The notes: a model not told the origin generated them from the sequence alone. A DNA stretch of 64,000 nucleotides from Chloroflexota bacterium (GCA_016208315.1 JACQYF010000001.1:1-64000); one strand, 5' to 3'. Shown: positions 1 to 64,000, counted from the stretch's first letter. A program made the numbers and translations.

Positions 1-308
1 TCATTCGCGCGGTCGCCGGCGAAAACCGCGTGCGTGTGCGCGTCCACAAAACCGGGCAGGACGATCTTGCCGCGCGCGTTAATTTTGCGCGTGCGCGTGT
101 CGGCCAGGCCCAGGATGTCGAGCGTGCTGCCCACGGCGAGTATTTTTTCGCCGCTGATCGCGACCGCGCCGTCGCGCAGGATCGCCAGATCGCCTTGCGC
201 CGCGCCGCGCTTGGGCGCGGGGCCAGCGAGGGTGAGCAGTTGATTTGCGGAGTGGATAATAATCTCGGGCGATTGGAAAGTGGGGAAGGTGTCCATTTGC
301 ATTCCCAT
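1..308 (-). CDS. hutI: Imidazolonepropionase, N-terminal part (runs off window)
   Basis: N-terminal about 100 residues of an amidohydrolase; the rest lies beyond position 1. Reading leftward, a beta-rich leader (GDLAILRDGAVAISGEKILAV) is followed by the metal-binding segment PGFVDAHTHAVFAGDRANE. The HTH pair and the FAGDRANE extension are typical of imidazolonepropionase (histidine degradation, 4-imidazolone-5-propanoate to N-formimino-glutamate) rather than dihydroorotase. Three in-frame ATGs (308, 302, 296) make the start uncertain. It begins about 8 nt after the stop of the DUF554 gene, so the two are probably cotranscribed. No other hut gene is visible, so the pathway is inferred from this fragment alone. 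Confidence 0.8.
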   Translation of the reverse strand, partial: MGMQMDTFPTFQSPEIIIHSANQLLTLAGPAPKRGAAQGDLAILRDGAVAISGEKILAVGSTLDILGLADTRTRKINARGKIVLPGFVDAHTHAVFAGDRAN

Positions 309-315
309 CCGATGG

Positions 316-1041
316 TTAGAACCCGCCCAATTTGAGCGCGCTCAAGACGACTACGGTCGCGGGCGCGAGGAAAACCGCGGGCAAGAGATTCGCGATACGC
401 ACGCGCTTTAAATCGAGCAGCAACAGCGCAATGCCCATGATAAGCACGCCGCCCGTCGCGGTCATCTCGATCACCCACGGCGTCTCGCGCGATACGGAAC
501 CCAACGCGCTCCCCAGCAGCATCGCGGCGAGACTGATGCCCCCTTGGTAAATTAAGACCGTCAGCGCGGCGAACGCGACGCCGATGCCTAACGTCGAAGC
601 AAAGGCCAGGCCGGCGAACGCGTCCAGGGCCGACTTGATCGCGAGCAGGTTGAAATCGCCTAGCAACCCATCCTGAATCGAGCCGAGGATCGCGAGCGGG
701 CCGACGCAAAAGACGAGACTCGCGGTCACAAAGCCGCGTGTAAACGTGCCCGCCTCCCCGCCGCGCGCAAAACGCGCTTCCAGTTTTTGACCGATGCCAT
801 CCAGCCACGCCTGAATCCCAACCAACTCGCCGATAATCCCGCCGAACAAAATACTGACGAGAACGATGAGCATGTTCTGAGTGGTAAGGGCCATCTGTAA
901 ACCGATCACGAAAACCAGCAAGCCCAGACCATTCATCACCGTCTCGCGAACCTTCTCCGGCAATCGTCCGCCAAGCATCGCACCCAAAATTCCACCCACC
1001 AGCACGGTTACGACGTTCAGAATTGTCCCAGTCATAGGCAT
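316..1041 (-). CDS. DUF554 family integral membrane protein
   Basis: 241 residues, almost entirely hydrophobic helices separated by short Gly-rich turns. The N-terminus (GTILNVVTVLVGG, then GxxLP), the central FCVGPLAILGSIQDGL segment and the TATGGVLIMGIALLLLDLKRVRIANLLPA end match the DUF554 (YqgA-like) family. Its function is not established; a transport role has been guessed for relatives. ATG codons at 1041 and 1035 are both possible and no clear Shine-Dalgarno sequence precedes them, because an AT-rich palindromic repeat abuts the start. It lies between the broken DUF1786 gene and hutI on the same strand. Confidence 0.85.
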   Translation of the reverse strand: MPMTGTILNVVTVLVGGILGAMLGGRLPEKVRETVMNGLGLLVFVIGLQMALTTQNMLIVLVSILFGGIIGELVGIQAWLDGIGQKLEARFARGGEAGTFTRGFVTASLVFCVGPLAILGSIQDGLLGDFNLLAIKSALDAFAGLAFASTLGIGVAFAALTVLIYQGGISLAAMLLGSALGSVSRETPWVIEMTATGGVLIMGIALLLLDLKRVRIANLLPAVFLAPATVVVLSALKLGGF

Positions 1042-1138
1042 TTGAGATTTACGATTTCAGATTTAGGATTTAGGATTTGCCATGAACTATGCCTGTTGTC
1101 CTCAAATCCTAAATCATAAATCCGACATCCTAAATTCC
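1042..1138. repeat. Imperfect palindrome built from the word ATTTAGGATTT
   Basis: Left half repeats variants of GATTTAGGATTTAGGATTT; the right half carries the complementary AAATCCTAAATC words. It fills the whole gap between the DUF554 and DUF1786 genes. One of many elements in this window with the same design: an inverted repeat whose arms are tandem short words. Confidence 0.7.
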
Positions 1139-1140
1139 TT

Positions 1141-2056
1141 TCACGCTTTTTCCCGCGCGCGGTCTAACGCGCGTTCGATTTCGGGCGCGGCGTCGGGATT
1201 GAGCGCCGCGTAGGCGCGCACCAAGCCAAAGCAGCCCGCCAGCATCATGTCGCCATACGGCGTCGCGAAATACGGGCGATAGCGCGAGTTGAGCAACAGG
1301 CCACGCCGCGGCCCCACGACGGCCAAAAAGCCATGTCCCGCGCCAGACGAAGGATCAAGCGCCACGGCGGGCGCATCCGTCACGAATGCGCCGTGTGCCG
1401 AGCACGGCGGCCGGCGCGGTGTCCATCACCAGGACCGGCGCATCGGTCTCGACGTCGTTCGCCGCCGCGCGCATCCGGGTAAGGCGCGCCGGGATTTGAT
1501 CGCGCATGAACGCGAACGCGGCCGGGCTGTTGAACGCTTTGAGCCGTTCGGCGAGGAATTCAAAGCGGAACAAGCGGTCGCTGTAACCGGGCGGCGCGTT
1601 GCCGTGATCGAACACCGCCACGGCGACCGCGTCGAAGCGCAAATCCACGCCGAAGGACGCAAAGGCGCCGCGCACCGCGTCGAGATCAACGTCGCGCATT
1701 GCGATGCGAGCCACGTTCTCTAGATACATCGCATCCGCGTCGGTCACGACGTGGATGCCCGACTTTTCAACCTCGGCCAGGTCGTCGTTGAAACTCTGCG
1801 CTGCGCTCGGCGTCGCCAAGACGCGATAGCCCGCGCGGAGATGGTCGTTGGCGGCCCAATTGCACGGTCCGCCGCCCATGATCGTGCCGGTTAGCAGCAC
1901 GTCCTCGCCGCGCGCGGTTGCGTCCTTGATCTGCTGCGCCACCAACACGGTCGGCGAGGGCATGACCATTTGCAGGCAGTTCTCAACCTCGACCTCACTG
2001 TCGAAAAGCAAAATGTCCTGCGTCCCCGTGCCGACGTCAATTGCTAGGATTCGCAT
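1141..2056 (-). pseudogene. DUF1786 family protein, internally deleted and frameshifted
   Basis: From ATG 2056 one frame encodes MRILAIDVGTGTQDILLFD and runs to MDTAPAAVLG near 1400, then hits a stop at 1355. The next frame resumes as HGAFVTDAP and continues to the family's C-terminus (ATPYGDMMLAGCFGL), ending at 1141. DUF1786 proteins (nucleotide-binding ASKHA-like fold, often labelled pyruvate formate-lyase activating-like) normally have a long central segment between the DTGPAA-like and GHGA-like motifs. Here both motifs are nearly adjacent, so a piece of perhaps 80-100 codons is missing and the frame is lost. It is either a real deletion or an assembly collapse. The first frame alone could yield a truncated protein of about 234 residues. 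Confidence 0.75.
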
Positions 2057-2068
2057 GTAGACCCTCGT

Positions 2069-2140
2069 GTGAAACGTAATGCGTAAAACGTAAAACGTAA
2101 GGCGCAAGTCCGCGGTTTTACGTTTTACGTTTCACGTTTT
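2069..2140. repeat. Palindrome of GTGAAACGTAAAACGTAA words
   Basis: Left arm carries GTGAAACGTAATGCG and two AAAACGTAA words; the right arm carries TTTTACGTTTTACG and TTTCACG. The same words form the element at 53848-53905, so these are copies of one repeat class. It lies just upstream of the DUF1786 start and supplies the stop codon (TAA at 2125) of the NUDIX remnant. Confidence 0.75.
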
Positions 2141-2337
2141 ATGAATTCGTCGGCTTTCTTCAACAACGCGCGCAAGCCCGCGAATTTCAAGCGTTCCCGC
2201 GCGGCGTCGAACGGCAGCCAAATCATTTCCTCGTGTTCCCACGAAATCTTGGACTCGCGGTGCGGCGCTTCTCCGACAAAAAAGATCGCCTGCTTTTTGA
2301 TGCGCTGCCCGCGGCGTTGATTCCGGTATACGTCAGA
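2125..2337 (-). pseudogene. NUDIX hydrolase remnant (C-terminal fragment)
   Basis: In the frame bounded by stops at 2338 and 2125 the peptide contains NQRRGQRIKKQAIFFVGEA, then SWEHEEMIWLPFDAARERL and LRALLKKADEF. This resembles the C-terminal half of bis(5'-nucleosyl)-tetraphosphatase-type NUDIX proteins (EH-E-WLP-EEA-L tail). No start codon or NUDIX box (GX5EX7REUXEEXGU) remains: upstream sequence has become the promoter region of the divergent SufR-like gene. It is therefore a decayed fragment. The tail runs into the palindrome, which provides the stop. Family assignment rests on the tail motif only. Confidence 0.6.
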
Positions 2338-2397
2338 TTATACTTGAAAGGGGGTGGACCGACAAGGTTGGACTTTATCAAAATATTTTTACACTTA

Positions 2398-2426
2398 TTG
2401 ACAACCGTGTCGGCGGCGTGTATAAT
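2398..2426 (+). promoter_or_regulatory. Consensus sigma-70-type promoter of the SufR-like gene
   Basis: TTGACA at 2398-2403, a 17-bp spacer and TATAAT at 2421-2426, a perfect match to the vegetative consensus. The start codon follows at 2443 with a GAGG ribosome site at 2433-2436. Confidence 0.85.
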
Positions 2427-2442
2427 GGGTACGAGGATAACG

Positions 2443-3060
2443 ATGTCCACCATCCGCCAGACCATCCTTGAGACGTTGAACCAGCGCGGGCCGCTATGCG
2501 TCGGAGAAATCGCGCAGGTCGCCCAACTCTCCAAAATGGCGACGCGGTACCATTTGGGTCTGTTGGCGCGCGATAACCTGATCGTCCAAACCAAGCCGGC
2601 GCACCGCGGCTGTGTGGGCCGGCCGGAAAAGGTGTACGCGCTGGGCGCTGGCGCGCACGAGCACTTGCCCAAGCAGTACCATCTGCTCGCCGGCCAACTG
2701 CTGGACGAAATCGCGGATACGTTGGGTGAGAAGGAAACGCGGACCTTGCTGCGCCGAGCCGGCAAACGCATCGCCGAATCAGCGCCTGCGCTGCGGGCCG
2801 GCGCGGGAACCGAGGCGCGCGTCAAGCGCGTCGCCAAATTCCTCGCCGGGCGCGGGTATATGGCCGATTGGGCCGACGAAGGCGACACGCTCGCGTTGGT
2901 GGTCTGCAACTGCCCGTTCCGCCAGGTCGCGATCGAGCACCGCGAGGTCTGCGAGATGGACATGACCATCGTCGGCGCTTTGCTCGAGACGCCGGCTAAG
3001 ATGACGCGCTGTATCGCGAATCACGACGCGCACTGTCGCTTTGTGATGGCGAAGATATGA
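2443..3060 (+). CDS. SufR-like winged-helix regulator with C-terminal cysteine cluster
   Basis: 205 residues. The N-terminus (TIRQTILETLNQRGPLCVGE followed by IAQVAQLSKMATRYHLGLL) is a winged-helix DNA-binding domain of the ArsR/DeoR-like type. Then comes GRPEKVYALG, the usual wing sequence of SufR relatives. The C-terminus holds CNCPFRQVA, CEMDM and two further Cys (TRCIANHDAHCRF), arranged like the cluster ligands of SufR, an Fe-S-sensing repressor. ATG 2443 was chosen because a consensus promoter and GAGG site lie just upstream; longer readings would start inside the NUDIX remnant. It is followed after 3 nt by the moaA-like gene and then an A-type Fe-S carrier, consistent with Fe-S homeostasis. 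The exact targets are not known. Confidence 0.8.
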   Translation: MSTIRQTILETLNQRGPLCVGEIAQVAQLSKMATRYHLGLLARDNLIVQTKPAHRGCVGRPEKVYALGAGAHEHLPKQYHLLAGQLLDEIADTLGEKETRTLLRRAGKRIAESAPALRAGAGTEARVKRVAKFLAGRGYMADWADEGDTLALVVCNCPFRQVAIEHREVCEMDMTIVGALLETPAKMTRCIANHDAHCRFVMAKI

Positions 3061-3063
3061 CCC

Positions 3064-3975
3064 ATGAATGACTCGTACGGCCGCAATATCCATTATCTGC
3101 GGATCTCACTCACCGACCGCTGCAATTTTCGGTGCGTGTACTGTATGCCCGCAGACATGGTGTTCCAACCGAAAAGCTATTTGCTGCAGGACGACGAACT
3201 GCTGACCGTGCGTCCAAATCTCGTGAATATCGTCGGCGGCATAGCGGCCATTCCGGGCATTAAAGAAATCGCGATGACGACGAACGCACTCAAGCTCGAA
3301 AAATTGGCCGAGCCGCTGGCCAAGGTCGGACTAAAGCGCGTCAACATCAGCATTGACACGCTCGACGCCGAACGCTTTCACAAGATGACGCGGTTCGGCA
3401 AACTCGAACAGGTGTGGCGCGGGATTCTCGCCGCCGAACGCGCGGGCCTTTATCCGATCAAACTGAATTCGGTCGTCGTCCGCGGCTATAACGAAGACGA
3501 CATTGTGGACCTCGCGCGCCTAACGCTCGATCACGCGTGGGACATGCGGTTTATCGAAGTGATGCCGCTCGGCAGCATCGCGGAATTTCAGATGGATTCG
3601 GTGGTGCCGGTCGCCGAAATGAAATTGCGGATCGAGAGCGCGCTGGGTCGCTTGGAAGCCGTAGATTGGGATGGACACAACCCGGCGCGGCCATTTCGAT
3701 TGCGCGGCGGGCGCGGCACCCTCGGCTTTATCAGTTCGGTGACGGAGCCGTTTTGCGCGGGGTGCGACCGGATGCGCTTGAGCGCGGACGGCCGCTTGCG
3801 CTTGTGCTTGCTGCGCGACGACGAAGTGGATTTGCTGACGCCGCTACGCGCGGGCGCGTCGGATGAGGAATTGCGCGCCTTGATGACGCGCGGCGTGATC
3901 AACAAGCCGTGGGGACATGGCCTGGCAGAGCACGTGATCGCCGAATCGCGAGTCATGTCGCAAATCGGCGGATGA
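3064..3975 (+). CDS. moaA: MoaA-like radical SAM protein lacking the TGGEP motif
   Basis: 303 residues, shorter than typical MoaA (about 325-340). GTP 3',8-cyclase makes the first intermediate of molybdopterin. The N-terminal CxxxCxxC (C20, C24, C27) binds the SAM cluster, and the C-terminal cluster ligands CAGC (231, 234) and C248 are present, as are NISIDTL and the family C-terminus. However, LLQDDELLT runs directly into VRPNLVNIVGGIAA: the segment that normally contains the IRLTGGEP motif, which contacts the SAM methionine, is absent (about 22 residues, in frame, junction near 3208). Unless this is an assembly artefact the enzyme should be impaired. It starts 3 nt after the SufR-like gene; no other moa gene is in the window. 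Confidence 0.85.
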   Translation: MNDSYGRNIHYLRISLTDRCNFRCVYCMPADMVFQPKSYLLQDDELLTVRPNLVNIVGGIAAIPGIKEIAMTTNALKLEKLAEPLAKVGLKRVNISIDTLDAERFHKMTRFGKLEQVWRGILAAERAGLYPIKLNSVVVRGYNEDDIVDLARLTLDHAWDMRFIEVMPLGSIAEFQMDSVVPVAEMKLRIESALGRLEAVDWDGHNPARPFRLRGGRGTLGFISSVTEPFCAGCDRMRLSADGRLRLCLLRDDEVDLLTPLRAGASDEELRALMTRGVINKPWGHGLAEHVIAESRVMSQIGG

Positions 3976-3997
3976 CATATTTTTTGAGGAGGAGTAC

Positions 3998-4432
3998 ATG
4001 GACACACAGACGATTCCGGTGACGACGGCCGTGGAGGAAATGACGGTTCAGCCGACGGTCAATCTGTCACCGCTCGCGGCGGAAAAGCTGCAATCAATTC
4101 TCCGGGAAAAGAATCTGCCCGGTTATGGCTTGCGGGTCTTTGTTTCCGGCGGGGGTTGTTCGGGATTTCAGTACGGAATGGCGTTCGAGAACACGACCGA
4201 AGAGGGCGATTTCGTCTTTGAAGCGTCCGGCGTTCGCATGTATCTCGACAGCGCGAGCGCGATGTATCTCGACGGCGCGAATGTGGATTACGTGGACAGC
4301 TTGATGGGCGGCGGCTTTCGCATCGAGAATCCGAACGCGGTCAGCACCTGCTCGTGCGGCCAGTCGTTCAGCGCGGGCGCGGGTGAAGGCGCGCAGGCCA
4401 GTGGCGGCGGCTGCGGCTGCGGGCATCACTAG
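3998..4432 (+). CDS. A-type iron-sulfur carrier (IscA/ErpA family)
   Basis: 144 residues. The HesB/IscA fold runs from about residue 20 to 125. It has the three conserved cysteines: C54 in SGGGCSGFQYG and C118/C120 in STCSCGQSF. The protein would accept and deliver Fe-S clusters to apo-enzymes. A purine-rich GAGGAGGAG site precedes ATG 3998; an internal Met15 is another possible start. A Gly/Ala-rich tail ending in GGGCGCGHH extends past the normal family end and might bind metal. It is 22 nt downstream of the MoaA-like gene (an Fe-S enzyme) in the SufR-like operon and is followed by a terminator hairpin. Confidence 0.9.
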   Translation: MDTQTIPVTTAVEEMTVQPTVNLSPLAAEKLQSILREKNLPGYGLRVFVSGGGCSGFQYGMAFENTTEEGDFVFEASGVRMYLDSASAMYLDGANVDYVDSLMGGGFRIENPNAVSTCSCGQSFSAGAGEGAQASGGGCGCGHH

Positions 4433-4453
4433 GCCGAGTCGAACGCGCGTTGA

Positions 4454-4486
4454 AAATCCCAGCCCGCAGTTCTCGGCTGGGTTTTT
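4454..4486 (+). terminator. Rho-independent terminator after the A-type carrier gene
   Basis: Stem CCCAGCC / GGCTGGG with a short loop followed by TTTTTC. It sits 20 nt after the stop codon and closes the SufR-like/moaA/A-type carrier operon. Confidence 0.85.
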
Positions 4487-4541
4487 CAATTTCATATTTC
4501 TGCGTTACAATGCGGCGGAGCGATTCAAGGAGTAAAGCCAC

Positions 4542-5000
4542 ATGCCACTCAAAGACCAACTCAGCGAAGATCTGAAAAGCGCCATGCGCGCCAAGGACGA
4601 AACGCGCATGAACGCGATCCGGATGCTCAAAGCCGCCATTACGAATTTCGAGCTTGCGCGCACCGATGCCAAGAGCAAGGATTTCGGCAAGCCGATCACC
4701 GAAGCGGACCTGCTCGGCGTCGTGGAAAAGCAGATCAAGCAGCGGCGTGAGTCCATCGAAATGTACAACCAGGGTAATCGCCCCGAACTTGCCGCCAAAG
4801 AAGCCGCGGAGATCGCGGTGCTGGAGGGTTACCTGCCCAAGCAGTTGACGCGCGACGAAATCAAAGGCGAGGTGCTGGGCATCATCGCACAACTCGGCAC
4901 GAAAGAGTTTCCAAAGGTGATGCGCGAAGCGGCCGCGCGGCTCAAGGGTCGCGCGGATGGCAAGGTCGTCAACGAGGTGGTCAAGGAGCTGACGGGGTAG
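4542..5000 (+). CDS. GatB/YqeY domain protein
   Basis: 152 residues, the usual length of stand-alone YqeY proteins. Helical throughout, with the family signatures MKAKDExRxxxIRMLKAAI-like N-terminus, QIKQRRESIEMYNQGNRPELA in the middle and EIAVLEGYLPKQLT followed by LKGRADGKVVNEVVKELTG at the end. YqeY resembles the tRNA-binding tail of GatB amidotransferase; its cellular role is not well defined. A GGAG-like site (aaggag) precedes ATG 4542. Single-gene unit between two terminators. Confidence 0.9.
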   Translation: MPLKDQLSEDLKSAMRAKDETRMNAIRMLKAAITNFELARTDAKSKDFGKPITEADLLGVVEKQIKQRRESIEMYNQGNRPELAAKEAAEIAVLEGYLPKQLTRDEIKGEVLGIIAQLGTKEFPKVMREAAARLKGRADGKVVNEVVKELTG

Positions 5001-5001
5001 C

Positions 5002-5052
5002 CAGTCGCAGGTCACAGAGCCTGCCCTGAGCTTGTCGAAGGGTCGCAGGCAA
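5002..5052. repeat. Hairpin containing CCCTGAGCTTGTCGAAGGG
   Basis: CGCAGG and CCTGCG words flank the near-palindrome CCCTGAGCTTGTCGAAGGG at 5024-5042. A close relative (CCTGAGCTTGGCGAAGG) is embedded in the element at 28311-28393. Sequences of this kind are, to my knowledge, widespread short repeats in many bacteria. Confidence 0.6.
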
Positions 5053-5096
5053 AATCGCCGCGGGGAAGTTGGTATCCCTGCGGCGATTTCTTGTTT
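5052..5096 (+). terminator. Rho-independent terminator after yqeY
   Basis: AAATCGCCGCGGGGA pairs with TCCCTGCGGCGATTT around an 8-nt loop, followed by CTTGTTT. The MATE gene converges from the other side, so it may serve both strands. Confidence 0.8.
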
Positions 5097-5108
5097 GCTA
5101 CTAACCAC

Positions 5109-6500
5109 CTAGACGCGCAGCGTCTTCCAGCGCGCGCCGCGAAAACGCCAGGCGATCAAGACCGCCCGCGTGAGAAAATCCGCGATCCAGCCCAGCCACA
5201 CGCCGAATAATCCCAAGCCAAAGACAATGCCCATCAAGTAGCCGAACGCAACGCGCACGATCCAGATGCCGACGAACGTGAACACGAGCGTGGCGCGCGT
5301 GTCGCCCGCGCCGCGCAAGGCGCTCGAGAGGACGACCGCAATGGCTTGCAGTGGTTGGGCGACCGCGATGAACACGAGGCACATTTCGGCCAATGCGATC
5401 ACGTTCACGTCGTCAGTATAGATTCTCACCAAAAAGTGGCGGCCCGCGTAAAAGCCCACGCCCATCAAACACATCCACATCATGCCGCTTTTCAACGCCT
5501 GCCACGCGCTCTGCTCCGCGCGATCCGGCTTTTGCGCGCCGAGGTTTTGACCGACGAGCGTCAGCGCGGCGACGCCAAACGCGAACGCGGGCAAGATCGA
5601 AAACATCGAGATATTGAATGCGATCTGCTGCGCGGCCAGCTCGTTCGTGCCGAGGAGAATCGCAATCGCGCTAAACGCGAGAAAACCCAAGTTGAACACG
5701 ATCTGCTCCGCCGCCGCCGGCGCGCCGATATTCAGGATACGCGCGATGGCGTCGCGATGGAATCCCCAGCCGCCCCACGCGGGCAGTTTGAGGATCGAGC
5801 CGCGTTTGAAGAGCACGTAAAGGATCAAGCCCGCGCCCACGCCGCGCGCAATCGTCGTCGCCACCGCCGAGCCGACCGGCCCCAGGCGCGGAAACCCGAA
5901 ATTTCCAAAGATCAGCAAATAGTCGAGGACGATGTTGATGATATTGATGAAACCGGTGATCACCATCGGCGTGCGCGTGTCGCCGGAGCCGCGCAGGGTC
6001 CCGCTGCCGACCAGCATGATGCCCATCACGACCGAAAAGGTCGAGACGACGCGCAAAAAGCCGCCCGCAATCTCGGTGACCTCGGGCGTCGCGCCGAGCA
6101 CGCGGATGATCGCATCGGAAAACAGGATGCCAATCGCCGCAATGCCGAGCGACAAAACGGCCGCGATCAACAGCGACTGCTTGGCCGTCCGCTCTGCATC
6201 GCGCTTGTCGCCCGCGCCGACCGCGCGCGCGACGAGGGCCTGGTTGCCGACCGATAGGCCCATAAACAAGACCAGGAGCAGGAACATCAATTGATTGCCC
6301 AGGCCGATGCCGGCAATCGCCGCGGCGCCCAGTTGCCCGACAAATACCAGGTCCACAAAGCCGAGCATGGTCTGGAGCAGATTTTCAATCAGGGAGGGCC
6401 AGGCCAGTTGGAAGAGATGGCGATTCAAACTAAGCGCTTCGCCCGCGCTCGGCGGCTTGCGAAACGCATTCAGCCGGATGACCCAGCTTTTGACAGTCAT
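5109..6500 (-). CDS. MATE family multidrug/cation efflux transporter
   Basis: 463 residues with about 12 hydrophobic segments in two homologous halves. Typical MATE/NorM signatures: LFQLAWPSLIENLLQTM at the start, GLGNQLMFLLLVLFMGLSVG, SGTLRGSGDTRTPM and, in the second half, SSALRGAGDTRATL. It would export drugs or organic cations in exchange for H+ or Na+. ATG 6500 is preferred over the upstream ATG 6512 because GGAG lies 7 nt upstream of it. A consensus promoter sits at 6530-6559. Confidence 0.92.
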   Translation of the reverse strand: MTVKSWVIRLNAFRKPPSAGEALSLNRHLFQLAWPSLIENLLQTMLGFVDLVFVGQLGAAAIAGIGLGNQLMFLLLVLFMGLSVGNQALVARAVGAGDKRDAERTAKQSLLIAAVLSLGIAAIGILFSDAIIRVLGATPEVTEIAGGFLRVVSTFSVVMGIMLVGSGTLRGSGDTRTPMVITGFINIINIVLDYLLIFGNFGFPRLGPVGSAVATTIARGVGAGLILYVLFKRGSILKLPAWGGWGFHRDAIARILNIGAPAAAEQIVFNLGFLAFSAIAILLGTNELAAQQIAFNISMFSILPAFAFGVAALTLVGQNLGAQKPDRAEQSAWQALKSGMMWMCLMGVGFYAGRHFLVRIYTDDVNVIALAEMCLVFIAVAQPLQAIAVVLSSALRGAGDTRATLVFTFVGIWIVRVAFGYLMGIVFGLGLFGVWLGWIADFLTRAVLIAWRFRGARWKTLRV

Positions 6501-6529
6501 GCAATACTCCAATCAAAAAACGCCGTCCG

Positions 6530-6559
6530 ATTATACGCTTGGGCCGCGGGCATTGTCAA
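6530..6559 (-). promoter_or_regulatory. Sigma-70-type promoter of the MATE gene
   Basis: On the minus strand TTGACA (6554-6559), an 18-bp spacer and TATAAT (6530-6535), 30 nt before the chosen ATG. Confidence 0.85.
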
Positions 6560-6564
6560 ATGAA

Positions 6565-6609
6565 GAAACCCGTTTTCGACGCGACGAGCGCGTGAGAAAA
6601 ACGGGTTTC
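6565..6609 (-). terminator. Terminator-like hairpin (AAACCCGTTTT type)
   Basis: GAAACCCGTTTT and AAAACGGGTTTC arms around a GC-rich loop. It lies downstream of the minus-strand esterase operon and just upstream of the MATE promoter. Very similar AAACCCG hairpins occur at 11587-11632 and 17155-17193, so this appears to be a preferred terminator form in this genome. Confidence 0.65.
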
Positions 6610-6646
6610 GCGAACGGGGCGATTGCAGGATGCGGTTCGTGAATTC

Positions 6647-6703
6647 GTAGGGGCAGTGCCTTGTGCCTGCCCCGGACGGGCAGGCACAAGGCACTGCCCC
6701 TAC
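6647..6703. repeat. Perfect palindrome with GTAGGGGC termini
   Basis: Two 26-bp arms (beginning GTAGGGGCAGTGCC) are perfect complements around a 5-nt loop. It shares GTAGGGGC/GCCCCTAC ends with elements at 22077-22147 and 49209-49266 and with the half-element in dnaD. Its right end supplies the TAG stop codon of the broken esterase gene. Confidence 0.85.
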
Positions 6704-7732
6704 GGAATATCTTCGCCCACAAGTTTCGATGCGTACCAGATGAGATAATCGTTCAGATGCTCGCTCCAGTAATAGCCATCGTGGATGCCAGGCCACGCAT
6801 CGCGCCAATCGTGCGGAATCCCCTTCGCTTCCAAGAGCGTATGGAAGACGACGATGCACCTCTGTGGCGAAGGCGGCGGATTGCAGTCGCGCCATTGATA
6901 ATCGCCGGCGGCTACGTCAATCCACAGAGTCAGTCGACGCGCGGCGTCGGTATGCTCGGCCAGCCAAAACGGATCATATTGATTGTAAAAGTCCCAATCG
7001 CCGAACACCGCGACCGAACCATCCGCTCCGCAAAACCTCGGGATGCGTCATGGCGAGCGTCAGCGCCGATTGCCCGCCCGCCGACAAGCCCCCAATCGCG
7101 CGACTCTGCGACTGCCGGAGCGTTCGATAGTTCGCATCAATATAACTAACCAGGTCTTGCCAAACGTAATCGCCGTACCGTTTACCATCGCTGGCGGGCG
7201 GCGGCGCGTGATTGAACCACCACGATTTATCGCCATCGGGCATCACGACGATCAGCGGCTGGATCTGTCCATTCCGAATGAGCGATTCGAGCGCATCGCA
7301 CAAGCCCCAGTTGACCCATTCGTGCGGATCGCCATCATAGCCCGAGAGCATGTAAAGGACCGGGTAGCGGCGAGGCGTGTCGCCATAGCCGGGAGGCAGA
7401 TAGATCAAGAAGCGCATATCCTGATCGAGAGCTGCGCTGTAAAACCTGCGCGTGATGAGTTGACTCGCGCCGCTCGGTCGCGGAAATTTGGGAAGAGGTG
7501 TGAGCGTGAGCGCGCGGGCGGGCGCGCTCGGCGATGGCGCTTGCGTCGGTTGAGGCGTGATCGCGGGACGACAGGGAGACTGCGGAACGGGTGCGGACGT
7601 TGGCGCGAGCGCAAGGGCGGGTTCGGTTGGATCAGTTGACGCGGCGGGCGCAGGGAGATCGAAGCGAGTATAGCCGCAAGCCGCGCTAAGAGTTAGGGCG
7701 ACTAGCACAAGCCCCAAAGAGAATCGCATCAT
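6700..7732 (-). pseudogene. Secreted esterase (enterochelin-esterase-like), frameshifted by a small deletion
   Basis: The first frame from ATG 7732 has a signal sequence with lipobox-like SAACG, a Pro-rich linker, YLPPGYGDTPRRYPVLYMLSG and the nucleophile elbow GGLSAGGQS, then loses the frame after THPEVL. The alternative frame picks up as GADGSVAVFGDWDFYNQYDP and runs to the family end SKLVGEDIP. Aligned with the intact neighbour at 7729-8832, 32 nt are missing between HPEV and GADGS, which removes the FKVVGAHSPSF-like segment. ATG 7732 overlaps the previous stop (ATGA). The remaining stop codon TAG comes from the adjacent palindrome. Deletion or assembly error cannot be told apart here. Confidence 0.8.
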
Positions 7733-8832
7733 TGTCCAACGAGTTTGGACGAATACCAGGCCAGGTAGTCAGGAACATGGGTTTGCCAATAGATCCATTC
7801 GTGCGGGCCGGGCCAGGTACTCTGCCATTCGTGCGGAATACCTTTGGCGACAAGCAGATCGTGAAACGCCATTACACAGCGGTCGGATTCTGCGCCGCAA
7901 TTGCGTACGTTCTGGTCGTCCGCGCCAACGTCGAGCCAAAGAGCGAGTTGGCGCGCGGCGTCGGTGTTCTGCACGAGCCAGATCGGGTCGAATTGATTAA
8001 AGTAATTCACGTCGTTGATAAAACCGATCGAGCCGTCAGCGCCGCGGAACGATGGACTGTGCGCGCCGACGACCTTGAAGACGTCGGGATGCATCAAGCC
8101 GAACGACAGCGCGCCTTGCCCGCCGAGCGAAAAGCCGCCGATCGCGCGGCTCTCGCGGCGCGCCAGCGTGCGATAATTCGCGTCAATATAATTAACGGCA
8201 TCCTGCCAGATCGCGTCACCCCAGCGTTTGCCGTCCGTGCCGGGACCGTGATTGAAAAAGTACGACGGCTGTCCGCCGGCCATAAATCCATACGGCTGGA
8301 CGATGATGAGTGGTTGGATCTGACCGGAGAGCATCATCGCCTCCGCGTTGTCCTTTAGCCCCCACTCCTCCCATTCGGGCACCAGTTTGTCAAATCCCCC
8401 GTAGCCGTGCAGCATATACAGCACAGGGTAGCGCCGCTGGGGCCATTCATTGTAGCCGGGTGGCAAGTAGATGACAATCCTACGATCCTCATTCAGGGCG
8501 GCGCTGCGATACTTGTTATCAATCCGCGTAATGTGCCCGATTGGCAAAGGAGTGTTGCTCGGCAATGGTGTACGGGTCGGTGTGCGCGTGACGGTCGGAG
8601 TGGCTGTGCGTGTGCGCGTGGGCGTGCGCGTCGGGGTGGACGTATTCGTCGGCGTCCGTCGGAGCGTTGGGCTAGCCAGAGTGGGAGTTGACGTGACGTG
8701 AATAGTTGGGGTCGAGACGGCAATGGGGAGTAAAGTGGCGGCCGGGGTTGGGGGCGGCGCGGTGAGAGCGCATCCGCTGCCCAGGACTGTCATGACGAGT
8801 CCTAGCCCCAAGACAAGAACGGCGCGGCGCAT
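7729..8832 (-). CDS. Secreted putative esterase (esterase D / enterochelin-esterase-like lipoprotein)
   Basis: 367 residues. Signal peptide with lipobox (VLGSGC), then a long Thr/Pro-rich linker (about residues 25-95), then an alpha/beta-hydrolase domain: RIVIYLPPGYNEWPQRRYPV, the nucleophile elbow GGFSLGGQG, and a C-terminal PHEW segment that may carry the catalytic His. Family members cleave ester bonds of varied substrates, including siderophores and cinnamoyl esters; the substrate here is unknown. It is a tandem paralogue of the broken gene downstream, which begins within its stop codon. The upstream hydrolase ends 2 nt before its start, so the three form one operon of extracytoplasmic hydrolases. 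Confidence 0.88.
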   Translation of the reverse strand: MRRAVLVLGLGLVMTVLGSGCALTAPPPTPAATLLPIAVSTPTIHVTSTPTLASPTLRRTPTNTSTPTRTPTRTRTATPTVTRTPTRTPLPSNTPLPIGHITRIDNKYRSAALNEDRRIVIYLPPGYNEWPQRRYPVLYMLHGYGGFDKLVPEWEEWGLKDNAEAMMLSGQIQPLIIVQPYGFMAGGQPSYFFNHGPGTDGKRWGDAIWQDAVNYIDANYRTLARRESRAIGGFSLGGQGALSFGLMHPDVFKVVGAHSPSFRGADGSIGFINDVNYFNQFDPIWLVQNTDAARQLALWLDVGADDQNVRNCGAESDRCVMAFHDLLVAKGIPHEWQSTWPGPHEWIYWQTHVPDYLAWYSSKLVGQ

Positions 8833-8834
8833 TC

Positions 8835-9920
8835 CTAATCGTTCCAGTTGTCGGCAACCTCGTCCTGGCGCAGAAATCGGAGCGCGCCAGAGCGCATATC
8901 AGTCGTAATCTCGTGATCCGCGTTGGGGAAGATGGCCAGGCGTGCGTCCGATCCGATCTGGGTCAGCGCGCCTTGAAACGAGCGCGCGCGATCCACGCGC
9001 GTCTTGCCGCATGAAGAATCAAAGGCGCGCGAGACGTCGGCGCTGCGATTGTCTTTTTCGCCCACGGCCACCCAAAACGAGATCCGCTTGAAATGCGGCA
9101 TGTCCACGGCTTGCCCCAAGAGTTTGGACACGTCCGCGATGCCAAACGGAAAGACCAGCGGCCCGGCGTCGTTTTTGACGAGCGGCATGGTGTACGCGCC
9201 CGCCGAGAGAACGGCGGCGCTCTCGACGTGTTCGGGATAGAATAAAGCAAAGCGATGGCCGAGTTGCGCGCCGCGCGAGAATCCCATGATCAGGGCGTGC
9301 TGCCTCAGTTTCAAGCCCAGGCGCGCCGGCAGCTCGTCCATCATCTTATCGAGATACCCGGTCAGTTCCAAGTCCTCTTGCATGAGCTGGATCGGATCTT
9401 TCCAATCCTTGGTATAAGGCAGCGTCGGCGCGACGAGCAGCCAATTGTTGCGGTCGGCCTCAGCGATAAGCGGCTCGGCGAACCAATCGCCGCGCCCGCC
9501 CATTCCGTGAAGGACGAGCAAGACCCGTAACGCGACGCCCTGCTTGGCCGCCGCAGGCAGGCGGACAAAGACGTCAAAATAATCGGAGGGTGGACCGCGT
9601 GAAATCAGCTTGGGCGCGGCGGCGAGCGCGCGACGCGCGGCTTTGAGTTCAGCTAGCCGATCCTCTGCCAAAATGGCGGGCGGCTCGGGTGCGGGTTTGG
9701 CGGTCGGACTGTCGGCGATGGTGAGATTGGCCGGAGCGATCGTGCCAACAGCCAGCGGTGTGGCGGATATGCTTGGCAGGGCCGATACAGAAAGGGTCGC
9801 CGGAGGGACGACCCTCAAGTTCTCTAGGCGTACCGTTTGCCAACCGGCCCGATCGGGGACGAGTATGATTACCAGCAGAATGCCAAAGAGCAAACCACCG
9901 ATGCGCGATAGTGCTTTCAT
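8835..9920 (-). CDS. Membrane-anchored alpha/beta hydrolase
   Basis: 361 residues. One N-terminal membrane segment (GGLLFGILLVIILV), a low-complexity linker to about residue 95, then an alpha/beta-hydrolase fold: VLLVLHGMGGRGDWFAEPLI (oxyanion-type HG), elbow GFSRGAQLG, and a late NADHEI carrying the probable catalytic His. The layout resembles feruloyl esterase / PHB depolymerase-like secreted enzymes. ATG 9920 is used; the codon before it is TTG. It is the first gene of the esterase operon, behind a TATAAT promoter at 9961-9990. Confidence 0.8.
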   Translation of the reverse strand: MKALSRIGGLLFGILLVIILVPDRAGWQTVRLENLRVVPPATLSVSALPSISATPLAVGTIAPANLTIADSPTAKPAPEPPAILAEDRLAELKAARRALAAAPKLISRGPPSDYFDVFVRLPAAAKQGVALRVLLVLHGMGGRGDWFAEPLIAEADRNNWLLVAPTLPYTKDWKDPIQLMQEDLELTGYLDKMMDELPARLGLKLRQHALIMGFSRGAQLGHRFALFYPEHVESAAVLSAGAYTMPLVKNDAGPLVFPFGIADVSKLLGQAVDMPHFKRISFWVAVGEKDNRSADVSRAFDSSCGKTRVDRARSFQGALTQIGSDARLAIFPNADHEITTDMRSGALRFLRQDEVADNWND

Positions 9921-9960
9921 CAAGTTTATGCGTTGCGGCTCTCGAGATATTTCTGCTCAC

Positions 9961-9990
9961 ATTATACCACGAGAGCGCCGAAACGCACAA
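9961..9990 (-). promoter_or_regulatory. Promoter of the hydrolase/esterase operon
   Basis: Minus strand TTGTGC (9985-9990), an 18-bp spacer and TATAAT (9961-9966), about 40 nt before ATG 9920. Confidence 0.6.
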
Positions 9991-10002
9991 ACTAGGCAGG
10001 GG

Positions 10003-11226
10003 CTAGCGCGGAATGATTCGGAACAAAAACTGGCGTTGAATCATCGCCCAAATGGCGAGCACGGCCAGAAATTGGAGGGCGGTATTAAGCGTGCCCATCG
10101 CCAGAATATTGATCGGCAAATACGGCAGTGCCGCGTAAAAGAGGCCGAACAGCACAATGTGCATTGTGTACGCGTACAGCGAGTTTTGGCCCAAGGGCAT
10201 CAAGAGCCAACCCAACGCGGCCCAAATCGGCTTCCAAAAGAGCGTTACCAGCAGATACGCGAACTGGAAGACGATGAAGCTGGCGATCAACCGCCCCGGC
10301 GCGAGCGCGCTCTTGAGGAAGAAATCGTGCATGAATACCTGGGTGTCGAGTCCGGGCAACAGGCCGTTCAGGAACGTCGCTTGCGTGCCGTTCAATTGCG
10401 CCAACCAGACGAACAGCAGACCCAGAAACAAGAAATAGGGCCAGCGCGGCATCTGGCTCAATTTTTCGATCAACGCTTCGCGATGGTATCCAATGACCAT
10501 CGCGATGAAGAAGAGCAATTGCCATGCCGCAAAGTTGAACGTCGTGTTGCCGTCCACGGGCCAGGGCACCTGAACTTGGGCCGGCGCGATTTGAAACGCA
10601 AGCCACAGTGCAAGCGAAGCCGTGAGCAGCAGCTTGGTATAGCCCTTGTAGAGGAGCCACAGCGCGCCCGCCGCGCCCAGCAACAAAAATGTGTAGAGCA
10701 GCGGGACATCGGTCAAATACATCGTCTGCCGCAGGGTGGCAATGTTTAGCGCGAAGAGGAACGGATTCGTGATGTTCAGCTCTTCCGCCCACTCCATCTG
10801 GAACGCGACGGAGAATATCGCGAAGAGCAAGGTGAGGACGACGGTGAGTTTGTAGAGCGTCCAAGCGCGCTGCACCGCTTTGAGCTGCGCGGCGCGGATG
10901 CCTTGCTTGAGCGCGATGCCGCCATAGACCATGCCGACGACTAGCCCGGAGATGAAAATAAACGCTTCCGCGCCCGAGGTGAAAAAGTTGTTGCCGCCGG
11001 TAATGAGGTACAACCAGGACGAACCCCCAAAATGATTGACGACCATCACGAACACGGCAAAGCCGCGCAAGAGATCGAGACGGAGATCGCGTTTGCCGAG
11101 CGCGGGATAACTCCAATCCCAAGGCCGCCAGTGGGGTAGAGTCCAAAGATTGGGAAAGGTACGTGCCGTCGTGCCAGGCGCCGCAGCGCCATTGCTGGTC
11201 ATCAACTGCGCGTGCTGATTCTTCAT
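10003..11226 (-). CDS. OpgC-domain membrane acyltransferase
   Basis: 407 residues from ATG 11226. About ten hydrophobic segments; the opening RDLRLDLLRGFAVFVMVVNHF followed by GAEAFIFISGLVVGMVYG is characteristic of OpgC proteins, which transfer succinyl groups to periplasmic glucans and belong to the acyltransferase-3-like fold. The late LMPLGQNSLYAYTMHIVL segment also fits. ATG 11226 has a plausible CAGG site 6 nt upstream; in-frame starts as far as 11367 would add a non-hydrophobic tail. Monocistronic, no opgG/opgH nearby, so the acceptor is not known. Confidence 0.85.
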   Translation of the reverse strand: MKNQHAQLMTSNGAAAPGTTARTFPNLWTLPHWRPWDWSYPALGKRDLRLDLLRGFAVFVMVVNHFGGSSWLYLITGGNNFFTSGAEAFIFISGLVVGMVYGGIALKQGIRAAQLKAVQRAWTLYKLTVVLTLLFAIFSVAFQMEWAEELNITNPFLFALNIATLRQTMYLTDVPLLYTFLLLGAAGALWLLYKGYTKLLLTASLALWLAFQIAPAQVQVPWPVDGNTTFNFAAWQLLFFIAMVIGYHREALIEKLSQMPRWPYFLFLGLLFVWLAQLNGTQATFLNGLLPGLDTQVFMHDFFLKSALAPGRLIASFIVFQFAYLLVTLFWKPIWAALGWLLMPLGQNSLYAYTMHIVLFGLFYAALPYLPINILAMGTLNTALQFLAVLAIWAMIQRQFLFRIIPR

Positions 11227-11649
11227 TTTGACCTGCCGTAGATTGGCAACGCTCGCCGGTTTCATCTTCAGTATGTCCGAATTACGTAATAGACGCATAA
11301 AGCGTGTGTAAAATGACTGTAAATCCTCACATGTGGTACTACGGTTCCACGCGCCGCAGAGGTTCAATGATTAATACACTCTCATCCATTCACACAGCAG
11401 ACGCGGGCCTAGATGAGAGAAAATTAACGCGCGCGACGCGCGTCAATATTCTTACGAAGAACTCGGAGGAATGTTACGCGAGTGGCGAGCGCTTTGCGCG
11501 AAATTTCCCTAATGGGTTTCGGCGATTAATTCGTGGAGCAGTGCGGTGAATCGAAACTTGCGAACGGAGGACGCGGAAAAAAACAGAAACCCGGTTTCTC
11601 TCCTGCTCCGCAGGCGCAGCGAAAACGGGTTTGGCGGCAGAACGGATTT
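11227..11649. other. Intergenic region without a convincing gene
   Basis: The part next to the OpgC gene holds its upstream region (AT-rich, no strong promoter consensus found). The part next to the lipoprotein gene holds an AAACCCG-type terminator hairpin. Short open frames here have no recognisable composition or ribosome sites. Confidence 0.5.
11577..11632 (-). terminator. Terminator of the lipoprotein gene
   Basis: Minus strand: AAACCCGTTTTCGC and GAAACCGGGTTT arms with a nested GCCTGCGGAGCAGG-like loop, followed by CTGTTTTTTT. Placed 18 nt after the stop of the lipoprotein gene at 11650. Confidence 0.8.
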
Positions 11650-12318
11650 CTAATTGTGGGCAAAGTCTATGGCGGCGGTATTGCAGCCAGTCGTATCGGA
11701 AGTTTTGAAATATGCGCCGACGGAGATTTGTTGGCCGTTGCTGTCAACGATAAAGACCCACCAGTTCCCATCCATCTGTTGACCCTCGGCTAGGCCGAGC
11801 CGGTACTTCCCCTGGAGGGCAGGATCAACGTGTTTGTAGTCGCTGGGGTCAACGCCGGTGATGAAATCGTCAATGACCGGACTACCGCCGTTTCCATTCG
11901 CGATGCGGACGCGGACGCCATTTTGCGGCACGCCGTTGTCGTAGACGGTTCCCTCGGCGCGTGTGTTCTGTGCGGGCGTGCAAACACTTTTCGCGACGCG
12001 ATAATAGTAACCTTGATAGAGATCGGCGGTGGGCGGCGGAGGCGGCGGCGCGGTCGGCGGGAGAGGTAGCGTGCGCGTCGGCGCGGGACGCGCGGTGGGA
12101 ACGCGAGTTGCGGTGACTGGCCGTACAGTCGGAGCGGGCACGAGCGTGGGCGTCGGCGGCGCGGTGGGCGGAACGCGCGTGAAGGTGGGGCGTACCGTGC
12201 GCGTCACGGTGGACGTCGCCGTCGGCTGCGCGCGGGCGATCACATCGCCAGTGCGGCAGGCGAGCAAGACAAGCCAAACGATACCAAGCAGGACAGGCCG
12301 GGACGCGAATTGTTTCAA
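11650..12318 (-). CDS. Predicted lipoprotein with Pro/Thr linker, function unknown
   Basis: 222 residues, apparently from TTG 12318. Hydrophobic signal ending in the lipobox LVLLAC, then about 80 residues of Thr/Pro/Arg-rich linker and a beta-rich C-terminal domain with TVYDNGVPQNGVRVRIANGN and KYRLGLAEGQ. The latter resembles a carboxypeptidase-regulatory or Ig-like surface domain. It has the same architecture and similar length as the gene at 12985-13653 (CxxxDV after the signal, GTVY in the domain), so the two are paralogues separated by the AMMECR1 gene. Function is not recognised. Confidence 0.7.
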   Translation of the reverse strand: MKQFASRPVLLGIVWLVLLACRTGDVIARAQPTATSTVTRTVRPTFTRVPPTAPPTPTLVPAPTVRPVTATRVPTARPAPTRTLPLPPTAPPPPPPTADLYQGYYYRVAKSVCTPAQNTRAEGTVYDNGVPQNGVRVRIANGNGGSPVIDDFITGVDPSDYKHVDPALQGKYRLGLAEGQQMDGNWWVFIVDSNGQQISVGAYFKTSDTTGCNTAAIDFAHN

Positions 12319-12336
12319 TGGAAGGTGATCCTTGTC

Positions 12337-12425
12337 GAGGGCTGAGGGCTGAGGGCTGAGGGATGATGCGCTGCATTCGACAGCGATTCATCCCTCATCC
12401 CCCATCACTCATCCCTCAGCCATCA
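12337..12425. repeat. Palindrome of GGGCTGAGGGCTGAG words
   Basis: Left arm has three GGGCTGAG words then GGGATGATG; the right arm has CATCCCTCATCCC, CATCACTCATCCC and TCAGCC. The right edge overlaps the TGA stop codon of the AMMECR1 gene (12423-12425). Same tandem-word design as the other palindromes. Confidence 0.75.
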
Positions 12426-12959
12426 GTGGTAGCGTTTGACTTGAAAGCGATACAGTTCGACCGGTTCCGCCGGATCCGTGATGCCGGCTTTGTGAACCCG
12501 CGTATAGTAGAGTTGCTTTTCCGCGGTGTCAATCGTCTCGAGATCGGGCAGGAGCAGCCCGCGCTTCCATTGGCCGCGCCGGGATTGAACGATCAACCCG
12601 TGTTGCTTGGGGTCTTGATCGGCAATCGTCTCGATCTGTTCCGGGGCCGTGAGCACATCTACCGATATCTCAAGGTCGGCCAGCTCGTCCGGCTCGACCG
12701 GCGGAAAGCGCGGGTCGCGCGTGGCGGCGCTGATGGCGTTGTCAATGACTTCGGCCGCGAGGTTGGCGCGCTGCGGCGTGATCGTTCCGATGCAGCCGCG
12801 CAATTCGCCGCCTTTGTGAATAGAGACAAACGCGCCCGTCTGCTCCTGCATTTCGGGCGGCGGCTCGCGCGGCGGAGGCAGACGTTTGCGCTCGCGCACG
12901 TGCAGTTCAATCGCGGCCCGCGCTAGTTCGACCAAGGGATGATGCGCAGGAGTACCCAT
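12423..12959 (-). CDS. AmmeMemoRadiSam system protein A (AMMECR1 domain)
   Basis: 178 residues from ATG 12959. The AMMECR1 fold is marked by [15 protein letters not shown] at the start, [19 protein letters not shown] with the conserved RGCIGT motif, [20 protein letters not shown] and [19 protein letters not shown]. In many bacteria this protein is encoded with a Memo-domain and a radical SAM protein; neither is seen here. Its reaction is not established. It lies between two lipoprotein genes on the same strand. Confidence 0.9.
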
Positions 12960-12984
12960 AGGCAAGCCCCCTACATGTCATCGG

Positions 12985-13653
12985 CTACTTCCAGAAATCC
13001 ACAGTGCCAGCCCAGCAGGCACTGGGATTGTCGGCCGGCAAGCCATTCGTGACAATGGGGCCACCGATATCCGATTTTCGGCGATCGGCAGGGTCAACGA
13101 GCCAAAGTCCCCACGTACCGGGTCTGCCGGGCTGCCCCTCTGATGAGAGGACAAAAGTGTACACCCCATCATCGCCCGCTTTGACTTTGTCGTATATCGT
13201 CGAACCGTCGGGAGGCCCCAAGGCCACGATCGCGCCCGCGTATCTCGCGTCCGGGTTAAACCGATCGAGATAGACGGTGCCTTTGATATATGTAAGTCCC
13301 GAGTGCGAACATGTGGCGGGATTTACGTGAAACTCGTATTGCGAAACGGGTGGCGGCGCCGTCGGCTGAACGACGGGCGGCGGGATGGCGGTGGGCGGCC
13401 GCGGGGTCGCGGTGGGCGGTCGACGCGTGGCGGTTCGGGTGGGCGCCGAAGTGGGCGGCACTGGGGTTGGCGGGACAGGAGTCGGAACAGGAGTATTTGT
13501 GGCCTTGGGTAGGGGTGTAAAAGTCGGACGCGGCGTTCGGGTAGGGGTGACCGTAGCTTGAGCAACGAACACATCGGCGGTGCGGCATGCGAGCGCGCCG
13601 GCAAAAATCAATGCGGCCAGCGCGAACCGCAGTCGCCACTTGGTTAAATCCAT
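12985..13653 (-). CDS. Predicted lipoprotein with Pro/Thr linker, paralogue of 11650-12318
   Basis: 222 residues. Signal with lipobox-like GALAC (CRTADVF follows), a linker of about 85 residues rich in Pro and Thr, and a C-terminal domain beginning EFHVNPATCSHSGLTYIKG with two later Cys that could form disulfides. The domain looks like a small beta-sandwich. A GAAGGAG ribosome site precedes ATG 13653 and a clear promoter lies upstream. Function unknown; cell-surface location inferred. Confidence 0.75.
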   Translation of the reverse strand: MDLTKWRLRFALAALIFAGALACRTADVFVAQATVTPTRTPRPTFTPLPKATNTPVPTPVPPTPVPPTSAPTRTATRRPPTATPRPPTAIPPPVVQPTAPPPVSQYEFHVNPATCSHSGLTYIKGTVYLDRFNPDARYAGAIVALGPPDGSTIYDKVKAGDDGVYTFVLSSEGQPGRPGTWGLWLVDPADRRKSDIGGPIVTNGLPADNPSACWAGTVDFWK

Positions 13654-13685
13654 TCGATTCGGTTCTCCTTCAAGAAACTGGCGGC

Positions 13686-13714
13686 ATTATAGCATAGGGC
13701 TAGGCAAACGCCAA
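13686..13714 (-). promoter_or_regulatory. Promoter of the lipoprotein/AMMECR1 group
   Basis: Minus strand TTGGCG (13709-13714), a 17-bp spacer and an extended -10 TGCTATAAT (TATAAT at 13686-13691). Confidence 0.75.
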
Positions 13715-13726
13715 AAAAAGGAGAAC

Positions 13727-15052
13727 CTACCGGTTTTTCGCGCGACGGTAATTGGTTTCCGGTTTGGCTTCAGCGCGGCGGTGCGTTGTCCGGTAACTCG
13801 GGGCGATGATCTCGTTGACCGAACTGCGCGCTAGATCAAAGATGCGCGTTCGGATGCGCGGGTCAACTTGCGCTTCGCTGTGGATCGTAATGATGGTGGG
13901 CAAACGTGAGACGTAACGAAAATCAAGTATCTGGAAAAGCTTTTCCCGCGCCCACGGCGTCGCGTTTTCCGTGCCCAAATCGTCGAGCACGAGGAACGGC
14001 GCCGTGCGCGTTTCCTCGAAAACCTGATCGTATTGGGTGCCGCTGCCGGGCGCAAACGTCGCGCGTAGATGATCGAGAAAGTCCGGCACGGTCTTGAACG
14101 CGACCGTATGACCGCGCTGATTGATCGCGTTTGCGATCGCCGCCGCCAGATGCGTCTTGCCGCAGCCGTACTCACCCGTAAACACGATGAACCCCTGCGG
14201 ATGTTCGGCATAATCTTTGGCGATGTGGAGCACGCGGCGCAAGTTGTCCCGCGCATCGTTTTTCAATTCGTCCGTGCGCAGCGTGAACGCGTCGAAAGTC
14301 ATCTCGCCATAGAGCGCAAGGTTCGATGCGCCCGCGCTGGCCGAGTCCGTGCCGCCTTGCCGAAAATCGGGCGCGAGGATCGTCATGATCGTGCAGAGCG
14401 TGGAGTCGGCGAGACGCGAGCGGAGGCGCGGGTCAACCTCTTCCAGTTCGCGGTTCATCGTGATGATCGTCGGCAGTTGGGCGTTGTAGCGATGATTGAG
14501 CAATTGAAATAGTTTCTCTTGCGCCCACGCGGTCGCCGTCTGGGATCCCAAATCGTCCAAGATCAAGAACGGCGTCGAACGGACTGATTCGAATCGGTCG
14601 TCATAGGTCACCCGCGACGCGGGCGCAAAAGTGGCGCGCAGGTGGTCGAGCAAATCGGGGACGATGACGAAGAGCACCGGCTCGCCACGCGCGAGCCGAG
14701 CATTGGCGACCGCCGCCGCGAGGTGCGTCTTGCCGCAGCCGAAGCCGCCTTTGAGTAGCAGCCAACCTTCCGGTTTGTCCGCGAATTCGCGCGCGCAGTC
14801 ATACGCTTGGCGCAGGTTCTTGCGCTTGTCGGGGTTCAGGCCGATGCCCTCGGACCGAAACGTCTCGAAGGTCATTTGGGTGAGATGCGTGAGGCCGCTC
14901 GAACTCCGCAAGCCGTTCAATTCGGCAAGCTGCGTCTCGCGTTTTTTGCAGTCGCAGGGAACGGCGCGGCCAAAGTCCGGGTGATCGACGGGAACCTCGC
15001 GGCGCAAAAAGCCCGCGCCCCCGCAAATCGGACAAGGGGATAGCAGCGGCAT
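13727..15052 (-). CDS. Helicase loader with two fused DnaC/DnaI-type AAA+ modules
   Basis: 441 residues, close to twice the ATPase part of an ordinary DnaC. An N-terminal zinc-binding motif (CPICGG at 7-12 and CDC at 33-35) is followed by module 1 with Walker A GGFGCGKTH (about 102-110) and Walker B FLILDDLG (about 162-169). Module 2 has Walker A GEYGCGKTH (about 293-301) and Walker B FLVLDDLG (about 353-360). Both have DPRxRxR arginine-finger-like motifs and a shared PDxLDHLRATFAP segment, so the modules arose by tandem duplication. ATG 15052 lies 1 nt after the stop of the DnaD-like gene, implying coupling. The protein presumably loads DnaB. Both ATPase sites look intact. Confidence 0.88.
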   Translation of the reverse strand: MPLLSPCPICGGAGFLRREVPVDHPDFGRAVPCDCKKRETQLAELNGLRSSSGLTHLTQMTFETFRSEGIGLNPDKRKNLRQAYDCAREFADKPEGWLLLKGGFGCGKTHLAAAVANARLARGEPVLFVIVPDLLDHLRATFAPASRVTYDDRFESVRSTPFLILDDLGSQTATAWAQEKLFQLLNHRYNAQLPTIITMNRELEEVDPRLRSRLADSTLCTIMTILAPDFRQGGTDSASAGASNLALYGEMTFDAFTLRTDELKNDARDNLRRVLHIAKDYAEHPQGFIVFTGEYGCGKTHLAAAIANAINQRGHTVAFKTVPDFLDHLRATFAPGSGTQYDQVFEETRTAPFLVLDDLGTENATPWAREKLFQILDFRYVSRLPTIITIHSEAQVDPRIRTRIFDLARSSVNEIIAPSYRTTHRRAEAKPETNYRRAKNR

Positions 15053-15053
15053 C

Positions 15054-15737
15054 TTATCTCTTGACGAATTTGCCGTATTCATCGCCATACCAAGTCTTGC
15101 CTTTCTTCAAACCTGCTCCCCGGCCTTCGACTTGCCACCGTTCCAAAATCTTGCGGACGTAACTCCAACTGCGCTTGTTGTTTTCGACGGCGATCTTGAA
15201 CGCCTCCGGGATCCACTCGGCCGGATATTCCTTTTCGGCGTCTTTCAGTTCCTCCGAAATCATCGGCGTCAGCAGTCCGATGTTCTTTTCGTAGAGGTGG
15301 AAAATATCGGGACGCGCGGCGATCACGGCTGGCTCCGGCGTATCTGTGCCGCCTGTGTCAGGGCGGGACGACCCCGCCCCTACGCGCTCGAAGGCGCGCC
15401 GGCCCGCTTCGCTGTTGAGAAAATACAATTCATCGCCCGACGCGCTCAAACGCAGCAGCGTGCCGCGCTCGGCCGCGAGCGCGAGCGCGCGCGTGAGCGC
15501 CTCGTCCGGTTTCGCGTCAAGCGCCGCGAGCGACTGCACGAGCGTGCGGTCGGCGCGCAGTTCGGCCGCGGTCACGTAAAGCGCGCGGTTCTTGCGCGTT
15601 GCCAGCAGCCAGAACGCGTGCAGCGTCACCTTCAATTCGGCGAGGTCGTCAATGGCCGGGAGCAGCTCGCTGAAAAAGAGATTGGGCAGCGGCGTGACTT
15701 GGAGTTTGCCGGAAGGAAAACCAGAGAAGAGTTTCAT
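15054..15737 (-). CDS. DnaD-like primosome protein
   Basis: 227 residues. An N-terminal winged-helix-like region (FSELLPAIDDLAELKVTLH and following) and a C-terminal helical DnaD domain containing NIGLLTPMISEELKD and KRSWSYVRKILERW, the usual DnaD_2 signature. It would link origin recognition or restart factors to DnaB and its loader. Its ATG overlaps the dnaB stop (ATGA) and its stop is 1 nt from the loader's start. Residues around 118-133 (ERVGAGSSRPDTGG) are encoded by a partial GTAGGGGC-type palindrome, so the linker between domains was extended by a repeat. Confidence 0.85.
   Translation of the reverse strand: MKLFSGFPSGKLQVTPLPNLFFSELLPAIDDLAELKVTLHAFWLLATRKNRALYVTAAELRADRTLVQSLAALDAKPDEALTRALALAAERGTLLRLSASGDELYFLNSEAGRRAFERVGAGSSRPDTGGTDTPEPAVIAARPDIFHLYEKNIGLLTPMISEELKDAEKEYPAEWIPEAFKIAVENNKRSWSYVRKILERWQVEGRGAGLKKGKTWYGDEYGKFVKR
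15361..15385. repeat. GTAGGGGCGGGG-type half-palindrome inside the dnaD-like gene
   Basis: GGGCGGGAC and CCCCGCCCCTAC form a short stem. On the coding strand it reads GTAGGGGCGGGGTCGT, matching the start of the intergenic element at 22077-22147. Confidence 0.7.
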
Positions 15738-17143
15738 AGCGGTTCGTTGTCTCGCGCAATAAGCAGATTATCAAACTTGGCCTGCTCTTCGATAAAGAGC
15801 AGTTGCAGATCCTTGATCGGCCCGTGGCGGTGTTTGGCGACGATTAGCTCCGCGATCTTGTCCGGCCATTCCTTGTGAGGATGCGCCGCTTGCCATTTTT
15901 CCAGAGTGGGATAGTACGTTTTCTCGCGGAAGATGAAGAGCACAACGTCGGCATCTTGCTCGATGCTGCCCGACTCGCGTAAATCCGCCAACTGCGGGCG
16001 GTGGTCTTGGCGCGATTCGACCGCGCGGGATAGCTGCGAGAGCGCGACGACCGGTACTTTTAGCTCGCGCGCCAATTCTTTCAACTGCCGCGAGATCTGC
16101 GAGATTTCCTGGACGCGATTTTCGATCCGGCCGCGCACGGTCATCAACTGGAGATAATCAATCACGACGAGATCCAGCCCGTACTCGGACTGGAGACGGC
16201 GCGCCTTGGCGCGAATTTCGAGCGGCGTCACGACCGCGCTGTCGTCAATGAAAATCTGGGTTTCCGAGAGCACGCCGGTGGCCTGCACCAGTTTGGGCCA
16301 TTCGTCGTCCCGAATCTTGCCGACGCGCAGGTTCTGCGAGTCAATCACCGCCATGCCCGCGACCAACCGCTGCACCAATTGCTCCGCCGACATCTCGAGA
16401 CTGAACAGCGCGACGCGTTTTTTCTTGGCGATGGCCGCGTGCTGGACGACGGACAGCGCGAACGAAGTCTTGCCCGAGCCGGGACGTCCCGCGACGATGA
16501 CGAGGTCGGACGGCTGAAAGCCGCCGAGCAGCCGGTCGAGGTCAATAAAACCGGTGGAGACGCCGAGGATTTCGCCTTGATGCTTTTGAACGTAATCCAG
16601 GCGATCAATGAACTGGTCTACGGCCACGCGCATGGGGATCATCTCGCGCGTCATCCGGCGCTGCGCGACGGAAAAGATGATCTCCTCCGCGCGATCAATC
16701 ACCGTGTCAATCTCTTCGGTCCCGTCGTAAGCCAAACCGGCGATCTCGCCGGAGGCGGAAATCAGACGCCGTAGCGTGGACGTCCGCTCGACGATTTGGG
16801 CATAGTGCTCGACGTGTACGGCGGTCGGCACCGCGTTGATGAGCGCGGTAATGTAGGCCGCGCCGCCCACGTCGCTCAGTTTGCTGCGGCGTTCCAGCTC
16901 GGCGACGATGGTCAAAAAGTCAATCGGCTCGCGGCGCTCGTGCAGCGCGTACGCCGCCTCAAAGATCCACGCGTGTTTTTCCAGATAGAAATCATCCGCG
17001 CGCGTGATAGGCGCGACCTTGATGATCGCGTCGGGGTCAATCAAGAGCGCGCCGAGGACGGCCTGTTCGGCTTCGAGATTGCTCGGCACCACCAAGGCGG
17101 TTTGAGTCGCTCTGTCAGACGTACCAGTGGTTCGGATGTCCAT
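15734..17143 (-). CDS. dnaB: Replicative DNA helicase DnaB
   Basis: 469 residues, normal for DnaB. The N-terminal domain starts PSNLEAEQAVLGALLID; the RecA-like motor has Walker A AGRPGSGKTS, FSLEMSAEQLVQR, the Walker B region LVVIDYLQLM, VVALSQLSRAVESR with QLADLRESGSIEQDADVV, and the arginine-finger-containing end ELIVAKHRHGP. It unwinds DNA ahead of the fork as a hexamer. It is the first primosome gene after the DUF151 gene and is coupled to the DnaD-like gene by a 4-nt overlap. Confidence 0.97.
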   Translation of the reverse strand: MDIRTTGTSDRATQTALVVPSNLEAEQAVLGALLIDPDAIIKVAPITRADDFYLEKHAWIFEAAYALHERREPIDFLTIVAELERRSKLSDVGGAAYITALINAVPTAVHVEHYAQIVERTSTLRRLISASGEIAGLAYDGTEEIDTVIDRAEEIIFSVAQRRMTREMIPMRVAVDQFIDRLDYVQKHQGEILGVSTGFIDLDRLLGGFQPSDLVIVAGRPGSGKTSFALSVVQHAAIAKKKRVALFSLEMSAEQLVQRLVAGMAVIDSQNLRVGKIRDDEWPKLVQATGVLSETQIFIDDSAVVTPLEIRAKARRLQSEYGLDLVVIDYLQLMTVRGRIENRVQEISQISRQLKELARELKVPVVALSQLSRAVESRQDHRPQLADLRESGSIEQDADVVLFIFREKTYYPTLEKWQAAHPHKEWPDKIAELIVAKHRHGPIKDLQLLFIEEQAKFDNLLIARDNEPL

Positions 17144-17154
17144 CCGTTGATCCG

Positions 17155-17193
17155 AAAAACCCGTCTTCGCGCCGACGGCGGAAAACGGGTTTT
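17155..17193 (-). terminator. Hairpin between the DUF151 gene and dnaB
   Basis: Minus strand: AAAACCCGTTTTCCGCC pairs with GGCGCGAAGACGGGTTTT, followed by a T run. It is positioned to end or attenuate transcription from the DUF151 gene before dnaB. Confidence 0.75.
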
Positions 17194-17202
17194 GAGAGGG
17201 GA

Positions 17203-17730
17203 TTAGTCGTTCTTGGGTTCGTCGCCGCTCTTGCCCAGGTCGTCGAGGTCGAGATCCTCGAGCAAGTCCTTAAAGGCCCCCAGCCGTTCGACCTCTTCGT
17301 CGGTGACCGCTTCCGCGCCGCTGCTGGGCCGGATGGCGGCTTTTTCCATCACTTCGGGCGAAACGTAGATCGGCACTTGGAAACGGACCGCCAGCGCGAT
17401 GGCATCGCTGGGGCGCGAATCCACTTCGACATGACGCTCGTTCAGTTGCATGACGATGCGGGCGTAAAAGGTATCTTCGCGCAAGTCGTTGACCACAATA
17501 TGGGAGGGCACGCCGCCGGCTTCGCGGATCATCGTTTTCATCAAGTCGTGCGTCAGCGGCCGCGCCACCTGGTTGCCTTGCAACGCGATCGTGATGGCGT
17601 CCGCCTCAAAGGGCCCGATCCAAATCGGCAAAAAGCGGTCGTCGCCATCCTTTAACACGACAATGCGATGCGGCGAGACCAGACTGACGCGAATGCTGTC
17701 AATCGAAACTTCAATCAAGTCTGAATTCAT
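17203..17730 (-). CDS. Bifunctional nuclease family protein (DUF151)
   Basis: 175 residues. The DUF151 domain spans residues 1-135: [32 protein letters not shown] and [20 protein letters not shown] are typical. The C-terminus is an acidic tail ([12 protein letters not shown]). Some members have DNase/RNase activity in vitro; the biological role is unclear. ATG 17730 is chosen because GGAGGAAG lies just upstream. It sits in front of the dnaB operon, separated by a hairpin. Confidence 0.9.
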
Positions 17731-17792
17731 CGTCTTCCTCCGCTTGAACACAGCGTTGGGTCGAACTGCTGCGCCTTGTCTCTTGGGAACGC

Positions 17793-17821
17793 ATTATACC
17801 ACAACCCACCGAGCGCAACAA
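17793..17821 (-). promoter_or_regulatory. Promoter of the DUF151-dnaB operon
   Basis: Minus strand TTGTTG (17816-17821), a 17-bp spacer and TATAAT (17793-17798). Confidence 0.7.
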
Positions 17822-17841
17822 CCGTTCGCACTTTGGCGTTA

Positions 17842-17969
17842 GGGCGCTGTCAAAGTCAGTTGTCATTTCGACGAGCGGGCTTTGCGAGGAGAAATCTCGC
17901 TATTGCGGCAAGAGATTTCTCGCAAAACCGGCTCGAAATGACAATGCAGCGCGACTTTGACAGCACCCT
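17842..17969. repeat. Nested composite palindrome, 128 bp
   Basis: Three concentric inverted repeats: outer GCTGTCAAAGTC / GACTTTGACAGC, middle TGTCATTTCGACGAG / CTCGAAATGACA, inner GAGAAATCTCGC / AGAGATTTCTCGC. It fills the gap between the divergent DUF151 and zinc-ribbon promoters. The concentric order suggests successive insertion of palindromes into the centre of older ones. Confidence 0.8.
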
Positions 17970-17972
17970 GCT

Positions 17973-18001
17973 TTGGCGTAATTCGCGGTTGATGCTATAA
18001 T
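17973..18001 (+). promoter_or_regulatory. Promoter of the zinc-ribbon gene
   Basis: TTGGCG (17973-17978), a 17-bp spacer and TATAAT (17996-18001). The ATG at 18032 has a GAGGGAG site. Confidence 0.7.
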
Positions 18002-18031
18002 AGCGCCGCAATTTTTTAGAGGGAGTTTGCA

Positions 18032-18526
18032 ATGCCTTTGCCTTTTGATCTGGGCCCGTTTGCGGCGATCCTGCAACTGTTCGTCGCGTTCTTCGGCGCG
18101 TACGTGCTCGCCGTCTGGATTAGTATGATCGTGTGGACCTTTCGCGATGTCCGTTCGCGCTCGCGCGATCTCTTCGCCCAATTGCTGTCGGTCATGCTCG
18201 TGGTCATCTTTAACATTCCGGGTATGCTGCTTTACTATTTGCTGCGCCCGCATGAAAAGCTCGCCGACAGTTACGAACGCGATCTTGCGGAAGAGGCGCT
18301 GCTGCAAGATATCGAAGACAAGCAGGCGTGCCCGGTCTGCCATCAAAAGATTCAGAGCGATTTTCTCTTTTGCCCCAACTGCCACACCAAGCTCAAACGC
18401 CAGTGCGACAACTGCCACAAGATTCTCAGTCTGCGCTGGACGCTTTGCCCCTTTTGCGGCGTAGGCGTGAGCGCCGCGATCCCCATCCCCGCTTCGATGC
18501 CGCCCGTCAGCCAACCCCTTCCGTAG
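18032..18526 (+). CDS. Membrane-anchored double zinc-ribbon protein
   Basis: 164 residues. Two N-terminal membrane helices (about 10-36 and 48-70) are followed by a cytosolic helix and two zinc ribbons: CPVCHQK and CPNCHTK, then CDNCHK and CPFCGVG. The cysteine spacing is that of double zinc-ribbon domains that bind Zn structurally and mediate protein or nucleic-acid contacts. Function unknown. The TAG stop codon is the first bases of a palindromic repeat, so the C-terminus (PPVSQPLP) may have been set by repeat insertion. Confidence 0.8.
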   Translation: MPLPFDLGPFAAILQLFVAFFGAYVLAVWISMIVWTFRDVRSRSRDLFAQLLSVMLVVIFNIPGMLLYYLLRPHEKLADSYERDLAEEALLQDIEDKQACPVCHQKIQSDFLFCPNCHTKLKRQCDNCHKILSLRWTLCPFCGVGVSAAIPIPASMPPVSQPLP

Positions 18527-18578
18527 GGCGCGTAGGGCAAGGCGGCACCTTCGGTGCCGAGCCAACTTGCCCTACTTG
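18524..18578. repeat. GTAGGGCAAG palindrome with TTCG loop
   Basis: GTAGGGCAAG ... CTTGCCCTAC arms enclose GGCACC-TTCG-GGTGCC. It begins at the TAG stop of the zinc-ribbon gene and could act as its terminator. Confidence 0.75.
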
Positions 18579-18607
18579 CGCGTCTCCCCGAGGCGCGGCG
18601 CTGCTTG

Positions 18608-18769
18608 TCAACAGCCCGGTTCGCCGTCGTGCCCGCAACACGTCTGCGCGCGCAAAACGCGGCGCGTCAGATTCCGAATCAGCATTTTGATCTTGGTCGG
18701 CAGCGGGTAGGGCGCATCCAGATTGGTGAGGAATTGTCCAAAGGATCGTCGCCGTGGCGCAGATTTCAT
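18608..18769 (-). CDS. Small conserved protein ending CCGHDGEPGC
   Basis: 53 residues. Basic, with FLTNLDAPYPLPTKIKMLIR in the middle and the C-terminus QTCCGHDGEPGC. The CCGxxGEPGC ending recurs, as far as I recall, in small proteins of Chloroflexota and related bacteria, often near metal-dependent regulators; the four Cys and His could bind metal or a cluster. ATG 18769 lies 5 nt after the stop of the DtxR-type gene with an AAGGA site, so it is cotranscribed. Function unknown. Confidence 0.7.
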   Translation of the reverse strand: MKSAPRRRSFGQFLTNLDAPYPLPTKIKMLIRNLTRRVLRAQTCCGHDGEPGC

Positions 18770-18774
18770 CGTCC

Positions 18775-19446
18775 TTACTCCGCGCGTTTGACCCACACGA
18801 AATTCGCAACCTCGCGGCTCATCGAAATCACGCGCTCGCCCAGTTTGAGGGTCAACGGACCGTGGAGCGGCGCAACTTCGGTCACGGTGAGCTTGGCGCC
18901 GGGCCTGATGCCGCGCGTGCCCAGGTAATTTAGCAGCTCGGCGACGTTCTCCGCGTATTCCGAGACGCGCATCACGACCGCGCTGTCGCCTTCTTTCACG
19001 CTGCTCAATTGACATGCCTGCCCATTCTTTCCCGCGACGCTCGAGACATTTCCCGGAATCGGGTTGCCGTGCGGACAGGTCGCGGGATAGCCCAGGTGCT
19101 TGTTCAACAACTCGGCCACCTCGTCCGACATGGCATGTTCAAGCTGGTGCGCCTCGGCATCCGATTTCGCCCAATCCAGCCCCAACTCATCGGTGAGCCA
19201 GCGTTCGACGACGCGATGCCGCCGCTGCAAGTGTTCGGCAATTCCTTGCCCTTTGGGCGTCAAGCGGATTTCTTTGTGGTCGTTGACTTTGACGAGGCCA
19301 TCGCGTACTAGGCGCTTGAGCGTGGCCGTAACGGTGGGGCGTGACACGTGGAGCGAGTCCGCCAGTCGCGCGCCAATCACGGGCTGAGCTTCAACTGCCA
19401 TCATATAAATCAATTCGAGGTAGGATTCTGCTGTAGGTGTCGTCAT
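18775..19446 (-). CDS. DtxR/IdeR/MntR family metal-dependent regulator
   Basis: 223 residues from ATG 19446 (GGGAGGC site upstream). Winged helix (AESYLELIYMMAVEAQPV, SRPTVTATLKRLVRDGLV), then the metal-binding dimerisation domain (ERWLTDELGLDWAKSDAEAH, LEHAMSDEVAELL, CPHGNPIP) and a C-terminal FeoA/SH3-like domain (SVKEGDSAVVMRVSE). Members repress metal-uptake genes when loaded with Fe2+ or Mn2+. It is divergent from a PhnDCE-type transporter whose promoter carries a TTAG-N6-CTAA inverted repeat, a likely operator. Which metal is sensed cannot be read from the sequence with certainty. Confidence 0.92.
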   Translation of the reverse strand: MTTPTAESYLELIYMMAVEAQPVIGARLADSLHVSRPTVTATLKRLVRDGLVKVNDHKEIRLTPKGQGIAEHLQRRHRVVERWLTDELGLDWAKSDAEAHQLEHAMSDEVAELLNKHLGYPATCPHGNPIPGNVSSVAGKNGQACQLSSVKEGDSAVVMRVSEYAENVAELLNYLGTRGIRPGAKLTVTEVAPLHGPLTLKLGERVISMSREVANFVWVKRAE

Positions 19447-19494
19447 CGTTGCCTCCCGCGCCAATCCGCAAAAAAAACACAAGAAATTTGTATA

Positions 19495-19525
19495 TTGACA
19501 AGCTCGGCGTATTAGTGTATGCTAA
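19495..19525 (+). promoter_or_regulatory. Promoter of the PhnDCE-type operon with DtxR-like operator
   Basis: TTGACA (19495-19500), a 17-bp spacer and TATGCT (19518-19523). The inverted repeat TTAG-N6-CTAA (19512-19525) covers the -10 element and resembles the DtxR consensus half-sites. Binding of the divergent DtxR-type regulator here would block transcription. Confidence 0.65.
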
Positions 19526-19585
19526 CAACGAAGGTTTACATCACCTTACTCACACTGTCGCCGCCTTCCGATTATACTTGACAAC

Positions 19586-19605
19586 CGCGTCTCTGTAAAG
19601 ACGCG
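19586..19605 (+). promoter_or_regulatory. Leader hairpin next to the phnD ribosome site
   Basis: CGCGTCT / AGACGCG stem with a 6-nt loop ending 2 nt before the GAGGAGG ribosome site of the GTG 19619 start. It may shape translation initiation; no known riboswitch is recognised. Confidence 0.45.
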
Positions 19606-19618
19606 TGAGGAGGCAACC

Positions 19619-20563
19619 GTGTTCAAGCGACTGGTTCTACCGGCCCTGTTCCTCGGCCTCACGATATTTGTCGCGGCGTGCAGCGCCGCGCCCGCGCGTC
19701 CCAAAGAACGTGTCGTCGTCGCGATCCAACCCACCCTCGCGGCTACCGAGATGTTGGAAAAAGCCAAGCCGCTGGAGCAATTCCTCGAACAAAAACTGGG
19801 CGGCGATATTGATGTCGAGATTTACGTCCCGTTGAGCCAGGCCGGCGTCATCGAAGCGCTGCGATTCGGTCAGGCGCACGTCGCCTTTATGGGCGCGTGG
19901 CCCGCGTACCTCGCGGTGGATCTGGCCGGCGCGGAGCTGGCCCTGGCCGAAGTGAGACAAGTTCTGGTAGACGACAAGTTGACTGACGCCACCTATTACT
20001 TCTCCTACTGGGTCGTTCCGAAAGACAGCCCTTATCAATCACTCGGCGACCTGCGCGGCAAACGCGCGTGCTTCCCCAGCCCTATTTCGACGTCCGGCTA
20101 TGTCGCGCCCGTAGGACGCTTGATCGAACTCGGTCTCTTGTCCAAGCCGGAGAAAAGCGAAGCCGATCCCAAAACCGTATTTGCCGACGTGCGTTTCGGC
20201 GGCGGTTACGCCCAATGCTGGGAGGCGCTCAAAGCAGGACAGTCGGACGTGACGGTCATTGCCGGCGATGTGCCTGAAAAACTCTACAAAGAAGTGCTGG
20301 CGAACACGCGCGTTTTAGAAAAGCAAGGGCCGATTCCCTCGCACGGCGTCGTGCTCAGCAAGGATCTCAAAGAGCCGCTGCGCGCGCGAGTCGTCGAAGC
20401 GATTGCGGCCCTCGGCGCGCCCGAGCAGCGCGATTTGATGCGCGCGTTCATTTCGAGCATCTTCGTCGGTTTTCAAAAATCGTCCGCGGACAGCCATCTT
20501 GCCGCCTTGAAGAAATACTTGCAGGGCGCGGGCCTGGTCTATACGGAACGGGTAGGCCGCTGA
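19619..20563 (+). CDS. phnD: PhnD-family ABC transporter substrate-binding lipoprotein
   Basis: 314 residues from GTG 19619 (GAGGAGG site). Lipoprotein signal with lipobox VAAC, then the PhnD fold: VVVAIQPTLAATEMLEKAKP, EALRFGQAHVAFMGAWPAYL, SPYQSLGDLRGKRACFPSPI with STSGYVAP, and a late SHGVVLSKDL. The family binds phosphonate, phosphite or phosphate, but the fold is also used for other ligands. Control by a DtxR-type regulator suggests the real substrate may be a metal or metal complex. First gene of a three-gene transporter operon. Confidence 0.85.
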   Translation: MFKRLVLPALFLGLTIFVAACSAAPARPKERVVVAIQPTLAATEMLEKAKPLEQFLEQKLGGDIDVEIYVPLSQAGVIEALRFGQAHVAFMGAWPAYLAVDLAGAELALAEVRQVLVDDKLTDATYYFSYWVVPKDSPYQSLGDLRGKRACFPSPISTSGYVAPVGRLIELGLLSKPEKSEADPKTVFADVRFGGGYAQCWEALKAGQSDVTVIAGDVPEKLYKEVLANTRVLEKQGPIPSHGVVLSKDLKEPLRARVVEAIAALGAPEQRDLMRAFISSIFVGFQKSSADSHLAALKKYLQGAGLVYTERVGR

Positions 20564-21291
20564 TGGTTACGTGTAAAGCTGAGGGAATTTGGTTTGCCTA
20601 TAACGAGCCGCGCTGGATCTTGAGAGGCGTCAGCCTGCATGTACCCGAAGGCGCGTTCCTCGCGATCGTCGGGCCTTCCGGGTCCGGTAAGACCACGCTC
20701 ATCAAAGTCCTCGCCGGGCTGCTCAAGCCGCAGCGCGGCAGCGTGGTCCTATTCGGGCAATCGGCGTGCAACGGCGTGGATACGCAACTCCGCCGCCAAA
20801 TCGGCTATATCCCCCAACAATTGGGCTTGGTGCGCGGGATCACCGCGTTGGAAAACGTGCTGCTCGGCGCGCTGGGCCGCATGCCGGGCGTCGGCCCGCT
20901 CTTGGGCGTATTCCCCAAGGAGCAGGTCGAACGCGCCTTTGAGTATCTCGCGTTTCTCGGAATCGAGCACAAGGCGCACGAAAAGGTCTATTGTCTTTCC
21001 GGCGGCGAAAGACAGCGCGTCGCGATCGCGCGGACGCTCTTGCAGAAGCCGAAAATTGTTTTCGCCGACGAATTCGTTTCCGACCTCGACCTGCCGCGCG
21101 CCGCGCAAATCCTTCACGCGATGCGCGAGCTGGGGCGGCGCGAGGGCGTGGCTTTTGTAATCAATCTGCACGAAATCTCTCTGGTGCAGGAAATGGGCGA
21201 GCAGGTCATTGTGTTGAAGGATGGCGATCTGCTTCGGCCCGAGCCGGCGCAGCCGATGACGTTTGCCTTCGCCCGCGAGGTGCTGGCGTGA
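20563..21291 (+). CDS. phnC: PhnC-type ABC transporter ATP-binding protein
   Basis: 242 residues. Walker [11 protein letters not shown]-loop YIPQQLGLV, signature [13 protein letters not shown], Walker B KIVFADEF and a switch-region His (NLHEISL) are all present. The normally acidic residue after the Walker B Asp is kept (DEF). ATG 20563 overlaps the phnD stop (TGATG). It powers the PhnDCE-type importer. Confidence 0.92.
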
Positions 21292-22079
21292 AAGCCGAAC
21301 GCGTTTCCGGCAACATGCTGCTCAACCGCGACCTTGTCGGCGGCGCAGCGCTGCTTGCCATCTTGGCCCTAGTGCTCGGCCAATTGGGCTTGTTCGACGG
21401 GGCGCGCCTTGCCAAGGGTCTGTCGAACCTCGTCATCTTTGTTCAGGGGACCATGCCGCCCGATCAGGATGTCTTGCCCATCGCGGCGATGGCGTTGCTC
21501 GAAACGGTCGAGATGGCTTTTGCGGGCAGTCTCCTGGGGTTTTTCCTCGCGCTCCCGCTCGGCTTTTTGGGTGCGCGTACCTTGTCGCCCGCGCCGGTCG
21601 TGATCGTCATTCGCTTTGTGATCGGCGCGATCCGCACCATCCCCTCGCTGTTGTGGGCGGTCGTGTTCGTCATCGTCGTAGGGCTGGGGCCGCTGGCGGG
21701 CACGCTGGCGCTTGCGTTGTACACGCTGGGCTATCTAGCAAAACTTTACGCCGAGTTCTTTGAGGGCGTGGACCCGGAGATTCTGGAGGCGGTCCGCGGC
21801 GTAGGCGCGCGGCCGTGGCATCTGGCGCGTTTCGTCGTTTGGCCCGAGAGCGCCAATCACGTGCTGAGCCAACTGCTGTTCATGCTGGAATACAACATCC
21901 GCGCCTCGGCGATTCTCGGTTTTGTCGGCGCGGGCGGGATTGGCCTGTATCTGAACGTCTACATCAACACGCTGGCTTATCCGCGCGTTGCCACAATTCT
22001 GCTCTTGATCCTCGTGCTGGTGCTGGCGATGGACGTCATCAGCACCAAGGTCCGCAAGCGATATTTGTTGAATGCGTAG
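21288..22079 (+). CDS. phnE: PhnE-type ABC transporter permease
   Basis: 263 residues from GTG 21288, which overlaps the PhnC stop (GTGA). Five to six membrane helices with the binding-protein-dependent transport signature: ETVEMAFAGSLLGFFLALPLG and the EAA-like loop EILEAVRGVGARPWHLARFV. The tail (FVGAGGIGLYLNVYINTLAY) is typical of PhnE. The TAG stop codon is provided by the GTAGGGGC palindrome that follows. Confidence 0.9.
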   Translation: MKAERVSGNMLLNRDLVGGAALLAILALVLGQLGLFDGARLAKGLSNLVIFVQGTMPPDQDVLPIAAMALLETVEMAFAGSLLGFFLALPLGFLGARTLSPAPVVIVIRFVIGAIRTIPSLLWAVVFVIVVGLGPLAGTLALALYTLGYLAKLYAEFFEGVDPEILEAVRGVGARPWHLARFVVWPESANHVLSQLLFMLEYNIRASAILGFVGAGGIGLYLNVYINTLAYPRVATILLLILVLVLAMDVISTKVRKRYLLNA

Positions 22080-22147
22080 GGGCGGGGTTACCCCGCCCTT
22101 TCTTCGTGCATCGGGCAACCAAACAGGGCGGGGAGACCCCGCCCCTA
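22077..22147. repeat. GTAGGGGCGGGG palindrome that supplies stop codons to two convergent genes
   Basis: Ends TAGGGGCGGGGTTACCCCG and its mirror CGGGGAGACCCCGCCCCTA around a central spacer. TAG at the left end stops the permease (22077-22079) and TAG on the minus strand at the right end stops the GAF-ANTAR gene (22145-22147). Confidence 0.9.
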
Positions 22148-22852
22148 CACCCCTTCCGCGAGAATGATCGCCTCGGCAATTTCGCGCATGGCTCGGCGGG
22201 CGGTGCGCGCCTGCTGCTGGATGCGCGCGAATGCCTCTTGTTCCCCGATGCTGTGGCGCTTCATCAAAATCCCCTTGGCTCGCTCGACCAATTTGCGCGT
22301 CTCGAGCGCTTCTTTTAACCCGCCGATTTCTTCATAGAGGAGAGCTTTTTCCAACTCGCCGGCCGCCACGTCGGCGATAATGGACAGCAGCTCGATCTCG
22401 TCGGAGGAATATTCGCGTCCCTCGCGCGTCTGGACGTTGACTGCGCCAATCACCTTGCCGCGCGAGATAAGGGGCACCGCGAGGAGCGACTGGAACATTT
22501 TCTCTTTCGTTTCGGGGAGATACTTGAAATGCGGATCGCGGGACGCTTGACTCGCCGCGACCGGCTTGCCGATTTTCGCCGCGTGGCCGGTCAGCCCTTC
22601 GCCGAACTTGAGGTGGGCGTGCCCCACGGCTTGCGGGGCGAGACCCGTCGTGGCCTTGAGCACCAGGTACTCGCCGCCGTCGTCGAGCAAGTAGATCGAA
22701 CAGGAATCCACGTCCATGGCACGCGCCGTCTTGCGGGTAATGAGCGCCAGGATTTGGTCGAGCGACCAGGCCGCGCTGATCGCGCGCGTGATCTCGCGCA
22801 GCGCCGAGAGTTGGGCCTGGTATTTTTTGGTGAGCGAATCGCTTGCTGTCAT
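22145..22852 (-). CDS. GAF-ANTAR regulator (RNA-binding antiterminator type)
   Basis: 235 residues. A GAF domain (about 15-165; SLDQILALITRKTARAMDVD, FGEGLTGHAAKIGKPVA, SLLAVPLISRGKVIGAVNV) joined to an ANTAR domain (about 175-232; ALETRKLVERAKGILMKRH, EAFARIQQQARTARRAMREI). ANTAR domains bind paired RNA hairpins to prevent transcription termination; the GAF domain senses a small molecule or redox signal. Promoter -10 ends 8 nt before ATG, so the mRNA is likely leaderless. Its RNA targets are not identified. Confidence 0.9.
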   Translation of the reverse strand: MTASDSLTKKYQAQLSALREITRAISAAWSLDQILALITRKTARAMDVDSCSIYLLDDGGEYLVLKATTGLAPQAVGHAHLKFGEGLTGHAAKIGKPVAASQASRDPHFKYLPETKEKMFQSLLAVPLISRGKVIGAVNVQTREGREYSSDEIELLSIIADVAAGELEKALLYEEIGGLKEALETRKLVERAKGILMKRHSIGEQEAFARIQQQARTARRAMREIAEAIILAEGV

Positions 22853-22860
22853 GGTTTGGG

Positions 22861-22889
22861 ATTATAGGGTCAATTGGTCGCCTAGTCAA
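22861..22889 (-). promoter_or_regulatory. Promoter of the GAF-ANTAR gene, likely leaderless
   Basis: Minus strand TTGACT (22884-22889), a 17-bp spacer and TATAAT (22861-22866). Only 8 nt separate TATAAT from ATG 22852, so transcription would begin at or next to the start codon. Confidence 0.75.
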
Positions 22890-22902
22890 TTTGTTTACCC
22901 TA

Positions 22903-22931
22903 TTGCATCGTAACCGAACATCTGTTATAAT
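22903..22931 (+). promoter_or_regulatory. Promoter of the DUF4013 gene
   Basis: TTGCAT (22903-22908), a 17-bp spacer and TATAAT (22926-22931). The ATG at 22972 has a GGAGG site. Confidence 0.75.
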
Positions 22932-22971
22932 TTGAGCGTACTCACAAATCCCCATATTTGTTGGAGGCACC

Positions 22972-23670
22972 ATGGACATCGGAAGGTCGTTTTCGTATGT
23001 CTTTGAGGACCAACAATGGCTCAAGAAGGTCCTCATTGGCGGGATCATCAATCTCATTCCGATCGTTAACTTTGCCGCGACCGGCTATTGGTTGGAACAG
23101 ACCAAGCGGGTCTACAACGATCAAACTCTCCCCCTCCCCGAGTGGGACAATTTTGGCGGCTATTTCATGAAGGGCCTGATGACCTTCGTCGCCACGTTCG
23201 TGTATTCCCTGCCGGCGATCTTGATCTATTGTTGCGCCTTTATTCTGCCGGCCGTGCTCGTGAGTTCCGGGTCAACCGGCAGCGGCAGCAGCCAGCAGAA
23301 TGGCCCCTTGGCCAGCTTGGCGCCGATCCTGGCGATCTGTGGGATTTGTCTGCTTTTGCTCTACGTGCTCGCGCTCTTGGTCTTTGTCCCGGCCCTCATG
23401 ATTCGCTATGCGACCACCGACCAGTTCGGCGCCTTTTTCCAATTTGGGCCCGCGTGGCAGTTGATTAGCGCGAACATCGGCAGCTACGTCACGGCACTCG
23501 TCGTATTTGTGATCGCCGCGATGGTCGCCGGCTTGGTCGGCAGTATCGCTTGCGGGATTGGCGCCGCCTTTACCGGCTTTTGGGCGACCCTGGTGGGGGC
23601 GTATCTCTTCGGCAGCTTTGCGCGCGGTACCGCCGCGGCAATGCCCCCGGCGTACTCGACCGGGATGTAA
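22972..23670 (+). CDS. DUF4013 membrane protein
   Basis: 232 residues. Begins with the family signature IGRSFSYVFEDQQWLKKVLIGG and INLIPIVNFAATGYWLEQ, followed by YNDQTLPLPEW, then about five membrane helices and a Gly/Ser-rich loop (SSGSTGSGSSQQNGP). DUF4013 proteins are common in Chloroflexota, archaea and Firmicutes; the function is not known. Followed by another small membrane protein gene and ssb on the same strand. Confidence 0.85.
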   Translation: MDIGRSFSYVFEDQQWLKKVLIGGIINLIPIVNFAATGYWLEQTKRVYNDQTLPLPEWDNFGGYFMKGLMTFVATFVYSLPAILIYCCAFILPAVLVSSGSTGSGSSQQNGPLASLAPILAICGICLLLLYVLALLVFVPALMIRYATTDQFGAFFQFGPAWQLISANIGSYVTALVVFVIAAMVAGLVGSIACGIGAAFTGFWATLVGAYLFGSFARGTAAAMPPAYSTGM

Positions 23671-23829
23671 AGTTCGGTAGGTGTGGAACGCAGGCGAGGA
23701 TATGCGCGGCATATCCTCGCCTGTCTAGATTAGAGCGCGCAACGGCGCTCGGCTCTTGACCGCGACCTAAAATCCCCGGCTCTCGCCTTGTGCGAGTCCC
23801 CCCGGACAATCTTGTCAAAGGAGACGAAC

Positions 23830-24216
23830 ATGACCGAATCGCTATTCTCCGTCCCAACCGACGTCAACGACAACGACAAGCTCATGGCGGCCCTCGCCTA
23901 TTTCTTCCTGCCGATCGTCGGCGCGATCATCCTGTTGGTCGAGACTATGAAGGTACGGCCCTACCAAAAGTTCCATGCCATCCAATCCCTGGGCCTCTTC
24001 GTCGCCGAGATGGTGTTCTACGTGCTGGCGTGTATCGTCTACTTTGCCTGCACGGCGTTAAGCGCGGGGATTCTGGGCCTGTGCCTGTGGATCATCTTCT
24101 TCCTGCCGTTGATCCCGAACCTCTATTACACCTACCTGGCGTATGCCAAACCCGCCTATTTTGAGATTCCGGTCTTGACCAAGTTCATGGTGCAGCAAGG
24201 TTGGCTCAAAGTCTAA
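23830..24216 (+). CDS. DUF4870 small membrane protein
   Basis: 128 residues from ATG 23830 (AAAGGAG site). Three membrane helices; the motifs DKLMAALAYFFLPIVGAIIL, RPYQKFHAIQSLGLF and the C-terminal AYAKPAYFEIPVL match DUF4870 proteins. Function unknown. It lies between the DUF4013 gene and ssb. Confidence 0.8.
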   Translation: MTESLFSVPTDVNDNDKLMAALAYFFLPIVGAIILLVETMKVRPYQKFHAIQSLGLFVAEMVFYVLACIVYFACTALSAGILGLCLWIIFFLPLIPNLYYTYLAYAKPAYFEIPVLTKFMVQQGWLKV

Positions 24217-24256
24217 CCGTTCGTAAGTTTTACCCCACGAGTTAAGAGGAGGCACG

Positions 24257-24691
24257 ATGTATCAGCGCATTGTTCTCGTTGGGAATCTGGGACGCGATCC
24301 CGAAATGCGTTACACCCCCAACGGCACCCCGGTCACATCGTTTTCGCTCGCCACTAACCGCAAGTACACCGCGTCCGATGGGCAATTGAAGGATGAGACG
24401 CTGTGGTTCCGCATTTCCGTCTGGGGCAAACAGGCGGAAACGTGCAACCAGTACTTGAGCAAAGGCCGGACCGTCCTGGTCGAAGGCGAGCTGACCGGCG
24501 ATGAAAATGGTGGCCCCCGGATTTGGACCACGCAAGATGGCAAGCCGCGCGCTTCCTTCGAAGTCCGCGCGATCACCGTCCGCTTCTTGGGCCGTCGCGA
24601 TGGCGGCGACGGCGGCGCGCCCACCCCAGGCGCGGCGGTCCCCTCGGTTCCGAACGCCGAGCCGCACACGGAAGAGGAATTGCCGTTCTAG
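24257..24691 (+). CDS. ssb: Single-stranded DNA-binding protein
   Basis: 144 residues. OB fold over residues 1-110: MYQRIVLVGNLGRDPEMRYT, VTSFSLATNRKY, WFRISVWGKQAE and GRTVLVEGEL. A Gly/Pro-rich linker then leads to the acidic tip EEELPF, the partner-binding tail of SSB. GAGGAGG precedes ATG 24257. It coats ssDNA in replication and repair. Confidence 0.95.
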   Translation: MYQRIVLVGNLGRDPEMRYTPNGTPVTSFSLATNRKYTASDGQLKDETLWFRISVWGKQAETCNQYLSKGRTVLVEGELTGDENGGPRIWTTQDGKPRASFEVRAITVRFLGRRDGGDGGAPTPGAAVPSVPNAEPHTEEELPF

Positions 24692-24812
24692 TAAAGTCAA
24701 TTAGTCAATTGGTCAATTAGGCAATTAGTCGGACGAAGTTCGTCCGCGCAACGAGGCAATCAGGCAATTAGTAACTGATTGCCTGATTGCCTCGTTGCCT
24801 GATTGACTCTTT
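24692..24812. repeat. Palindrome of TCAATTAGTCAATTGG / CAATCAGGCAATTAG words
   Basis: Left arm: TAGTCAATTGGTCAATTAGGC and related words; centre: CGGACGAAGTTCGTCCG (itself a perfect hairpin); right arm: CTGATTGCCTGATTGCC, TCGTTGCC and TGATTGACTC. It begins at the SSB stop codon and fills the space up to the leader of the sugar transporter operon. Confidence 0.8.
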
Positions 24813-24911
24813 GAGGGGGTGAACTCTGGCTCCCTTCGTCTACCTTTATCAACGCCCCGGCCCGGCGAACTCGCTATCCACCCGTGTCTTGTTCGAGGAG
24901 GAGAGATCCCC

Positions 24912-26261
24912 GTGAAAAAGATTTACCTACTCTTGGCCCTCGCGCTCGTGCTCGCGGTAATCGCCGCGTGCGCGCCCGCGCCCACACCCGCGCCTACAGC
25001 CGCGCCGCCGACCGCCGCGCCCAAGGCGACCGAAGCGCCCAAGGCGACCGAAGCGCCCAAAGCCACTGAAGCGCCGAAAGCGACCACCGCGCCTACCACA
25101 GCGCCTGCCGCCACGACTGCGCCCGCCGCGACGACGGCCCCAACCACCGCGCCCGCAGCCGTTGGCGCCGTTAAGGGTAACATTACACTCTGGAACGGTT
25201 ACCACACCGGCGACAACGAAGAAAAGACGCTGAATCAGTTGTTGGATGCGGCGAAGAAGCAGTTCCCCGACGCCAAGATCACCGTGCTCGAAATCCCGTT
25301 CGACCAGTTGTTCAACAAGTTCGAGACGGAAGCCGCGACCGGCGGCGGCCCCGACATGTACATCGCGCCGAATGACAGTCTCGGCAAGGAAGCGCGCGCG
25401 GGCTTGCTGGCTCCGCTCGACGACTTGCTGAAAGGCAAGCTCGATCCGTACTCCAAGCTGTCCATCCAGGGCGTGACGGTGGACGGCAAGATTTACGCCG
25501 TGCCGATGATCCCGAAGGCGCTCGCGATGTATTACAACAAGACGACGATCCCGACTCCGCCCGCAACCACCGACGAACTTTTGGCCGCCGTCAAAGCCGG
25601 CAAAAAGGTCGGCGTGCCGAACAGCGGCTATCACACCTTCGGTTGGTGGAACGCGTTCGGCGGCAAGCTGATGGACGACAAGGGCAAGTGCATTGCCGAT
25701 CAGGGCGGCGTCGCCGATGCGTACACCTATCTGCTCAGTCTGAAAACGGCTGGCGCGAATATCACCGACGACGGCAAGCTCGATACGCTTTATCGCCAGG
25801 GCCAATTGGATATTTACTTCAATGGTCCTTGGGTGTTGGGTGGTAACAAAGATGCCCTCACCGCGGCGAAGGTCGGCGTCGCGCCGATGCCGAAAGGTCC
25901 CAAGGGTGACGCCGGTCCGCTGACGGGCATTGACGGTTGGTACATCAACGCCAACAGCAAGAACAAGGAAAGCGCGGTGAACCTGGCGCTGTTCTTCGCG
26001 ACCAAAGAGGCCCAGACGCTCTATGCAGACATCGCAGGCGATCCCGCGGCGCGCACGGATGTCCAGCCCGCGGATCCTAACGTCAAGGCGTTTGCGGATG
26101 CCGCCAACAAAGGCGTCCCGCGCCCCCTCGTCCCGCAGCTCGACAACTTCTGGGGTCCGTTTGGCGATGCCGCCACCAAGATCTTTGAAGGCAAATTGGC
26201 TCCCGATGCCGCCATCAAAGAAGCGTGCGCGGCGATGAACAAAGCCAACAAGATCCAATAA
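24912..26261 (+). CDS. Sugar ABC transporter substrate-binding lipoprotein (family 1, MalE-like)
   Basis: 449 residues from GTG 24912 (GAGGAGGAG site). Lipobox VIAAC, a 60-residue Ala/Pro/Thr linker with KATEAP repeats, then a family-1 binding-protein fold: NITLWNGYHTGDNEEKTLNQ, GGPDMYIAPNDSLGK, AVPMIPKALAMYYNK, DIYFNGPWVLGG and GIDGWYINANSKNKESAVN. These resemble maltodextrin-binding proteins. It is followed by a strong hairpin and two permease genes; no ATPase gene is linked, so a shared MsmK/UgpC-type ATPase elsewhere is likely. Confidence 0.93.
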   Translation: MKKIYLLLALALVLAVIAACAPAPTPAPTAAPPTAAPKATEAPKATEAPKATEAPKATTAPTTAPAATTAPAATTAPTTAPAAVGAVKGNITLWNGYHTGDNEEKTLNQLLDAAKKQFPDAKITVLEIPFDQLFNKFETEAATGGGPDMYIAPNDSLGKEARAGLLAPLDDLLKGKLDPYSKLSIQGVTVDGKIYAVPMIPKALAMYYNKTTIPTPPATTDELLAAVKAGKKVGVPNSGYHTFGWWNAFGGKLMDDKGKCIADQGGVADAYTYLLSLKTAGANITDDGKLDTLYRQGQLDIYFNGPWVLGGNKDALTAAKVGVAPMPKGPKGDAGPLTGIDGWYINANSKNKESAVNLALFFATKEAQTLYADIAGDPAARTDVQPADPNVKAFADAANKGVPRPLVPQLDNFWGPFGDAATKIFEGKLAPDAAIKEACAAMNKANKIQ

Positions 26262-26272
26262 ACCCGTTCGTG

Positions 26273-26312
26273 GAGAGTGCCAGCCGGATATACTCGGCTG
26301 GCACTCTTTGAT
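26273..26312 (+). terminator. Hairpin between binding-protein and permease genes
   Basis: AGAGTGCCAGCCG pairs with CGGCTGGCACTCT around a 7-nt loop, followed by TTTG. It could partly end transcription or stabilise the upstream mRNA, giving more binding protein than permease. Confidence 0.75.
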
Positions 26313-26333
26313 AAACCCGTTGAGGTCAGATTC

Positions 26334-27359
26334 ATGGCAGCCTTGACTGAGGCAGATACGCGTTCTCGCATGACCGCGCCCCGCGCCGCGCCGCGCAAAA
26401 GCTTTTGGCGATTGACCAACCCGTACCTCTACATCATTCCGGCGATGGTCGTCATGGCCGTGATGACGTACTATCCGATGGCCTTTGGCCTCTGGATGTC
26501 TTTCACCGATTATGGCTTGAAGAATCTGCGCGTCGATTCACCGCTCCCCAATTTCGTCGGCCTGGATAACTACGCCGACATTCTCTCCGGCGCCGTGCCC
26601 ATCCCCAATTTCGATTTCGTCTATACGCTCTTCTTCAACTTGTTCTGGACGTTCTCGAATGTCGTCTTCCACGTCGTCATCGGCGTCCTGATCGCAGTTC
26701 TGTTGAACGCCAAGGGTTTGTGGTTCAAGGGCGTTTATCGCGCGATATTCATCCTGCCGATCGTTCTGCCGACGCTCGTCGTCGCGAACGTTTGGCGCAA
26801 CATGTACGATCCGGACTTCGGCGCGCTCAATCAAGGATTGGCGATGCTCGGCGGCTTGGTCGGTTTCAGCCCCGCCACCTTTCACATTCGATGGATGGAA
26901 TCGGTGAATCCGCCGATTCCGGGTCTGCCGCTCCCCCTGTCCTACTTTGCTCTTCTCATTACCAACATCTGGCTCGGTTGGCCGTTTATGACGATTGTCG
27001 CCACGGGCGCGCTGCAAAGCATCAGCAAGGATTACTACGAAGCCGCTTCGATTGACGGCGCGTCGCCCAGCCAGCAGTTCTTTAACATCACCGTTCCCCT
27101 GCTCCGCCCCGCGATGGTCCCCGCCATCGTCTATGGCATCACGCTCACGTTCAATCTCTTCAACCTGATTTACTTTGTCTCGGGCGGCGGGCCGTTGCGC
27201 CAAACCGAGATTCTGGTGACGACCGCGTTCCGCCTCGTCAACGAACAACGCCTCTACGGCATCGCCGCGGCCTTTGCGGTTTACATCGCGATCATCCTCT
27301 TGATCATTACGCTGATTACGAATCGCATCTCGCGCGCTACGGAGAGTTACGATGTCTAG
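26334..27359 (+). CDS. Sugar ABC transporter permease (MalF-like)
   Basis: 341 residues from ATG 26334 (GAGG site). Six main helices and the EAA motif EAASIDGASPSQQFFNITVPL in the coupling loop. A family-typical FWRLTNPYLYIIPAMVVM start and KGVYRAIFILPIVLPTLVVA segment. It pairs with the following MalG-like permease, which starts 8 nt inside its end. Confidence 0.92.
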   Translation: MAALTEADTRSRMTAPRAAPRKSFWRLTNPYLYIIPAMVVMAVMTYYPMAFGLWMSFTDYGLKNLRVDSPLPNFVGLDNYADILSGAVPIPNFDFVYTLFFNLFWTFSNVVFHVVIGVLIAVLLNAKGLWFKGVYRAIFILPIVLPTLVVANVWRNMYDPDFGALNQGLAMLGGLVGFSPATFHIRWMESVNPPIPGLPLPLSYFALLITNIWLGWPFMTIVATGALQSISKDYYEAASIDGASPSQQFFNITVPLLRPAMVPAIVYGITLTFNLFNLIYFVSGGGPLRQTEILVTTAFRLVNEQRLYGIAAAFAVYIAIILLIITLITNRISRATESYDV

Positions 27360-28302
27360 CCAAAATATTCCGCCGGCCACGGCGGTCGGCGTCAAACCCA
27401 AATTCACCTACGCGGAAAGTTACATCGTCGGCCAGCGGACGACGCCGGCCAAGCAGCTTCTCTATCAACTGATGTTGCTCTTTATTGCCTTCACCGTGCT
27501 CTTTCCGATTCTCTGGGTGGTGAGCATGTCGTTCGATCCGCGCGCGGACGTCATGCGCCCGACGACGCTGAACCTCATCCCGCCCGGCTTTTCGCTGAAA
27601 GCGTATTTGGATATTCTCGAAAAGCCCACGAGCAATCCCGTCAGTTTGCCGATGCTCGCGATCAACAGTCTGCTCTTGGCCGGCGGTTCGGCGCTGGCTT
27701 CGGTGATGGTCGGCGTCTTTGCCGCGTACGCGTTTTCGCGATTCAAATTTGCCGGGAGGCAGTTCCTCATGCTGGCGATCCTGGCCGTGCTGATTCTGCC
27801 GAACGTCGCCACGCTCGCGCCCCTCTTCGTCTTGCTGAATCGCGTGGTCATCGGCGATTTCAATCTCCGCAATTCGCTGCTGGGCGTTGGCTTGGCGCTC
27901 CTTTCGACGCTGCTGCCTTTCTCCATCTGGAACCTCAAGGGTTATATTGATACGATTCCGAAAGAACTCGAAGAAGCGGCGTTGATTGACGGCGCGTCGC
28001 CCAATCAAACCTTCTTCCGCATCATGCTGCCGCTCGCCACGCCGGCGATTGCCATCACCGGCTTTCTCGGTTTCATGTCCGGCTGGACCGAGTTCTACCT
28101 TTCGTGGCAATTTTTGACCAACCCCGACAACTTTACTTTGGCGATGGCGCTGTATAACATGACGGGGCAATTTGCGAGTTCCACTCCGTGGTCGCACTTT
28201 TCCGCGATGGCGGTCATTATCGCGTTGCCGGTCTCGCTCGTCTATCTGCTGCTGCAAAAATACATGACCGGCGGCTTGACGATTGGCGGCGTCAAGGGCT
28301 AG
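27352..28302 (+). CDS. Sugar ABC transporter permease (MalG-like)
   Basis: 316 residues. Six membrane helices, LFPILWVVSMSFDPRADV near the start, the conserved FAAYAFSRFKFAGR, the EAA motif EAALIDGASPNQTFFRIMLPL and a C-terminal LLLQKYMTGGLTIGGVKG, the usual MalG-family ending. Overlaps the MalF-like gene by 8 nt. Together with the binding protein it forms a CUT1-type sugar importer lacking its own ATPase in this window. Confidence 0.93.
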   Translation: MSSQNIPPATAVGVKPKFTYAESYIVGQRTTPAKQLLYQLMLLFIAFTVLFPILWVVSMSFDPRADVMRPTTLNLIPPGFSLKAYLDILEKPTSNPVSLPMLAINSLLLAGGSALASVMVGVFAAYAFSRFKFAGRQFLMLAILAVLILPNVATLAPLFVLLNRVVIGDFNLRNSLLGVGLALLSTLLPFSIWNLKGYIDTIPKELEEAALIDGASPNQTFFRIMLPLATPAIAITGFLGFMSGWTEFYLSWQFLTNPDNFTLAMALYNMTGQFASSTPWSHFSAMAVIIALPVSLVYLLLQKYMTGGLTIGGVKG

Positions 28303-28310
28303 ACCGTCTG

Positions 28311-28393
28311 AACCACAAAGCAGGTCCTGAGCTTGGCGAAGGGACACAAAGGGCACAAGGGGAAACCCTTAGTGTCCTTTGTGTCTTTGTGGT
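28311..28393. repeat. Palindrome of AACCACAAAG / CTTTGTGGT words
   Basis: Left arm AACCACAAAG ... GGACACAAAGGGCACAAGGGG; right arm CCCTTAGTGTCCTTTGTGTC and TTTGTGGT. A CCTGAGCTTGGCGAAGG element interrupts the left arm, so one repeat is nested in another. The right arm runs into the -10 (TATAAT 28393-28398) of the DUF4126 gene. Confidence 0.8.
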
Positions 28394-28418
28394 ATAATTA
28401 TCGTCGAGGCATGACACG

Positions 28419-28985
28419 ATGTTATCTTTCTTTTCGCAATTATTGACCGCGTTTGGGCTGTCGTCGGCTTCCGGGTTGAACGCCTACATTCCGCTGTTTA
28501 TCGTCGCCCTGGCCGCGCGCAATACGAACCTCATCACGCTCAACCCGCCGTTCGACGTGCTGACGAACGACTGGGTGATCGGCGCGCTCGGGGTTCTGCT
28601 CGTGATCGAGATGATCGTAGACAAGATTCCCGCCGCGGACACGATCAACGACCTGTTCCAAACCTTTGTGCGGCCCGTCGCGGGCGCGGTGCTCTTTGCC
28701 GCCAGCACAAACGTCATTAACTTGCACCCGGTCCTCGCCGTCATCGCCGGGCTGGTGCTGGCGTTCAGCGTCCACGCGGTCAAGGCGACGGCGCGCCCGG
28801 TCGTGACCGCGAGCACGCTCGGCGTTGGCAACGCGGCGGTGAGCGTCGCGGAGGATGTCACCTCGGTCGTCGTCTCGCTCCTCGCGCTGCTTGCGCCCAT
28901 CGTCGTCGGCGTCGTGGTGGTGGTCGTTATCGTGCTGCTCGTGCTCTGGCGATTTGGCGGCGAGCGCGCGCCGGCGCGGCGATGA
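28419..28985 (+). CDS. DUF4126 membrane protein
   Basis: 188 residues, five to six membrane helices. SGLNAYIPLFIVALAAR near the start, the central DKIPAADTINDLFQTFVRPV and HAVKATARPVVTAST are typical of DUF4126. Function unknown. Its -10 element TATAAT overlaps the edge of a palindromic repeat, so the repeat may have contributed the promoter. Confidence 0.85.
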   Translation: MLSFFSQLLTAFGLSSASGLNAYIPLFIVALAARNTNLITLNPPFDVLTNDWVIGALGVLLVIEMIVDKIPAADTINDLFQTFVRPVAGAVLFAASTNVINLHPVLAVIAGLVLAFSVHAVKATARPVVTASTLGVGNAAVSVAEDVTSVVVSLLALLAPIVVGVVVVVVIVLLVLWRFGGERAPARR

Positions 28986-29018
28986 GGCAAAGGTAGGATC
29001 GGCGAAAGGAAATTCAGA

Positions 29019-29309
29019 ATGGCATCTCGAGAGATTGTTTGGCAAGTGCCCGAAGACCTTTATCGTGAACTGGTCGAGGCGCAAGAAAAGTTGAACTATC
29101 CCAGTCTATCGGACCTGATTTCGCAAGCCGTGCAGCGCCGTTTGGCAGAGATTCAGCGGGAGACATGGGAGCAAGAGTTCCGTGACTTGCAACGTCAAGT
29201 CCGTAGTTCGGGTGGACTGGGCTTGGGACAAACGAAGGAAGAGGTGATTGCGCGTCTGCGCCAGATTCGACAGCAGGTCTTCGAGGAAGATTATGCGCGT
29301 CTGTATTGA
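29019..29309 (+). CDS. Ribbon-helix-helix/antitoxin-like small protein, no toxin partner
   Basis: 96 residues. The N-terminus EIVWQVPEDLYRELVEAQ and YPSLSDLISQAVQRRL could form a ribbon-helix-helix-type strand and helix pair. It is followed by a charged helix and the segment SGGLGLGQTKEEVIARLRQI ending in EEDYARLY, seen in orphan antitoxin-like genes of Chloroflexota and cyanobacteria. An AAAGGAA site precedes ATG 29019. No PIN/RelE-type toxin gene follows; the next gene is a membrane protein. Antitoxin function is an inference. Confidence 0.6.
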   Translation: MASREIVWQVPEDLYRELVEAQEKLNYPSLSDLISQAVQRRLAEIQRETWEQEFRDLQRQVRSSGGLGLGQTKEEVIARLRQIRQQVFEEDYARLY

Positions 29310-29372
29310 CATCTCAAACAATCCATCATAGAATAGCATTGAATTACAAGTCGAACTGCCGCGAGGGACACC

Positions 29373-29702
29373 GTGACCGCATCATCCGACCTCGAGAACG
29401 CAGAGCAAATTGCGCGACGCCGGATTCGAGATAGATTCTGGAGAGCACTGGATTATTTATCACTGTTTGCCTATATCTTCGTAGTCTATACGGGTGCAGT
29501 CGTACTTGACTTTCTGCTATTCTCCGTGATTCAATTTCTGTTGCAGAGCGACATTGCGCAATACCCCTTTGTAGCCTTGTGGTTCGAACGTGTAAAGATT
29601 GGTTTGGCTCTGCTCCTGCTATTAGCTGCGTTCATTCACGGTGTGTTCTCGACCGTCAGCCAAATCCGTTTCGATATTGATACAGCAAAAGGGGAAGAAT
29701 GA
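29373..29702 (+). CDS. Small two-helix membrane protein upstream of the kinase
   Basis: 109 residues from GTG 29373. A charged N-terminus (LENAEQIARRRIRDRFWRAL) and two membrane helices (about 30-55 and 75-95). No known family is recognised. It overlaps the kinase gene by 4 nt (ATGA), so the two are translated together, and it might be a membrane partner of the kinase, whose N-terminus also has two membrane helices. Confidence 0.65.
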   Translation: MTASSDLENAEQIARRRIRDRFWRALDYLSLFAYIFVVYTGAVVLDFLLFSVIQFLLQSDIAQYPFVALWFERVKIGLALLLLLAAFIHGVFSTVSQIRFDIDTAKGEE

Positions 29703-31180
29703 AATCATATCATTGGAATCGGCGGCAATGTTTGAACGATATACTTTTCGCATGGGCAGTTTACACGTCCGCCGTACTTCTTTTTGCAACTCTGTCTACC
29801 ATCCTAACAATCTTCAATGCTTCGGATGGGACGAGCATCCTGCTTTCTCTAGGCTTCGCCGTGCTGTTTCTGTTAGGCGCGGAGGGGTACAGGTTCTACG
29901 GCAAGTCTGCCAAGCACACAGGCTTCAGGTCACTAGGCGTTCGTCTCCGTAATCTCCGCAGTAAATTGAATGAGGCTCGGTCGCCTTTTCATTTCATAGG
30001 GCTGCCTCCTGTTCCCACGGTGGCGCGATATTCACGTTCACGTTCTCTCCCCTCGGCCCCTCTTTCTTCTTCTGCACCAGCAATGTCAGGTGTGGCACAT
30101 GGCTTGAGAACATACCAGATTGCCGAAACAATTGGCAGCGGCGGCGCGGAGAGAGTCTTCAAAGGCGTCTCGTTGATTGATCATGCACCCGTTGCCATCA
30201 AGGTCCTGCATTCGCCGGATCCATACATTCGTCAGAAATTTCGGGAAGAGGGCGAGATCGGGTTTCGACTGCGGCATCCGCATATTGTACACATCTATGA
30301 GTACGGTGAGGAAGCGGATACGTATTACATCATCATGGAGTACGTGGACGGGGGCTCCCTGCGTCATCGTCTGGTAACTGGCGCTCCCGCGTCATTTGAT
30401 TTTGTCCGATCGGTCATCGGGCAGACGTGCGAGGCGCTGGCCTATTCTCACAATTACAGGGTGATCCACCGCGATATTAAACCCGAGAACATCTTGTTCT
30501 CGTCGAGCGGTGGAGTGAAAGTGACGGGCTTTGGACGTGCCGAGTCGACCTCGGCGACGACCAAGACATCAGAGGGCATAGTCATTGGCACGGCCTACTA
30601 CATCCCTTATGAGCAAGCCGCGGGTGAAGAAGTCACACCTGCCAGCGATATTTATTCTCTCGGTATCGTACTCTATGAGATGCTCACAGGCGAGTGGCCC
30701 TTCACGGGCGCACCACTCCAGGTGATTGATAAACATCTGAACCAAAAGCCCATACCGCCCCGACAGCTCAACCCAAATATCCCGCCTGAAATTGAAACGG
30801 CAGTGATGCGCGCACTGGAAAAAGACCCGCGACGACGCTACCAGAATGCGATGCACCTGGCGCGCGATCTGGGGTATCAGCCAGCGCCGGGAACATGGCA
30901 TCCATGGTTGGTAGTAATATCGGGCGGCGCGGATGGCAAGCGCATTCCTTTGAACCAAGCGGTGGTCGCAATGCGCCGCAGCGACATTGATCCGAACGAT
31001 CCGTTAATTTCGCGCGGGCGACATTTCCGCGTCATTCAACAAGACGGGCAGTTCTACGTCGAAGACGAAGGATCGAGACATGGAACCTATCTCAACGGTA
31101 AACGCATCGAGGGTCGCGCGGCAATGCGCTCGGGGGACATGATCCAGGTCGGACGAACGATGCTGCGTTTCGACGCGTGA
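29699..31180 (+). CDS. Membrane Ser/Thr kinase-like protein with FHA domain; DFG replaced by GFG
   Basis: 493 residues. Two membrane helices (about 15-38 and 45-62), a Ser/Pro-rich linker, a protein-kinase domain (about 138-395) and a C-terminal FHA domain (about 405-493; RGRHFRVIQQDGQFYV, GSRHGTYLNG). The kinase has the Gly-rich loop IGSGGAERVFKG, VAIK (K168), HRDIKPENI (D259, N264) and SDIYSLGIVLYEML. The metal-binding DFG aspartate is changed: KVTGFG (G277; codon GGC at 30527-30529). A single A-to-G change would explain it. It may be a pseudokinase or have weak activity. The FHA domain would bind phosphothreonine. It overlaps a small membrane protein gene and ends at a terminator. Confidence 0.9.
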   Translation: MKSYHWNRRQCLNDILFAWAVYTSAVLLFATLSTILTIFNASDGTSILLSLGFAVLFLLGAEGYRFYGKSAKHTGFRSLGVRLRNLRSKLNEARSPFHFIGLPPVPTVARYSRSRSLPSAPLSSSAPAMSGVAHGLRTYQIAETIGSGGAERVFKGVSLIDHAPVAIKVLHSPDPYIRQKFREEGEIGFRLRHPHIVHIYEYGEEADTYYIIMEYVDGGSLRHRLVTGAPASFDFVRSVIGQTCEALAYSHNYRVIHRDIKPENILFSSSGGVKVTGFGRAESTSATTKTSEGIVIGTAYYIPYEQAAGEEVTPASDIYSLGIVLYEMLTGEWPFTGAPLQVIDKHLNQKPIPPRQLNPNIPPEIETAVMRALEKDPRRRYQNAMHLARDLGYQPAPGTWHPWLVVISGGADGKRIPLNQAVVAMRRSDIDPNDPLISRGRHFRVIQQDGQFYVEDEGSRHGTYLNGKRIEGRAAMRSGDMIQVGRTMLRFDA

Positions 31181-31199
31181 GATGATTCGAATGACTCTT

Positions 31200-31228
31200 T
31201 GCGAGGGTGCTTTAGCACCCTCGTTCTA
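31200..31228 (+). terminator. Rho-independent terminator after the kinase gene
   Basis: GCGAGGGTGC-TTTA-GCACCCTCG stem-loop followed by TTCTATTT. Its 3' half overlaps the uvrC promoter region. Confidence 0.8.
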
Positions 31229-31241
31229 TTTATGGTATAAT
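31212..31241 (+). promoter_or_regulatory. uvrC promoter, likely leaderless
   Basis: TATAAT at 31236-31241 with a possible TTAGCA -35 (31212-31217, inside the terminator). Only 8 nt separate TATAAT from ATG 31250 and no Shine-Dalgarno sequence is present. Confidence 0.65.
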
Positions 31242-31249
31242 TGTCCCCG

Positions 31250-33181
31250 ATGAAATTCGAAGCGCAAGCTGAAATCCAACAAAAACTCGACACCCTGCCG
31301 ATGGGTCCCGGCGTTTACCTGATGAAGGATGAACGCGACGAGATCATTTACGTCGGCAAAGCCATCAACCTGCGCAGCCGCGTCCGGTCGTATTTCCACG
31401 CGCCCAACGAGTCCGATTACAAAACCGTGCGCCTTGTCGAGCGCATCCGCAATATCGAGTTCATCATCACCGAATCGGAACTGGAAGCCCTCGTCCTCGA
31501 ATGCAACCTCATCAAGAAATACAAGCCGCATTTCAACATCCGCCTCAAGGACGACAAGCGCTATCCCTACATCAAAGTGACGTGGCAGGAGCCGTTCCCC
31601 AAAGTGTTCCTCACGCGCCGCATGGACAACGACGGCGCGCGCTACTTTGGCCCGTTCACCGCCGTCTGGGCCGTCCACGAAACCCTCGACACGCTCCGCA
31701 AAGTGTTTCCGTACCTCACCTGCGACCGCGACATCACCGGCAAGGACCACCGCGCGTGCTTGTACTACGACATCGGCTTATGCCTCGCGCCCTGCATCGG
31801 CGCGGCTTCGCGCGACGAATACCGCGCGATGATTGATCGTCTCTGCCTATTCCTCGAAGGCAAAGCCGAAGAGGTTACCGCCGCGATTCGCGCCAAATTG
31901 GACGAGGCGGTGCAGAAGCTCGAGTTCGAGCGCGCGGCGCGCTACCGCGACCAACTGCAGGCGCTCGCGCGCATTGCCGAACATCAAAAAGTCGTTTCGG
32001 TCGCGACGGTGGACCAGGACGTGATCGCGTTCGCGCAGGAGGACGGCGACGCGTGCGTCCAGGTGTTTTTCGTGCGCGGCGGCAAGCTGCTTGGGCGCGA
32101 ATTCTTCGTGCTGGAAGGAACCGAGGGCGAGAACGCGGAACACGTGCTATCGTCCTTCGTCAAACAATTCTACGACGAAGCGGCCTCCATCCCGCCGGAA
32201 ATCGTGCTGCCCGAGGATATTGACGAAGCCAAGATCATCGAGACGTGGCTGCAGAGCCGGCGCGGGCAGACGGTAATGATTCAGGTCCCGCATCAGGGGC
32301 TTGGCAAAGAACTGGTGGACATGGCCGCGGAAAACGCCAAGGCGACGCTGGTGAGTCTCAAGGCGCAGTGGCTGGCGGACGAAAACAAGCAAATGAGCGC
32401 GGTCGCCGAATTGCAGGAGGCGCTGCGGCTCGACAATCCGCCGCTGCGGATGGAGTGCTACGACATTTCGAATACGCAGGGCACGAATTCCGTCGGCGCG
32501 ATGGTGGTCTTTGAGCGCGGCGCGGCGAAAAAGAGCGATTACCGCAAATTCAAGATCAAGACCGTAGAGGGCGCGAACGATTTTGCAAGTCTGCAAGAAG
32601 TGCTGCGGCGGCGCTTCAAGCGATTGGTGGACGCGAAAGAGGAAGAGCACGCAGCGGAGAGCGCGGGAGAGGGGGAGACCGTAGGGAGCGTTCGCCGTAA
32701 CGCTCCCGACGTTCGCCGTAACGCTCAGTTGCCCGGCAAAGATGAGTCGTGGAAACGCATTCCCGATCTCGTCATCATTGACGGCGGCAAGGGGCAGTTG
32801 AGCGCGGCGCACGAGGTGTTTCGCGACCTGGGCATCGAAGGCGTCAACCTGATCAGTCTCGCCAAGCAAGAGGAACAAGTATTCGTGCTCAATCGCCCGG
32901 ACTCGCTGCGGCTCGGCAAATCCTCTGAGGCGCTCAAACTCTTGCAGCGCATCCGCGACGAGGCGCACCGCTTTGGCATCACCTACCATCGCAATCTGCG
33001 CGCCAAACGCGGCCTGGCCTCGCAGCTCGATTCGATCCCCGGCATCGGCCCGCGCCGCCGCCGCGCGTTGCTCGCGCGCTTTGGCTCGCTCGACAAAATC
33101 CGCGAAGCATCGGTCGAGGAACTCGCGACCGTCGAAGGCATGTCAAGGTCGGCGGCGAAGAAATTGAAAGATATGCTGTGA
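31250..33181 (+). CDS. uvrC: UvrABC excinuclease subunit C with repeat-derived insertion
   Basis: 643 residues from ATG 31250. GIY-YIG endonuclease domain (PMGPGVYLMKDERDEIIYVG), Cys-rich segment, UVR motif (LEFERAARYRDQLQALARI), RNase-H-like C-terminal nuclease (MECYDISNTQGTNSVGAMVV, DLVIIDGGKGQLSAA) and paired HhH motifs (LDSIPGIGPRRRRALLARF). It makes the incisions in nucleotide excision repair. Between RRFKRLVDAKEE and the PDLVIIDGGKGQ motif about 45 extra residues occur, including SVRRNAPDVRRNAQ encoded by a duplicated hairpin element (32681-32727). The promoter lies 8 nt from ATG. Confidence 0.95.
   Translation: MKFEAQAEIQQKLDTLPMGPGVYLMKDERDEIIYVGKAINLRSRVRSYFHAPNESDYKTVRLVERIRNIEFIITESELEALVLECNLIKKYKPHFNIRLKDDKRYPYIKVTWQEPFPKVFLTRRMDNDGARYFGPFTAVWAVHETLDTLRKVFPYLTCDRDITGKDHRACLYYDIGLCLAPCIGAASRDEYRAMIDRLCLFLEGKAEEVTAAIRAKLDEAVQKLEFERAARYRDQLQALARIAEHQKVVSVATVDQDVIAFAQEDGDACVQVFFVRGGKLLGREFFVLEGTEGENAEHVLSSFVKQFYDEAASIPPEIVLPEDIDEAKIIETWLQSRRGQTVMIQVPHQGLGKELVDMAAENAKATLVSLKAQWLADENKQMSAVAELQEALRLDNPPLRMECYDISNTQGTNSVGAMVVFERGAAKKSDYRKFKIKTVEGANDFASLQEVLRRRFKRLVDAKEEEHAAESAGEGETVGSVRRNAPDVRRNAQLPGKDESWKRIPDLVIIDGGKGQLSAAHEVFRDLGIEGVNLISLAKQEEQVFVLNRPDSLRLGKSSEALKLLQRIRDEAHRFGITYHRNLRAKRGLASQLDSIPGIGPRRRRALLARFGSLDKIREASVEELATVEGMSRSAAKKLKDML
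32681..32727. repeat. Hairpin repeat inside uvrC
   Basis: GTAGGGAGCGTT-CGCCGT-AACGCTCCC is a 9-bp stem; the right part GTTCGCCGTAACGCTC is then repeated. It is in frame and translated. Confidence 0.8.
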
Positions 33182-33205
33182 GGCGTGAGGCGTGTTTGCT
33201 GAAGA

Positions 33206-33234
33206 TTGACAGGGCAATGGAGTGATGCTAGAAT
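33206..33234 (+). promoter_or_regulatory. Promoter of the BrnA/CopG-like antitoxin gene
   Basis: TTGACA (33206-33211), a 17-bp spacer and TAGAAT (33229-33234). Confidence 0.75.
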
Positions 33235-33258
33235 GCTCTCGGAAAGAGAGACCGCCTC

Positions 33259-33327
33259 GTGGATATCGTCGCCGTAGACATTCTTGATGAGGACAAGTTA
33301 AAACGCAAGCGCTATGCCAAGAAATAA
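33259..33327 (+). CDS. Possible 22-residue leader peptide overlapping the antitoxin start
   Basis: GTG 33259, preceded by a GGAAAGAGAG stretch, opens a frame VDIVAVDILDEDKLKRKRYA ending with KK at TAA 33327. The next gene's ATG (33314) lies inside it. It is the first frame after a good promoter, so it may couple translation or be the vestigial end of a lost partner gene. Low confidence because of its length. Confidence 0.3.
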   Translation: MDIVAVDILDEDKLKRKRYAKK

Positions 33328-33586
33328 GAAGCAACGCGATCCGCTGCCGGAGCGTTTCGCAACCGACGAGGAGTTTGAGCAATTCTGGGATACGCACAGT
33401 CTAGCGGATTACCCCGATGCTTGGCGTGAGGTTCAGTTCAACGTGATGTTGACGCCACGCAAACTGACTGTGCCACTTGAACCTGACTTGGCACGTGAAA
33501 TTCAGGAACGAGCGCTCCAAGAAGGAGTACCGGTGAAAGTGCTGGTCAATCGTTGGCTCAAACAGCAGTTGCAGCGCGCGGCATAG
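33314..33586 (+). CDS. BrnA/CopG-type antitoxin-like protein
   Basis: 90 residues. DPLPERFATDEEFEQFWDTH followed by SLADYPD is the signature of CopG/BrnA-like antitoxins, and the C-terminal KLTVPLEPDLAREIQERALQ plus VPVKVLVNRWLKQQL forms the ribbon-helix-helix DNA-binding part. No recognisable toxin gene is adjacent; only tiny frames flank it. It therefore looks like an orphan. A terminator hairpin follows at 33644. Confidence 0.75.
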   Translation: MPRNKKQRDPLPERFATDEEFEQFWDTHSLADYPDAWREVQFNVMLTPRKLTVPLEPDLAREIQERALQEGVPVKVLVNRWLKQQLQRAA

Positions 33587-33643
33587 TGACGATCGCTTAT
33601 GTTGAATGTCTATGCGGAATTGGGGAGCCGATACCCCCGTGAA

Positions 33644-33673
33644 CACGCGAGCAGCGTCGCTCGCGTGCTTTTG
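33644..33673 (+). terminator. Rho-independent terminator after the antitoxin-like gene
   Basis: CACGCGAGC / GCTCGCGTG stem with a 6-nt loop followed by CTTTTGT, 57 nt after the stop. Confidence 0.8.
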
Positions 33674-33687
33674 TATCTGAGATTCCC

Positions 33688-35511
33688 ATGATTCCCGTCG
33701 AACGCCTGAAAACCATTCCTCTCTTTGCCGGTTTGGACGACGAGCAACTGGCTCGCCTCGCGCCGCTCTTTCACCATGCCCATCACAAGATCGGCGACAT
33801 TCTCACGCGGCAGGGCGATCCCGGCGACGCGTTCTTTGTGCTCGAAAACGGCATCCTGCGCGTGCGCTATATTGACGCGAAGGACGTCGAGCGCGTGCTC
33901 GGCTATTTGAATGCCCCCGCGTTTTTCGGCGAGACCTCCCTTTTCACCGGCCTACATCGCGATGTGACGATTGACGTCTTTTCGAACGAGGCCGACCTAC
34001 TCAAATTGCCCAAGAACGAGTTCGACGAGCTGCTCAACGCGCATCCCGAGATCAGAGAAGCGCTCAGCATTCGCCCGGAAGTTCAGCAAAAACTCGCCAA
34101 ACGGCTATTCCCGTGGCTCTCCGCCGGCGAGATCGTCTTGGTGAATACGCGCCGCCATTGGTATGCCTTAGCCAAACGCCTCGTCATCCCAACCTTGATC
34201 GCCGTCGCCCTATTGACCGCCGCGCTGGTCGTTCACCAGTTCCTCGATCCGACGGGCAGCGATCCGCGCGCGGCGGAGAATATTTTTTCGACGATCAGCA
34301 CCGTGTTGCTCCTGCTCGGCTTGGGATGGAGCTTGCTGGCGGGCGCGTGGCTTGGCCTCGATTGGAGCAACGACCATTACGTCGTCACCAACAAGCGCGT
34401 CGTCCATATCGAAAAGGTTGTCTTTTTCTTCGACGAGCGCGAGGAAGCATTGATCGAACAGGTCACGAACGTCGTCGAGCGCGGCACGGGCTGGGCGCAA
34501 AAAATATTCGACTTTACCAATCTGCGCGTCGAAACCATGGGCCGCCAGATTGACGTGAACTTTGATTACGCGCCGCGTTCCGAGCGGATTCGGGAGCGTA
34601 TTTTCGAGCAGATCAATCGCCTCAAGGACCGCGCCGCGCTGGAGAAACGCGAGCGCATGCGCGCGGGCATCCGCGAGGACCTTTGGCAGCGCCTCGCGCC
34701 CGCCGACATCACCGGCAAGGCACTGATTCCGCCGCCTCCGCCCGCGCCCGCGCCGCCGCCGCCCAAGACCATCCGCCGCGTGCGCTTCAGCCCCGTCGGT
34801 CAGCGTTTGAACGAGATGTTTGGGCTGGAGGTCGAAGGGCCGCACCAGATCACCTGGCGCAAGCATTGGTTCGTCTTGATCGAGCGCGTGGACGAGCCGC
34901 TCGTCGCGGTGGCGATCCTGCTCGTCATTGCTTTCATCCACATTGCCGGCATCATTCCGGTGCGGGTCCTCGGGCCGCTCATCCTATCGCTGACCACGCA
35001 ATTGTTGCTCGTCGCGATCTGGTTCATTCTTTTGCTGCTCGCCGGGTTTTGGTTGTGGTATATGTACGAAGATTGGAAAAACGACATTTACCGCGTCACC
35101 GACGATCGCATCGTAGATATCGAGCGCAGCCCGCTGGGGATCGAAATCAAGCAGAGCGAGACGACATTGGATCGCGTCCAGGATATTTCGTATGTTCGGC
35201 AGGGCGTTCTCGCCATGATTTTCAACTTTGGCGATCTCGTCATCGAAACGGCGGGCGCGGGCAAATTCGTCTTTTACGACATCCGCGATCCGCAGGGTGC
35301 GATTCAGGAAATCTTTCGGCGCCGCGACGTCCACAAATCGGGCCAGCAGCGCGAGCAGGCCAGGCAGGAACGCCGCGAATTCCTCGATTGGTTCATGGAG
35401 TACCATCGTTTCTTGCTTGAGCAAGGCGAGCTTCATCCCCTGAAACCCCGCGCCGCCGAGCCGCCCGCGCCCGAAGAAAGGTCGAACGATGGCGATGGCG
35501 AAATTCGATAA
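33688..35511 (+). CDS. Cyclic-nucleotide-binding domain protein with two membrane-linked PH-like domains
   Basis: 607 residues. Residues 1-125 form a cNMP-binding domain (LFAGLDDEQLARLAPLFHHA, GDILTRQGDPGDAFFVLENG, FFGETSLFTGLHRDVT); the usual RTA phosphate-binding residues are replaced by HRDV, so cNMP binding is doubtful. Then come two membrane helices, a bacterial PH-like domain (YVVTNKRVVHIEKVVFFFDE), a Pro-rich linker, two more helices and a second PH-like domain (YRVTDDRIVDIERSPLGIEI, VQDISYVRQGVLAMIFNFGD). The C-terminus is charged. It probably acts as a membrane-anchored sensor or scaffold. The DUF58 gene starts 8 nt downstream. Confidence 0.8.
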   Translation: MIPVERLKTIPLFAGLDDEQLARLAPLFHHAHHKIGDILTRQGDPGDAFFVLENGILRVRYIDAKDVERVLGYLNAPAFFGETSLFTGLHRDVTIDVFSNEADLLKLPKNEFDELLNAHPEIREALSIRPEVQQKLAKRLFPWLSAGEIVLVNTRRHWYALAKRLVIPTLIAVALLTAALVVHQFLDPTGSDPRAAENIFSTISTVLLLLGLGWSLLAGAWLGLDWSNDHYVVTNKRVVHIEKVVFFFDEREEALIEQVTNVVERGTGWAQKIFDFTNLRVETMGRQIDVNFDYAPRSERIRERIFEQINRLKDRAALEKRERMRAGIREDLWQRLAPADITGKALIPPPPPAPAPPPPKTIRRVRFSPVGQRLNEMFGLEVEGPHQITWRKHWFVLIERVDEPLVAVAILLVIAFIHIAGIIPVRVLGPLILSLTTQLLLVAIWFILLLLAGFWLWYMYEDWKNDIYRVTDDRIVDIERSPLGIEIKQSETTLDRVQDISYVRQGVLAMIFNFGDLVIETAGAGKFVFYDIRDPQGAIQEIFRRRDVHKSGQQREQARQERREFLDWFMEYHRFLLEQGELHPLKPRAAEPPAPEERSNDGDGEIR

Positions 35512-35519
35512 AGTGTTCC

Positions 35520-36848
35520 ATGCAGTTTTTCAGTTCTCTCCGTAAACGCGAACTTTGGATTCCCACGCGCGCCGGCGCGATCCGCATCACGGTGCGGCAG
35601 TGGCCGCTCGTGATCGCGTGGCTGCTGCTGGCCGGCTTCGGCTATCAGACCGGGCACGCGATTTTCTTTCGGCTCACCTATCTCATCCTCGCCATCCTGG
35701 CCTTCTCTCTTTTTTGGGCCGCGTACAGCGTTTTCACCTTTCGACTCGAACGCAAGGTGATCACGCCGCGCACGCAGGTCGGGCGCGTGGCGGAGGAACG
35801 CTTCCTCGCCCACAACACCGGCAGGTTTTCCAAAATCTGGATCGAGCTGGTGGATGCCTCGGAATTGCCGGCGCACCGCGTGAGCCGCGTCCTCAACGCG
35901 CTCAAAGCGCGCGCGCGCTGGGGCTGGAGCGTGCGTACCCTGTGCCGCCGCCGCGGGCGCTTTTACCTCGGACCGATCACGATCGCGAGCGGCGACCCGT
36001 TCGGCATTTTCACGATTTACCGCCGCCTGGCGAATACGACGACGACCCTCACCATTTTCCCCGCGACCGTTGATTTGGCGACGTTCGCGCCGCCCACGGG
36101 CCAACTCTCGGGCGGCGATGCGCTCCACCGCCGCACGCACCACACGACGACGAACGTCGCGGGCACGCGCGAGTACGCGCCCGGCGACTCGTTCAATCGC
36201 ATCCATTGGAGTTCGACCGCGCGGATGGACCGCTTGATCGTCAAAGAGTTTGAACTGGATCCCGCGGCGGACGTGTGGATTTTCCTCGATCTGGAGCGGG
36301 GCGTGCAAGCGGGGCAGTGGTGGGAAGAGAACTGGGACTCGCGCGATCTATCGTCGCTCTGGTTCGCCGACCAACAATTGCGCCTGCCGCCAAACACGGA
36401 AGAGTACATCGTGACGATGGCCGCCTCCATCGCCAAATATTTCTTGCGCAAGCAGCGCGCGGTCGGCATGGTCGCTTACGGCGACCAGCGCGAGATCGTG
36501 CAGCCGGATCGCGGCGAACGCCAAGTGAATCGCCTGATGGAAGTGTTGTCGGTTTTGCGGGGCGAAGGGAGCATGCCGTTCAGCCATGTACTGGGAGTCG
36601 AGAGCGCGCGCCTGGGACGCAACATCACGCTGATCGCGATCACGCCGTCCGCCGAACTCGAATGGGTCAAAGCCGCGCGCGAGATCAAACGCCGCGGCCT
36701 CCGCACCATTTCCGTCATCGCCGACCCCAACACCTTCGGCGGTCGCGGCGAAACCGCCGGTGCCGCGGCGGAGTTGGCCGCGAGCGGGATTCCTGTCTAT
36801 GTTATCCGTGAAGGAGATGACCTAAGTAATGCCCTGAGTCATCAGTAG
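35520..36848 (+). CDS. DUF58 domain protein
   Basis: 442 residues. Two N-terminal membrane helices (about 36-75), a beta-rich extracytoplasmic or linker region with GRFYLGPITIASGDPFGIF, then the DUF58/vWA-like core: TREYAPGDSFNRIHWSSTAR and ELDPAADVWIFLDLE. DUF58 proteins usually partner MoxR AAA+ ATPases and sometimes transglutaminase-like proteins; none is adjacent. It is probably cotranscribed with the PH-like protein upstream. Function uncertain. Confidence 0.87.
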   Translation: MQFFSSLRKRELWIPTRAGAIRITVRQWPLVIAWLLLAGFGYQTGHAIFFRLTYLILAILAFSLFWAAYSVFTFRLERKVITPRTQVGRVAEERFLAHNTGRFSKIWIELVDASELPAHRVSRVLNALKARARWGWSVRTLCRRRGRFYLGPITIASGDPFGIFTIYRRLANTTTTLTIFPATVDLATFAPPTGQLSGGDALHRRTHHTTTNVAGTREYAPGDSFNRIHWSSTARMDRLIVKEFELDPAADVWIFLDLERGVQAGQWWEENWDSRDLSSLWFADQQLRLPPNTEEYIVTMAASIAKYFLRKQRAVGMVAYGDQREIVQPDRGERQVNRLMEVLSVLRGEGSMPFSHVLGVESARLGRNITLIAITPSAELEWVKAAREIKRRGLRTISVIADPNTFGGRGETAGAAAELAASGIPVYVIREGDDLSNALSHQ

Positions 36849-36870
36849 TTTTTGGCTTGCACACGCAATG

Positions 36871-36879
36871 TGATATAAT
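36871..36879 (+). promoter_or_regulatory. Extended -10 promoter of the McrBC island
   Basis: TGATATAAT: TG-N-TATAAT with TATAAT at 36874-36879. A weak -35 candidate TTTGGC lies 17 bp upstream (36851-36856). The leader to ATG 37029 is about 145 nt long. Confidence 0.55.
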
Positions 36880-36967
36880 CGGAGTAGAGGATTTTCCGAT
36901 TCCTGTGTATTTCGCCAGAGGTGGCGAAGATGCAACGCAGCAAAGCGAAGCAGAGGAACCTAACAGT

Positions 36968-37005
36968 AGCCCGGCGTGGATTGAAACGTCGGGCTTTGTC
37001 TTTTG
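36968..37005 (+). terminator. Terminator-like hairpin in the leader of the XRE gene
   Basis: AGCCCG and CGGGCT arms around a 16-nt loop, then TTGTCTTTTGTC. Located between the promoter and the XRE gene, it could attenuate the whole restriction operon. Confidence 0.5.
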
Positions 37006-37028
37006 TCGGGAATATCCGACATCCAATT

Positions 37029-37229
37029 ATGGCTCGCTTTGGTGCTGCGTTGCGGGAAAGACGAAAGCAGCAGGGTATGACGCAAGCTGAGCTAGCCGTT
37101 GCTGCTGGCCTGAGTCGTTCCTATCTTTCTGAGGTTGAGTGTGGGCAGGAGAGTATTTCTTTGGAACGAGCAGAGCGGCTAGCCGAGGCCCTCGGCTGCA
37201 AACTGAGTGATTTACTCCAAGGAGATTGA
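37029..37229 (+). CDS. Small XRE-family regulator, controller (C) protein-like
   Basis: 66 residues from ATG 37029. A single helix-turn-helix domain: FGAALRERRKQQGMTQAELA, GLSRSYLSEVECGQESISLE, RAERLAEALGCKLSDLL. Size and placement match controller proteins of restriction-modification systems, which lie directly upstream of the nuclease gene and delay its expression. The mcrB ATG is 3 nt past its TGA, with the ribosome site inside this gene, so translation is coupled. Longer in-frame starts up to 36921 lack a plausible ribosome site. AT-richer than flanking genes. No typical C-box was identified. Confidence 0.75.
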   Translation: MARFGAALRERRKQQGMTQAELAVAAGLSRSYLSEVECGQESISLERAERLAEALGCKLSDLLQGD

Positions 37230-37231
37230 AC

Positions 37232-38830
37232 ATGTTTTATCTCTCGAAAGAGAGCCTCATTGAGTCTACCAAGAGATTGCATGATTCAGGAGCACACGAG
37301 TCATTTCGCAATTATCTTGTTCTGAAGGCGCACGGCTTGAAATTTGGTCATGATAGTTACCTGAGTATTACAACTACGAACACGACGCCGGCACTCCAAC
37401 TGCTTTTTGGGGTTCCTGGTTTGCCAGAGGATGAGCCATTTTACAATCCTCTTCGAAATGAACGACTAAAGCACGATGCTGCCCGAGGCATCATACAGAC
37501 CAACGTTAAGAAATACTTGGATGAAGCCACTAAGACCAAAATGAAATGGCTGGAAGGGCATCAATCTCGGGAACAGGATTGGCTAATCAGATTTAGCGCG
37601 GAATATCCTAATTCGCTTGGTAGGGGTGAGGCTGGACTTGCTGATAAAGATGGTGTTCAACTGACTGTTCACACTCCCAGTTTCGTAATCTGGATGAATA
37701 GGAATAGCGAATGGGAAAGCAGGCCCAACTTTACTTCTCTGTGGATGACCGTGAGAGAATCTCTAAATCTTCATCCGGTCGAAGTCGATTTACTTTTCAC
37801 AAAGGATTCGGATTTTGACCCTGATCCGTTTGTGACGATAGTGCCCGATCGGTCCGAGCTTGTCGAGTTCATCTCAAGGGAAGTTGAGAAAGGCTCTGCA
37901 CGGACGATCCTGAAGTTACCGCAACGTCCTGCGTTTTCAGAGACCAAGATACGACGGATTGTCTCTAGCCATAGCAACACACAGCAGGCTCAGCGTTGGT
38001 GGAGTGCTCAGGATTCAATGAACGAAGCATTGGAGGTATTGCACGAGTCACGTGCATTGTTGCTAGTCGGTCCACCTGGAACTGGGAAAACAAGGTTGGC
38101 GTTTGAGCTAGCCAAGTCCATAATCGGAGAAGATGAAAAACGCCTTCATCTATTTCAATTTCACGCATCTTATGCTTACGAAGATTTCATCGAGGCACTG
38201 AAGCCAGTCCCCATAGGAAGTGGTTTGAGTTTTGAGCCGGTACTTAAACGGTTCGCGCTAGCATGTCAAGTTGGGCGTACTCAAAAGCAAGTTGTCATTC
38301 TAGATGAACTCAATCGGGCAGACGTATCCAAGGTATTTGGAGAGGCCTTTCTGTTAATCGAGCGGGAATACCGAGATGAGAAATACGCGATCCCTCATCT
38401 CTACGATCCGAGTAGAGAATTTTGGATTCCGCCTGATCTCTATGTGATTGCTACGCTCAATGACCTCGACAAGTCAACATACGACCTCGATTTCGCCTTT
38501 CGACGTCGGTTTGGGCAGGTTGATTTGACTCCCAACGCCAACCTGTTAGAAGAAATACTCACGATAGCAGGATGCCAGGACGAGGATTTTATTCGAATAC
38601 TTCGTAGTGCTTTCAATGAGGTACAAACTTACTATCCGTTGGGACACGCCTACTTCAAGTCTGTAAAAGACCGTGAGTCGCTACGATCTACCTACCGACG
38701 CGTGATTCGCCCTACTATTGCGGCGTACTTGGGACTGTATCGAAAGGACGACTTGGTTAGAGTAGACAGTATTTTCAAACGGGTGATTGAGGTACCCACT
38801 TGGGAAGAGTACATTAATGTAGAAGGGTGA
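37232..38830 (+). CDS. mcrB: McrB-type AAA+ nucleotide-binding restriction subunit
   Basis: 532 residues. An N-terminal domain of about 245 residues without a recognised family (GLKFGHDSYLSITTTNTTPA; DPDPFVTIVPDRSELVEFI) is probably the DNA-recognition part. The AAA+ core has Walker A LLVGPPGTGKTRLAFELA, Walker B VVILDELNRADVSKVFGE and the sensor region IATLNDLDKSTYDLDFAFRR, where NDLDKS stands for the MNTADRS signature of McrB GTPases. AGGAG precedes ATG 37232. mcrC follows after 1 nt. In characterised systems McrB translocates along DNA and activates McrC cleavage. Base composition is clearly lower in GC than neighbours. Confidence 0.9.
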   Translation: MFYLSKESLIESTKRLHDSGAHESFRNYLVLKAHGLKFGHDSYLSITTTNTTPALQLLFGVPGLPEDEPFYNPLRNERLKHDAARGIIQTNVKKYLDEATKTKMKWLEGHQSREQDWLIRFSAEYPNSLGRGEAGLADKDGVQLTVHTPSFVIWMNRNSEWESRPNFTSLWMTVRESLNLHPVEVDLLFTKDSDFDPDPFVTIVPDRSELVEFISREVEKGSARTILKLPQRPAFSETKIRRIVSSHSNTQQAQRWWSAQDSMNEALEVLHESRALLLVGPPGTGKTRLAFELAKSIIGEDEKRLHLFQFHASYAYEDFIEALKPVPIGSGLSFEPVLKRFALACQVGRTQKQVVILDELNRADVSKVFGEAFLLIEREYRDEKYAIPHLYDPSREFWIPPDLYVIATLNDLDKSTYDLDFAFRRRFGQVDLTPNANLLEEILTIAGCQDEDFIRILRSAFNEVQTYYPLGHAYFKSVKDRESLRSTYRRVIRPTIAAYLGLYRKDDLVRVDSIFKRVIEVPTWEEYINVEG

Positions 38831-38831
38831 G

Positions 38832-40079
38832 ATGAAATACTTTTCTCTTTACGAAACCCAGCGTCAAGTTATTACGGAGGCTTGGTTTCAGCCAGATATG
38901 CTACCCCCCGATTACCAGGATTACTTGACCCTGGAGTATGATTCTGTCGCCCATCACTGGGCAATTCAGTCTAGTTCCTATGTGGGTATAGTCCCTCTTA
39001 CTCCGGATTACGGGATACAGATTCTCCCCAAGTCGGGACTAAGGAATCTGACATATATGCTCTACCGGAGTGGTCTTCTGAATCATTCTCTGGAAACCCC
39101 ATTTGATGAAACAGTTCCTTATCAAATCCCTGAAGATGATCTAGAATCCTTCTTTGAGGGATTAGTCGAAAGTTTTCTTCAAGCTGTCGACGTAATCAAG
39201 ACATGGGGACTGGTGCGAGAAAGTAGCCCGGAATCTCAAAGCATGTATGTGGTTCGCGGCAAGATTGATTATCCCCGTTGGGCTATTTCTCTTCCTCGGA
39301 CTGGAGGACTGCCTATTCCCCAGCGAGTTTACACGCCAAAGCTTGATAATTTACCGAATCGTATTCTCCGGCGGTGTTTAGAGTATTTGACCCAAGCCCC
39401 GCTCAAGTATGTTAACCGCGACGCTGTTTTAGGGCGATTGGAATATTTCGGTCAAGTGCAGTCCACTCATGTGTCGGCTGAGCAATTGGTTCTAATCGAG
39501 CGTCAATTGGAAACTGGACGGTTCCCTTCCAATCGGTACTACTATTTGCCCGCACTGAACTTGGCATTGCTCATTTTCCGTGGAGCAGGTTTGGCATTGG
39601 GGGATGATCAAGACGTAACTTTCAAACCTATATTGATTAACACTGCCTATATGTTTGAAAAATACATTCGCCTCCTTTGTCAGGAAGCTGCCCAAGCCTA
39701 TGACGCTCATGCAGAAGATGGCAAGCAAAGCCCGATACCTTTCTATCGTGAATCACCCAAGCCAACTTGGATACAACCAGATGTCTTGATTCGCCGCGGA
39801 GGAAGTACACTATTAATCGCCGACGTCAAGTACAAATTCGCGCCAACCGCACAGGATCATTATCAAATGTGGGCTTACATGCATGCTCATCAAATTCAGC
39901 GCGGTGGGTTTATAAGTGTTCTGAGAACAGATGAGGCGTACAATAACAAAAATCCCGCTTGGTTCAAGCGGGATCAGTATTCAGTCTTCGACTATGCTTT
40001 CGATTGTAAACAGATTGGGACATCCGAACAGGCACTTCGCTCGTTTATTGCTGCTCAGATGGGGTTGGTTTCTTCCTAG
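38832..40079 (+). CDS. mcrC: McrC-type nuclease subunit
   Basis: 415 residues. The N-terminal beta-rich part (HHWAIQSSSYVGIVPLTPDY followed by GIQILPKSGL) is typical of McrC, and the C-terminus carries a PD-(D/E)xK nuclease: AYMFEKYI (Glu), WIQPDVLIRRGGSTLLIADV with the DxK completed by KYK. It would cleave DNA when bound to McrB. It starts 1 nt after mcrB and its last 35 bp overlap the end of the convergent methyltransferase gene. Confidence 0.9.
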   Translation: MKYFSLYETQRQVITEAWFQPDMLPPDYQDYLTLEYDSVAHHWAIQSSSYVGIVPLTPDYGIQILPKSGLRNLTYMLYRSGLLNHSLETPFDETVPYQIPEDDLESFFEGLVESFLQAVDVIKTWGLVRESSPESQSMYVVRGKIDYPRWAISLPRTGGLPIPQRVYTPKLDNLPNRILRRCLEYLTQAPLKYVNRDAVLGRLEYFGQVQSTHVSAEQLVLIERQLETGRFPSNRYYYLPALNLALLIFRGAGLALGDDQDVTFKPILINTAYMFEKYIRLLCQEAAQAYDAHAEDGKQSPIPFYRESPKPTWIQPDVLIRRGGSTLLIADVKYKFAPTAQDHYQMWAYMHAHQIQRGGFISVLRTDEAYNNKNPAWFKRDQYSVFDYAFDCKQIGTSEQALRSFIAAQMGLVSS

Positions 40080-41412
40080 TTTTATAACCGGGCTTACGAT
40101 CTAGTAGCGTCTCCTGACGAACCTCGCTGCGTGTAGTATCTCTAGCCCCTCTGTTATCCGTGTTCTTTTGCTTACCATTCAGTGGTTTACTTGGCGCAAG
40201 TAATCGCCGTTCAGATTCACTTACAAATTCCTCAACGATATCACAGCCGAAATAACGACAAGTGAGAATCTTTGCAGCCGCCAATGTTGTACCAGAGCCT
40301 GCGAATGGATCAAATACGAGGTCACCTGGTTTAGTTGACAAGCGCAGACAACGCAAAGGTAACTCTAGCGGAAAAGCAGCCGTATGGTCTCCATGTCGAC
40401 TACTTGTCGGGAATTGCCAAACGGTGCGTAGCTTTCGCTTGGTCCCCATCTCGAAGGTGCGCTTGCCGTTATTTCGCTTTATGACCTCACCTGTGATTGA
40501 AGCTTCAGTTTCTTGATCCTCATAGTACTTGTAAAACCGTGATTTGGTCAGCAACAGGATATATTCATGTGCGGTTGTTGGGCGATCTATAGTCGGCTCT
40601 GGGATCGTGTTCTCTTTGTTCCAGACAATAATAGACCGAACGTAGAATCCCAAGTGTTCTGCGCCGATGGCGACCAGGAACGGAACTAATGTCAAGTCTT
40701 TGTCTTTGAGGTATGAGTGACCCGATGAGTACCGTTTGTTCGGATATTTACTCCACGTGTCATTTCGGTCGCCTTCAAATGCTCTGAGTCGCTCCGTACT
40801 GCTCTCTCGTAAATAGGCGCGAGTCTGGTAGGTATCGCCCAAGTTCCACCATATCGTCCCGTCGTCTCGCAGAACCCGTTTGAGATGGCGAAACACTTCC
40901 AGTGTGTGTGCGACATAGCCGTCCACGGATGGTTCTTCGCCTAGATTGATGCTGGAACCATCTGCCCATTCGATTTTCTCTGAATCAGGGTATTTGCGGA
41001 CACCCCAGTAGGGCGGCGATGTAACGACGGATTGAATGCATTGCGATGGCATCCGGCGCATCCAATCGATACAGTTGCCATGCACTACTTTGTCGTAGAA
41101 AGCTTCTAATGGGTGATGAACATCAACTTCATTCGAGTCTGTATAAAGTAATAAAGATGCTGGGGGCGTACTGGTGAATAGCGCGTTTTCGGGTAAAGTG
41201 ACCCAAAAAGGTTTCTGCTGACCAGCTAAACGCTGTACATCTGCCCAACAAATCATCAAACCTTTTTCAGTTTTGAAATACTTGATTTGATCAGATTTGA
41301 TAAGTTTTCGAAGATGTCTAACTGCAAAACCTGAGAGTTCGGCGGCATCCTGAACATCGATATAGGTATTTGGTTCACTTGGAATAATGTCGTTTGATCT
41401 CACATTCAGCAT
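40045..41412 (-). CDS. Beta-class DNA methyltransferase (N4-cytosine or N6-adenine) with N-terminal HTH
   Basis: 455 residues. Residues 15-70 form an excisionase/MerR-like helix-turn-helix (YIDVQDAAELSGFAVRHLRK). The catalytic motif IV TSPPYWGVR (about residue 130) precedes the SAM-binding motif I VFDPFAGSGTTLAAAKIL (about 365), the order of the beta class, and no target-recognition subunit is fused. TSPPYW occurs in both N4C and N6A enzymes. The C-terminus is basic and low-complexity. It converges on mcrC with a 35-bp overlap and shares its low-GC composition, so it was probably acquired with mcrBC and modifies the sites they cut. Confidence 0.88.
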   Translation of the reverse strand: MLNVRSNDIIPSEPNTYIDVQDAAELSGFAVRHLRKLIKSDQIKYFKTEKGLMICWADVQRLAGQQKPFWVTLPENALFTSTPPASLLLYTDSNEVDVHHPLEAFYDKVVHGNCIDWMRRMPSQCIQSVVTSPPYWGVRKYPDSEKIEWADGSSINLGEEPSVDGYVAHTLEVFRHLKRVLRDDGTIWWNLGDTYQTRAYLRESSTERLRAFEGDRNDTWSKYPNKRYSSGHSYLKDKDLTLVPFLVAIGAEHLGFYVRSIIVWNKENTIPEPTIDRPTTAHEYILLLTKSRFYKYYEDQETEASITGEVIKRNNGKRTFEMGTKRKLRTVWQFPTSSRHGDHTAAFPLELPLRCLRLSTKPGDLVFDPFAGSGTTLAAAKILTCRYFGCDIVEEFVSESERRLLAPSKPLNGKQKNTDNRGARDTTRSEVRQETLLDRKPGYKTRKKPTPSEQQ

Positions 41413-41486
41413 CCAATCGAGAAATGATCGCCTAAGAACCAGTTACCTCAACAGTATTAGCAATGAACACATCAGAACCGTGGACA

Positions 41487-41515
41487 TTATAATAGAGAGT
41501 GTGTCTCTACGCAAG
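41487..41515 (-). promoter_or_regulatory. Promoter of the methyltransferase gene
   Basis: Minus strand TTGCGT (41510-41515), a 17-bp spacer and TATAAT (41487-41492), about 75 nt upstream of ATG 41412. Confidence 0.65.
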
Positions 41516-41549
41516 CATGGATAATCAATCTCACGCCGTATTTTCCGCA

Positions 41550-43886
41550 TCAAAAAAGTTCCAACTGCGTCCTCTCCCCCGCCGCGGGCGGCACGAGACC
41601 GGTGATGAGCTGGATGTCGTGCCGCTCGATTTTTTCTGCCTGGAGCAGTTGTTCCGCAAACGGCACGCGCACGAAATCCCAGCCGGCCTCGCGGAACGCG
41701 TCCGCGCGGAGAGGCAGGCGGTGGACGCGCTCGCGGAGCAAGTCCACGCGCGTTTCCGGCACGACGAGATAGCCGCGCGCGGGCGCAATCTGCAAGGGCA
41801 GCAGGTCGTCAAAGCGCGCGCGGTCGCGCCACAGGAAACCGTGCGATATTTCGCCGTCCCATTCCCAGATCAGATCAAACGTCGCCGCGCTCCGCGCGAT
41901 CCGGTATTCCATTCGCTCGCCTAAACGCGCCAGCACATCCAGCGCGTGCGCTTTCTCCGTCTCGGCATCTTCCTCGCGATCGAAGATGCCGCGGTCTCCA
42001 GCGGGATCGAAGATGCCGCGGTCTCCAGCGGTATAATGCCACGCGCCGTCGTGCTCCTCCGCGTACGCGGCCGCGCACAACTCGACCAAGCCCGCTTCCG
42101 GCGTCAGGTCGCCGTGAAACTGGCGATAGATCACCGTTTGCAATTCCTCGCACGCGATGCTGCGATGCGCGGCCAGGATTTCGCGGACGGCGTCGTCCAC
42201 GCGGTCAATCAAGGGCGCATCGCGCGGCGTGGTCGAGCGCAGCCAGATAAAGCGCTCCGGTGTTTCGTAGTGGTCGAGATCGTGCGCGTAGCCCTCGCTG
42301 AGACCTTCCCGCACCGCGTAAAAGACAAACCGATTCGGCGCTAACTTGGTGTTCGCTTTCATCACCTGCGCGAGATACCCTTCGGCAAACGCGCGCGTGT
42401 ACGCCGCGTGATGGACCCACGAATACGCCAGCGGCTCGCCGCGCCGCGTGAGCACCTCACGTCCCGCGGCGAGCGCGGCCGTGCGGATTTTCTCGGCCAA
42501 CTGCGGCTCGGCGAGGATTTTGAGCGGTGCGGGCTGGCGGCGGGAAAAGACGACGCGATAATCGCCTGCGATGCTGTCGAACTCGCGGCGCGGAAAATCG
42601 CCGAGGCGCGGCTGAAATAAAAACGTCTCCAACTCCAAGCGCGCGCCCGCCGCGGCGAGCAGCAGCGTTTCGATCACCTCGTGCCACGTCTCGTCGAACG
42701 CGAACACCGCGTACGCGTCGCGGCGCAGCAGCTTGGCGAGCGCGTCCACTGAGCCGGTAAGCGAATCGAAATACCAGCGGCGCTCCCAGCCCGGATCGCC
42801 CTTGTGCGCGTCGAGCGAGGCGATGAGGGATTCCACCGCGGCGCGGCCCAAAATCCACGCGCCCCAAAAATACGAGAGCGCCCAGACCGCGAGTTTGCGC
42901 GTGGGCGGCGCGGACAGCACCAGCGCGGCGCACTGTTCCGGGACCGCGCGGGCGAGCGCTTTGGCGCTGCCGCGACCGATAAACGCGCGCGGCTCTTGAT
43001 CGGCGAGCACGTCCGCGGTCGAGGTTGCGAGATCGCCGATCGGCTCCGGCGCGTGTTCGCCCAAGGCGTGCGCGGCGGCCTCCATCTCGCGCCAGAGGTT
43101 GAATTCGACAAATTGCTTGTGGACGGTCAGTTGCGGTGGAGCATCGGGCGCGGGATAGAACGACGTGCCGCGGTCGAGCAGGTGCAAAAGCAGGAGCAAG
43201 AGAATATCGCGCTCGCGCGGCTGGCGGAAAAGCGCATCTATCTTGACGGTGAGCGTGACGAGCGCATCGAGATTGCGCGGCGTGTACACGTCGAGGATCT
43301 TGCGAACGCGGTCGGCGTGCAAGTTCTCCGCCGGCACGACGCGCTGAAAAGCGAAATGGTACGCGAGACCGTGCGCGTCGAAAGCCGCGGCGCGTTTGAG
43401 ATCGTCCTCGGTCGCCGAGTCGTCGCGCGTTTCGCCGCAGTGTGCGCAGGTGTAATGGCGGCGAATCGGCCCGGCGTCGCGGGCGTGGATGAAATAATCC
43501 GCGGGCGTCGGCTCGCGGCAGCCGGCGCAGACGGTCGTGTACAGCCGGTTGATGTGCGTGCGGAGCGGGACGTCGTCCTTGAGCGCATCGCCGAGACGCG
43601 CGAGCGCGGCATTCAACTCGGCGGCGGACGGCAGAGCCGCCATCGTGCGCGCGAGCCAACTCCACAGCGGATTGCTCTCGACCGCGATCACGCGCCGCCC
43701 CATTTTTTGCGCGACCCGCGCCACCGTCGCCGTGCTCGCGAACGGATCGAGCACGAGGTCGCCCGGCGCGGTGAGCGCGGCAAGATACTCTGCCGCGACG
43801 GTCGCCGACGGCACGCGCACGTAGCTGCGGAGCGGATAAAACAGCTGGGGATCACGATTCGGGATAAAGCCGGCCGGTACGCTCAT
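41550..43886 (-). CDS. DNA-methylase-fold protein with zinc ribbon and altered catalytic motifs
   Basis: 778 residues from ATG 43886. An early Rossmann SAM-binding region reads LVLDPFASTATVARVAQKMG then RRVIAVESNPLW, close to DPFAGSGT of DNA methylases but with GSG changed to STA. A zinc ribbon follows (CAGC, CAHC, about 120-150). Where a DPPY-type catalytic motif is expected the protein has VLSAPPTRKLAVWALSYF. The C-terminal half is unassigned. Such proteins resemble COG1743-like putative methylases; catalysis is doubtful here. GC-rich like the host, unlike the McrBC island beside it. An 8-residue tandem duplication (AGDRGIFD twice) lies near residue 645. Confidence 0.65.
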   Translation of the reverse strand: MSVPAGFIPNRDPQLFYPLRSYVRVPSATVAAEYLAALTAPGDLVLDPFASTATVARVAQKMGRRVIAVESNPLWSWLARTMAALPSAAELNAALARLGDALKDDVPLRTHINRLYTTVCAGCREPTPADYFIHARDAGPIRRHYTCAHCGETRDDSATEDDLKRAAAFDAHGLAYHFAFQRVVPAENLHADRVRKILDVYTPRNLDALVTLTVKIDALFRQPRERDILLLLLLHLLDRGTSFYPAPDAPPQLTVHKQFVEFNLWREMEAAAHALGEHAPEPIGDLATSTADVLADQEPRAFIGRGSAKALARAVPEQCAALVLSAPPTRKLAVWALSYFWGAWILGRAAVESLIASLDAHKGDPGWERRWYFDSLTGSVDALAKLLRRDAYAVFAFDETWHEVIETLLLAAAGARLELETFLFQPRLGDFPRREFDSIAGDYRVVFSRRQPAPLKILAEPQLAEKIRTAALAAGREVLTRRGEPLAYSWVHHAAYTRAFAEGYLAQVMKANTKLAPNRFVFYAVREGLSEGYAHDLDHYETPERFIWLRSTTPRDAPLIDRVDDAVREILAAHRSIACEELQTVIYRQFHGDLTPEAGLVELCAAAYAEEHDGAWHYTAGDRGIFDPAGDRGIFDREEDAETEKAHALDVLARLGERMEYRIARSAATFDLIWEWDGEISHGFLWRDRARFDDLLPLQIAPARGYLVVPETRVDLLRERVHRLPLRADAFREAGWDFVRVPFAEQLLQAEKIERHDIQLITGLVPPAAGERTQLELF
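41973..42033. repeat. Tandem 24-bp duplication inside the methylase-fold gene
   Basis: GATCGAAGATGCCGCGGTCT plus CCAGCGG occurs twice in a row, giving a duplicated AGDRGIFD in the protein and keeping the frame. Confidence 0.8.
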
Positions 43887-43893
43887 CGGGAAA

Positions 43894-43922
43894 AGTATAG
43901 CACATCTGGGGGAGGGAAACAA
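43894..43922 (-). promoter_or_regulatory. Promoter of the methylase-fold gene, likely leaderless
   Basis: Minus strand TTGTTT (43917-43922), a 17-bp spacer and TATACT (43894-43899); 7 nt from there to ATG 43886. Confidence 0.65.
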
Positions 43923-43989
43923 GGCAAATCGCCCCGCAAATTGACACACTTTTCCAGGTCAACCGTTATAGCCGGCAGAGGAGGTTCGA

Positions 43990-44271
43990 ATGACGATTAC
44001 GGGTTTGATCCTTTTGCTGATCGTCGCGGCGATTGCGGGCAGCATCGGGCAGGCGATTGCCGGTTTCTCGCGCGGCGGCTGTATCGCTTCGATCGCGGTT
44101 GGCTTCGTCGGCGCGTATCTCGGTTGGTGGTTGGCGCAGCAACTCGGACTGCCGCCGGTTTTCGTTTTGAATATCGAGGGCCAGCAGTTTCCGCTCGTCT
44201 GGGCGATTGCCGGCTCGGCGCTCTTTGCGGCGATTCTCAGCTTGCTCTCGGGACGCCGGGTTTATTATTGA
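43990..44271 (+). CDS. GlsB/YeaQ/YmgE family small membrane protein
   Basis: 93 residues, three membrane helices with the transglycosylase-associated signature IAGSIGQAIAGFSRGGCIAS and VGFVGAYLGWWLAQQLGLPP, ending FAAILSLLSGRR. Members are linked to stress responses; the biochemical role is unknown. GAGGAGG precedes ATG 43990 and a TTGACA lies at 43941-43946. Confidence 0.85.
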   Translation: MTITGLILLLIVAAIAGSIGQAIAGFSRGGCIASIAVGFVGAYLGWWLAQQLGLPPVFVLNIEGQQFPLVWAIAGSALFAAILSLLSGRRVYY

Positions 44272-44567
44272 AAGTCCCCCGATTGCCAAGCCAGCTCTGG
44301 TTGTGGTAGCATGCCCTCGCCGTCGAAAGGAATCTCCCCGGCCATCCAAATTCGTAATACTATCAGGCCACCATGCCGACCGCGGGCCATCCGGGGGTCT
44401 ACGGCGAGAAAGGATGCACGACACGAAAAATACCATCTCCCCAATTACTATCGCGGCATCGAAACGTTTATCCACTTTTTCGATGCGGTGACGCGCTCCG
44501 CGTAAACCGCAGTTCAGATATTCGCCATCTGCTCGCCGCGGATGGCGGCTAGAAAGTTTCCCGCACC

Positions 44568-45566
44568 ATGAACCAAAACCAAATAGATCATCTCGTCGCC
44601 GAATGGGAACACGGAGCGCTGAGCCGGCGCGAGTTTTTCGCGCGCGCCGTGCTGCTCGTGGGCAGTCTGGGCGCTGCCGAAGCATTGCTCGCAGCGTGTT
44701 CGCCGGCTGTCCTCCCCACCGCCACACCCGTCCCGCCGACCACGGCCCCAACCACTGCACGCACGGCCGCGCCAACGGCTGCGTCCACCGCCGCGGTAAA
44801 GGCAACTACTCCTCCCCAACCGACCGCGCCGCCTCCGTCTGCCAGCACGATTCCCGGTTATGTGGACCCGTCCGCGGTGGATGCATCCCAAGTTACTTAT
44901 CCCAGCGGCAGTGTTCAGATGTCCGCGCTGCTGGCCAAGCCGAAAAGCGGCGGACCGTTCCCCGCGGTGATCGTCATTCACGAGAATCGCGGGCTGACCG
45001 ATCACATCCAAGACGTCACGCGCCGCGTCGCGAACCTGGGCTACGTCGCGCTCGGCGTGGACTTGCTCTCGCGCTTGGGCGGCACGCCCAAATTCGTCGC
45101 GCCCGCCGACCCGACGCAAGCGATCAACTCGCTCAAGCAAGAAGATGTTAATGCCGATTTGGTCGCGTCGGTCGCGTACTTGAAAAGTCAATCGTTCGTC
45201 AGGCCCAAGATCGGCGTGGTCGGGTTTTGCTGGGGCGGCGCCAACTCGATGCAGGCCGCGCTCAGCAGCAAGGACATCGCGGCGGCGATCATTTTCTATG
45301 GCCGCAATCCGGCGAACCTTGACGACGTGCAAAAGCTCGCTGGCGCGGTGCAGGGTACCTACGGCGAACTCGATCAGTCCATCACGCCCGGCGTGCCCGC
45401 GCTCGAAGCCGCGATGAAGAAATACAACAAGCCGTTCGAATACAAAATCTATCCCGGCGCGAACCACGCGTTCTTCAACGATACCGGTCCGCGTTATAAT
45501 GAGCAGGCGGCCAAAGACGCCTGGGCGCGCCTCGTCGAGTTCTACAAAAAGAACCTCACGGGATAA
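44568..45566 (+). CDS. Exported dienelactone hydrolase family protein (Tat/lipoprotein signal)
   Basis: 332 residues. The N-terminus has a twin-arginine-like motif SRREFFARAVLLVGSLG and a lipobox-like LLAAC, then a Thr/Pro/Ala linker (about 45-95) and an alpha/beta-hydrolase of the dienelactone hydrolase type: FPAVIVIHENRGLTDHIQDV, nucleophile Cys in GVVGFCWGGAN, GELDQSITPG and the catalytic His in YPGANHAFFND. The family hydrolyses dienelactones or other esters; here it acts outside the cytoplasm. Followed by a terminator and two repeat copies. Confidence 0.9.
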   Translation: MNQNQIDHLVAEWEHGALSRREFFARAVLLVGSLGAAEALLAACSPAVLPTATPVPPTTAPTTARTAAPTAASTAAVKATTPPQPTAPPPSASTIPGYVDPSAVDASQVTYPSGSVQMSALLAKPKSGGPFPAVIVIHENRGLTDHIQDVTRRVANLGYVALGVDLLSRLGGTPKFVAPADPTQAINSLKQEDVNADLVASVAYLKSQSFVRPKIGVVGFCWGGANSMQAALSSKDIAAAIIFYGRNPANLDDVQKLAGAVQGTYGELDQSITPGVPALEAAMKKYNKPFEYKIYPGANHAFFNDTGPRYNEQAAKDAWARLVEFYKKNLTG

Positions 45567-45590
45567 TCATTCCGTTAGCGCAAACATCGA

Positions 45591-45635
45591 GCGCCGCAAT
45601 CTCCCACCGTAGATTGCGGCGCTTTTGGTTTTGTC
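45591..45635 (+). terminator. Rho-independent terminator after the dienelactone hydrolase gene
   Basis: GCGCCGCAATCT / AGATTGCGGCGC 12-bp stem followed by TTTTGGTTTT. Confidence 0.9.
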
Positions 45636-45648
45636 ATGGCGAATGTGC

Positions 45649-45843
45649 GTTCGTAGTCCGGCACGTAGCGGGTTTTGCGGAGTGCGGTCCTTTGCGCGCG
45701 GACGCGACTCCGCAAACTGCGCTACGTCGCTAACTACAAACACGCGCCTCGTTCGTAGTCAGGCACGCAGCGGGTTTTGCGGAGTGCCGTCCTTCGCGCG
45801 CGGACGCGACTCCGCAAAATGCGCTACGTCGCGTACTACGAAC
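45649..45843. repeat. Two tandem copies of a ~93-bp palindromic element
   Basis: Copy 1 at 45649-45741 and copy 2 at 45751-45843. Each begins GTTCGTAGT, contains CGGGTTTTGCGGAGTGC and CGACTCCGCAAA as stem arms, GCGCGCGGACGCG at the centre and ends TACTACGAAC or a variant. Copies differ at about ten positions, mostly outside the stem. Confidence 0.9.
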
Positions 45844-45910
45844 CTGCGCGCGTTTCTGTTCTCGTGCATGCCCCACAGGCATGGGGTTTTCGCAATGACA
45901 TTCAATGAAG

Positions 45911-45940
45911 TTTGCGGCAATTCGCAATGGCGTTTATAAT
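45911..45940 (+). promoter_or_regulatory. Promoter of the oligoendopeptidase gene
   Basis: TTTGCG (45911-45916), an 18-bp spacer and TATAAT (45935-45940); ATG 45982 has a GGAGAG site. Confidence 0.65.
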
Positions 45941-45981
45941 CGCGCCCGCAAGCAAATCACATCATCCCTGGAGAGTTACAG

Positions 45982-47793
45982 ATGACACACGAGGTACCGC
46001 GTCGCAACGAGATCCCCATCGAACACACATGGGATCTCGCAAGCGTGTTTCCTTCCGACGAAGCGTGGGAAGCCGAGTTCAAGCGCGTGGGCGAGCAATT
46101 GCCGGGGCTGGCTCGTTTTCGCGGGCAACTTGCCGCGAGTCCACAGATTCTGGCCGATTGGTTCGCGGCCGCGGAAGAGATTGGGATCGCGTTGGGCAAG
46201 GTGGGATTGTACGCCAGCATGTCGCACACGGTGGACACCGCCGACCAATCCGCCGCGGCCAAGCACGATCGCGCGCGCGGCTTGATGGCGCGGGCGGCCG
46301 GCGCGATGGCGTTCGCGGAGCCGGAAATTCTGGCGATCGGCGCGGACAAGTTGCGGCAGTGGATGCAAGACGAGCCGCGGCTCCAGATTTACGCGCACTA
46401 TTTTGATCGCCTCGAAATCCGCCGGCCGCACGTCCGCTCCGCCGAGGTCGAAGAACTGTTAAGCCGCTTGGGCGACCCGTTCCGCACCGCGGCGGCCATC
46501 CACGGCATTCTCGCCGACGCCGATTTGAAATTCGCGCCCGCGCAGGATGGCGGCGAATCGTTCGAGGTCACGCAGGGCACGATTGGCGCGCTGCGGACGC
46601 ATCCCGACCGCCAAGTGCGTCGTACCGCCTATGAGAATTACGCCGACGCGCATATGGCCGTCAAGAACACGATGGCAAGCTGCATCGCGGCGGGCGTCAA
46701 GCAAGATGTGTTTGTCGCGCGCGCCCGCAACTACTCTTCTTCGCTCGACGCCGCGCTCACGTCGAATTACATTCCGCCGCAAGTATTCCACAACCTGATC
46801 GAGACGTTTCGCCAGAACCTGCCGACTTGGCATCGCTACTGGGACATTCGCCGCCGCGCGCTGGGCTATGACAAGCTCTACGTGTACGACGAAAAAGCGC
46901 CGCTGACGAAAGCGAAACCGAACGTGCCCTACGCGCAAGCGGTCGAATGGATTTGCGCGGGCCTGCAGCCGCTCGGCGACGAGTACGTGAGCGTGGCGCA
47001 GCGCGGGATGACGGAGCAGCGCTGGGTGGACATTTATCCCAACCAGGGCAAGCGCGCCGGCGCGTTCTCGACCGGCGTGCCGGGGACGCAGCCGTTCATC
47101 TTGATGAGTTACAACGACGACCTCTTTAGCATGAGCACGCTGGCGCACGAGTTGGGTCACTCGATGCACAAGTATTTCACGCAAAAGGCCCAGCCGTTCG
47201 TCTACACGCGCTATGGAATTTTCCTCGCCGAGACCGCTTCGAATTTCAATCAGGCGATGGTGCGCGCCCATCTTCTCGGTACGCACGACAATCCCGAATT
47301 TCAAATCGCCCTGATCGAAGAGGCGATGGCGAACTTTCACCGCTATTTCTTCATCATGCCGACCCTGGCGCGTTTCGAACTGGAAATCCACGAACGCGTC
47401 GAACGCGGCGCGGCGTTGACCGCGGACGGCATGAGCGCGCTGCTGGCCGACCTCTTCGCGGAGGGTTACGGCGACAAGGTGGAGATTGACCGCGAGCGAT
47501 TGGGCATTACGTGGGCGCAATTCCCGACGCACCTCTACCTGAACTATTACGTGTACCAGTACGCGACCGGCATTTCCGGCGCGCACGCGCTCGCCGAAAA
47601 CATTCTCTCCGGCAATCCCGGCTCGGTTGAAAAATATCTCGGCTTTTTGAGCGCCGGCGGCTCGCAATACCCGCTCGACGTGCTCAAGCAAGCCGGCGTA
47701 GACCACACCTCGCCCGAACCGGTCGAGACGACGTTCGGCGTGCTCGCGCGCATGGTGGACCGACTGGAAAATTTGGTCGAGTCCAGAAAATGA
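45982..47793 (+). CDS. pepF: Oligoendopeptidase F (M3 family)
   Basis: 603 residues, normal for PepF. The zinc site [15 protein letters not shown] (HExxH) with a downstream Glu in [14 protein letters not shown] is intact. N-terminal [20 protein letters not shown] and the helical lobes fit M3B peptidases. It degrades short peptides in the cytoplasm, usually 7-17 residues. No signal sequence. Single-gene unit. Confidence 0.95.
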
Positions 47794-47946
47794 GCAACAA
47801 TGGGACGCGGATAAGAATAGAAATCCGCGCTCGTCTGCGCTCGTCCGCGTCCTATTTTGTGAAGAGGACGCGGCGAAGGACGCGCGCAAGGACGGCGGTC
47901 TGGTAAACTATGAGCAGAATTCGAAAACAGTTCGGTGGAGGAAACA

Positions 47947-48453
47947 ATGTTATTCGATGTAGGACTGCTCGTCTTGCGTTTGATCGTCGGACTCGTTCTT
48001 TTCGCTCATGGCGCGCAAAAACTGTTCGGCTGGTTTGGCGGATACGGCCTTAAAGGCACGGCCGGTTGGCTCGGTTCCATCGGCATGCAGCCGGCGACGT
48101 TCTGGGCGATCGTGGCCGGAGCGAGCGAAGCCGCCGGCGGCTTGCTGCTGGCGCTCGGGTTGCTGAACCCGGTCGGTTCGCTCGGCATTATCGCCGCGAT
48201 GCTTACGGCGATTGTCAAAGTTCACTGGGGCAAGGGCTTGTTTGCCACTAACGGCGGCAGCGAGCTTCCGTTGACCAATCTCGCGGTTGCGCTTGGCGTG
48301 GCGCTCGTCGGTCCCGGCGCCTATTCGCTCGACGCGCTGCTCGGCATCGCGCTTCCGCAGCCGATTACGTGGGTGGCCGGATTGGCGGCGGTGGCTCTCG
48401 GCGCGGCGGCCGCGATGGCGGCTCCGGCGCGCCAATCTGCGCCCGCGAACTAG
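47947..48453 (+). CDS. DoxX family membrane protein
   Basis: 168 residues from ATG 47947 (GGAGG site). Four membrane helices; LLVLRLIVGLVLFAHGAQKL and FGWFGGYGLKGTAGWLGSIG are the DoxX signature, with SEAAGGLLLALGLLNPVGSL and KVHWGKGLFATNGGSELPLT following. DoxX proteins are linked to thiosulfate:quinone oxidation or redox stress; the specific role is not known. Confidence 0.88.
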   Translation: MLFDVGLLVLRLIVGLVLFAHGAQKLFGWFGGYGLKGTAGWLGSIGMQPATFWAIVAGASEAAGGLLLALGLLNPVGSLGIIAAMLTAIVKVHWGKGLFATNGGSELPLTNLAVALGVALVGPGAYSLDALLGIALPQPITWVAGLAAVALGAAAAMAAPARQSAPAN

Positions 48454-48472
48454 TCTCACTCCGAAAACGCGT

Positions 48473-48501
48473 TAGACAGAGGCGCGGCATTGCCGTATAA
48501 T
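48473..48501 (+). promoter_or_regulatory. Promoter of the BTAD regulator, likely leaderless
   Basis: TAGACA (48473-48478), a 17-bp spacer and TATAAT (48496-48501). ATG 48510 follows after 8 nt without a Shine-Dalgarno sequence. Confidence 0.7.
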
Positions 48502-48509
48502 AACCGGCG

Positions 48510-51500
48510 ATGTCCGCGCCTCGGTTTTTCTTTCTCGGCAAGCCGCAATTCGAACTCGACGGGCAGCCGGTCGAGCTGACTTCCGCCAAGGCCATCGCGC
48601 TCCTCGGCTATCTGGCTGTGTCCCGCGAACCGCAACCCCGCGAGCGGCTGCTCGGCTTGCTCTGGGCCGAAAGCTCCGAGGAAGCCGCGCGCAAGAATCT
48701 CCGCAACACGCTCTGGACGATTCGCAAAACCCTCGGCGACGACGTGCTCAATGCCGATGACGACCACCTCGCGATTGCCGATTCCGCCTGGGTTGATGTG
48801 CGCGAATTCGAACTTGTAACTTCCCACTTCGAACTTTCAATTCCCCTATTCCGCGGTCCCTTCCTCGACGGCCTCGTCCTCTCCGACGCGCCTGATTTCG
48901 AAATCTGGCTCACCGGCGCGCGCGAGCGCTTGAGCGAAGCGTATTCCCGCGCGCTGTCGGCCTTGGTGGACGCCTATCGCGCCGCGGGCCATTGGCGCGA
49001 GGTGATCGCGGTCGCGCAGCGCGCGTTGGCGCACGACGCGCTGCAGGAACCGATGGCCCGCGCGCTCATGGATGCGCACGCGCGCCTCGGCGAACGCGCC
49101 GAAGCCCTGCGCCATTACGAGACGCTGCGCGCCACCCTCGAACGCGAATTGGGCGTGCCGCCGCTGCCGGAAACCCAGCAACTGCGCGCGGCCATCGTCG
49201 CTGGCGCCGTAGGGGCAACCCTCGTGGTTGCCCTGGCCCCAGGGCAACCACGAGGGTTGCCCCTACAAAAACGCAAAGAAAAATCGCGCGAGCCATTTAT
49301 CGGTCGCCGCGCCGAAATGCTGGCGCTCGACGCCGAACTGCAAGCCGCGGCCGCCCAAGCGCGCATCGTGCTCCTCACCGGCGAAGTGGGCATCGGCAAA
49401 TCGCGCTTGTGGCGCGAATGGTCGTCGAACCTCGCGCCGCGCGCGGCGATCCTCCAAGCGCGCTGTCTCGATTCGACCCAAGCGCTGCCCTTTGCGCCGC
49501 TGGCCGAATTGTTCGGCCAGCCGGTCATGGCGCAGAAATTCGACGCCGTATCTCCGATCTGGCTCGCGGAGGTTGCGCGTCTCTTGCCTCAAATTCGCGC
49601 GACACACCCCAATTTGCCCGCGCCCGCCACGCTGCCGCCGGATGAGGAACGCCGGCATCTTTTCGAAGCGTTCACGCAATGTCTCCTCGCGCTCGACGCG
49701 CGCCCGCTCGTCGTGTTCCTTGACGATGTACACTGGGCCGACCGCGCCACGCTCGATTGGCTCGGCTACGCGGCACACCGGCTTCACGACCGGCCGTTCT
49801 TACTCGTACTGGCTTATCGGCCCGAAGATGCGCCGAGCACGCTCGCGCATCTCGTCGCGAGCTGGGGACGCGTAGGGTTGGCGCGCCGCGTGCCGCTCGC
49901 GCGCTTGACGGCCGCGGAATCGGCCGCGCTGATCGCCTCGCTCGGCGGCGATCCGGCGCTCACCGAAAGGGCGCAGACGCAGGCGGCCGGCAATCCGTAC
50001 TTTCTCATCGAAATGTATCGCGCGCTGCCGAGTGATCTGCCCCCGGTCTTGAGCGAGTTGATTCGGGCGCGCCTCGACCGCCTGGATGGCACGGCGCGCC
50101 AGGTGCTGCAAGCGGCCGCCGTGCTCGGCCCGGATTTCGATTTTGCGATCTTGCGCCGGACAAGCGGACGCAGCGAAGAAGAAACGCTCGAGGCGCTCGA
50201 CGCGCTGTTGAATGCCAACGTGTTGAGCGAACGCGACGGGCGCTATTATTTCGCGCACCCGCTCGTCGCCGCGGTCGTGCAAAATAGTTTGAGCGGCGCG
50301 CGGCGCGCCTTCATTCATCGCCGCGCGGCCCAAGCCCTCGAAGCCACGTTTGCCCATCGCCTGCCGCAAATCGCCGGACAGCTGGCGGCGCATTACGCGC
50401 AAGCGGGCGATGTCGCGCCCGCCGCGCATTACGCCGAAATGGCGGCAGAACGCGCGCTCGCGCTGGCCGCATCCGCCGAAGCGATTGACTTTTATCGTCA
50501 GGCGCTCGCGCTCCAAGCGACGCCCGCGCGGCGCATGGGCCTGGGCCGCGTGCTCTTGCGCCAGGTCGAATTGCAAGACGCGCGCGCTACTTTCGAAGCC
50601 GCGCTGCAAGAGTATCAAGCCACGGGCGACCGGCGCGGGGCGGCGCGCGCGGCGTTGAATATCGCCGAGACCTATTACCCGGCCGGCCGTTTCGATCTGG
50701 GACGCGCGTGGACCGAGCAAGCGCTGGTGTTCGTCGCGAACGAAGACGATCCCGAATCGCACGCCCTAGCGCGCCTGGCGCTCGCTTCCGGCGAATTGGG
50801 CCAGGCGCATTCTTTCGAGGACGCGCAAAGGAATTTGGACGAGGCGACGCGGCACGCCGCGGAGAATCACCTGCCCGATATCGCCGCGCGCGCGCGTTTT
50901 GTGTTAGGCAACCTGTTCGCCGAGCGCGGCGAGCTCAAGCGCGCGCTCGCCGCCTATCGCGAGACGATTGATTTCGCCGCCGCGGCGGGCAACGATTTTC
51001 AGCAAGTGCTGGGGCACAATAATCTCGCGTACCACGCGCTCGTCGACGGCGACCTCGCGACCGCGCACGAACACATCGCCGCCGCGCTGTCCCTCGCCGA
51101 GGAACGGGCGCTGCGCCTCCCGTTACAGCACCTTTACAGCACGCGCGGCGAGATCGCGCTTGCCGAAAAGGAATGGGATGAGGCCGAGGGTTGGTTCCAT
51201 CGCGCGCAGGCCGAGGCGGAAAAGAACCACAACGCGCGCGAGATCGCGAACGCGCGCGCGAATCTGGCTTTGGCGGCCCGCGGCCGCGGCGACCTCGACG
51301 GCGCGCTGATCCTGCTCGAAACCGCGCGCGACGCGGTCGCCCATCTGCAGGACCTTCACCTGCAAATCAAAATTGACCTGTGGCTCACGGAGCTTTTGTT
51401 CGAACGCGGCGAGTGCGCGGCCGGCGCCGAATCGCTGGCCCGCGCCGAGAGGCGTTTGGAAGGCGGCGAGCGGAAACAATTGCAGGCCTGGGCGCGGCGC

Positions 51501-51536
51501 CTGAGAAGCAAGCTAGCGGAAAATCCGGTTCTGTGA
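48510..51536 (+). CDS. Large BTAD-AAA-TPR transcriptional regulator (AfsR/MalT-like)
   Basis: 1008 residues. An N-terminal DNA-binding winged helix (FFLGKPQFELDGQPVELTSA, LLWAESSEEAARKNLRNTLW) and BTAD domain (to about 230), an AAA/NACHT-like ATPase (about 258-560; GRRAEMLALD, Walker A LLTGEVGIGKSRLW, Walker B-like PLVVFLDDVHWADRATLDW), and C-terminal TPR repeats (about 640-1000). Such proteins regulate genes in response to a ligand. Residues about 234-253 (VGATLVVALAPGQPRGLPLQ) are the in-frame translation of a perfect palindrome placed between BTAD and ATPase. Its own promoter is 8 nt from ATG. Targets unknown. Confidence 0.9.
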   Translation: MSAPRFFFLGKPQFELDGQPVELTSAKAIALLGYLAVSREPQPRERLLGLLWAESSEEAARKNLRNTLWTIRKTLGDDVLNADDDHLAIADSAWVDVREFELVTSHFELSIPLFRGPFLDGLVLSDAPDFEIWLTGARERLSEAYSRALSALVDAYRAAGHWREVIAVAQRALAHDALQEPMARALMDAHARLGERAEALRHYETLRATLERELGVPPLPETQQLRAAIVAGAVGATLVVALAPGQPRGLPLQKRKEKSREPFIGRRAEMLALDAELQAAAAQARIVLLTGEVGIGKSRLWREWSSNLAPRAAILQARCLDSTQALPFAPLAELFGQPVMAQKFDAVSPIWLAEVARLLPQIRATHPNLPAPATLPPDEERRHLFEAFTQCLLALDARPLVVFLDDVHWADRATLDWLGYAAHRLHDRPFLLVLAYRPEDAPSTLAHLVASWGRVGLARRVPLARLTAAESAALIASLGGDPALTERAQTQAAGNPYFLIEMYRALPSDLPPVLSELIRARLDRLDGTARQVLQAAAVLGPDFDFAILRRTSGRSEEETLEALDALLNANVLSERDGRYYFAHPLVAAVVQNSLSGARRAFIHRRAAQALEATFAHRLPQIAGQLAAHYAQAGDVAPAAHYAEMAAERALALAASAEAIDFYRQALALQATPARRMGLGRVLLRQVELQDARATFEAALQEYQATGDRRGAARAALNIAETYYPAGRFDLGRAWTEQALVFVANEDDPESHALARLALASGELGQAHSFEDAQRNLDEATRHAAENHLPDIAARARFVLGNLFAERGELKRALAAYRETIDFAAAAGNDFQQVLGHNNLAYHALVDGDLATAHEHIAAALSLAEERALRLPLQHLYSTRGEIALAEKEWDEAEGWFHRAQAEAEKNHNAREIANARANLALAARGRGDLDGALILLETARDAVAHLQDLHLQIKIDLWLTELLFERGECAAGAESLARAERRLEGGERKQLQAWARRLRSKLAENPVL
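49209..49266. repeat. Perfect 58-bp palindrome inside the BTAD regulator gene
   Basis: Two 28-bp arms (starting GTAGGGGCAACCCTCGTGG) are exact complements with a 2-nt centre. The frame stays open through it. Confidence 0.95.
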
Positions 51537-51566
51537 TATATACTGTTTTCACTGGAGGGACCATCC

Positions 51567-52340
51567 ATGAGACTCAAAGACAAAGTCGCTTTGATCACGG
51601 GCGCGGCCAGCGGCATCGGGCGCGAGACTGCGCTGCTGTTTGCCGCCGAAGGCGCAAAGGTCGTCGTGGTGGATGTGAACGATCCGGCCGGCGCCGAAAC
51701 CGTGACGGCGATCGAGCAGCAAGGTTGCGAAGCCGTCTACGTTCATGCCGATGTTTCCAAGTCAGCCGACTGCGAAAACATGGTGCGCGTGGCCGAACAG
51801 ACATTTGGCAAATTGAACGTGCTCTTCAACAACGCTGGCATCATGCACGGCGACGACGACAATGCGATGACGACGAGTGAAGCCGTTTGGGATCTGACGA
51901 TGAACATCAATCTCAAAGGCGTCTTTCTCGGCTGCAAGTATGGCATTCCCGCGCTCAAGCGCGCCGGCGGCGGCTCGATCATCAACACCGCGTCGTTCGT
52001 TGCGATCCTCGGCGCGGCGACGCCGCAAATCGCGTACACCGCGAGCAAAGGCGGTGTGCTCTCGATGACGCGCGAGCTGGCGCTCATTCACGCGCGCGAA
52101 AACATTCGCGTCAACGCGCTGTGCCCCGGCCCACTGCGGACCGAACTCCTCATGAAATTTCTCAACACCGAAGAAAAAAAACAGCGCCGCCTCGTCCACA
52201 TTCCGATGGGGCGCTTTGGCGAAGCGAAAGAAATGGCCTATGCCGCGCTCTACCTCGCGTCCGACGAATCGTCCTACGTGACGGGAACCGAGTTCATGGT
52301 GGACGGCGGCATTACGGCGGCGTATGTAACTCCACAGTAG
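51567..52340 (+). CDS. Short-chain dehydrogenase/reductase
   Basis: 257 residues, classical SDR. NAD(P)-binding TGAASGIGRE, NNAG, catalytic Ser (INTASFVAIL), YTASK, and VNALCPGPLRTELL; VTGTEFMVDGGITAAY ends it. The acidic VVVDVNDP after beta-2 suggests NAD preference. It oxidises or reduces a hydroxyl/carbonyl group; as first gene of the cluster with an aldehyde dehydrogenase it may oxidise an alcohol intermediate. The TAG stop runs into a palindrome. Confidence 0.9.
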   Translation: MRLKDKVALITGAASGIGRETALLFAAEGAKVVVVDVNDPAGAETVTAIEQQGCEAVYVHADVSKSADCENMVRVAEQTFGKLNVLFNNAGIMHGDDDNAMTTSEAVWDLTMNINLKGVFLGCKYGIPALKRAGGGSIINTASFVAILGAATPQIAYTASKGGVLSMTRELALIHARENIRVNALCPGPLRTELLMKFLNTEEKKQRRLVHIPMGRFGEAKEMAYAALYLASDESSYVTGTEFMVDGGITAAYVTPQ

Positions 52341-52380
52341 TGCATACTACGTATTACGTAATACGCACTACGCAATACGA
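52338..52380. repeat. Palindrome of TACGTATTACG / CGTAATACGCACTACG words
   Basis: Short words TACTACGTATTACG, CGTAATACG, CACTACGCAATACG fill the gap between the SDR and ALDH genes; CGCAATACG also occurs at the end of the 53848-53905 element. Confidence 0.65.
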
Positions 52381-52392
52381 GAAAGGACACCG

Positions 52393-53850
52393 ATGTCTAC
52401 TACAATCCCCTTCGAGGGCTTGCTCGTTGACGGCCGGCGCGGGCCGAGCGCGGACGGCAAGACGACGGACGTGTACAATCCCGCGAACGGCGAGGTGATC
52501 GCGCAGGTGGCCGCGGCGACGAAAGAGGACGCCGATCGCGCGGTGCGCGCGGCGCACATATGCTTCGAGCAGGGCGCGTGGCGCAAGATGAATTCGCGCG
52601 ACCGCGGGCGGCTGCTTATGCGGATTTCGAACCTGATGCGCGATAATCTCGATAGGTTTCGCAAGCTCGAATCGCAGAACGGCGGCAAGCCGATTTCGGC
52701 GACCGGTTGGGAATTGGAGAGCGTCGCGAACACGTTCGAATATTACGCGGGTGCGGTCAACAAGTTTCACGGCGAAACGATTCCGGTTGCCAAAGACGGA
52801 AACCTGCTCACCTTTCACGAGCCGCTCGGCGTGTGCGTGCTGATCACGCCGTGGAACTTTCCGCTAATGATTGCCGCGTGGAAAATCGCGCCCGCGCTGG
52901 CGATGGGCAACACGGTCGTCCTCAAGCCCGCGAGCGTTACGCCGCTCACCGCGCTCGCGTTCGGCGATCTTGTGCTCCAAGCGGGTGTGCCCGAAGGCGT
53001 GTTCAACGTGCTGCCCGGTCCCGGCCATCTCGCCGGATCGGCGCTCGTCACGCATCCCCTCGTCCGCAAAATCTCGCTCACCGGCTCGACCGAGGTAGGC
53101 GCGAGCATAATGAAGTTGGCATCGGACGGCATCAAGCGCGTCTCATTGGAACTCGGCGGCAAATCGGCCAACATCGTTTTTGCCGATACGAATCTCGATA
53201 CGTGCGTCGAGTCGTCGCTCTGGTCGGTGTACGACAACTCGGGGCAGGACTGCTGTTCGCGCAGCCGCTTTCTCGTCGAGCGACCGATCTTTGACGAATT
53301 CGTGGAACGCTTCGTCCAGCGCGTCAAGACTCTCAAGGTCGGCGACCCTGCGGACGAGAAAACCGAGATGGGGCCGCTCATCACGCCGCAGCATCGCCAG
53401 GCGGTTTGCAAATACATTGACATCGGCGACGGCGAAGGCGCGCGGCGCGTCGTCGGCGGCGACGCGCCGACGCAGGGCCCGCTCGCGAAAGGCAACTATT
53501 TGATGCCCGCGGTCTATGTGGATGTCAAACCGTCAATGCGAATCGCGCAGGAAGAAATTTTTGGGCCGGTCGTCGCGATGTTGCCGTTCGATACGGAAGA
53601 GGAATCAGTCCGCATAGCGAACGACAGCCATTACGGTTTGTCCGGCTCGCTCTGGACGCGCGACGTGGGACGCGCGATGCGGATGGCCCGCGCGCTCGAA
53701 ACCGGTTTGCTTTCGATCAACTCCAGCAGCAGCGTCCACATCGAAGCGCCCTTCGGCGGCGTCAAGCAAAGCGGCATCGGCCGCGAGCAGGGCATGGTCG
53801 CGCTGGGGCATTACAGCGAGTACAAGAGCGTGTTTATTGCCAATGAATAA
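52393..53850 (+). CDS. NAD-dependent aldehyde dehydrogenase
   Basis: 485 residues. ALDH superfamily: TPWNFPLMIAAWKIAPALA, NTVVLKPASVTPLTA, SLTGSTEVG, catalytic Glu in SLELGGKSANIVF and catalytic Cys in NSGQDCCSRSR, with EEIFGPVVAMLPF at the cofactor pocket. Closest in flavour to betaine-aldehyde or gamma-aminobutyraldehyde dehydrogenases, but the substrate cannot be fixed. It lies in the SDR/amidotransferase/flavoprotein cluster. Confidence 0.93.
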   Translation: MSTTIPFEGLLVDGRRGPSADGKTTDVYNPANGEVIAQVAAATKEDADRAVRAAHICFEQGAWRKMNSRDRGRLLMRISNLMRDNLDRFRKLESQNGGKPISATGWELESVANTFEYYAGAVNKFHGETIPVAKDGNLLTFHEPLGVCVLITPWNFPLMIAAWKIAPALAMGNTVVLKPASVTPLTALAFGDLVLQAGVPEGVFNVLPGPGHLAGSALVTHPLVRKISLTGSTEVGASIMKLASDGIKRVSLELGGKSANIVFADTNLDTCVESSLWSVYDNSGQDCCSRSRFLVERPIFDEFVERFVQRVKTLKVGDPADEKTEMGPLITPQHRQAVCKYIDIGDGEGARRVVGGDAPTQGPLAKGNYLMPAVYVDVKPSMRIAQEEIFGPVVAMLPFDTEEESVRIANDSHYGLSGSLWTRDVGRAMRMARALETGLLSINSSSSVHIEAPFGGVKQSGIGREQGMVALGHYSEYKSVFIANE

Positions 53851-53905
53851 AACGTGAAACGTAAAACGTAAGGTGCTCTTTACGTTTCACGTTTTACGCA
53901 ATACG
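53848..53905. repeat. Palindrome of GTGAAACGTAAAACGTAA words (second copy)
   Basis: AACGTGAAACGTAAAACGTAA and TTTACGTTTCACGTTTTACG arms; the same words make up the element at 2069-2140, more than 50 kb away. It begins at the ALDH stop codon (TAA). Confidence 0.8.
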
Positions 53906-53918
53906 AATAGGAGCTACA

Positions 53919-54782
53919 ATGACCGTAACACAACCCCTCGCCATCTGCGTCATCAACGGCTATCCTGCGCCGAATCGCGCGGTGTTGGCCGAGGCGGGGA
54001 TGAAGCAGGCGCACGAGATGTACGTAGATTTTCTCAAAGAGTACACGCCTAACGCCAAAATTGATACGCTGTACATCGCCGACCTGGACACCGCGCTGCC
54101 AACCGGCACAAATCTATCGTCCTACGATGCGTACATCTGGACCGGCTCGAACCTGACAATTTACCACGATCAGCCGAGCGTGACACGCCAAATTGAGTTT
54201 AGCCGCGCCGTTTACGGCGCGGGCAAGCCGCAGTACGGCAGTTGCTGGGGCGTGCAGATGGCAGCGGTCGCGGCGGGCGGTGAGGTGCAAAAAAACCCCA
54301 AGGGCCGCGAGTGGGCGTTTGCGCGCGACATTCACCTGACCGACGCGGGCAAGCAGCATCCGCTCTACCGCGGCAAGCCGCACCAATTCAACGGATTCAT
54401 CATGCACTTGGATATTGTGACGCGCGTCCCCGAAGGCGGCACGCTCTTGGCAATCAACGAACACTCGCCGGTGCAGGCACTCGCGGTGCAATGCGGCAAA
54501 GGCGCCTTCTGGGCGACGCAGTATCATCCCGAGTACAATCTCTACGAAATGGCGCGGCTGCTGATCGCGCGCAAAGAGCCGCTCACGACCGAGGGCTTTT
54601 TCGTCAAGCAAGAAGATGTCGAAAAGCTCGCGGCGGACATGATCGAATTGTACAAAAAGCCGGAAACGAAGGGACTGAGGGAGCAACTGAAAATCGGCGA
54701 CGACATTCTGGACGCGCAGATTCGGCAGCAAGAGTTGCGGAACTGGGTGGATTTCCTAGTATTGCCATCATTGGCGAAATGA
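53919..54782 (+). CDS. Class I glutamine amidotransferase-like protein
   Basis: 287 residues. Nucleophile Cys in PQYGSCWGVQMAAVAAGG and the His/Glu pair in WATQYHPEYNLYEM complete the class I triad. The arrangement is like GMP-synthase-type amidotransferase domains that occur as stand-alone proteins, rather than gamma-glutamyl-GABA hydrolase (PuuD). It may donate ammonia or hydrolyse a gamma-glutamyl amide. In the cluster it lies between ALDH and a choline-kinase-like gene. Confidence 0.85.
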   Translation: MTVTQPLAICVINGYPAPNRAVLAEAGMKQAHEMYVDFLKEYTPNAKIDTLYIADLDTALPTGTNLSSYDAYIWTGSNLTIYHDQPSVTRQIEFSRAVYGAGKPQYGSCWGVQMAAVAAGGEVQKNPKGREWAFARDIHLTDAGKQHPLYRGKPHQFNGFIMHLDIVTRVPEGGTLLAINEHSPVQALAVQCGKGAFWATQYHPEYNLYEMARLLIARKEPLTTEGFFVKQEDVEKLAADMIELYKKPETKGLREQLKIGDDILDAQIRQQELRNWVDFLVLPSLAK

Positions 54783-54788
54783 TGCGTG

Positions 54789-54951
54789 AGCAGAGGAGCA
54801 GGGGAGCGGGGGAGCAGGGGAGATGCATATGTCATTGCGAGGAGCGCATTTTGCGACGAAGCAATCTCCAATGCCGATGTCGGGGATTGCTTCGCAAAAA
54901 CCGCTCGCAATGACATCTCCCTTGCTCCTCTGCACCCCTGCTCCCCTGCAT
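54789..54951. repeat. Nested composite palindrome, about 160 bp
   Basis: Outer arms: AGCAGAGGAGCAGGGGAGC words and CCCCTGCTCCCCTG words. Inside lie GTCATTGCGAGGAGCG / CGCTCGCAATGAC and GAAGCAATCTCC / GGGGATTGCTTCGC. It fills the entire gap between two cluster genes. Confidence 0.9.
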
Positions 54952-54960
54952 GGATTACAA

Positions 54961-55872
54961 ATGGCACTTTCTCTTGAAGACGCCCTCGCCCGCGTGCCAC
55001 ACTGGGCGGGCGCGACCGACATACGCACATCGCCCCTCGGCGGTGGGATCACCAATCAGAATTTCCGCGTGGACGTAAACGGTGAGTCGTTCGTGCTGCG
55101 CATCGGCGGCGCAAAGACCGAGTTGCTCGGCATTGATCGGCGCAACGAGTACGCGGCGAACCAGGCGGCGGCGAGCATCGGACTGGCGCCGGACGTCATT
55201 TTCTTTATCGAGCCGGAAGGGTATTTGGTTACGCGGTTTCTCACCGCGCGCCCGCTGCCGCGCGAGGAGATCGGCAAGCCGGAAAACATTCGGCGCGTCG
55301 CAGCCGCGCTCAATCGCCTTCATGCCCTGCCAAGCATCCCCGGCGCGTTCTCTCCATTCCGCACGGTCGAGGAATATGAACGGACCGCGCGCCAACACGG
55401 CGTGGCCTTCCCCGACCATTTCGATTGGTTGATGGCGCGCCTGCGCGAGATTGAAGCCGCGTTTCTGCACGATCCGTTCACGCCCTGTCCCTGCCATAAC
55501 GACCTGCTCAATGAGAATTTCCTCGATGACGGTAACATCCGCATCCTCGACTGGGAGTACGCGGGTATGGGCGACCCCGCGTTCGACCTTGCAAACTTTG
55601 CGGTGCACCACGGGTTCGGCGACGAGCAGGATGCGTTTTTGCTGGCGTGTTACTACCTCACTCCTAACCCCCGAAGGGGGATGGGGGTGAGGTTCGCCCG
55701 CCACAAGCTCATGAAGATCGTCTCCGATTGCCGCGAGGCGATGTGGGGCATGGTGCAGATCGGCATCTCCAAACTCGATTTCGATTTTCGCGGCTACGCC
55801 GACAAGCATTTCAACCGGATGGCGGAGATGATTCGCGATCCCCGCCTTGAAAAGTGGCTAAAGGAATTTTGA
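54961..55872 (+). CDS. Choline/ethanolamine kinase-like phosphotransferase
   Basis: 303 residues from ATG 54961. Aminoglycoside-phosphotransferase/choline-kinase fold: PLGGGITNQNFRVDVNGESF, catalytic HNDLLNENFLDD (HxDxxxxN) and metal-binding ILDWEYAGMGDPAFDLANF. The latter segment is close to choline/ethanolamine kinases. It would phosphorylate an amino alcohol or similar. It ends overlapping the flavoprotein gene start (TGATG), so it is cotranscribed with it. Confidence 0.88.
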   Translation: MALSLEDALARVPHWAGATDIRTSPLGGGITNQNFRVDVNGESFVLRIGGAKTELLGIDRRNEYAANQAAASIGLAPDVIFFIEPEGYLVTRFLTARPLPREEIGKPENIRRVAAALNRLHALPSIPGAFSPFRTVEEYERTARQHGVAFPDHFDWLMARLREIEAAFLHDPFTPCPCHNDLLNENFLDDGNIRILDWEYAGMGDPAFDLANFAVHHGFGDEQDAFLLACYYLTPNPRRGMGVRFARHKLMKIVSDCREAMWGMVQIGISKLDFDFRGYADKHFNRMAEMIRDPRLEKWLKEF

Positions 55873-58358
55873 TGCAGACGAATTTTCCAACGCAAGCGCG
55901 CGTCGTAGTCATTGGCGGCGGGGTCGGTGGGTGCAGCATCGCGTACCATCTCGCGCAGATGGGCTGGCGCGATGTGGTCGTGCTTGAACGCAGCGAACTG
56001 ACCAGCGGCTCGACCTTTCACTCGGCGGGTCTGGTCGGGCAATTGCGCTCCGACGTGAACCTCACCAAGATGATTCGCTACAGCGTTGACCTGTATCGCA
56101 AACTGAAAGTCGAGACCGAATACGATCCGAATTGGCGCGAGGTCGGCAGTCTGCGGCTCGCGTCGTCGCCCGAGCGATTGGAAGAACTGAAACGCCAGGT
56201 TGCGCTCTCGCGCTCGTTCGGCCTGCCGCTCGAACTCATCAGTACGGAAGACGCGCTGAAACTTTTTCCGATCATGAACCCCGAGGGCGTCCTCGGCGCG
56301 GTCTATCTGCCAACCGACGGCATGGTGGATCCGAGCGGCTTGACGTACGCGCTCGCCGCCGGCGCGAAAAAGAACGGCGTCCGGTTTCTCACGACGACCC
56401 GCGTGCAATCCATCGCGCAGAAAAACGGACGCGTCAGCGCGGTCGTCGCCGATCGCGGGACGATACAGACCGAAATCGTCGTCAACGCGGCGGGGCAGTG
56501 GGCGGGCGAAATCGGCGCGATGGTCGGCCTGTCGCTGCCGGTCACGCCGATGGCGCACTTGTACCTTATCACGCGCCCGATCCCCGGTGTGCCCAAGAAT
56601 CTGCCGACGATGCGCGATCCCGATCACCTCGTCTATTGGCGCGAGGAAGTGGGCGGGCTGATCGCGGGCGGCTACGAGCGCCAGCCCGCGCCGTGGGCCC
56701 TCGACGGCATTCCGCAGGATTTCAACAACCAACTGCTGCTGCCCGATTGGGACCGCTTTCAGCCGTTGATGGAGAATCTCATCAAGCGCACGCCGATCAT
56801 CGAGCACGCGCAGGTGAACATGCTGTTGAACGGTCCCGAAGGATTCACGCCCGACGCGGAATTTTTGCTCGGCCCGACGGTCGTGAAAGGGTTCTGGGTC
56901 GCGGCGGCGTTCTGCGCGCACGGCCTCGCCAGCGCGGGCGGCATCGGCAAGGCGATGGCGGAATGGATCGTCGAGGGGCATCCCGAATGGAATTTGTGGC
57001 GGCTCGACCTGCGCCGCTTTGGCAACAATTACGCGAGCCAACGCTACACGGTCGCGCGCACGATCGAAACGTACAGCAAGTATTATGACATTCACTATCC
57101 AAACGAAGAGCGCGAGACGATGCGCCCGCTGCGCCTCTCGCCCGCGTATTATCGCCTGAAAGAATTGGGCGCGATCTTTGGCGAAAAAACGGGCTGGGAA
57201 CGACCGAATTGGTTTGAGGCAAATTGGAAGTTGGAAGTTGGAAGTTCGAAGTTAGAACTACAACCAACTTCCAACTTCCAACTGCCAACTGCCAACTTTT
57301 ATCAGCCGAAAGGTTGGGCGCGCCACAACTGGTCGCCTGCCATTGAAGCGGAACATATCGGCACGCGGGAACGCGCGGGGTTGTTCGACGAAACGTCGTT
57401 CAGCAAGTTCGAGGTGCGCGGTCCCGGCGCGCTCGCCGCGCTCCAATATCTCTGCGATAACGATGTGGACAAATCCGTCGGCTCGGTCGTTTACTCGCAG
57501 ATGCTCAACCCGCGCGGCGGAATCGAATGCGACTTTACCGTCACGCGGCTCGCCGAGGATCGCTTCCGCATCATCACTGGCACGGCGTTCGGCGAGCACG
57601 ACCGCTCGTGGATTCGGCTCAACATGCCGGATGATACGGTCGTGATCGAAGATGTCACGTCGCAGTACGCGTGTATTGGAATGTGGGGGCCGCACGCGCG
57701 GGCGATCTTGCAGCGCGTGACGAAAGCCGACGTGTCGAACGCGGCGTTCCCGTACATGACCGCGCAAAACATCGCCGTGGGCGACGTGACAACGCTCGCG
57801 GTACGCGTGACATATGTTGGCGAACTCGGCTGGGAGTTTTATTGCCCGATGGAGTACGGGCAGCGATTGTGGGATGCGTTGTGGGGCGCGGGCCAAGCCG
57901 ACGGCATCATCGCGGCGGGCTATCGCGCGATTGATTCACTGCGGCTGGAAAAGGGCTATCGCTATTGGAGCGCGGACATCAGCCCGGACTATACACCCTA
58001 CGAAGCCGGCATGGGATTCGCGGTCAAGTTGGAAAAGGGAAGCTTTATCGGACGTGACGCGCTCGTCAAGCAAAAAGCGCAAGGCATCAAACGCAAATTG
58101 TGTTGTCTCACGCTCGCCGACCCCGCGACCCTCGCGCTCGGCAACGAGCCGGTGCGGTGCGACGATAAGGTCGTGGGTTGGATCACGTCCGGCGGTTACG
58201 GCTATTCCGTCCGCAAAAGCATCGCGTACGCGTATCTGCCGATGGAGCACGCGGCGGTCGGCAGTGCGCTCGACGTGGAGATTTTCGGCGAGCGCATCCC
58301 CGCGACGGTTGAACGCGAGCCGCTGTGGGATCCAAAGGGCCAGAGGATCAAAGAGTAA
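55872..58358 (+). CDS. FAD-dependent oxidoreductase/GcvT fusion (dimethylglycine or sarcosine dehydrogenase-like) with repeat insertion
   Basis: 828 residues. The N-terminal flavoprotein has the dinucleotide site VVVIGGGVGGCSIAYHLAQM and TSGSTFHSAGLVGQLRS, whose H50 matches the covalent flavin-binding His of dimethylglycine dehydrogenases. The C-terminal half (about 480-828) is a GcvT-like aminomethyltransferase/tetrahydrofolate domain (RAGLFDETSFSKFEVRGPGA, CIGMWGPHARAILQRV). It probably demethylates N-methylated amines, passing C1 units to folate. Residues about 451-476 (WKLEVGSSKLELQPTSNF) are a translated palindrome at the domain junction. ATG 55872 overlaps the previous stop. Confidence 0.92.
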   Translation: MQTNFPTQARVVVIGGGVGGCSIAYHLAQMGWRDVVVLERSELTSGSTFHSAGLVGQLRSDVNLTKMIRYSVDLYRKLKVETEYDPNWREVGSLRLASSPERLEELKRQVALSRSFGLPLELISTEDALKLFPIMNPEGVLGAVYLPTDGMVDPSGLTYALAAGAKKNGVRFLTTTRVQSIAQKNGRVSAVVADRGTIQTEIVVNAAGQWAGEIGAMVGLSLPVTPMAHLYLITRPIPGVPKNLPTMRDPDHLVYWREEVGGLIAGGYERQPAPWALDGIPQDFNNQLLLPDWDRFQPLMENLIKRTPIIEHAQVNMLLNGPEGFTPDAEFLLGPTVVKGFWVAAAFCAHGLASAGGIGKAMAEWIVEGHPEWNLWRLDLRRFGNNYASQRYTVARTIETYSKYYDIHYPNEERETMRPLRLSPAYYRLKELGAIFGEKTGWERPNWFEANWKLEVGSSKLELQPTSNFQLPTANFYQPKGWARHNWSPAIEAEHIGTRERAGLFDETSFSKFEVRGPGALAALQYLCDNDVDKSVGSVVYSQMLNPRGGIECDFTVTRLAEDRFRIITGTAFGEHDRSWIRLNMPDDTVVIEDVTSQYACIGMWGPHARAILQRVTKADVSNAAFPYMTAQNIAVGDVTTLAVRVTYVGELGWEFYCPMEYGQRLWDALWGAGQADGIIAAGYRAIDSLRLEKGYRYWSADISPDYTPYEAGMGFAVKLEKGSFIGRDALVKQKAQGIKRKLCCLTLADPATLALGNEPVRCDDKVVGWITSGGYGYSVRKSIAYAYLPMEHAAVGSALDVEIFGERIPATVEREPLWDPKGQRIKE
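57222..57298. repeat. In-frame GGAAGTTGGAAGTT palindrome inside the flavoprotein gene
   Basis: Left arm: GGAAGTTGGAAGTTGGAAGT then TCGAAGTTAGAACTAC; right arm: CAACTTCCAACTTCCAACTG and CCAACTGCCAACTT. Same tandem-word design as the intergenic palindromes, but open in the coding frame. Confidence 0.95.
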
Positions 58359-58360
58359 TT

Positions 58361-58663
58361 ATGAAAACACTTGAACTAGAACAAACATCGCCTTCGTTTC
58401 GGAAAGCGGCTCGGCTTAAGCGGGGCGACGTACTTGTACTTACCGAAAAAGGCAAACCGGTAATGGCTGTTGTGAGAGTTGAGGACGAATTTGCTCTGGA
58501 AGCACGCGCGCTGAGCGAAAATAAAGAGTTCATGGATTACCTAGACGGGATCGCGGAACGAATGAAACAAGGCGGAACGGCAACACTAGATCAGGTGTCT
58601 GCCCGTTTCGGCATGACACCCGAGCCAGACAAACGCCAACGCACGCGAAAGAAATCAGCATGA
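58361..58663 (+). CDS. Phd/YefM-like antitoxin-type protein
   Basis: 100 residues from ATG 58361. The N-terminal half (TLELEQTSPSFRKAARLKRG then VLVLTEKGKPVMAVVRVED) matches Phd/YefM antitoxin folds, in which VLTxxGKPVAVVV is the hallmark. The C-terminus is charged. No toxin gene follows: the HAD gene starts inside its stop (ATGA). It may be an orphan or have been recruited for regulation of this cluster. Confidence 0.65.
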   Translation: MKTLELEQTSPSFRKAARLKRGDVLVLTEKGKPVMAVVRVEDEFALEARALSENKEFMDYLDGIAERMKQGGTATLDQVSARFGMTPEPDKRQRTRKKSA

Positions 58664-59406
58664 TTCAAGCGGTAACCTTCGACTTTTGGGACACGCTCGT
58701 CGCCGACGATTCGGACGAGCCGCGGCGTAAGGCGCTGGGCCTGCCGACCAAAGCCCAGGCGCGCCTGCAACTGCTCGTGGACGAAATTACCAATTACCAT
58801 TCCCAGATTACACCTGAGCAAATCTCGGCGGCATTTGCTCACGCCAACGACCGCTTTCGCCATTTCTGGAAGAACGAACATCACACGCCCAGCGTCGCCG
58901 CGCGGCTGCAAGTGGTCTATGATTTCTTGAAAATTCCGCTCACGCCGCGATTCTCGGAAATCGTCCGCCAAGTCGAGGACATGGAAGTGATGATTCCGCC
59001 GACCTTTGTGCCGGGCGCGCGCGATGTGCTCGCCGAGTTGTCCCAGCACTACGCGCTCGGCATCGTCTCCGATACGATTCACACTTCGGGGCGCGGGATT
59101 CGGACTCTGCTGGAATCCCAAGGCGTCCTCGAATATTTCCGCGCGTTCATCTTTTCCGACGAAGCCGGCGCGAGCAAGCCCAAGCCGATTGTCTTTGAAC
59201 GCGCCGCGGCCGAGTTGGGCGTGCCGCTCGCGCAAATCGTTCACGTCGGCGACCGCGAGAGCAATGACGTGGATGGCCCCTTCGCGGTCGGCATGAAGGC
59301 GATCCTCTTTACCGGCGTGGTTGACCGCGGCAGCGCCAACACGCGGGCGAACGCGATTTGCCGCGAGTTCGTCAAGTTGCCCGATGTCATCCAGCAACTC
59401 GATTGA
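58660..59406 (+). CDS. HAD-superfamily hydrolase (haloacid dehalogenase-like)
   Basis: 248 residues. Motif I TFDFWDTLV (nucleophile Asp; the second Asp of DxD is Trp, as in the known FDFW-type subfamily), motif II GIVSDTIHTSGRG, motif III Lys in GASKPKPIVFE, motif IV HVGDRESNDVDGPFAVGMK. Helical cap between motifs I and II. Likely a phosphatase. It overlaps both neighbours. Confidence 0.88.
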   Translation: MIQAVTFDFWDTLVADDSDEPRRKALGLPTKAQARLQLLVDEITNYHSQITPEQISAAFAHANDRFRHFWKNEHHTPSVAARLQVVYDFLKIPLTPRFSEIVRQVEDMEVMIPPTFVPGARDVLAELSQHYALGIVSDTIHTSGRGIRTLLESQGVLEYFRAFIFSDEAGASKPKPIVFERAAAELGVPLAQIVHVGDRESNDVDGPFAVGMKAILFTGVVDRGSANTRANAICREFVKLPDVIQQLD

Positions 59407-60649
59407 CGCCATCGCCGCGCGTTTTGAATCCTGCTTCCGCGAAAGTCTTGGCCCCATTCGCAAAGTGGGCCGCGAGGCCGAGTTCCCCGTCGTCACCGCA
59501 GACGGCCGCGCCGGCGACGCAAATCTGCTCTGGGAACCGCTGCTGGCCGAGCACGGATTCAAACCCTACTACGACGATCCCCAGACGCGCACGCTCCTCG
59601 TCGGCGTCGAACGCGACAAGTTGAACATTGCGGCAGAAGTTGGGCGCGGCACGATTGAATTGTCGCTCGGTCCGTACGACGATCTCTGGCAGCTCCAAGC
59701 CGCGTTCGATCAAGCCGTGTCGCCGGTCGCGCGCGTCGCCGAATCGCGGGGCATGTACCTGCTCGGCTTCGGCATCCAGCCCCGCACGCGGCCGTCGCCC
59801 GCGCTGATGACGCCGCGCCCGCGCTATCAAGCGCTCTACCGCGCGATCGGCGCGCCGTGGCTGCAATTGACGACGACCGCCGCGGATCAGACGCACGTGG
59901 ACATTTGTCGCGCGGAACTGCTCGACGCGGACAACTGGCTGAATCTCCTCTCCGCGCCCCTTATCGCATTGTGCGCGAATTCGTCGGTGTATTCGGGACG
60001 CGTGGGCAGGTTTGTGTCTGGAAGAGAAGGAACACTAAGAAACTTGGGCGAAATCCGGTACGGCATGACGCCGCGGCGATTCAAGTCGGTCGCAGAGTTC
60101 ATTGGTTACTTGTGCGACTATACCTGTTTCGTCCTGCCGACCCCGAACGGCTTTAAACAAATCAATCGTCCATTCGTTAATTCGTTGCCGTCCTATTCGT
60201 TTGACGATTTTCTTTTCCACGAGCACTATATTTGGAATTCGGCGCGGGCGCGCGTGCAGAACTCGACCATCGAGGTGCGGCCCGCCTGCCAACAGCCGCC
60301 CGGCGAATCGTTCGCCGCGAATGCGCTCATTGTCGGTTGGGTGGAATCGCTTCCGCAAATCGCCGGGTATTTCGACGACGCGCTCGGCCCCGATCCCTGG
60401 CCCGCGATGCTTGCCTATCGCCGCGCGGTGGTTCGAGAGGGACTGGTGGCGAAAGAGCCGCGCGCGGGACTCGTTCGCAAGCTGGTTGAAATCGCGCAGG
60501 CCGGCTTGGCGCGGCGCGGCCGTGGCGAGGGGCGATTGCTCGCGCCGATTTGGGAACGGCTGGAAACGCGTACCTCGCCGGGAATGCGCGCGCGGGCGAT
60601 TGTGGCGCGGCACGGTGTTGGCGCGCTGGTCCAGTATGTCAAGATGTGA
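59384..60649 (+). CDS. GCS2-type glutamate-cysteine ligase-like carboxylate-amine ligase
   Basis: 421 residues from ATG 59384, overlapping the HAD gene by 23 nt. KVGREAEFPVVTADGRAGDA (Glu-binding GxExE-like), ELSLGPYDDLWQLQAAFDQA, TTAADQTHVDICRAELLD, HEHYIWNSARARVQNSTIEV and RPACQQPPGES match the GCS2/EgtA family, which joins an amine to the gamma-carboxyl of glutamate using ATP. It could make a gamma-glutamyl derivative in this cluster, but the acceptor amine is not known. No clear ribosome site; translation is probably coupled. Confidence 0.85.
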   Translation: MSSSNSIDAIAARFESCFRESLGPIRKVGREAEFPVVTADGRAGDANLLWEPLLAEHGFKPYYDDPQTRTLLVGVERDKLNIAAEVGRGTIELSLGPYDDLWQLQAAFDQAVSPVARVAESRGMYLLGFGIQPRTRPSPALMTPRPRYQALYRAIGAPWLQLTTTAADQTHVDICRAELLDADNWLNLLSAPLIALCANSSVYSGRVGRFVSGREGTLRNLGEIRYGMTPRRFKSVAEFIGYLCDYTCFVLPTPNGFKQINRPFVNSLPSYSFDDFLFHEHYIWNSARARVQNSTIEVRPACQQPPGESFAANALIVGWVESLPQIAGYFDDALGPDPWPAMLAYRRAVVREGLVAKEPRAGLVRKLVEIAQAGLARRGRGEGRLLAPIWERLETRTSPGMRARAIVARHGVGALVQYVKM

Positions 60650-60712
60650 TCCGCGAATCTCCGCGAATCTTCACTAATCTTTCCTTTCGCGGAGATTCGC
60701 GAGATTAGCGGA
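60650..60712. repeat. Palindrome of CCGCGAATCT / AGATTCGCG words
   Basis: GATCCGCGAATCT, CCGCGAATCT and CACTAATCT on the left; CGCGGAGATTCGCGAGATTAG on the right. It starts at the GCS2 stop codon. Confidence 0.75.
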
Positions 60713-60726
60713 AGAGGGTTTTTCTT

Positions 60727-61785
60727 GTGCTCGAATTCGATATGCTCATTTTCGATATTGACGGTGTGCTGATTGACGTTTCGGAATCGTACCGCGACGT
60801 GATCCGGCAGACGACGCAGCTTTACCTCGAAGCCGCGATGGGCCTCTCGCCGTTTGCGGGCGAACTGGTCTCGCGTGAAGATGTCGCCGCGTTCAAACTT
60901 GCAGGCGGATTCAACAACGATTGGGATTTGACGACCGGCATATTGAAACATTTCATTGCGAACCTTGAAGGCGGCATTCCCGCGCCCGCCGCCAATTCGC
61001 AGTTACCCAAGACCCCAGCGGAGATTTTGGCGTATCTGCGGCAAGCGGCCGCGGGCGTCAGCACGACGGTCGAGCAGCTTGCGCGGCGCAAGGATATTGC
61101 CGCGTTTGCGCGCGCCGTGGGTCAAGCCGGCGGCGGGCTGGCCGCGGTCTGGACGATTCTTGGTGAGCGCGGCGATCACTTGCTCTTTGCGAAAGGCGAA
61201 CTGCGCGGCCCAAACTTGGTCAAGCGAATTTTTGAAGAGGTGTATCTCGGCGAAGCGTTGTTTGCCAAAGAATACGGCGAGCCGCCGCTCGTGTACCACG
61301 GCGCGGGTCTCATCCGCCGCGAGCGATTGATTGCGAGTCCCGCGGCGCTCGAGTCGCTGAGCAAACGCGTGGGGCTGGGTATCGCCACGGGGCGGCCGCG
61401 CAGCCAGGCCGTCTACGCGCTGGAAACGGCGGGCATCTTGGGATACTTTCGCTCGCTCGTGACGCACGAGGATATGGTCGCCGAAGAGGGGCGGACCGGG
61501 CAAAGCGCGGGCAAGCCGCATCCGTTCACGTTGTGCGAGGCGGTTCGGCGCATCGCCGCCGAACGCGTGCGCGCCGCCTATGTCGGCGATACGCTAGACG
61601 ACGTGCGCGCGGCGAATGCGGCGAAAGCGGAAATGAATTTTGTGTCTATCGGCTGCCTGGCGCCGGCAAGCGACAAAGACGCGATGCGGAGAGAGTTTGA
61701 GCGGGTGGGAGCGGATGTGATCGTGAACCACCCGGATGAGTTACTAGACCTCACAGGTTTCCTCGGCTCCGACGGAGCCGCATAA
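60727..61785 (+). CDS. HAD-superfamily protein with large insertion (HAD-SF-IA-hyp1-like)
   Basis: 352 residues from GTG 60727. Motif I LIFDIDGVLIDVSESYRDVI, a long helical cap (about 40-185), motif II GIATGRPRSQAVYALE, motif III GKPHPF and motif IV AAYVGDTLDDVRAANAAKA. The long cap with FKLAGGFNNDWDL resembles the HAD-SF-IA-hyp1 subgroup of cyanobacteria and archaea. The C-terminus LTGFLGSDGAA is encoded by a palindrome. Probable small-molecule phosphatase of the cluster. Confidence 0.85.
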   Translation: MLEFDMLIFDIDGVLIDVSESYRDVIRQTTQLYLEAAMGLSPFAGELVSREDVAAFKLAGGFNNDWDLTTGILKHFIANLEGGIPAPAANSQLPKTPAEILAYLRQAAAGVSTTVEQLARRKDIAAFARAVGQAGGGLAAVWTILGERGDHLLFAKGELRGPNLVKRIFEEVYLGEALFAKEYGEPPLVYHGAGLIRRERLIASPAALESLSKRVGLGIATGRPRSQAVYALETAGILGYFRSLVTHEDMVAEEGRTGQSAGKPHPFTLCEAVRRIAAERVRAAYVGDTLDDVRAANAAKAEMNFVSIGCLAPASDKDAMRREFERVGADVIVNHPDELLDLTGFLGSDGAA

Positions 61786-61797
61786 CCTGTGAGGTCT
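61744..61797. repeat. Palindrome spanning the 3' end of the HAD gene
   Basis: AGACCTCACAGGTT and AACCTGTGAGGTCT arms enclose CGGCTCCGACGGAGCCG. The left arm and loop code for the last residues and the right arm contains the TAA stop. It lies between convergent genes and could terminate both. Confidence 0.85.
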
Positions 61798-61800
61798 TTG

Positions 61801-62936
61801 TCATGCCGACGTGCGCAGCACGAGTACCGCCTCGGCGGAGAAGTTGATTTGAATCTTGTCGCCGAGTTTGGGTAGTTCGAGGAACGGGTTGTTGAAGGTA
61901 TCCATGTAAAACACGTTGTCGCCCGTACGCACTTGAATACGGACAATCGAGCCGAGGAACGTGATGGTTTCGACCGTCACTTGGAGCATGTTGGCCTTTT
62001 GGCTTTCGCCGTACATGCTGATCCGCTCAGGCCGAATCGAAATCGAAACGTGCTCTCCGACGGTCGCGCCGTCCAGATTGTGCGACGTCGTGATCTCTTG
62101 GTTATTCACGGCGAGACAGCCGCGCGGCGCGTCGCGTACCTCGGCGGCCAGCGTGTTGAGCGTGCCGACAAAGTGCGCGACAAATTCCGTCTGCGGGAAA
62201 TTGTAGATCTCGAACGGCGTTCCCACTTGCTCGATGCGCCCATCGTTCATCACGACCACGCGGTCGGAGAGTGAGAGCGCTTCTTCTTGATCGTGCGTGA
62301 CGTAAATCGTCGTGATGCCGAGTTGGCGCTGGATCGCGCGGATTTCGTTGCGGAGTGAGACGCGAATTTTCGCGTCGAGCGCCGAGAGGGGTTCGTCGAG
62401 TAGGAGCACTTGCGGCTGGAACGCAAGGGCGCGCGCGAGCGCATGTGGATGAGCGCGAGCATGTCCGACACGCGCTTTGAGTCTGCGCTGCCTAGCTTCG
62501 GCGGTCGAATCAAGTCAATCAGGAATAGGACGAATCTGACAGAAAAGCGGATAATAGGCCGCAGCAGCATCGTCATCAGCTTGCCCGGCAAGCCGCGGTC
62601 AAACGCTTGGGAGCGGGCTTGTTGCTGTCTGACGCGCAGACCGAACGCGATATTTTCTGCGACCGTCATGTTCGGGAATAGCGCGTACGATTGAAAGACC
62701 ATGCCGGTATTGCGCTTTTGCGGGGGATGGTACGTAATGTCCCTGCCGTTGATCGAGATGCTCCCCGTCGTCGGGAACTCGAACCCGGCGATCATGCGCA
62801 GCGTGGTGGTCTTGCCGCAGCCGCTCGGACCCAAAAAAGAAACAAACTCGCCTCGCTCGACTTGCAAGTTGAACGCCTTGACCGCTTCCACCTGTCCAAA
62901 TTTCTTGTTGACGTCATTCAATTCGAGAAAAGCCAT
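61801..62936 (-). pseudogene. ABC transporter ATPase (PotA-like), frameshifted with loss of the signature motif
   Basis: From ATG 62936 the first frame has Walker A FLGPSGCGKTTTLRMIAGF and Q-loop GMVFQSYALFPNMTVAENIA, then about 45 unusual residues (DRGLPGKLMTMLLRPIIRFS, then VLFLIDLIRPPKL) and MLALIHM. The second frame resumes as ALARALAFQPQVLLLDEPLS with the switch IYVTHDQEEAL and a TOBE domain to 61801. The segment that should hold the LSGGQQQRV signature and the frame are lost at about 62440-62450. Real inactivation or assembly error. It belongs with two permease genes upstream, as a spermidine/putrescine- or iron-type importer. Confidence 0.82.
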
Positions 62937-62954
62937 GCCTACTCCAGTAGAGGA

Positions 62955-63021
62955 GTAGTCAGTAGCCAGTAGCCAGACAGAAATTCATCTGACTACTGAC
63001 GACTGGCTACTGATTTCTGAT
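62955..63021. repeat. Palindrome of CAGTAGCCAGTAGCCAG words
   Basis: GTCAGTAGCCAGTAGCCAG on the left, CTGACTACTGACGACTGGCT on the right. It occupies the gap between permease and ATPase genes and ends at the permease stop codon. Confidence 0.8.
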
Positions 63022-63816
63022 CTAGTGTGTGCCGCCCACTTGCGTCTGCCCCGGCACGCCGCGGCCGATGAACTGGATGATGCCGATCGAGCCCCAGGTC
63101 AGCGCGAGACTCATGATGGTTAGCGCCGTGGACTGGTAAGGCCGCGTCTGGCCGAGATTCGCCAGGTAGGGTCCGAACGCCGGTCGCGCCAAGAACGTGG
63201 CGAGCGTAAACTCGCCGATCACGATGGCGAACGTCAAAAACGCGCCGCTCAAGATCGCCACGCGCAGGTTCGGCAAGATCACGCGGAACAGAACCGTGGC
63301 CCAACCCGCGCCCAGACTCTCCGCCGCTTCGGTCAGCGTCCGGATGTCAATCGAGCGGAGACCCGTATCCACCGCGCGGTACATATACGGCAGAGAAAGC
63401 GCGACATAGCCCGCGATGAGGAGCGCGTTCGTGCCCAGATCGGTTTCCATGAGCGACAGCGGCGGGCGGCTATAGATGCGAATAAAACCGAACACCAGGA
63501 CGATCGCGGGAACGACAAACGTCAAGAGGGTAATGAACTCGACGACGGGACGCAACTGCGGCAATTTGAGATGGACCCAGTACGCGGTCGGCACCACCAA
63601 CAAGATGCTGACGACGATCGTCCACACGGCCATCGTCAATGAAAAGCTAAAAGTGCTGGCAAAGCGCGGGCTGGCCAAGACCTCTTGGTAGGCGACCAGA
63701 CTCAATTGGTCTTTGACCGCGCGCAGCGAAAAATCCAGCGTCCCGATGAGGGGCACAAAGAAATAGAGCACTCCGAGCAGTATCAAGAACCAGCTCAACA
63801 GATTTGACTTTTTCAT
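63022..63816 (-). CDS. ABC transporter permease (PotC-like)
   Basis: 264 residues from ATG 63816, overlapping the upstream permease stop (ATGA). Six helices, with SFSLTMAVWTIVVSILLVVP and the EAA motif EAAESLGAGWATVLFRVILP. Most like the second permease of spermidine/putrescine (PotBCAD) and Fe(III) importers. The final residues QVGGTH are hydrophilic. Confidence 0.88.
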   Translation of the reverse strand: MKKSNLLSWFLILLGVLYFFVPLIGTLDFSLRAVKDQLSLVAYQEVLASPRFASTFSFSLTMAVWTIVVSILLVVPTAYWVHLKLPQLRPVVEFITLLTFVVPAIVLVFGFIRIYSRPPLSLMETDLGTNALLIAGYVALSLPYMYRAVDTGLRSIDIRTLTEAAESLGAGWATVLFRVILPNLRVAILSGAFLTFAIVIGEFTLATFLARPAFGPYLANLGQTRPYQSTALTIMSLALTWGSIGIIQFIGRGVPGQTQVGGTH

Positions 63817-64000
63817 CGCAGCCACCGCTCCGTCTTGCGCTGCAACGCCGAATAGAGAATGATCGAGAGCGCCATAATAAAGACCATGCCCACGGCGACG
63901 GCGTAACCCAGCCCCGGGTTCTGCAAGACCTCGCCGCGAATCTGGCGACCGATAAAAATGGTGGCTAGCGGAAAGGTGCCGCTGACGAGCGCAAAGGCGG
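63813..64000 (-). CDS. ABC transporter permease (PotB-like), C-terminal part
   Basis: Only the last 61 residues are in the window: FALVSGTFPLATIFIGRQIR, then GYAVAVGMVFIMALSIILYS with the tail ALQRKTERWLR. A final membrane helix and short basic tail, typical of PotB/FbpB permeases. It overlaps the next permease start. Confidence 0.75.
   Translation of the reverse strand, partial: AFALVSGTFPLATIFIGRQIRGEVLQNPGLGYAVAVGMVFIMALSIILYSALQRKTERWLR

What the first reader, a model, noticed from the sequence alone, without database searches (positions are those of the whole stretch)
36849..41515. C-protein/McrBC/beta-class methyltransferase island: a LlaJI-like restriction-modification system
Seen: a 66-residue XRE protein, mcrB and mcrC follow each other with 1-3 nt gaps; a DNA methyltransferase with TSPPYW and DPFAGSGTT converges and overlaps mcrC by 35 bp; the block is visibly AT-richer than both flanks. 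Known: classical McrBC cuts modified DNA and has no partner methylase, whereas LlaJI uses McrB/McrC-like subunits with 5mC methylases and many R-M systems use small XRE controllers. Inference: this is a controller-regulated McrBC that cuts unmodified (or differently modified) sites protected by an N4C/N6A beta-class enzyme. The McrB N-terminal recognition domain and the methylase's HTH N-terminus look unusual.
Basis: partly seen in the sequence, partly recalled or inferred. Interest (0 to 1): 0.85.

Follow-up and report, generated by a model that had tools for sequence, protein, structure and literature searches.

The report
McrBC restriction-modification cassette with shared recognition domain
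A four-gene island, inserted as one block between two ordinary genes, most likely makes a DNA-cutting machine of the McrBC kind together with the enzyme that marks the cell's own DNA as safe; its DNA-reading domain belongs to a small family that also turns up, always beside the same kind of marking enzyme, on other cutting machines including a Septu system.

Summary
In detail: XRE (66 aa), mcrB, mcrC and a convergent beta-class DNA methyltransferase (MTase) sit at 36.9-41.4 kb in a block of 46-53% G+C against about 60% around it. Two relatives of the same family have the flanking genes adjacent, so the block is one insertion. Ordinary McrBC loci do not carry this MTase. But the closest relatives of this MTase sit beside an McrB-like AAA+ gene and a PD-(D/E)xK nuclease gene (L194, L195, Rhodococcus fascians plasmid), in two cases in the same convergent layout. 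The McrB N-terminal 225 residues look like an orphan, but a profile built from five MTase-linked systems picks out this McrB first among 4,180 ORFs (E 2e-4; next 0.9). One of the five, found by N-domain profile alone, is an MTase-PtuA-PtuB (Septu) operon. Best reading: a modification-blocked (Type II-like) McrBC whose N-domain reads the site that the MTase protects. It works like LlaJI, LlaI, BsuMI and PcaI but is not a LlaJI member (no two C5 MTases, no B3 domain detected). The XRE as controller is plausible, untested. Confidence 0.75. New variant of a known kind; the shared N-domain/MTase module with changeable effectors is the new part.

The parts
36852..36879 (+). promoter-like TTGGCT-16-TATAAT upstream of the XRE-mcrBC operon
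   Evidence: no more such sites in the region than in shuffles (5 found, 5.7 expected), so only suggestive
36878..36900 (+). inverted repeat ATCGGA-11-TCCGAT, possible XRE operator
   Evidence: perfect 6-bp arms; function not tested
37004..37021 (+). inverted repeat TGTCGG-6-CCGACA just upstream of the XRE start, possible XRE operator
   Evidence: perfect 6-bp arms; function not tested
36968..36995 (+). terminator-like hairpin (10 bp stem, T-rich tail) in the leader of the XRE gene
   Evidence: function unknown
37029..37229 (+). XRE-family small HTH protein (66 aa), candidate controller
   Evidence: Pfam HTH_3 1e-17; best PADLOC model Control_protein PDLC03665 2.5e-15
37232..38830 (+). McrB-like AAA+ motor (532 aa)
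   Evidence: PF07728 4.4e-17; E. coli McrB structures 4.7e-33; NxxD signature N410-D413
37232..37906 (+). McrB N-terminal domain (residues 1-225): predicted DNA-recognition domain shared with MTase-linked McrB-like and PtuA proteins
   Evidence: profile without the window sequence finds it at E 2e-4, next 0.9, and no shuffle of 500 comes near; only PADLOC hit PDLC00270 positions 2-174, E 0.0023
38832..40079 (+). McrC nuclease (415 aa), PD-(D/E)xK intact
   Evidence: PF10117 3.2e-27; PDVLIRRGGSTLLIADVK at residue 316
40045..41412 (-). beta-class (SPPYW) DNA methyltransferase (455 aa), convergent, 35 bp overlap with mcrC
   Evidence: PF01555 3e-46; 100/100 clade with MTases of L194, L195, L149, L187, L196
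36849..41549 (.). inserted block between the DUF58 gene and the 799-aa gene
   Evidence: flanking genes adjacent in G303 (29 bp apart) and G310; G+C drop

Best explanation
The block is a complete, horizontally acquired restriction-modification system. [quoted passage not shown] If the site is unmodified, the McrB AAA+ ring (NxxD class, so probably GTP-driven) recruits McrC and moves along the DNA, and McrC's PD-(D/E)xK centre cuts. The convergent beta-class MTase methylates the same site in host DNA, more likely m4C than m6A, and so blocks binding or cutting. The XRE protein probably autoregulates the operon to delay the nuclease until the host is methylated. Shown here: genes, intact motifs, one-block insertion, linkage of this MTase clade to McrB-like/nuclease pairs, homology of the N-domain across MTase-linked systems. 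Inferred: site recognition by the N-domain, cutting of unmodified DNA, GTP use, type of methylation, role of XRE.
For: Single insertion of exactly these four genes. Motor and nuclease motifs intact. Of 127 MTase relatives on loci in hand, those ranked 1 (L194) and 3 (L195) by similarity to this MTase lie within 6 kb of an McrB-like AAA+ gene by a profile built without them; rank 2 (L149) lies beside a more divergent AAA+ gene plus PD-(D/E)xK gene. Same layout AAA+ > nuclease >< MTase: 35 bp overlap here, 26 bp in L195, 7 bp gap in L194. N-domain homology: profile from five other systems puts the window McrB first of 4,180 ORFs, E 2e-4; a six-member profile finds the domain in none of the roughly 80 ordinary McrB loci among 8,738 ORFs. 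Independent checks: L280 was found by the AAA+ gene and L308 by the N-domain; both have a related TSPPYF MTase adjacent. MTase association of McrB-like GTPases is a known trend (PMC11090510), and restriction of unmethylated DNA by an McrBC-like system is shown in vivo for LlaJI (PMC1459862) and PcaI (PMC8989522).
Against: N-domain similarity is low (16-23% identity) and the fold could not be predicted (pLDDT 31 and 38), so DNA binding by it is inference. Few systems are known. The nearest MTases also occur without AAA+ genes (L187, L196). No AAA-core homologue elsewhere in the phylum sample carries this MTase next door. L149's AAA+ gene is missed by the classical McrB profile. No methylation or cleavage data.
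Confidence: 0.75

Rival explanations
1. Ordinary Type IV (modification-dependent) McrBC and an unrelated orphan, phage-type MTase that happen to share an island; the MTase has no part in self-protection.
For: PF10117 McrC and E. coli McrB-like AAA core; MTases of this broad class are common in phages; phage-borne sister L196 has no AAA+ gene.
Against: The McrB N-domain is shared with MTase-linked systems, not with ordinary McrB loci; the sister MTases lie beside McrB-like/nuclease genes in the same layout; no DUF3578/SRA, YTH or EVE domain was recognised in McrB by Pfam or PDB sequence search.
Confidence: 0.15
2. McrBC recognises DNA carrying a different modification while the MTase competes for or masks the same sites (a mixed modification-dependent and modification-blocked system).
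For: Such a continuum has been proposed (PMC3874153); both components are intact.
Against: Nothing in the sequence calls for it; no known modified-base reader domain was recognised in McrB.
Confidence: 0.06
3. The system is broken or silent: a remnant island kept by chance.
For: No expression data; host genome is an incomplete assembly; a terminator-like hairpin lies before the XRE gene.
Against: All four frames are open, with intact catalytic motifs and tight operon spacing.
Confidence: 0.04

Closest known systems
LlaJI (Lactococcus; McrBC-like Type II R-M)
   Same: McrB-like plus McrC-like restriction subunits with cognate methylation; targets unmethylated DNA in vivo (PMC1459862)
   Different: two C5 MTases for an asymmetric site; R1 uses a B3 domain; here one beta-class MTase, an XRE gene and another N-domain; only the AAA core matches
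LlaI and BsuMI (three-ORF McrB-like restriction cassettes)
   Same: McrB-like R-M cassettes; from memory, LlaI also has a small controller (LlaI.C) and an adenine MTase, so the combination controller + McrB-like + non-C5 MTase is not new
   Different: LlaIB and BsuMIB are about 340 aa, smaller than R1.LlaJI, in three-ORF cassettes (PMC1459862)
PcaI (Dcm-like MTase + McrBC-like REase)
   Same: MTase plus McrB-like/PD-(D/E)xK REase with an unrelated N-domain, restricting unmethylated DNA (PMC8989522)
   Different: C5 MTase, CCNGG; nuclease with large extensions; here canonical PF10117 McrC
E. coli McrBC (Type IV)
   Same: McrB AAA core and McrC family
   Different: no cognate MTase; N-domain DUF3578 reads modified cytosine; not found here
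Septu PtuA1/PtuB1 (PADLOC PDLC00270/PDLC00348)
   Same: PDLC00270 positions 2-174 match the window's McrB N-domain (E 0.0023); L308 has this PtuA, a PtuB and an MTase in one operon
   Different: different ATPase (AAA_21/AAA_15) and nuclease; the other PtuA models listed match only the ATPase part of L308's PtuA, not the N-domain

Membership tests
McrBC family (McrB-like AAA+ plus McrC) | McrB AAA core with Walker A and NxxD signature | tested here: met
   AAA_5 4.4e-17, McrB structures 4.7e-33, GPPGTGKT and N410xxD413
McrBC family (McrB-like AAA+ plus McrC) | McrC partner with PD-(D/E)xK | tested here: met
   PF10117 3.2e-27; PD..DVK
McrBC family (McrB-like AAA+ plus McrC) | GTP-dependent translocation and cleavage | not testable with these tools
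   biochemistry needed
Type IV McrBC (modification-dependent) | N-domain that reads modified bases (DUF3578/SRA, YTH, EVE) | tested here: not met
   no such domain by Pfam or PDB sequence search; remote similarity not excluded
Type IV McrBC (modification-dependent) | no cognate MTase | tested here: not met
   MTase in the same insertion; sister MTases beside McrB-like genes
LlaJI family | two C5 MTases | tested here: not met
   one N6_N4_Mtase, no C5 MTase in the block
LlaJI family | R1 N-terminal B3 domain | tested here: inconclusive
   no B3 hit by sequence; no usable fold
LlaJI family | R1 similarity beyond the AAA core | tested here: not met
   585-aa REase_II model (same length as R1.LlaJI) matches only McrB 264-428
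MTase-linked McrB-like R-M systems (L194/L195/L149 type) | shared N-domain on the McrB-like protein | tested here: met
MTase-linked McrB-like R-M systems (L194/L195/L149 type) | MTase of the same clade next to the AAA+/nuclease pair | tested here: met
   100/100 clade; layouts
C-protein-controlled R-M | small XRE gene upstream of the REase genes | tested here: met
   37029-37229
C-protein-controlled R-M | C-boxes bound by the controller | tested here: inconclusive
   inverted repeats upstream of XRE, none shared with the MTase promoter region
Septu | PtuA ATPase and PtuB HNH nuclease | tested here: not met
   window has McrB and McrC; only the N-domain is shared

The most novel reading that the evidence does not exclude
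The McrB N-domain together with its SPPY-type MTase is an exchangeable specificity module: the same recognition domain family, each time with a related MTase, has been attached to McrBC (window), to McrB-like motors with other PD-(D/E)xK nucleases (L194, L195, L149, L280) and to a Septu PtuA-PtuB pair (L308), turning each effector into a modification-blocked R-M system.
Probability: 0.55. Interest if true: 0.75.

Novelty: new variant of a known kind. Interest (0 to 1): 0.58.

Why it matters
McrBC is the textbook enzyme that cuts modified DNA; systems that turn the same engine on unmodified DNA are few and poorly understood. This cassette ties a previously orphan McrB N-terminal domain to a methyltransferase clade and to a Septu variant, which would give a testable account of how different defence effectors acquire self/non-self discrimination by borrowing one recognition domain and its matching methylase, and would predict self-protection by methylation for one subgroup of Septu.

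Tried and rejected
McrB-based scans of genome contigs and viral contigs found only AAA-core relatives; one viral locus (L088) has McrBC plus MTases, but without this N-domain. The McrB N-domain alone found nothing in 300 genomes of the phylum or in plasmids; McrC found nothing in plasmids. Pairwise comparison of the window N-domain with the R. fascians one was not significant (111 of 2000 shuffles reach it), so homology was claimed only from multi-sequence profiles. MTase searches of 400 genomes of the phylum, 399 of the Gordonia order and 396 of the class gave one close full-length sister (G038/L187) without AAA+ gene and few others. G218:C6, with McrB and MTase about 3 kb apart, was rejected: ordinary McrBC and a more distant MTase in another gene group. 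Folding the N-domain alone or with two homologues failed (pLDDT 31, 38), so no fold search was made. No common operator was found upstream of XRE and MTase. No held paper was found that describes Septu with a cognate MTase; the search covered only open-licence papers and the four hits were not read in full.

Full report
OBSERVATION. Intergenic gaps are 2 and 1 nt. Pfam gives HTH_3, AAA_5, McrBC (PF10117) and N6_N4_Mtase; the best solved relatives are E. coli McrB for the motor and CcrM and an N4-cytosine MTase for the methylase. Walker A, the NxxD signature (N410..D413), PD..DVK in McrC and the MTase motifs TSPPYW and DPFAGSGTT are intact. G+C is 46-49% for 37-41 kb and 53% in the next kb, against about 60% in the flanks.

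ONE INSERTION. The DUF58 gene on the left and the 799-aa gene on the right are old neighbours. In G303, of the same family, they lie convergent with a 29 bp gap, and in G310 they are adjacent too. In the window 4.7 kb holding exactly these four genes lies between them. The genes therefore sit in one insertion, and its boundaries speak against misassembly.

ORDINARY McrBC LOCI LACK THIS MTase. Fifty-six loci from a scan of GTDB genomes and about 30 from the phylum match only the AAA core of McrB, and none has this kind of MTase directly beside it. The McrB N-terminal 250 residues matched nothing in 300 genomes of the phylum or in plasmids.

SISTER MTases DO LIE BESIDE McrB-LIKE GENES. Following the MTase changed the picture. 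The nearest plasmid relative (Rhodococcus fascians, L149) lies beside an AAA+ gene and a PD-(D/E)xK gene. A viral-contig scan with a three-MTase alignment found L194 and L195. In both, the MTase converges on a nuclease gene that follows an McrB-like AAA+ gene: L194 MTase 7890-9221 (+), nuclease 9229-10512 (-), AAA+ 10454-12127 (-); L195 MTase 7602-8930 (+), nuclease 8905-10119 (-), AAA+ 10123-11787 (-), with a 26 bp overlap of the 3' ends. Among 127 MTase relatives on loci in hand, those ranked first and third by similarity to the window's MTase have an McrB-like gene within 6 kb by a profile that was built without them; the second is L149, whose AAA+ gene (NxD type) is too divergent for that profile. 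In a maximum-likelihood tree the window MTase forms a 100/100 clade with L194, L195, L149, L187 and L196; the last two have no AAA+ gene near them. An Ensifer plasmid (L283) has the same layout with other proteins, 56 bp overlap.

THE McrB N-DOMAIN IS NOT AN ORPHAN. BLASTP of L195's AAA+ protein against the window McrB runs from residue 4/3 to 491/488 (E 4e-13, carried mostly by the AAA core). A profile of the N-domains of L195, L194, L149 and L280, without the window, ranks the window McrB first of 4,180 ORFs at E 0.008. PADLOC's PDLC00270 (PtuA1, Septu), within positions 2-180, is the only library hit of the window N-domain (E 0.0023), of L195 (1.4e-11), L194 (7.6e-4) and L280 (0.018); L149 gives none. 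A search with the three-member N-domain profile in 74 related genomes found one further locus, G857 (L308): an operon of MTase (TSPPYF), PtuA with this N-domain (PDLC00270, E 1.7e-238) and PtuB (PDLC00348, E 1.4e-67). Adding L308 improves the profile: the window McrB stands at E 2e-4, the next ORF at 0.9, and none of 500 shuffles comes near. A six-member profile finds the domain in no other of 8,738 ORFs on 308 loci, which include about 80 ordinary McrB loci. L280 and L308 were found by AAA+ gene and by N-domain, not by MTase, and both have related MTases next door, 52% identical to each other, although one has an McrB-like/PD-(D/E)xK effector and the other PtuAB.

MECHANISM. LlaJI (PMC1459862) and PcaI (PMC8989522) are McrBC-like systems that restrict unmethylated DNA, and target choice lies, or is thought to lie, in a distinct N-domain of the McrB-like subunit. 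By that analogy the N-domain here reads a site, McrB/McrC translocate and cut, and the MTase protects the host's copies. The systematic pairing of the N-domain with SPPY-type MTases is what one expects if both read the same site. m4C is somewhat more likely than m6A: the SPPY motif, and relatives beside XcyI-family endonucleases and a Pac25I MTase, are typical of N4-cytosine MTases by general knowledge. The XRE protein matches control-protein models best and has inverted repeats upstream, but no XRE gene stands directly upstream at L195, L149 or L308, and L194's upstream DNA is not held; similar small HTH genes lie near other MTase/McrB-like cassettes (L282, L304, L305).

KNOWN AND NEW. McrB-like R-M systems are a known kind (LlaJI, LlaI, BsuMI, PcaI), and a census reported frequent MTase association of McrB-like GTPases as a likely ancestral trait, with details left to a later paper (PMC11090510). 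The cassette is therefore a new variant, not a new category. It fails LlaJI's defining features (two C5 MTases; R1 similarity beyond the AAA core). What I did not find described is the N-domain family itself and its sharing, with cognate MTases, between McrB-type and Septu effectors; the paper search was limited to open-licence literature.

LIMITS. The N-domain homology is remote (16-23% identity) and rests on profiles of few sequences. No fold could be obtained. No methylation, binding or cleavage data exist. L149's AAA+ gene is divergent. Some neighbourhoods end at contig edges.

Noticed in passing
L308 4880-8344 (G857:C206): A Septu operon (PtuA1 of PDLC00270 with the N-domain, PtuB1) directly behind a TSPPYF methyltransferase: possibly a modification-blocked Septu.
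   Followed up: partly
window 41553-43949: The native right-hand neighbour (799 aa) carries a partial N6_N4_Mtase match (DPFASTATVARVA) and is conserved in most related genomes; function unclear.
   Followed up: partly
L194, L195, L149, L187 MTases: Sister MTases have S(T/S)PYW instead of SPPYW at catalytic motif IV, losing the first of the two prolines.
   Followed up: no
L196 659-1927: A phage-like contig (portal and protease genes) carries a sister MTase without AAA+ or nuclease gene; could be phage self-protection against such restriction systems.
   Followed up: no
L088 1556-8102: Viral contig with XRE, HTH_17-like protein, beta-class MTase, C5 MTase, a 250-aa protein, McrB and McrC in a row: another McrBC-plus-MTase cassette with a separate possible recognition subunit.
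   Followed up: partly
L283 5182-9363: Ensifer adhaerens plasmid: AAA+ and nuclease genes converging on and overlapping a DNA methyltransferase by 56 bp, same layout with other N-domain and MTase.
   Followed up: partly
L187 733-3253: Close sister MTase lies behind a ParB-like gene on a probably mobile contig, without McrB-like genes.
   Followed up: no
window 36968-36995: Terminator-like hairpin between the promoter-like site and the XRE start codon; attenuator or insulation against upstream transcription.
   Followed up: no
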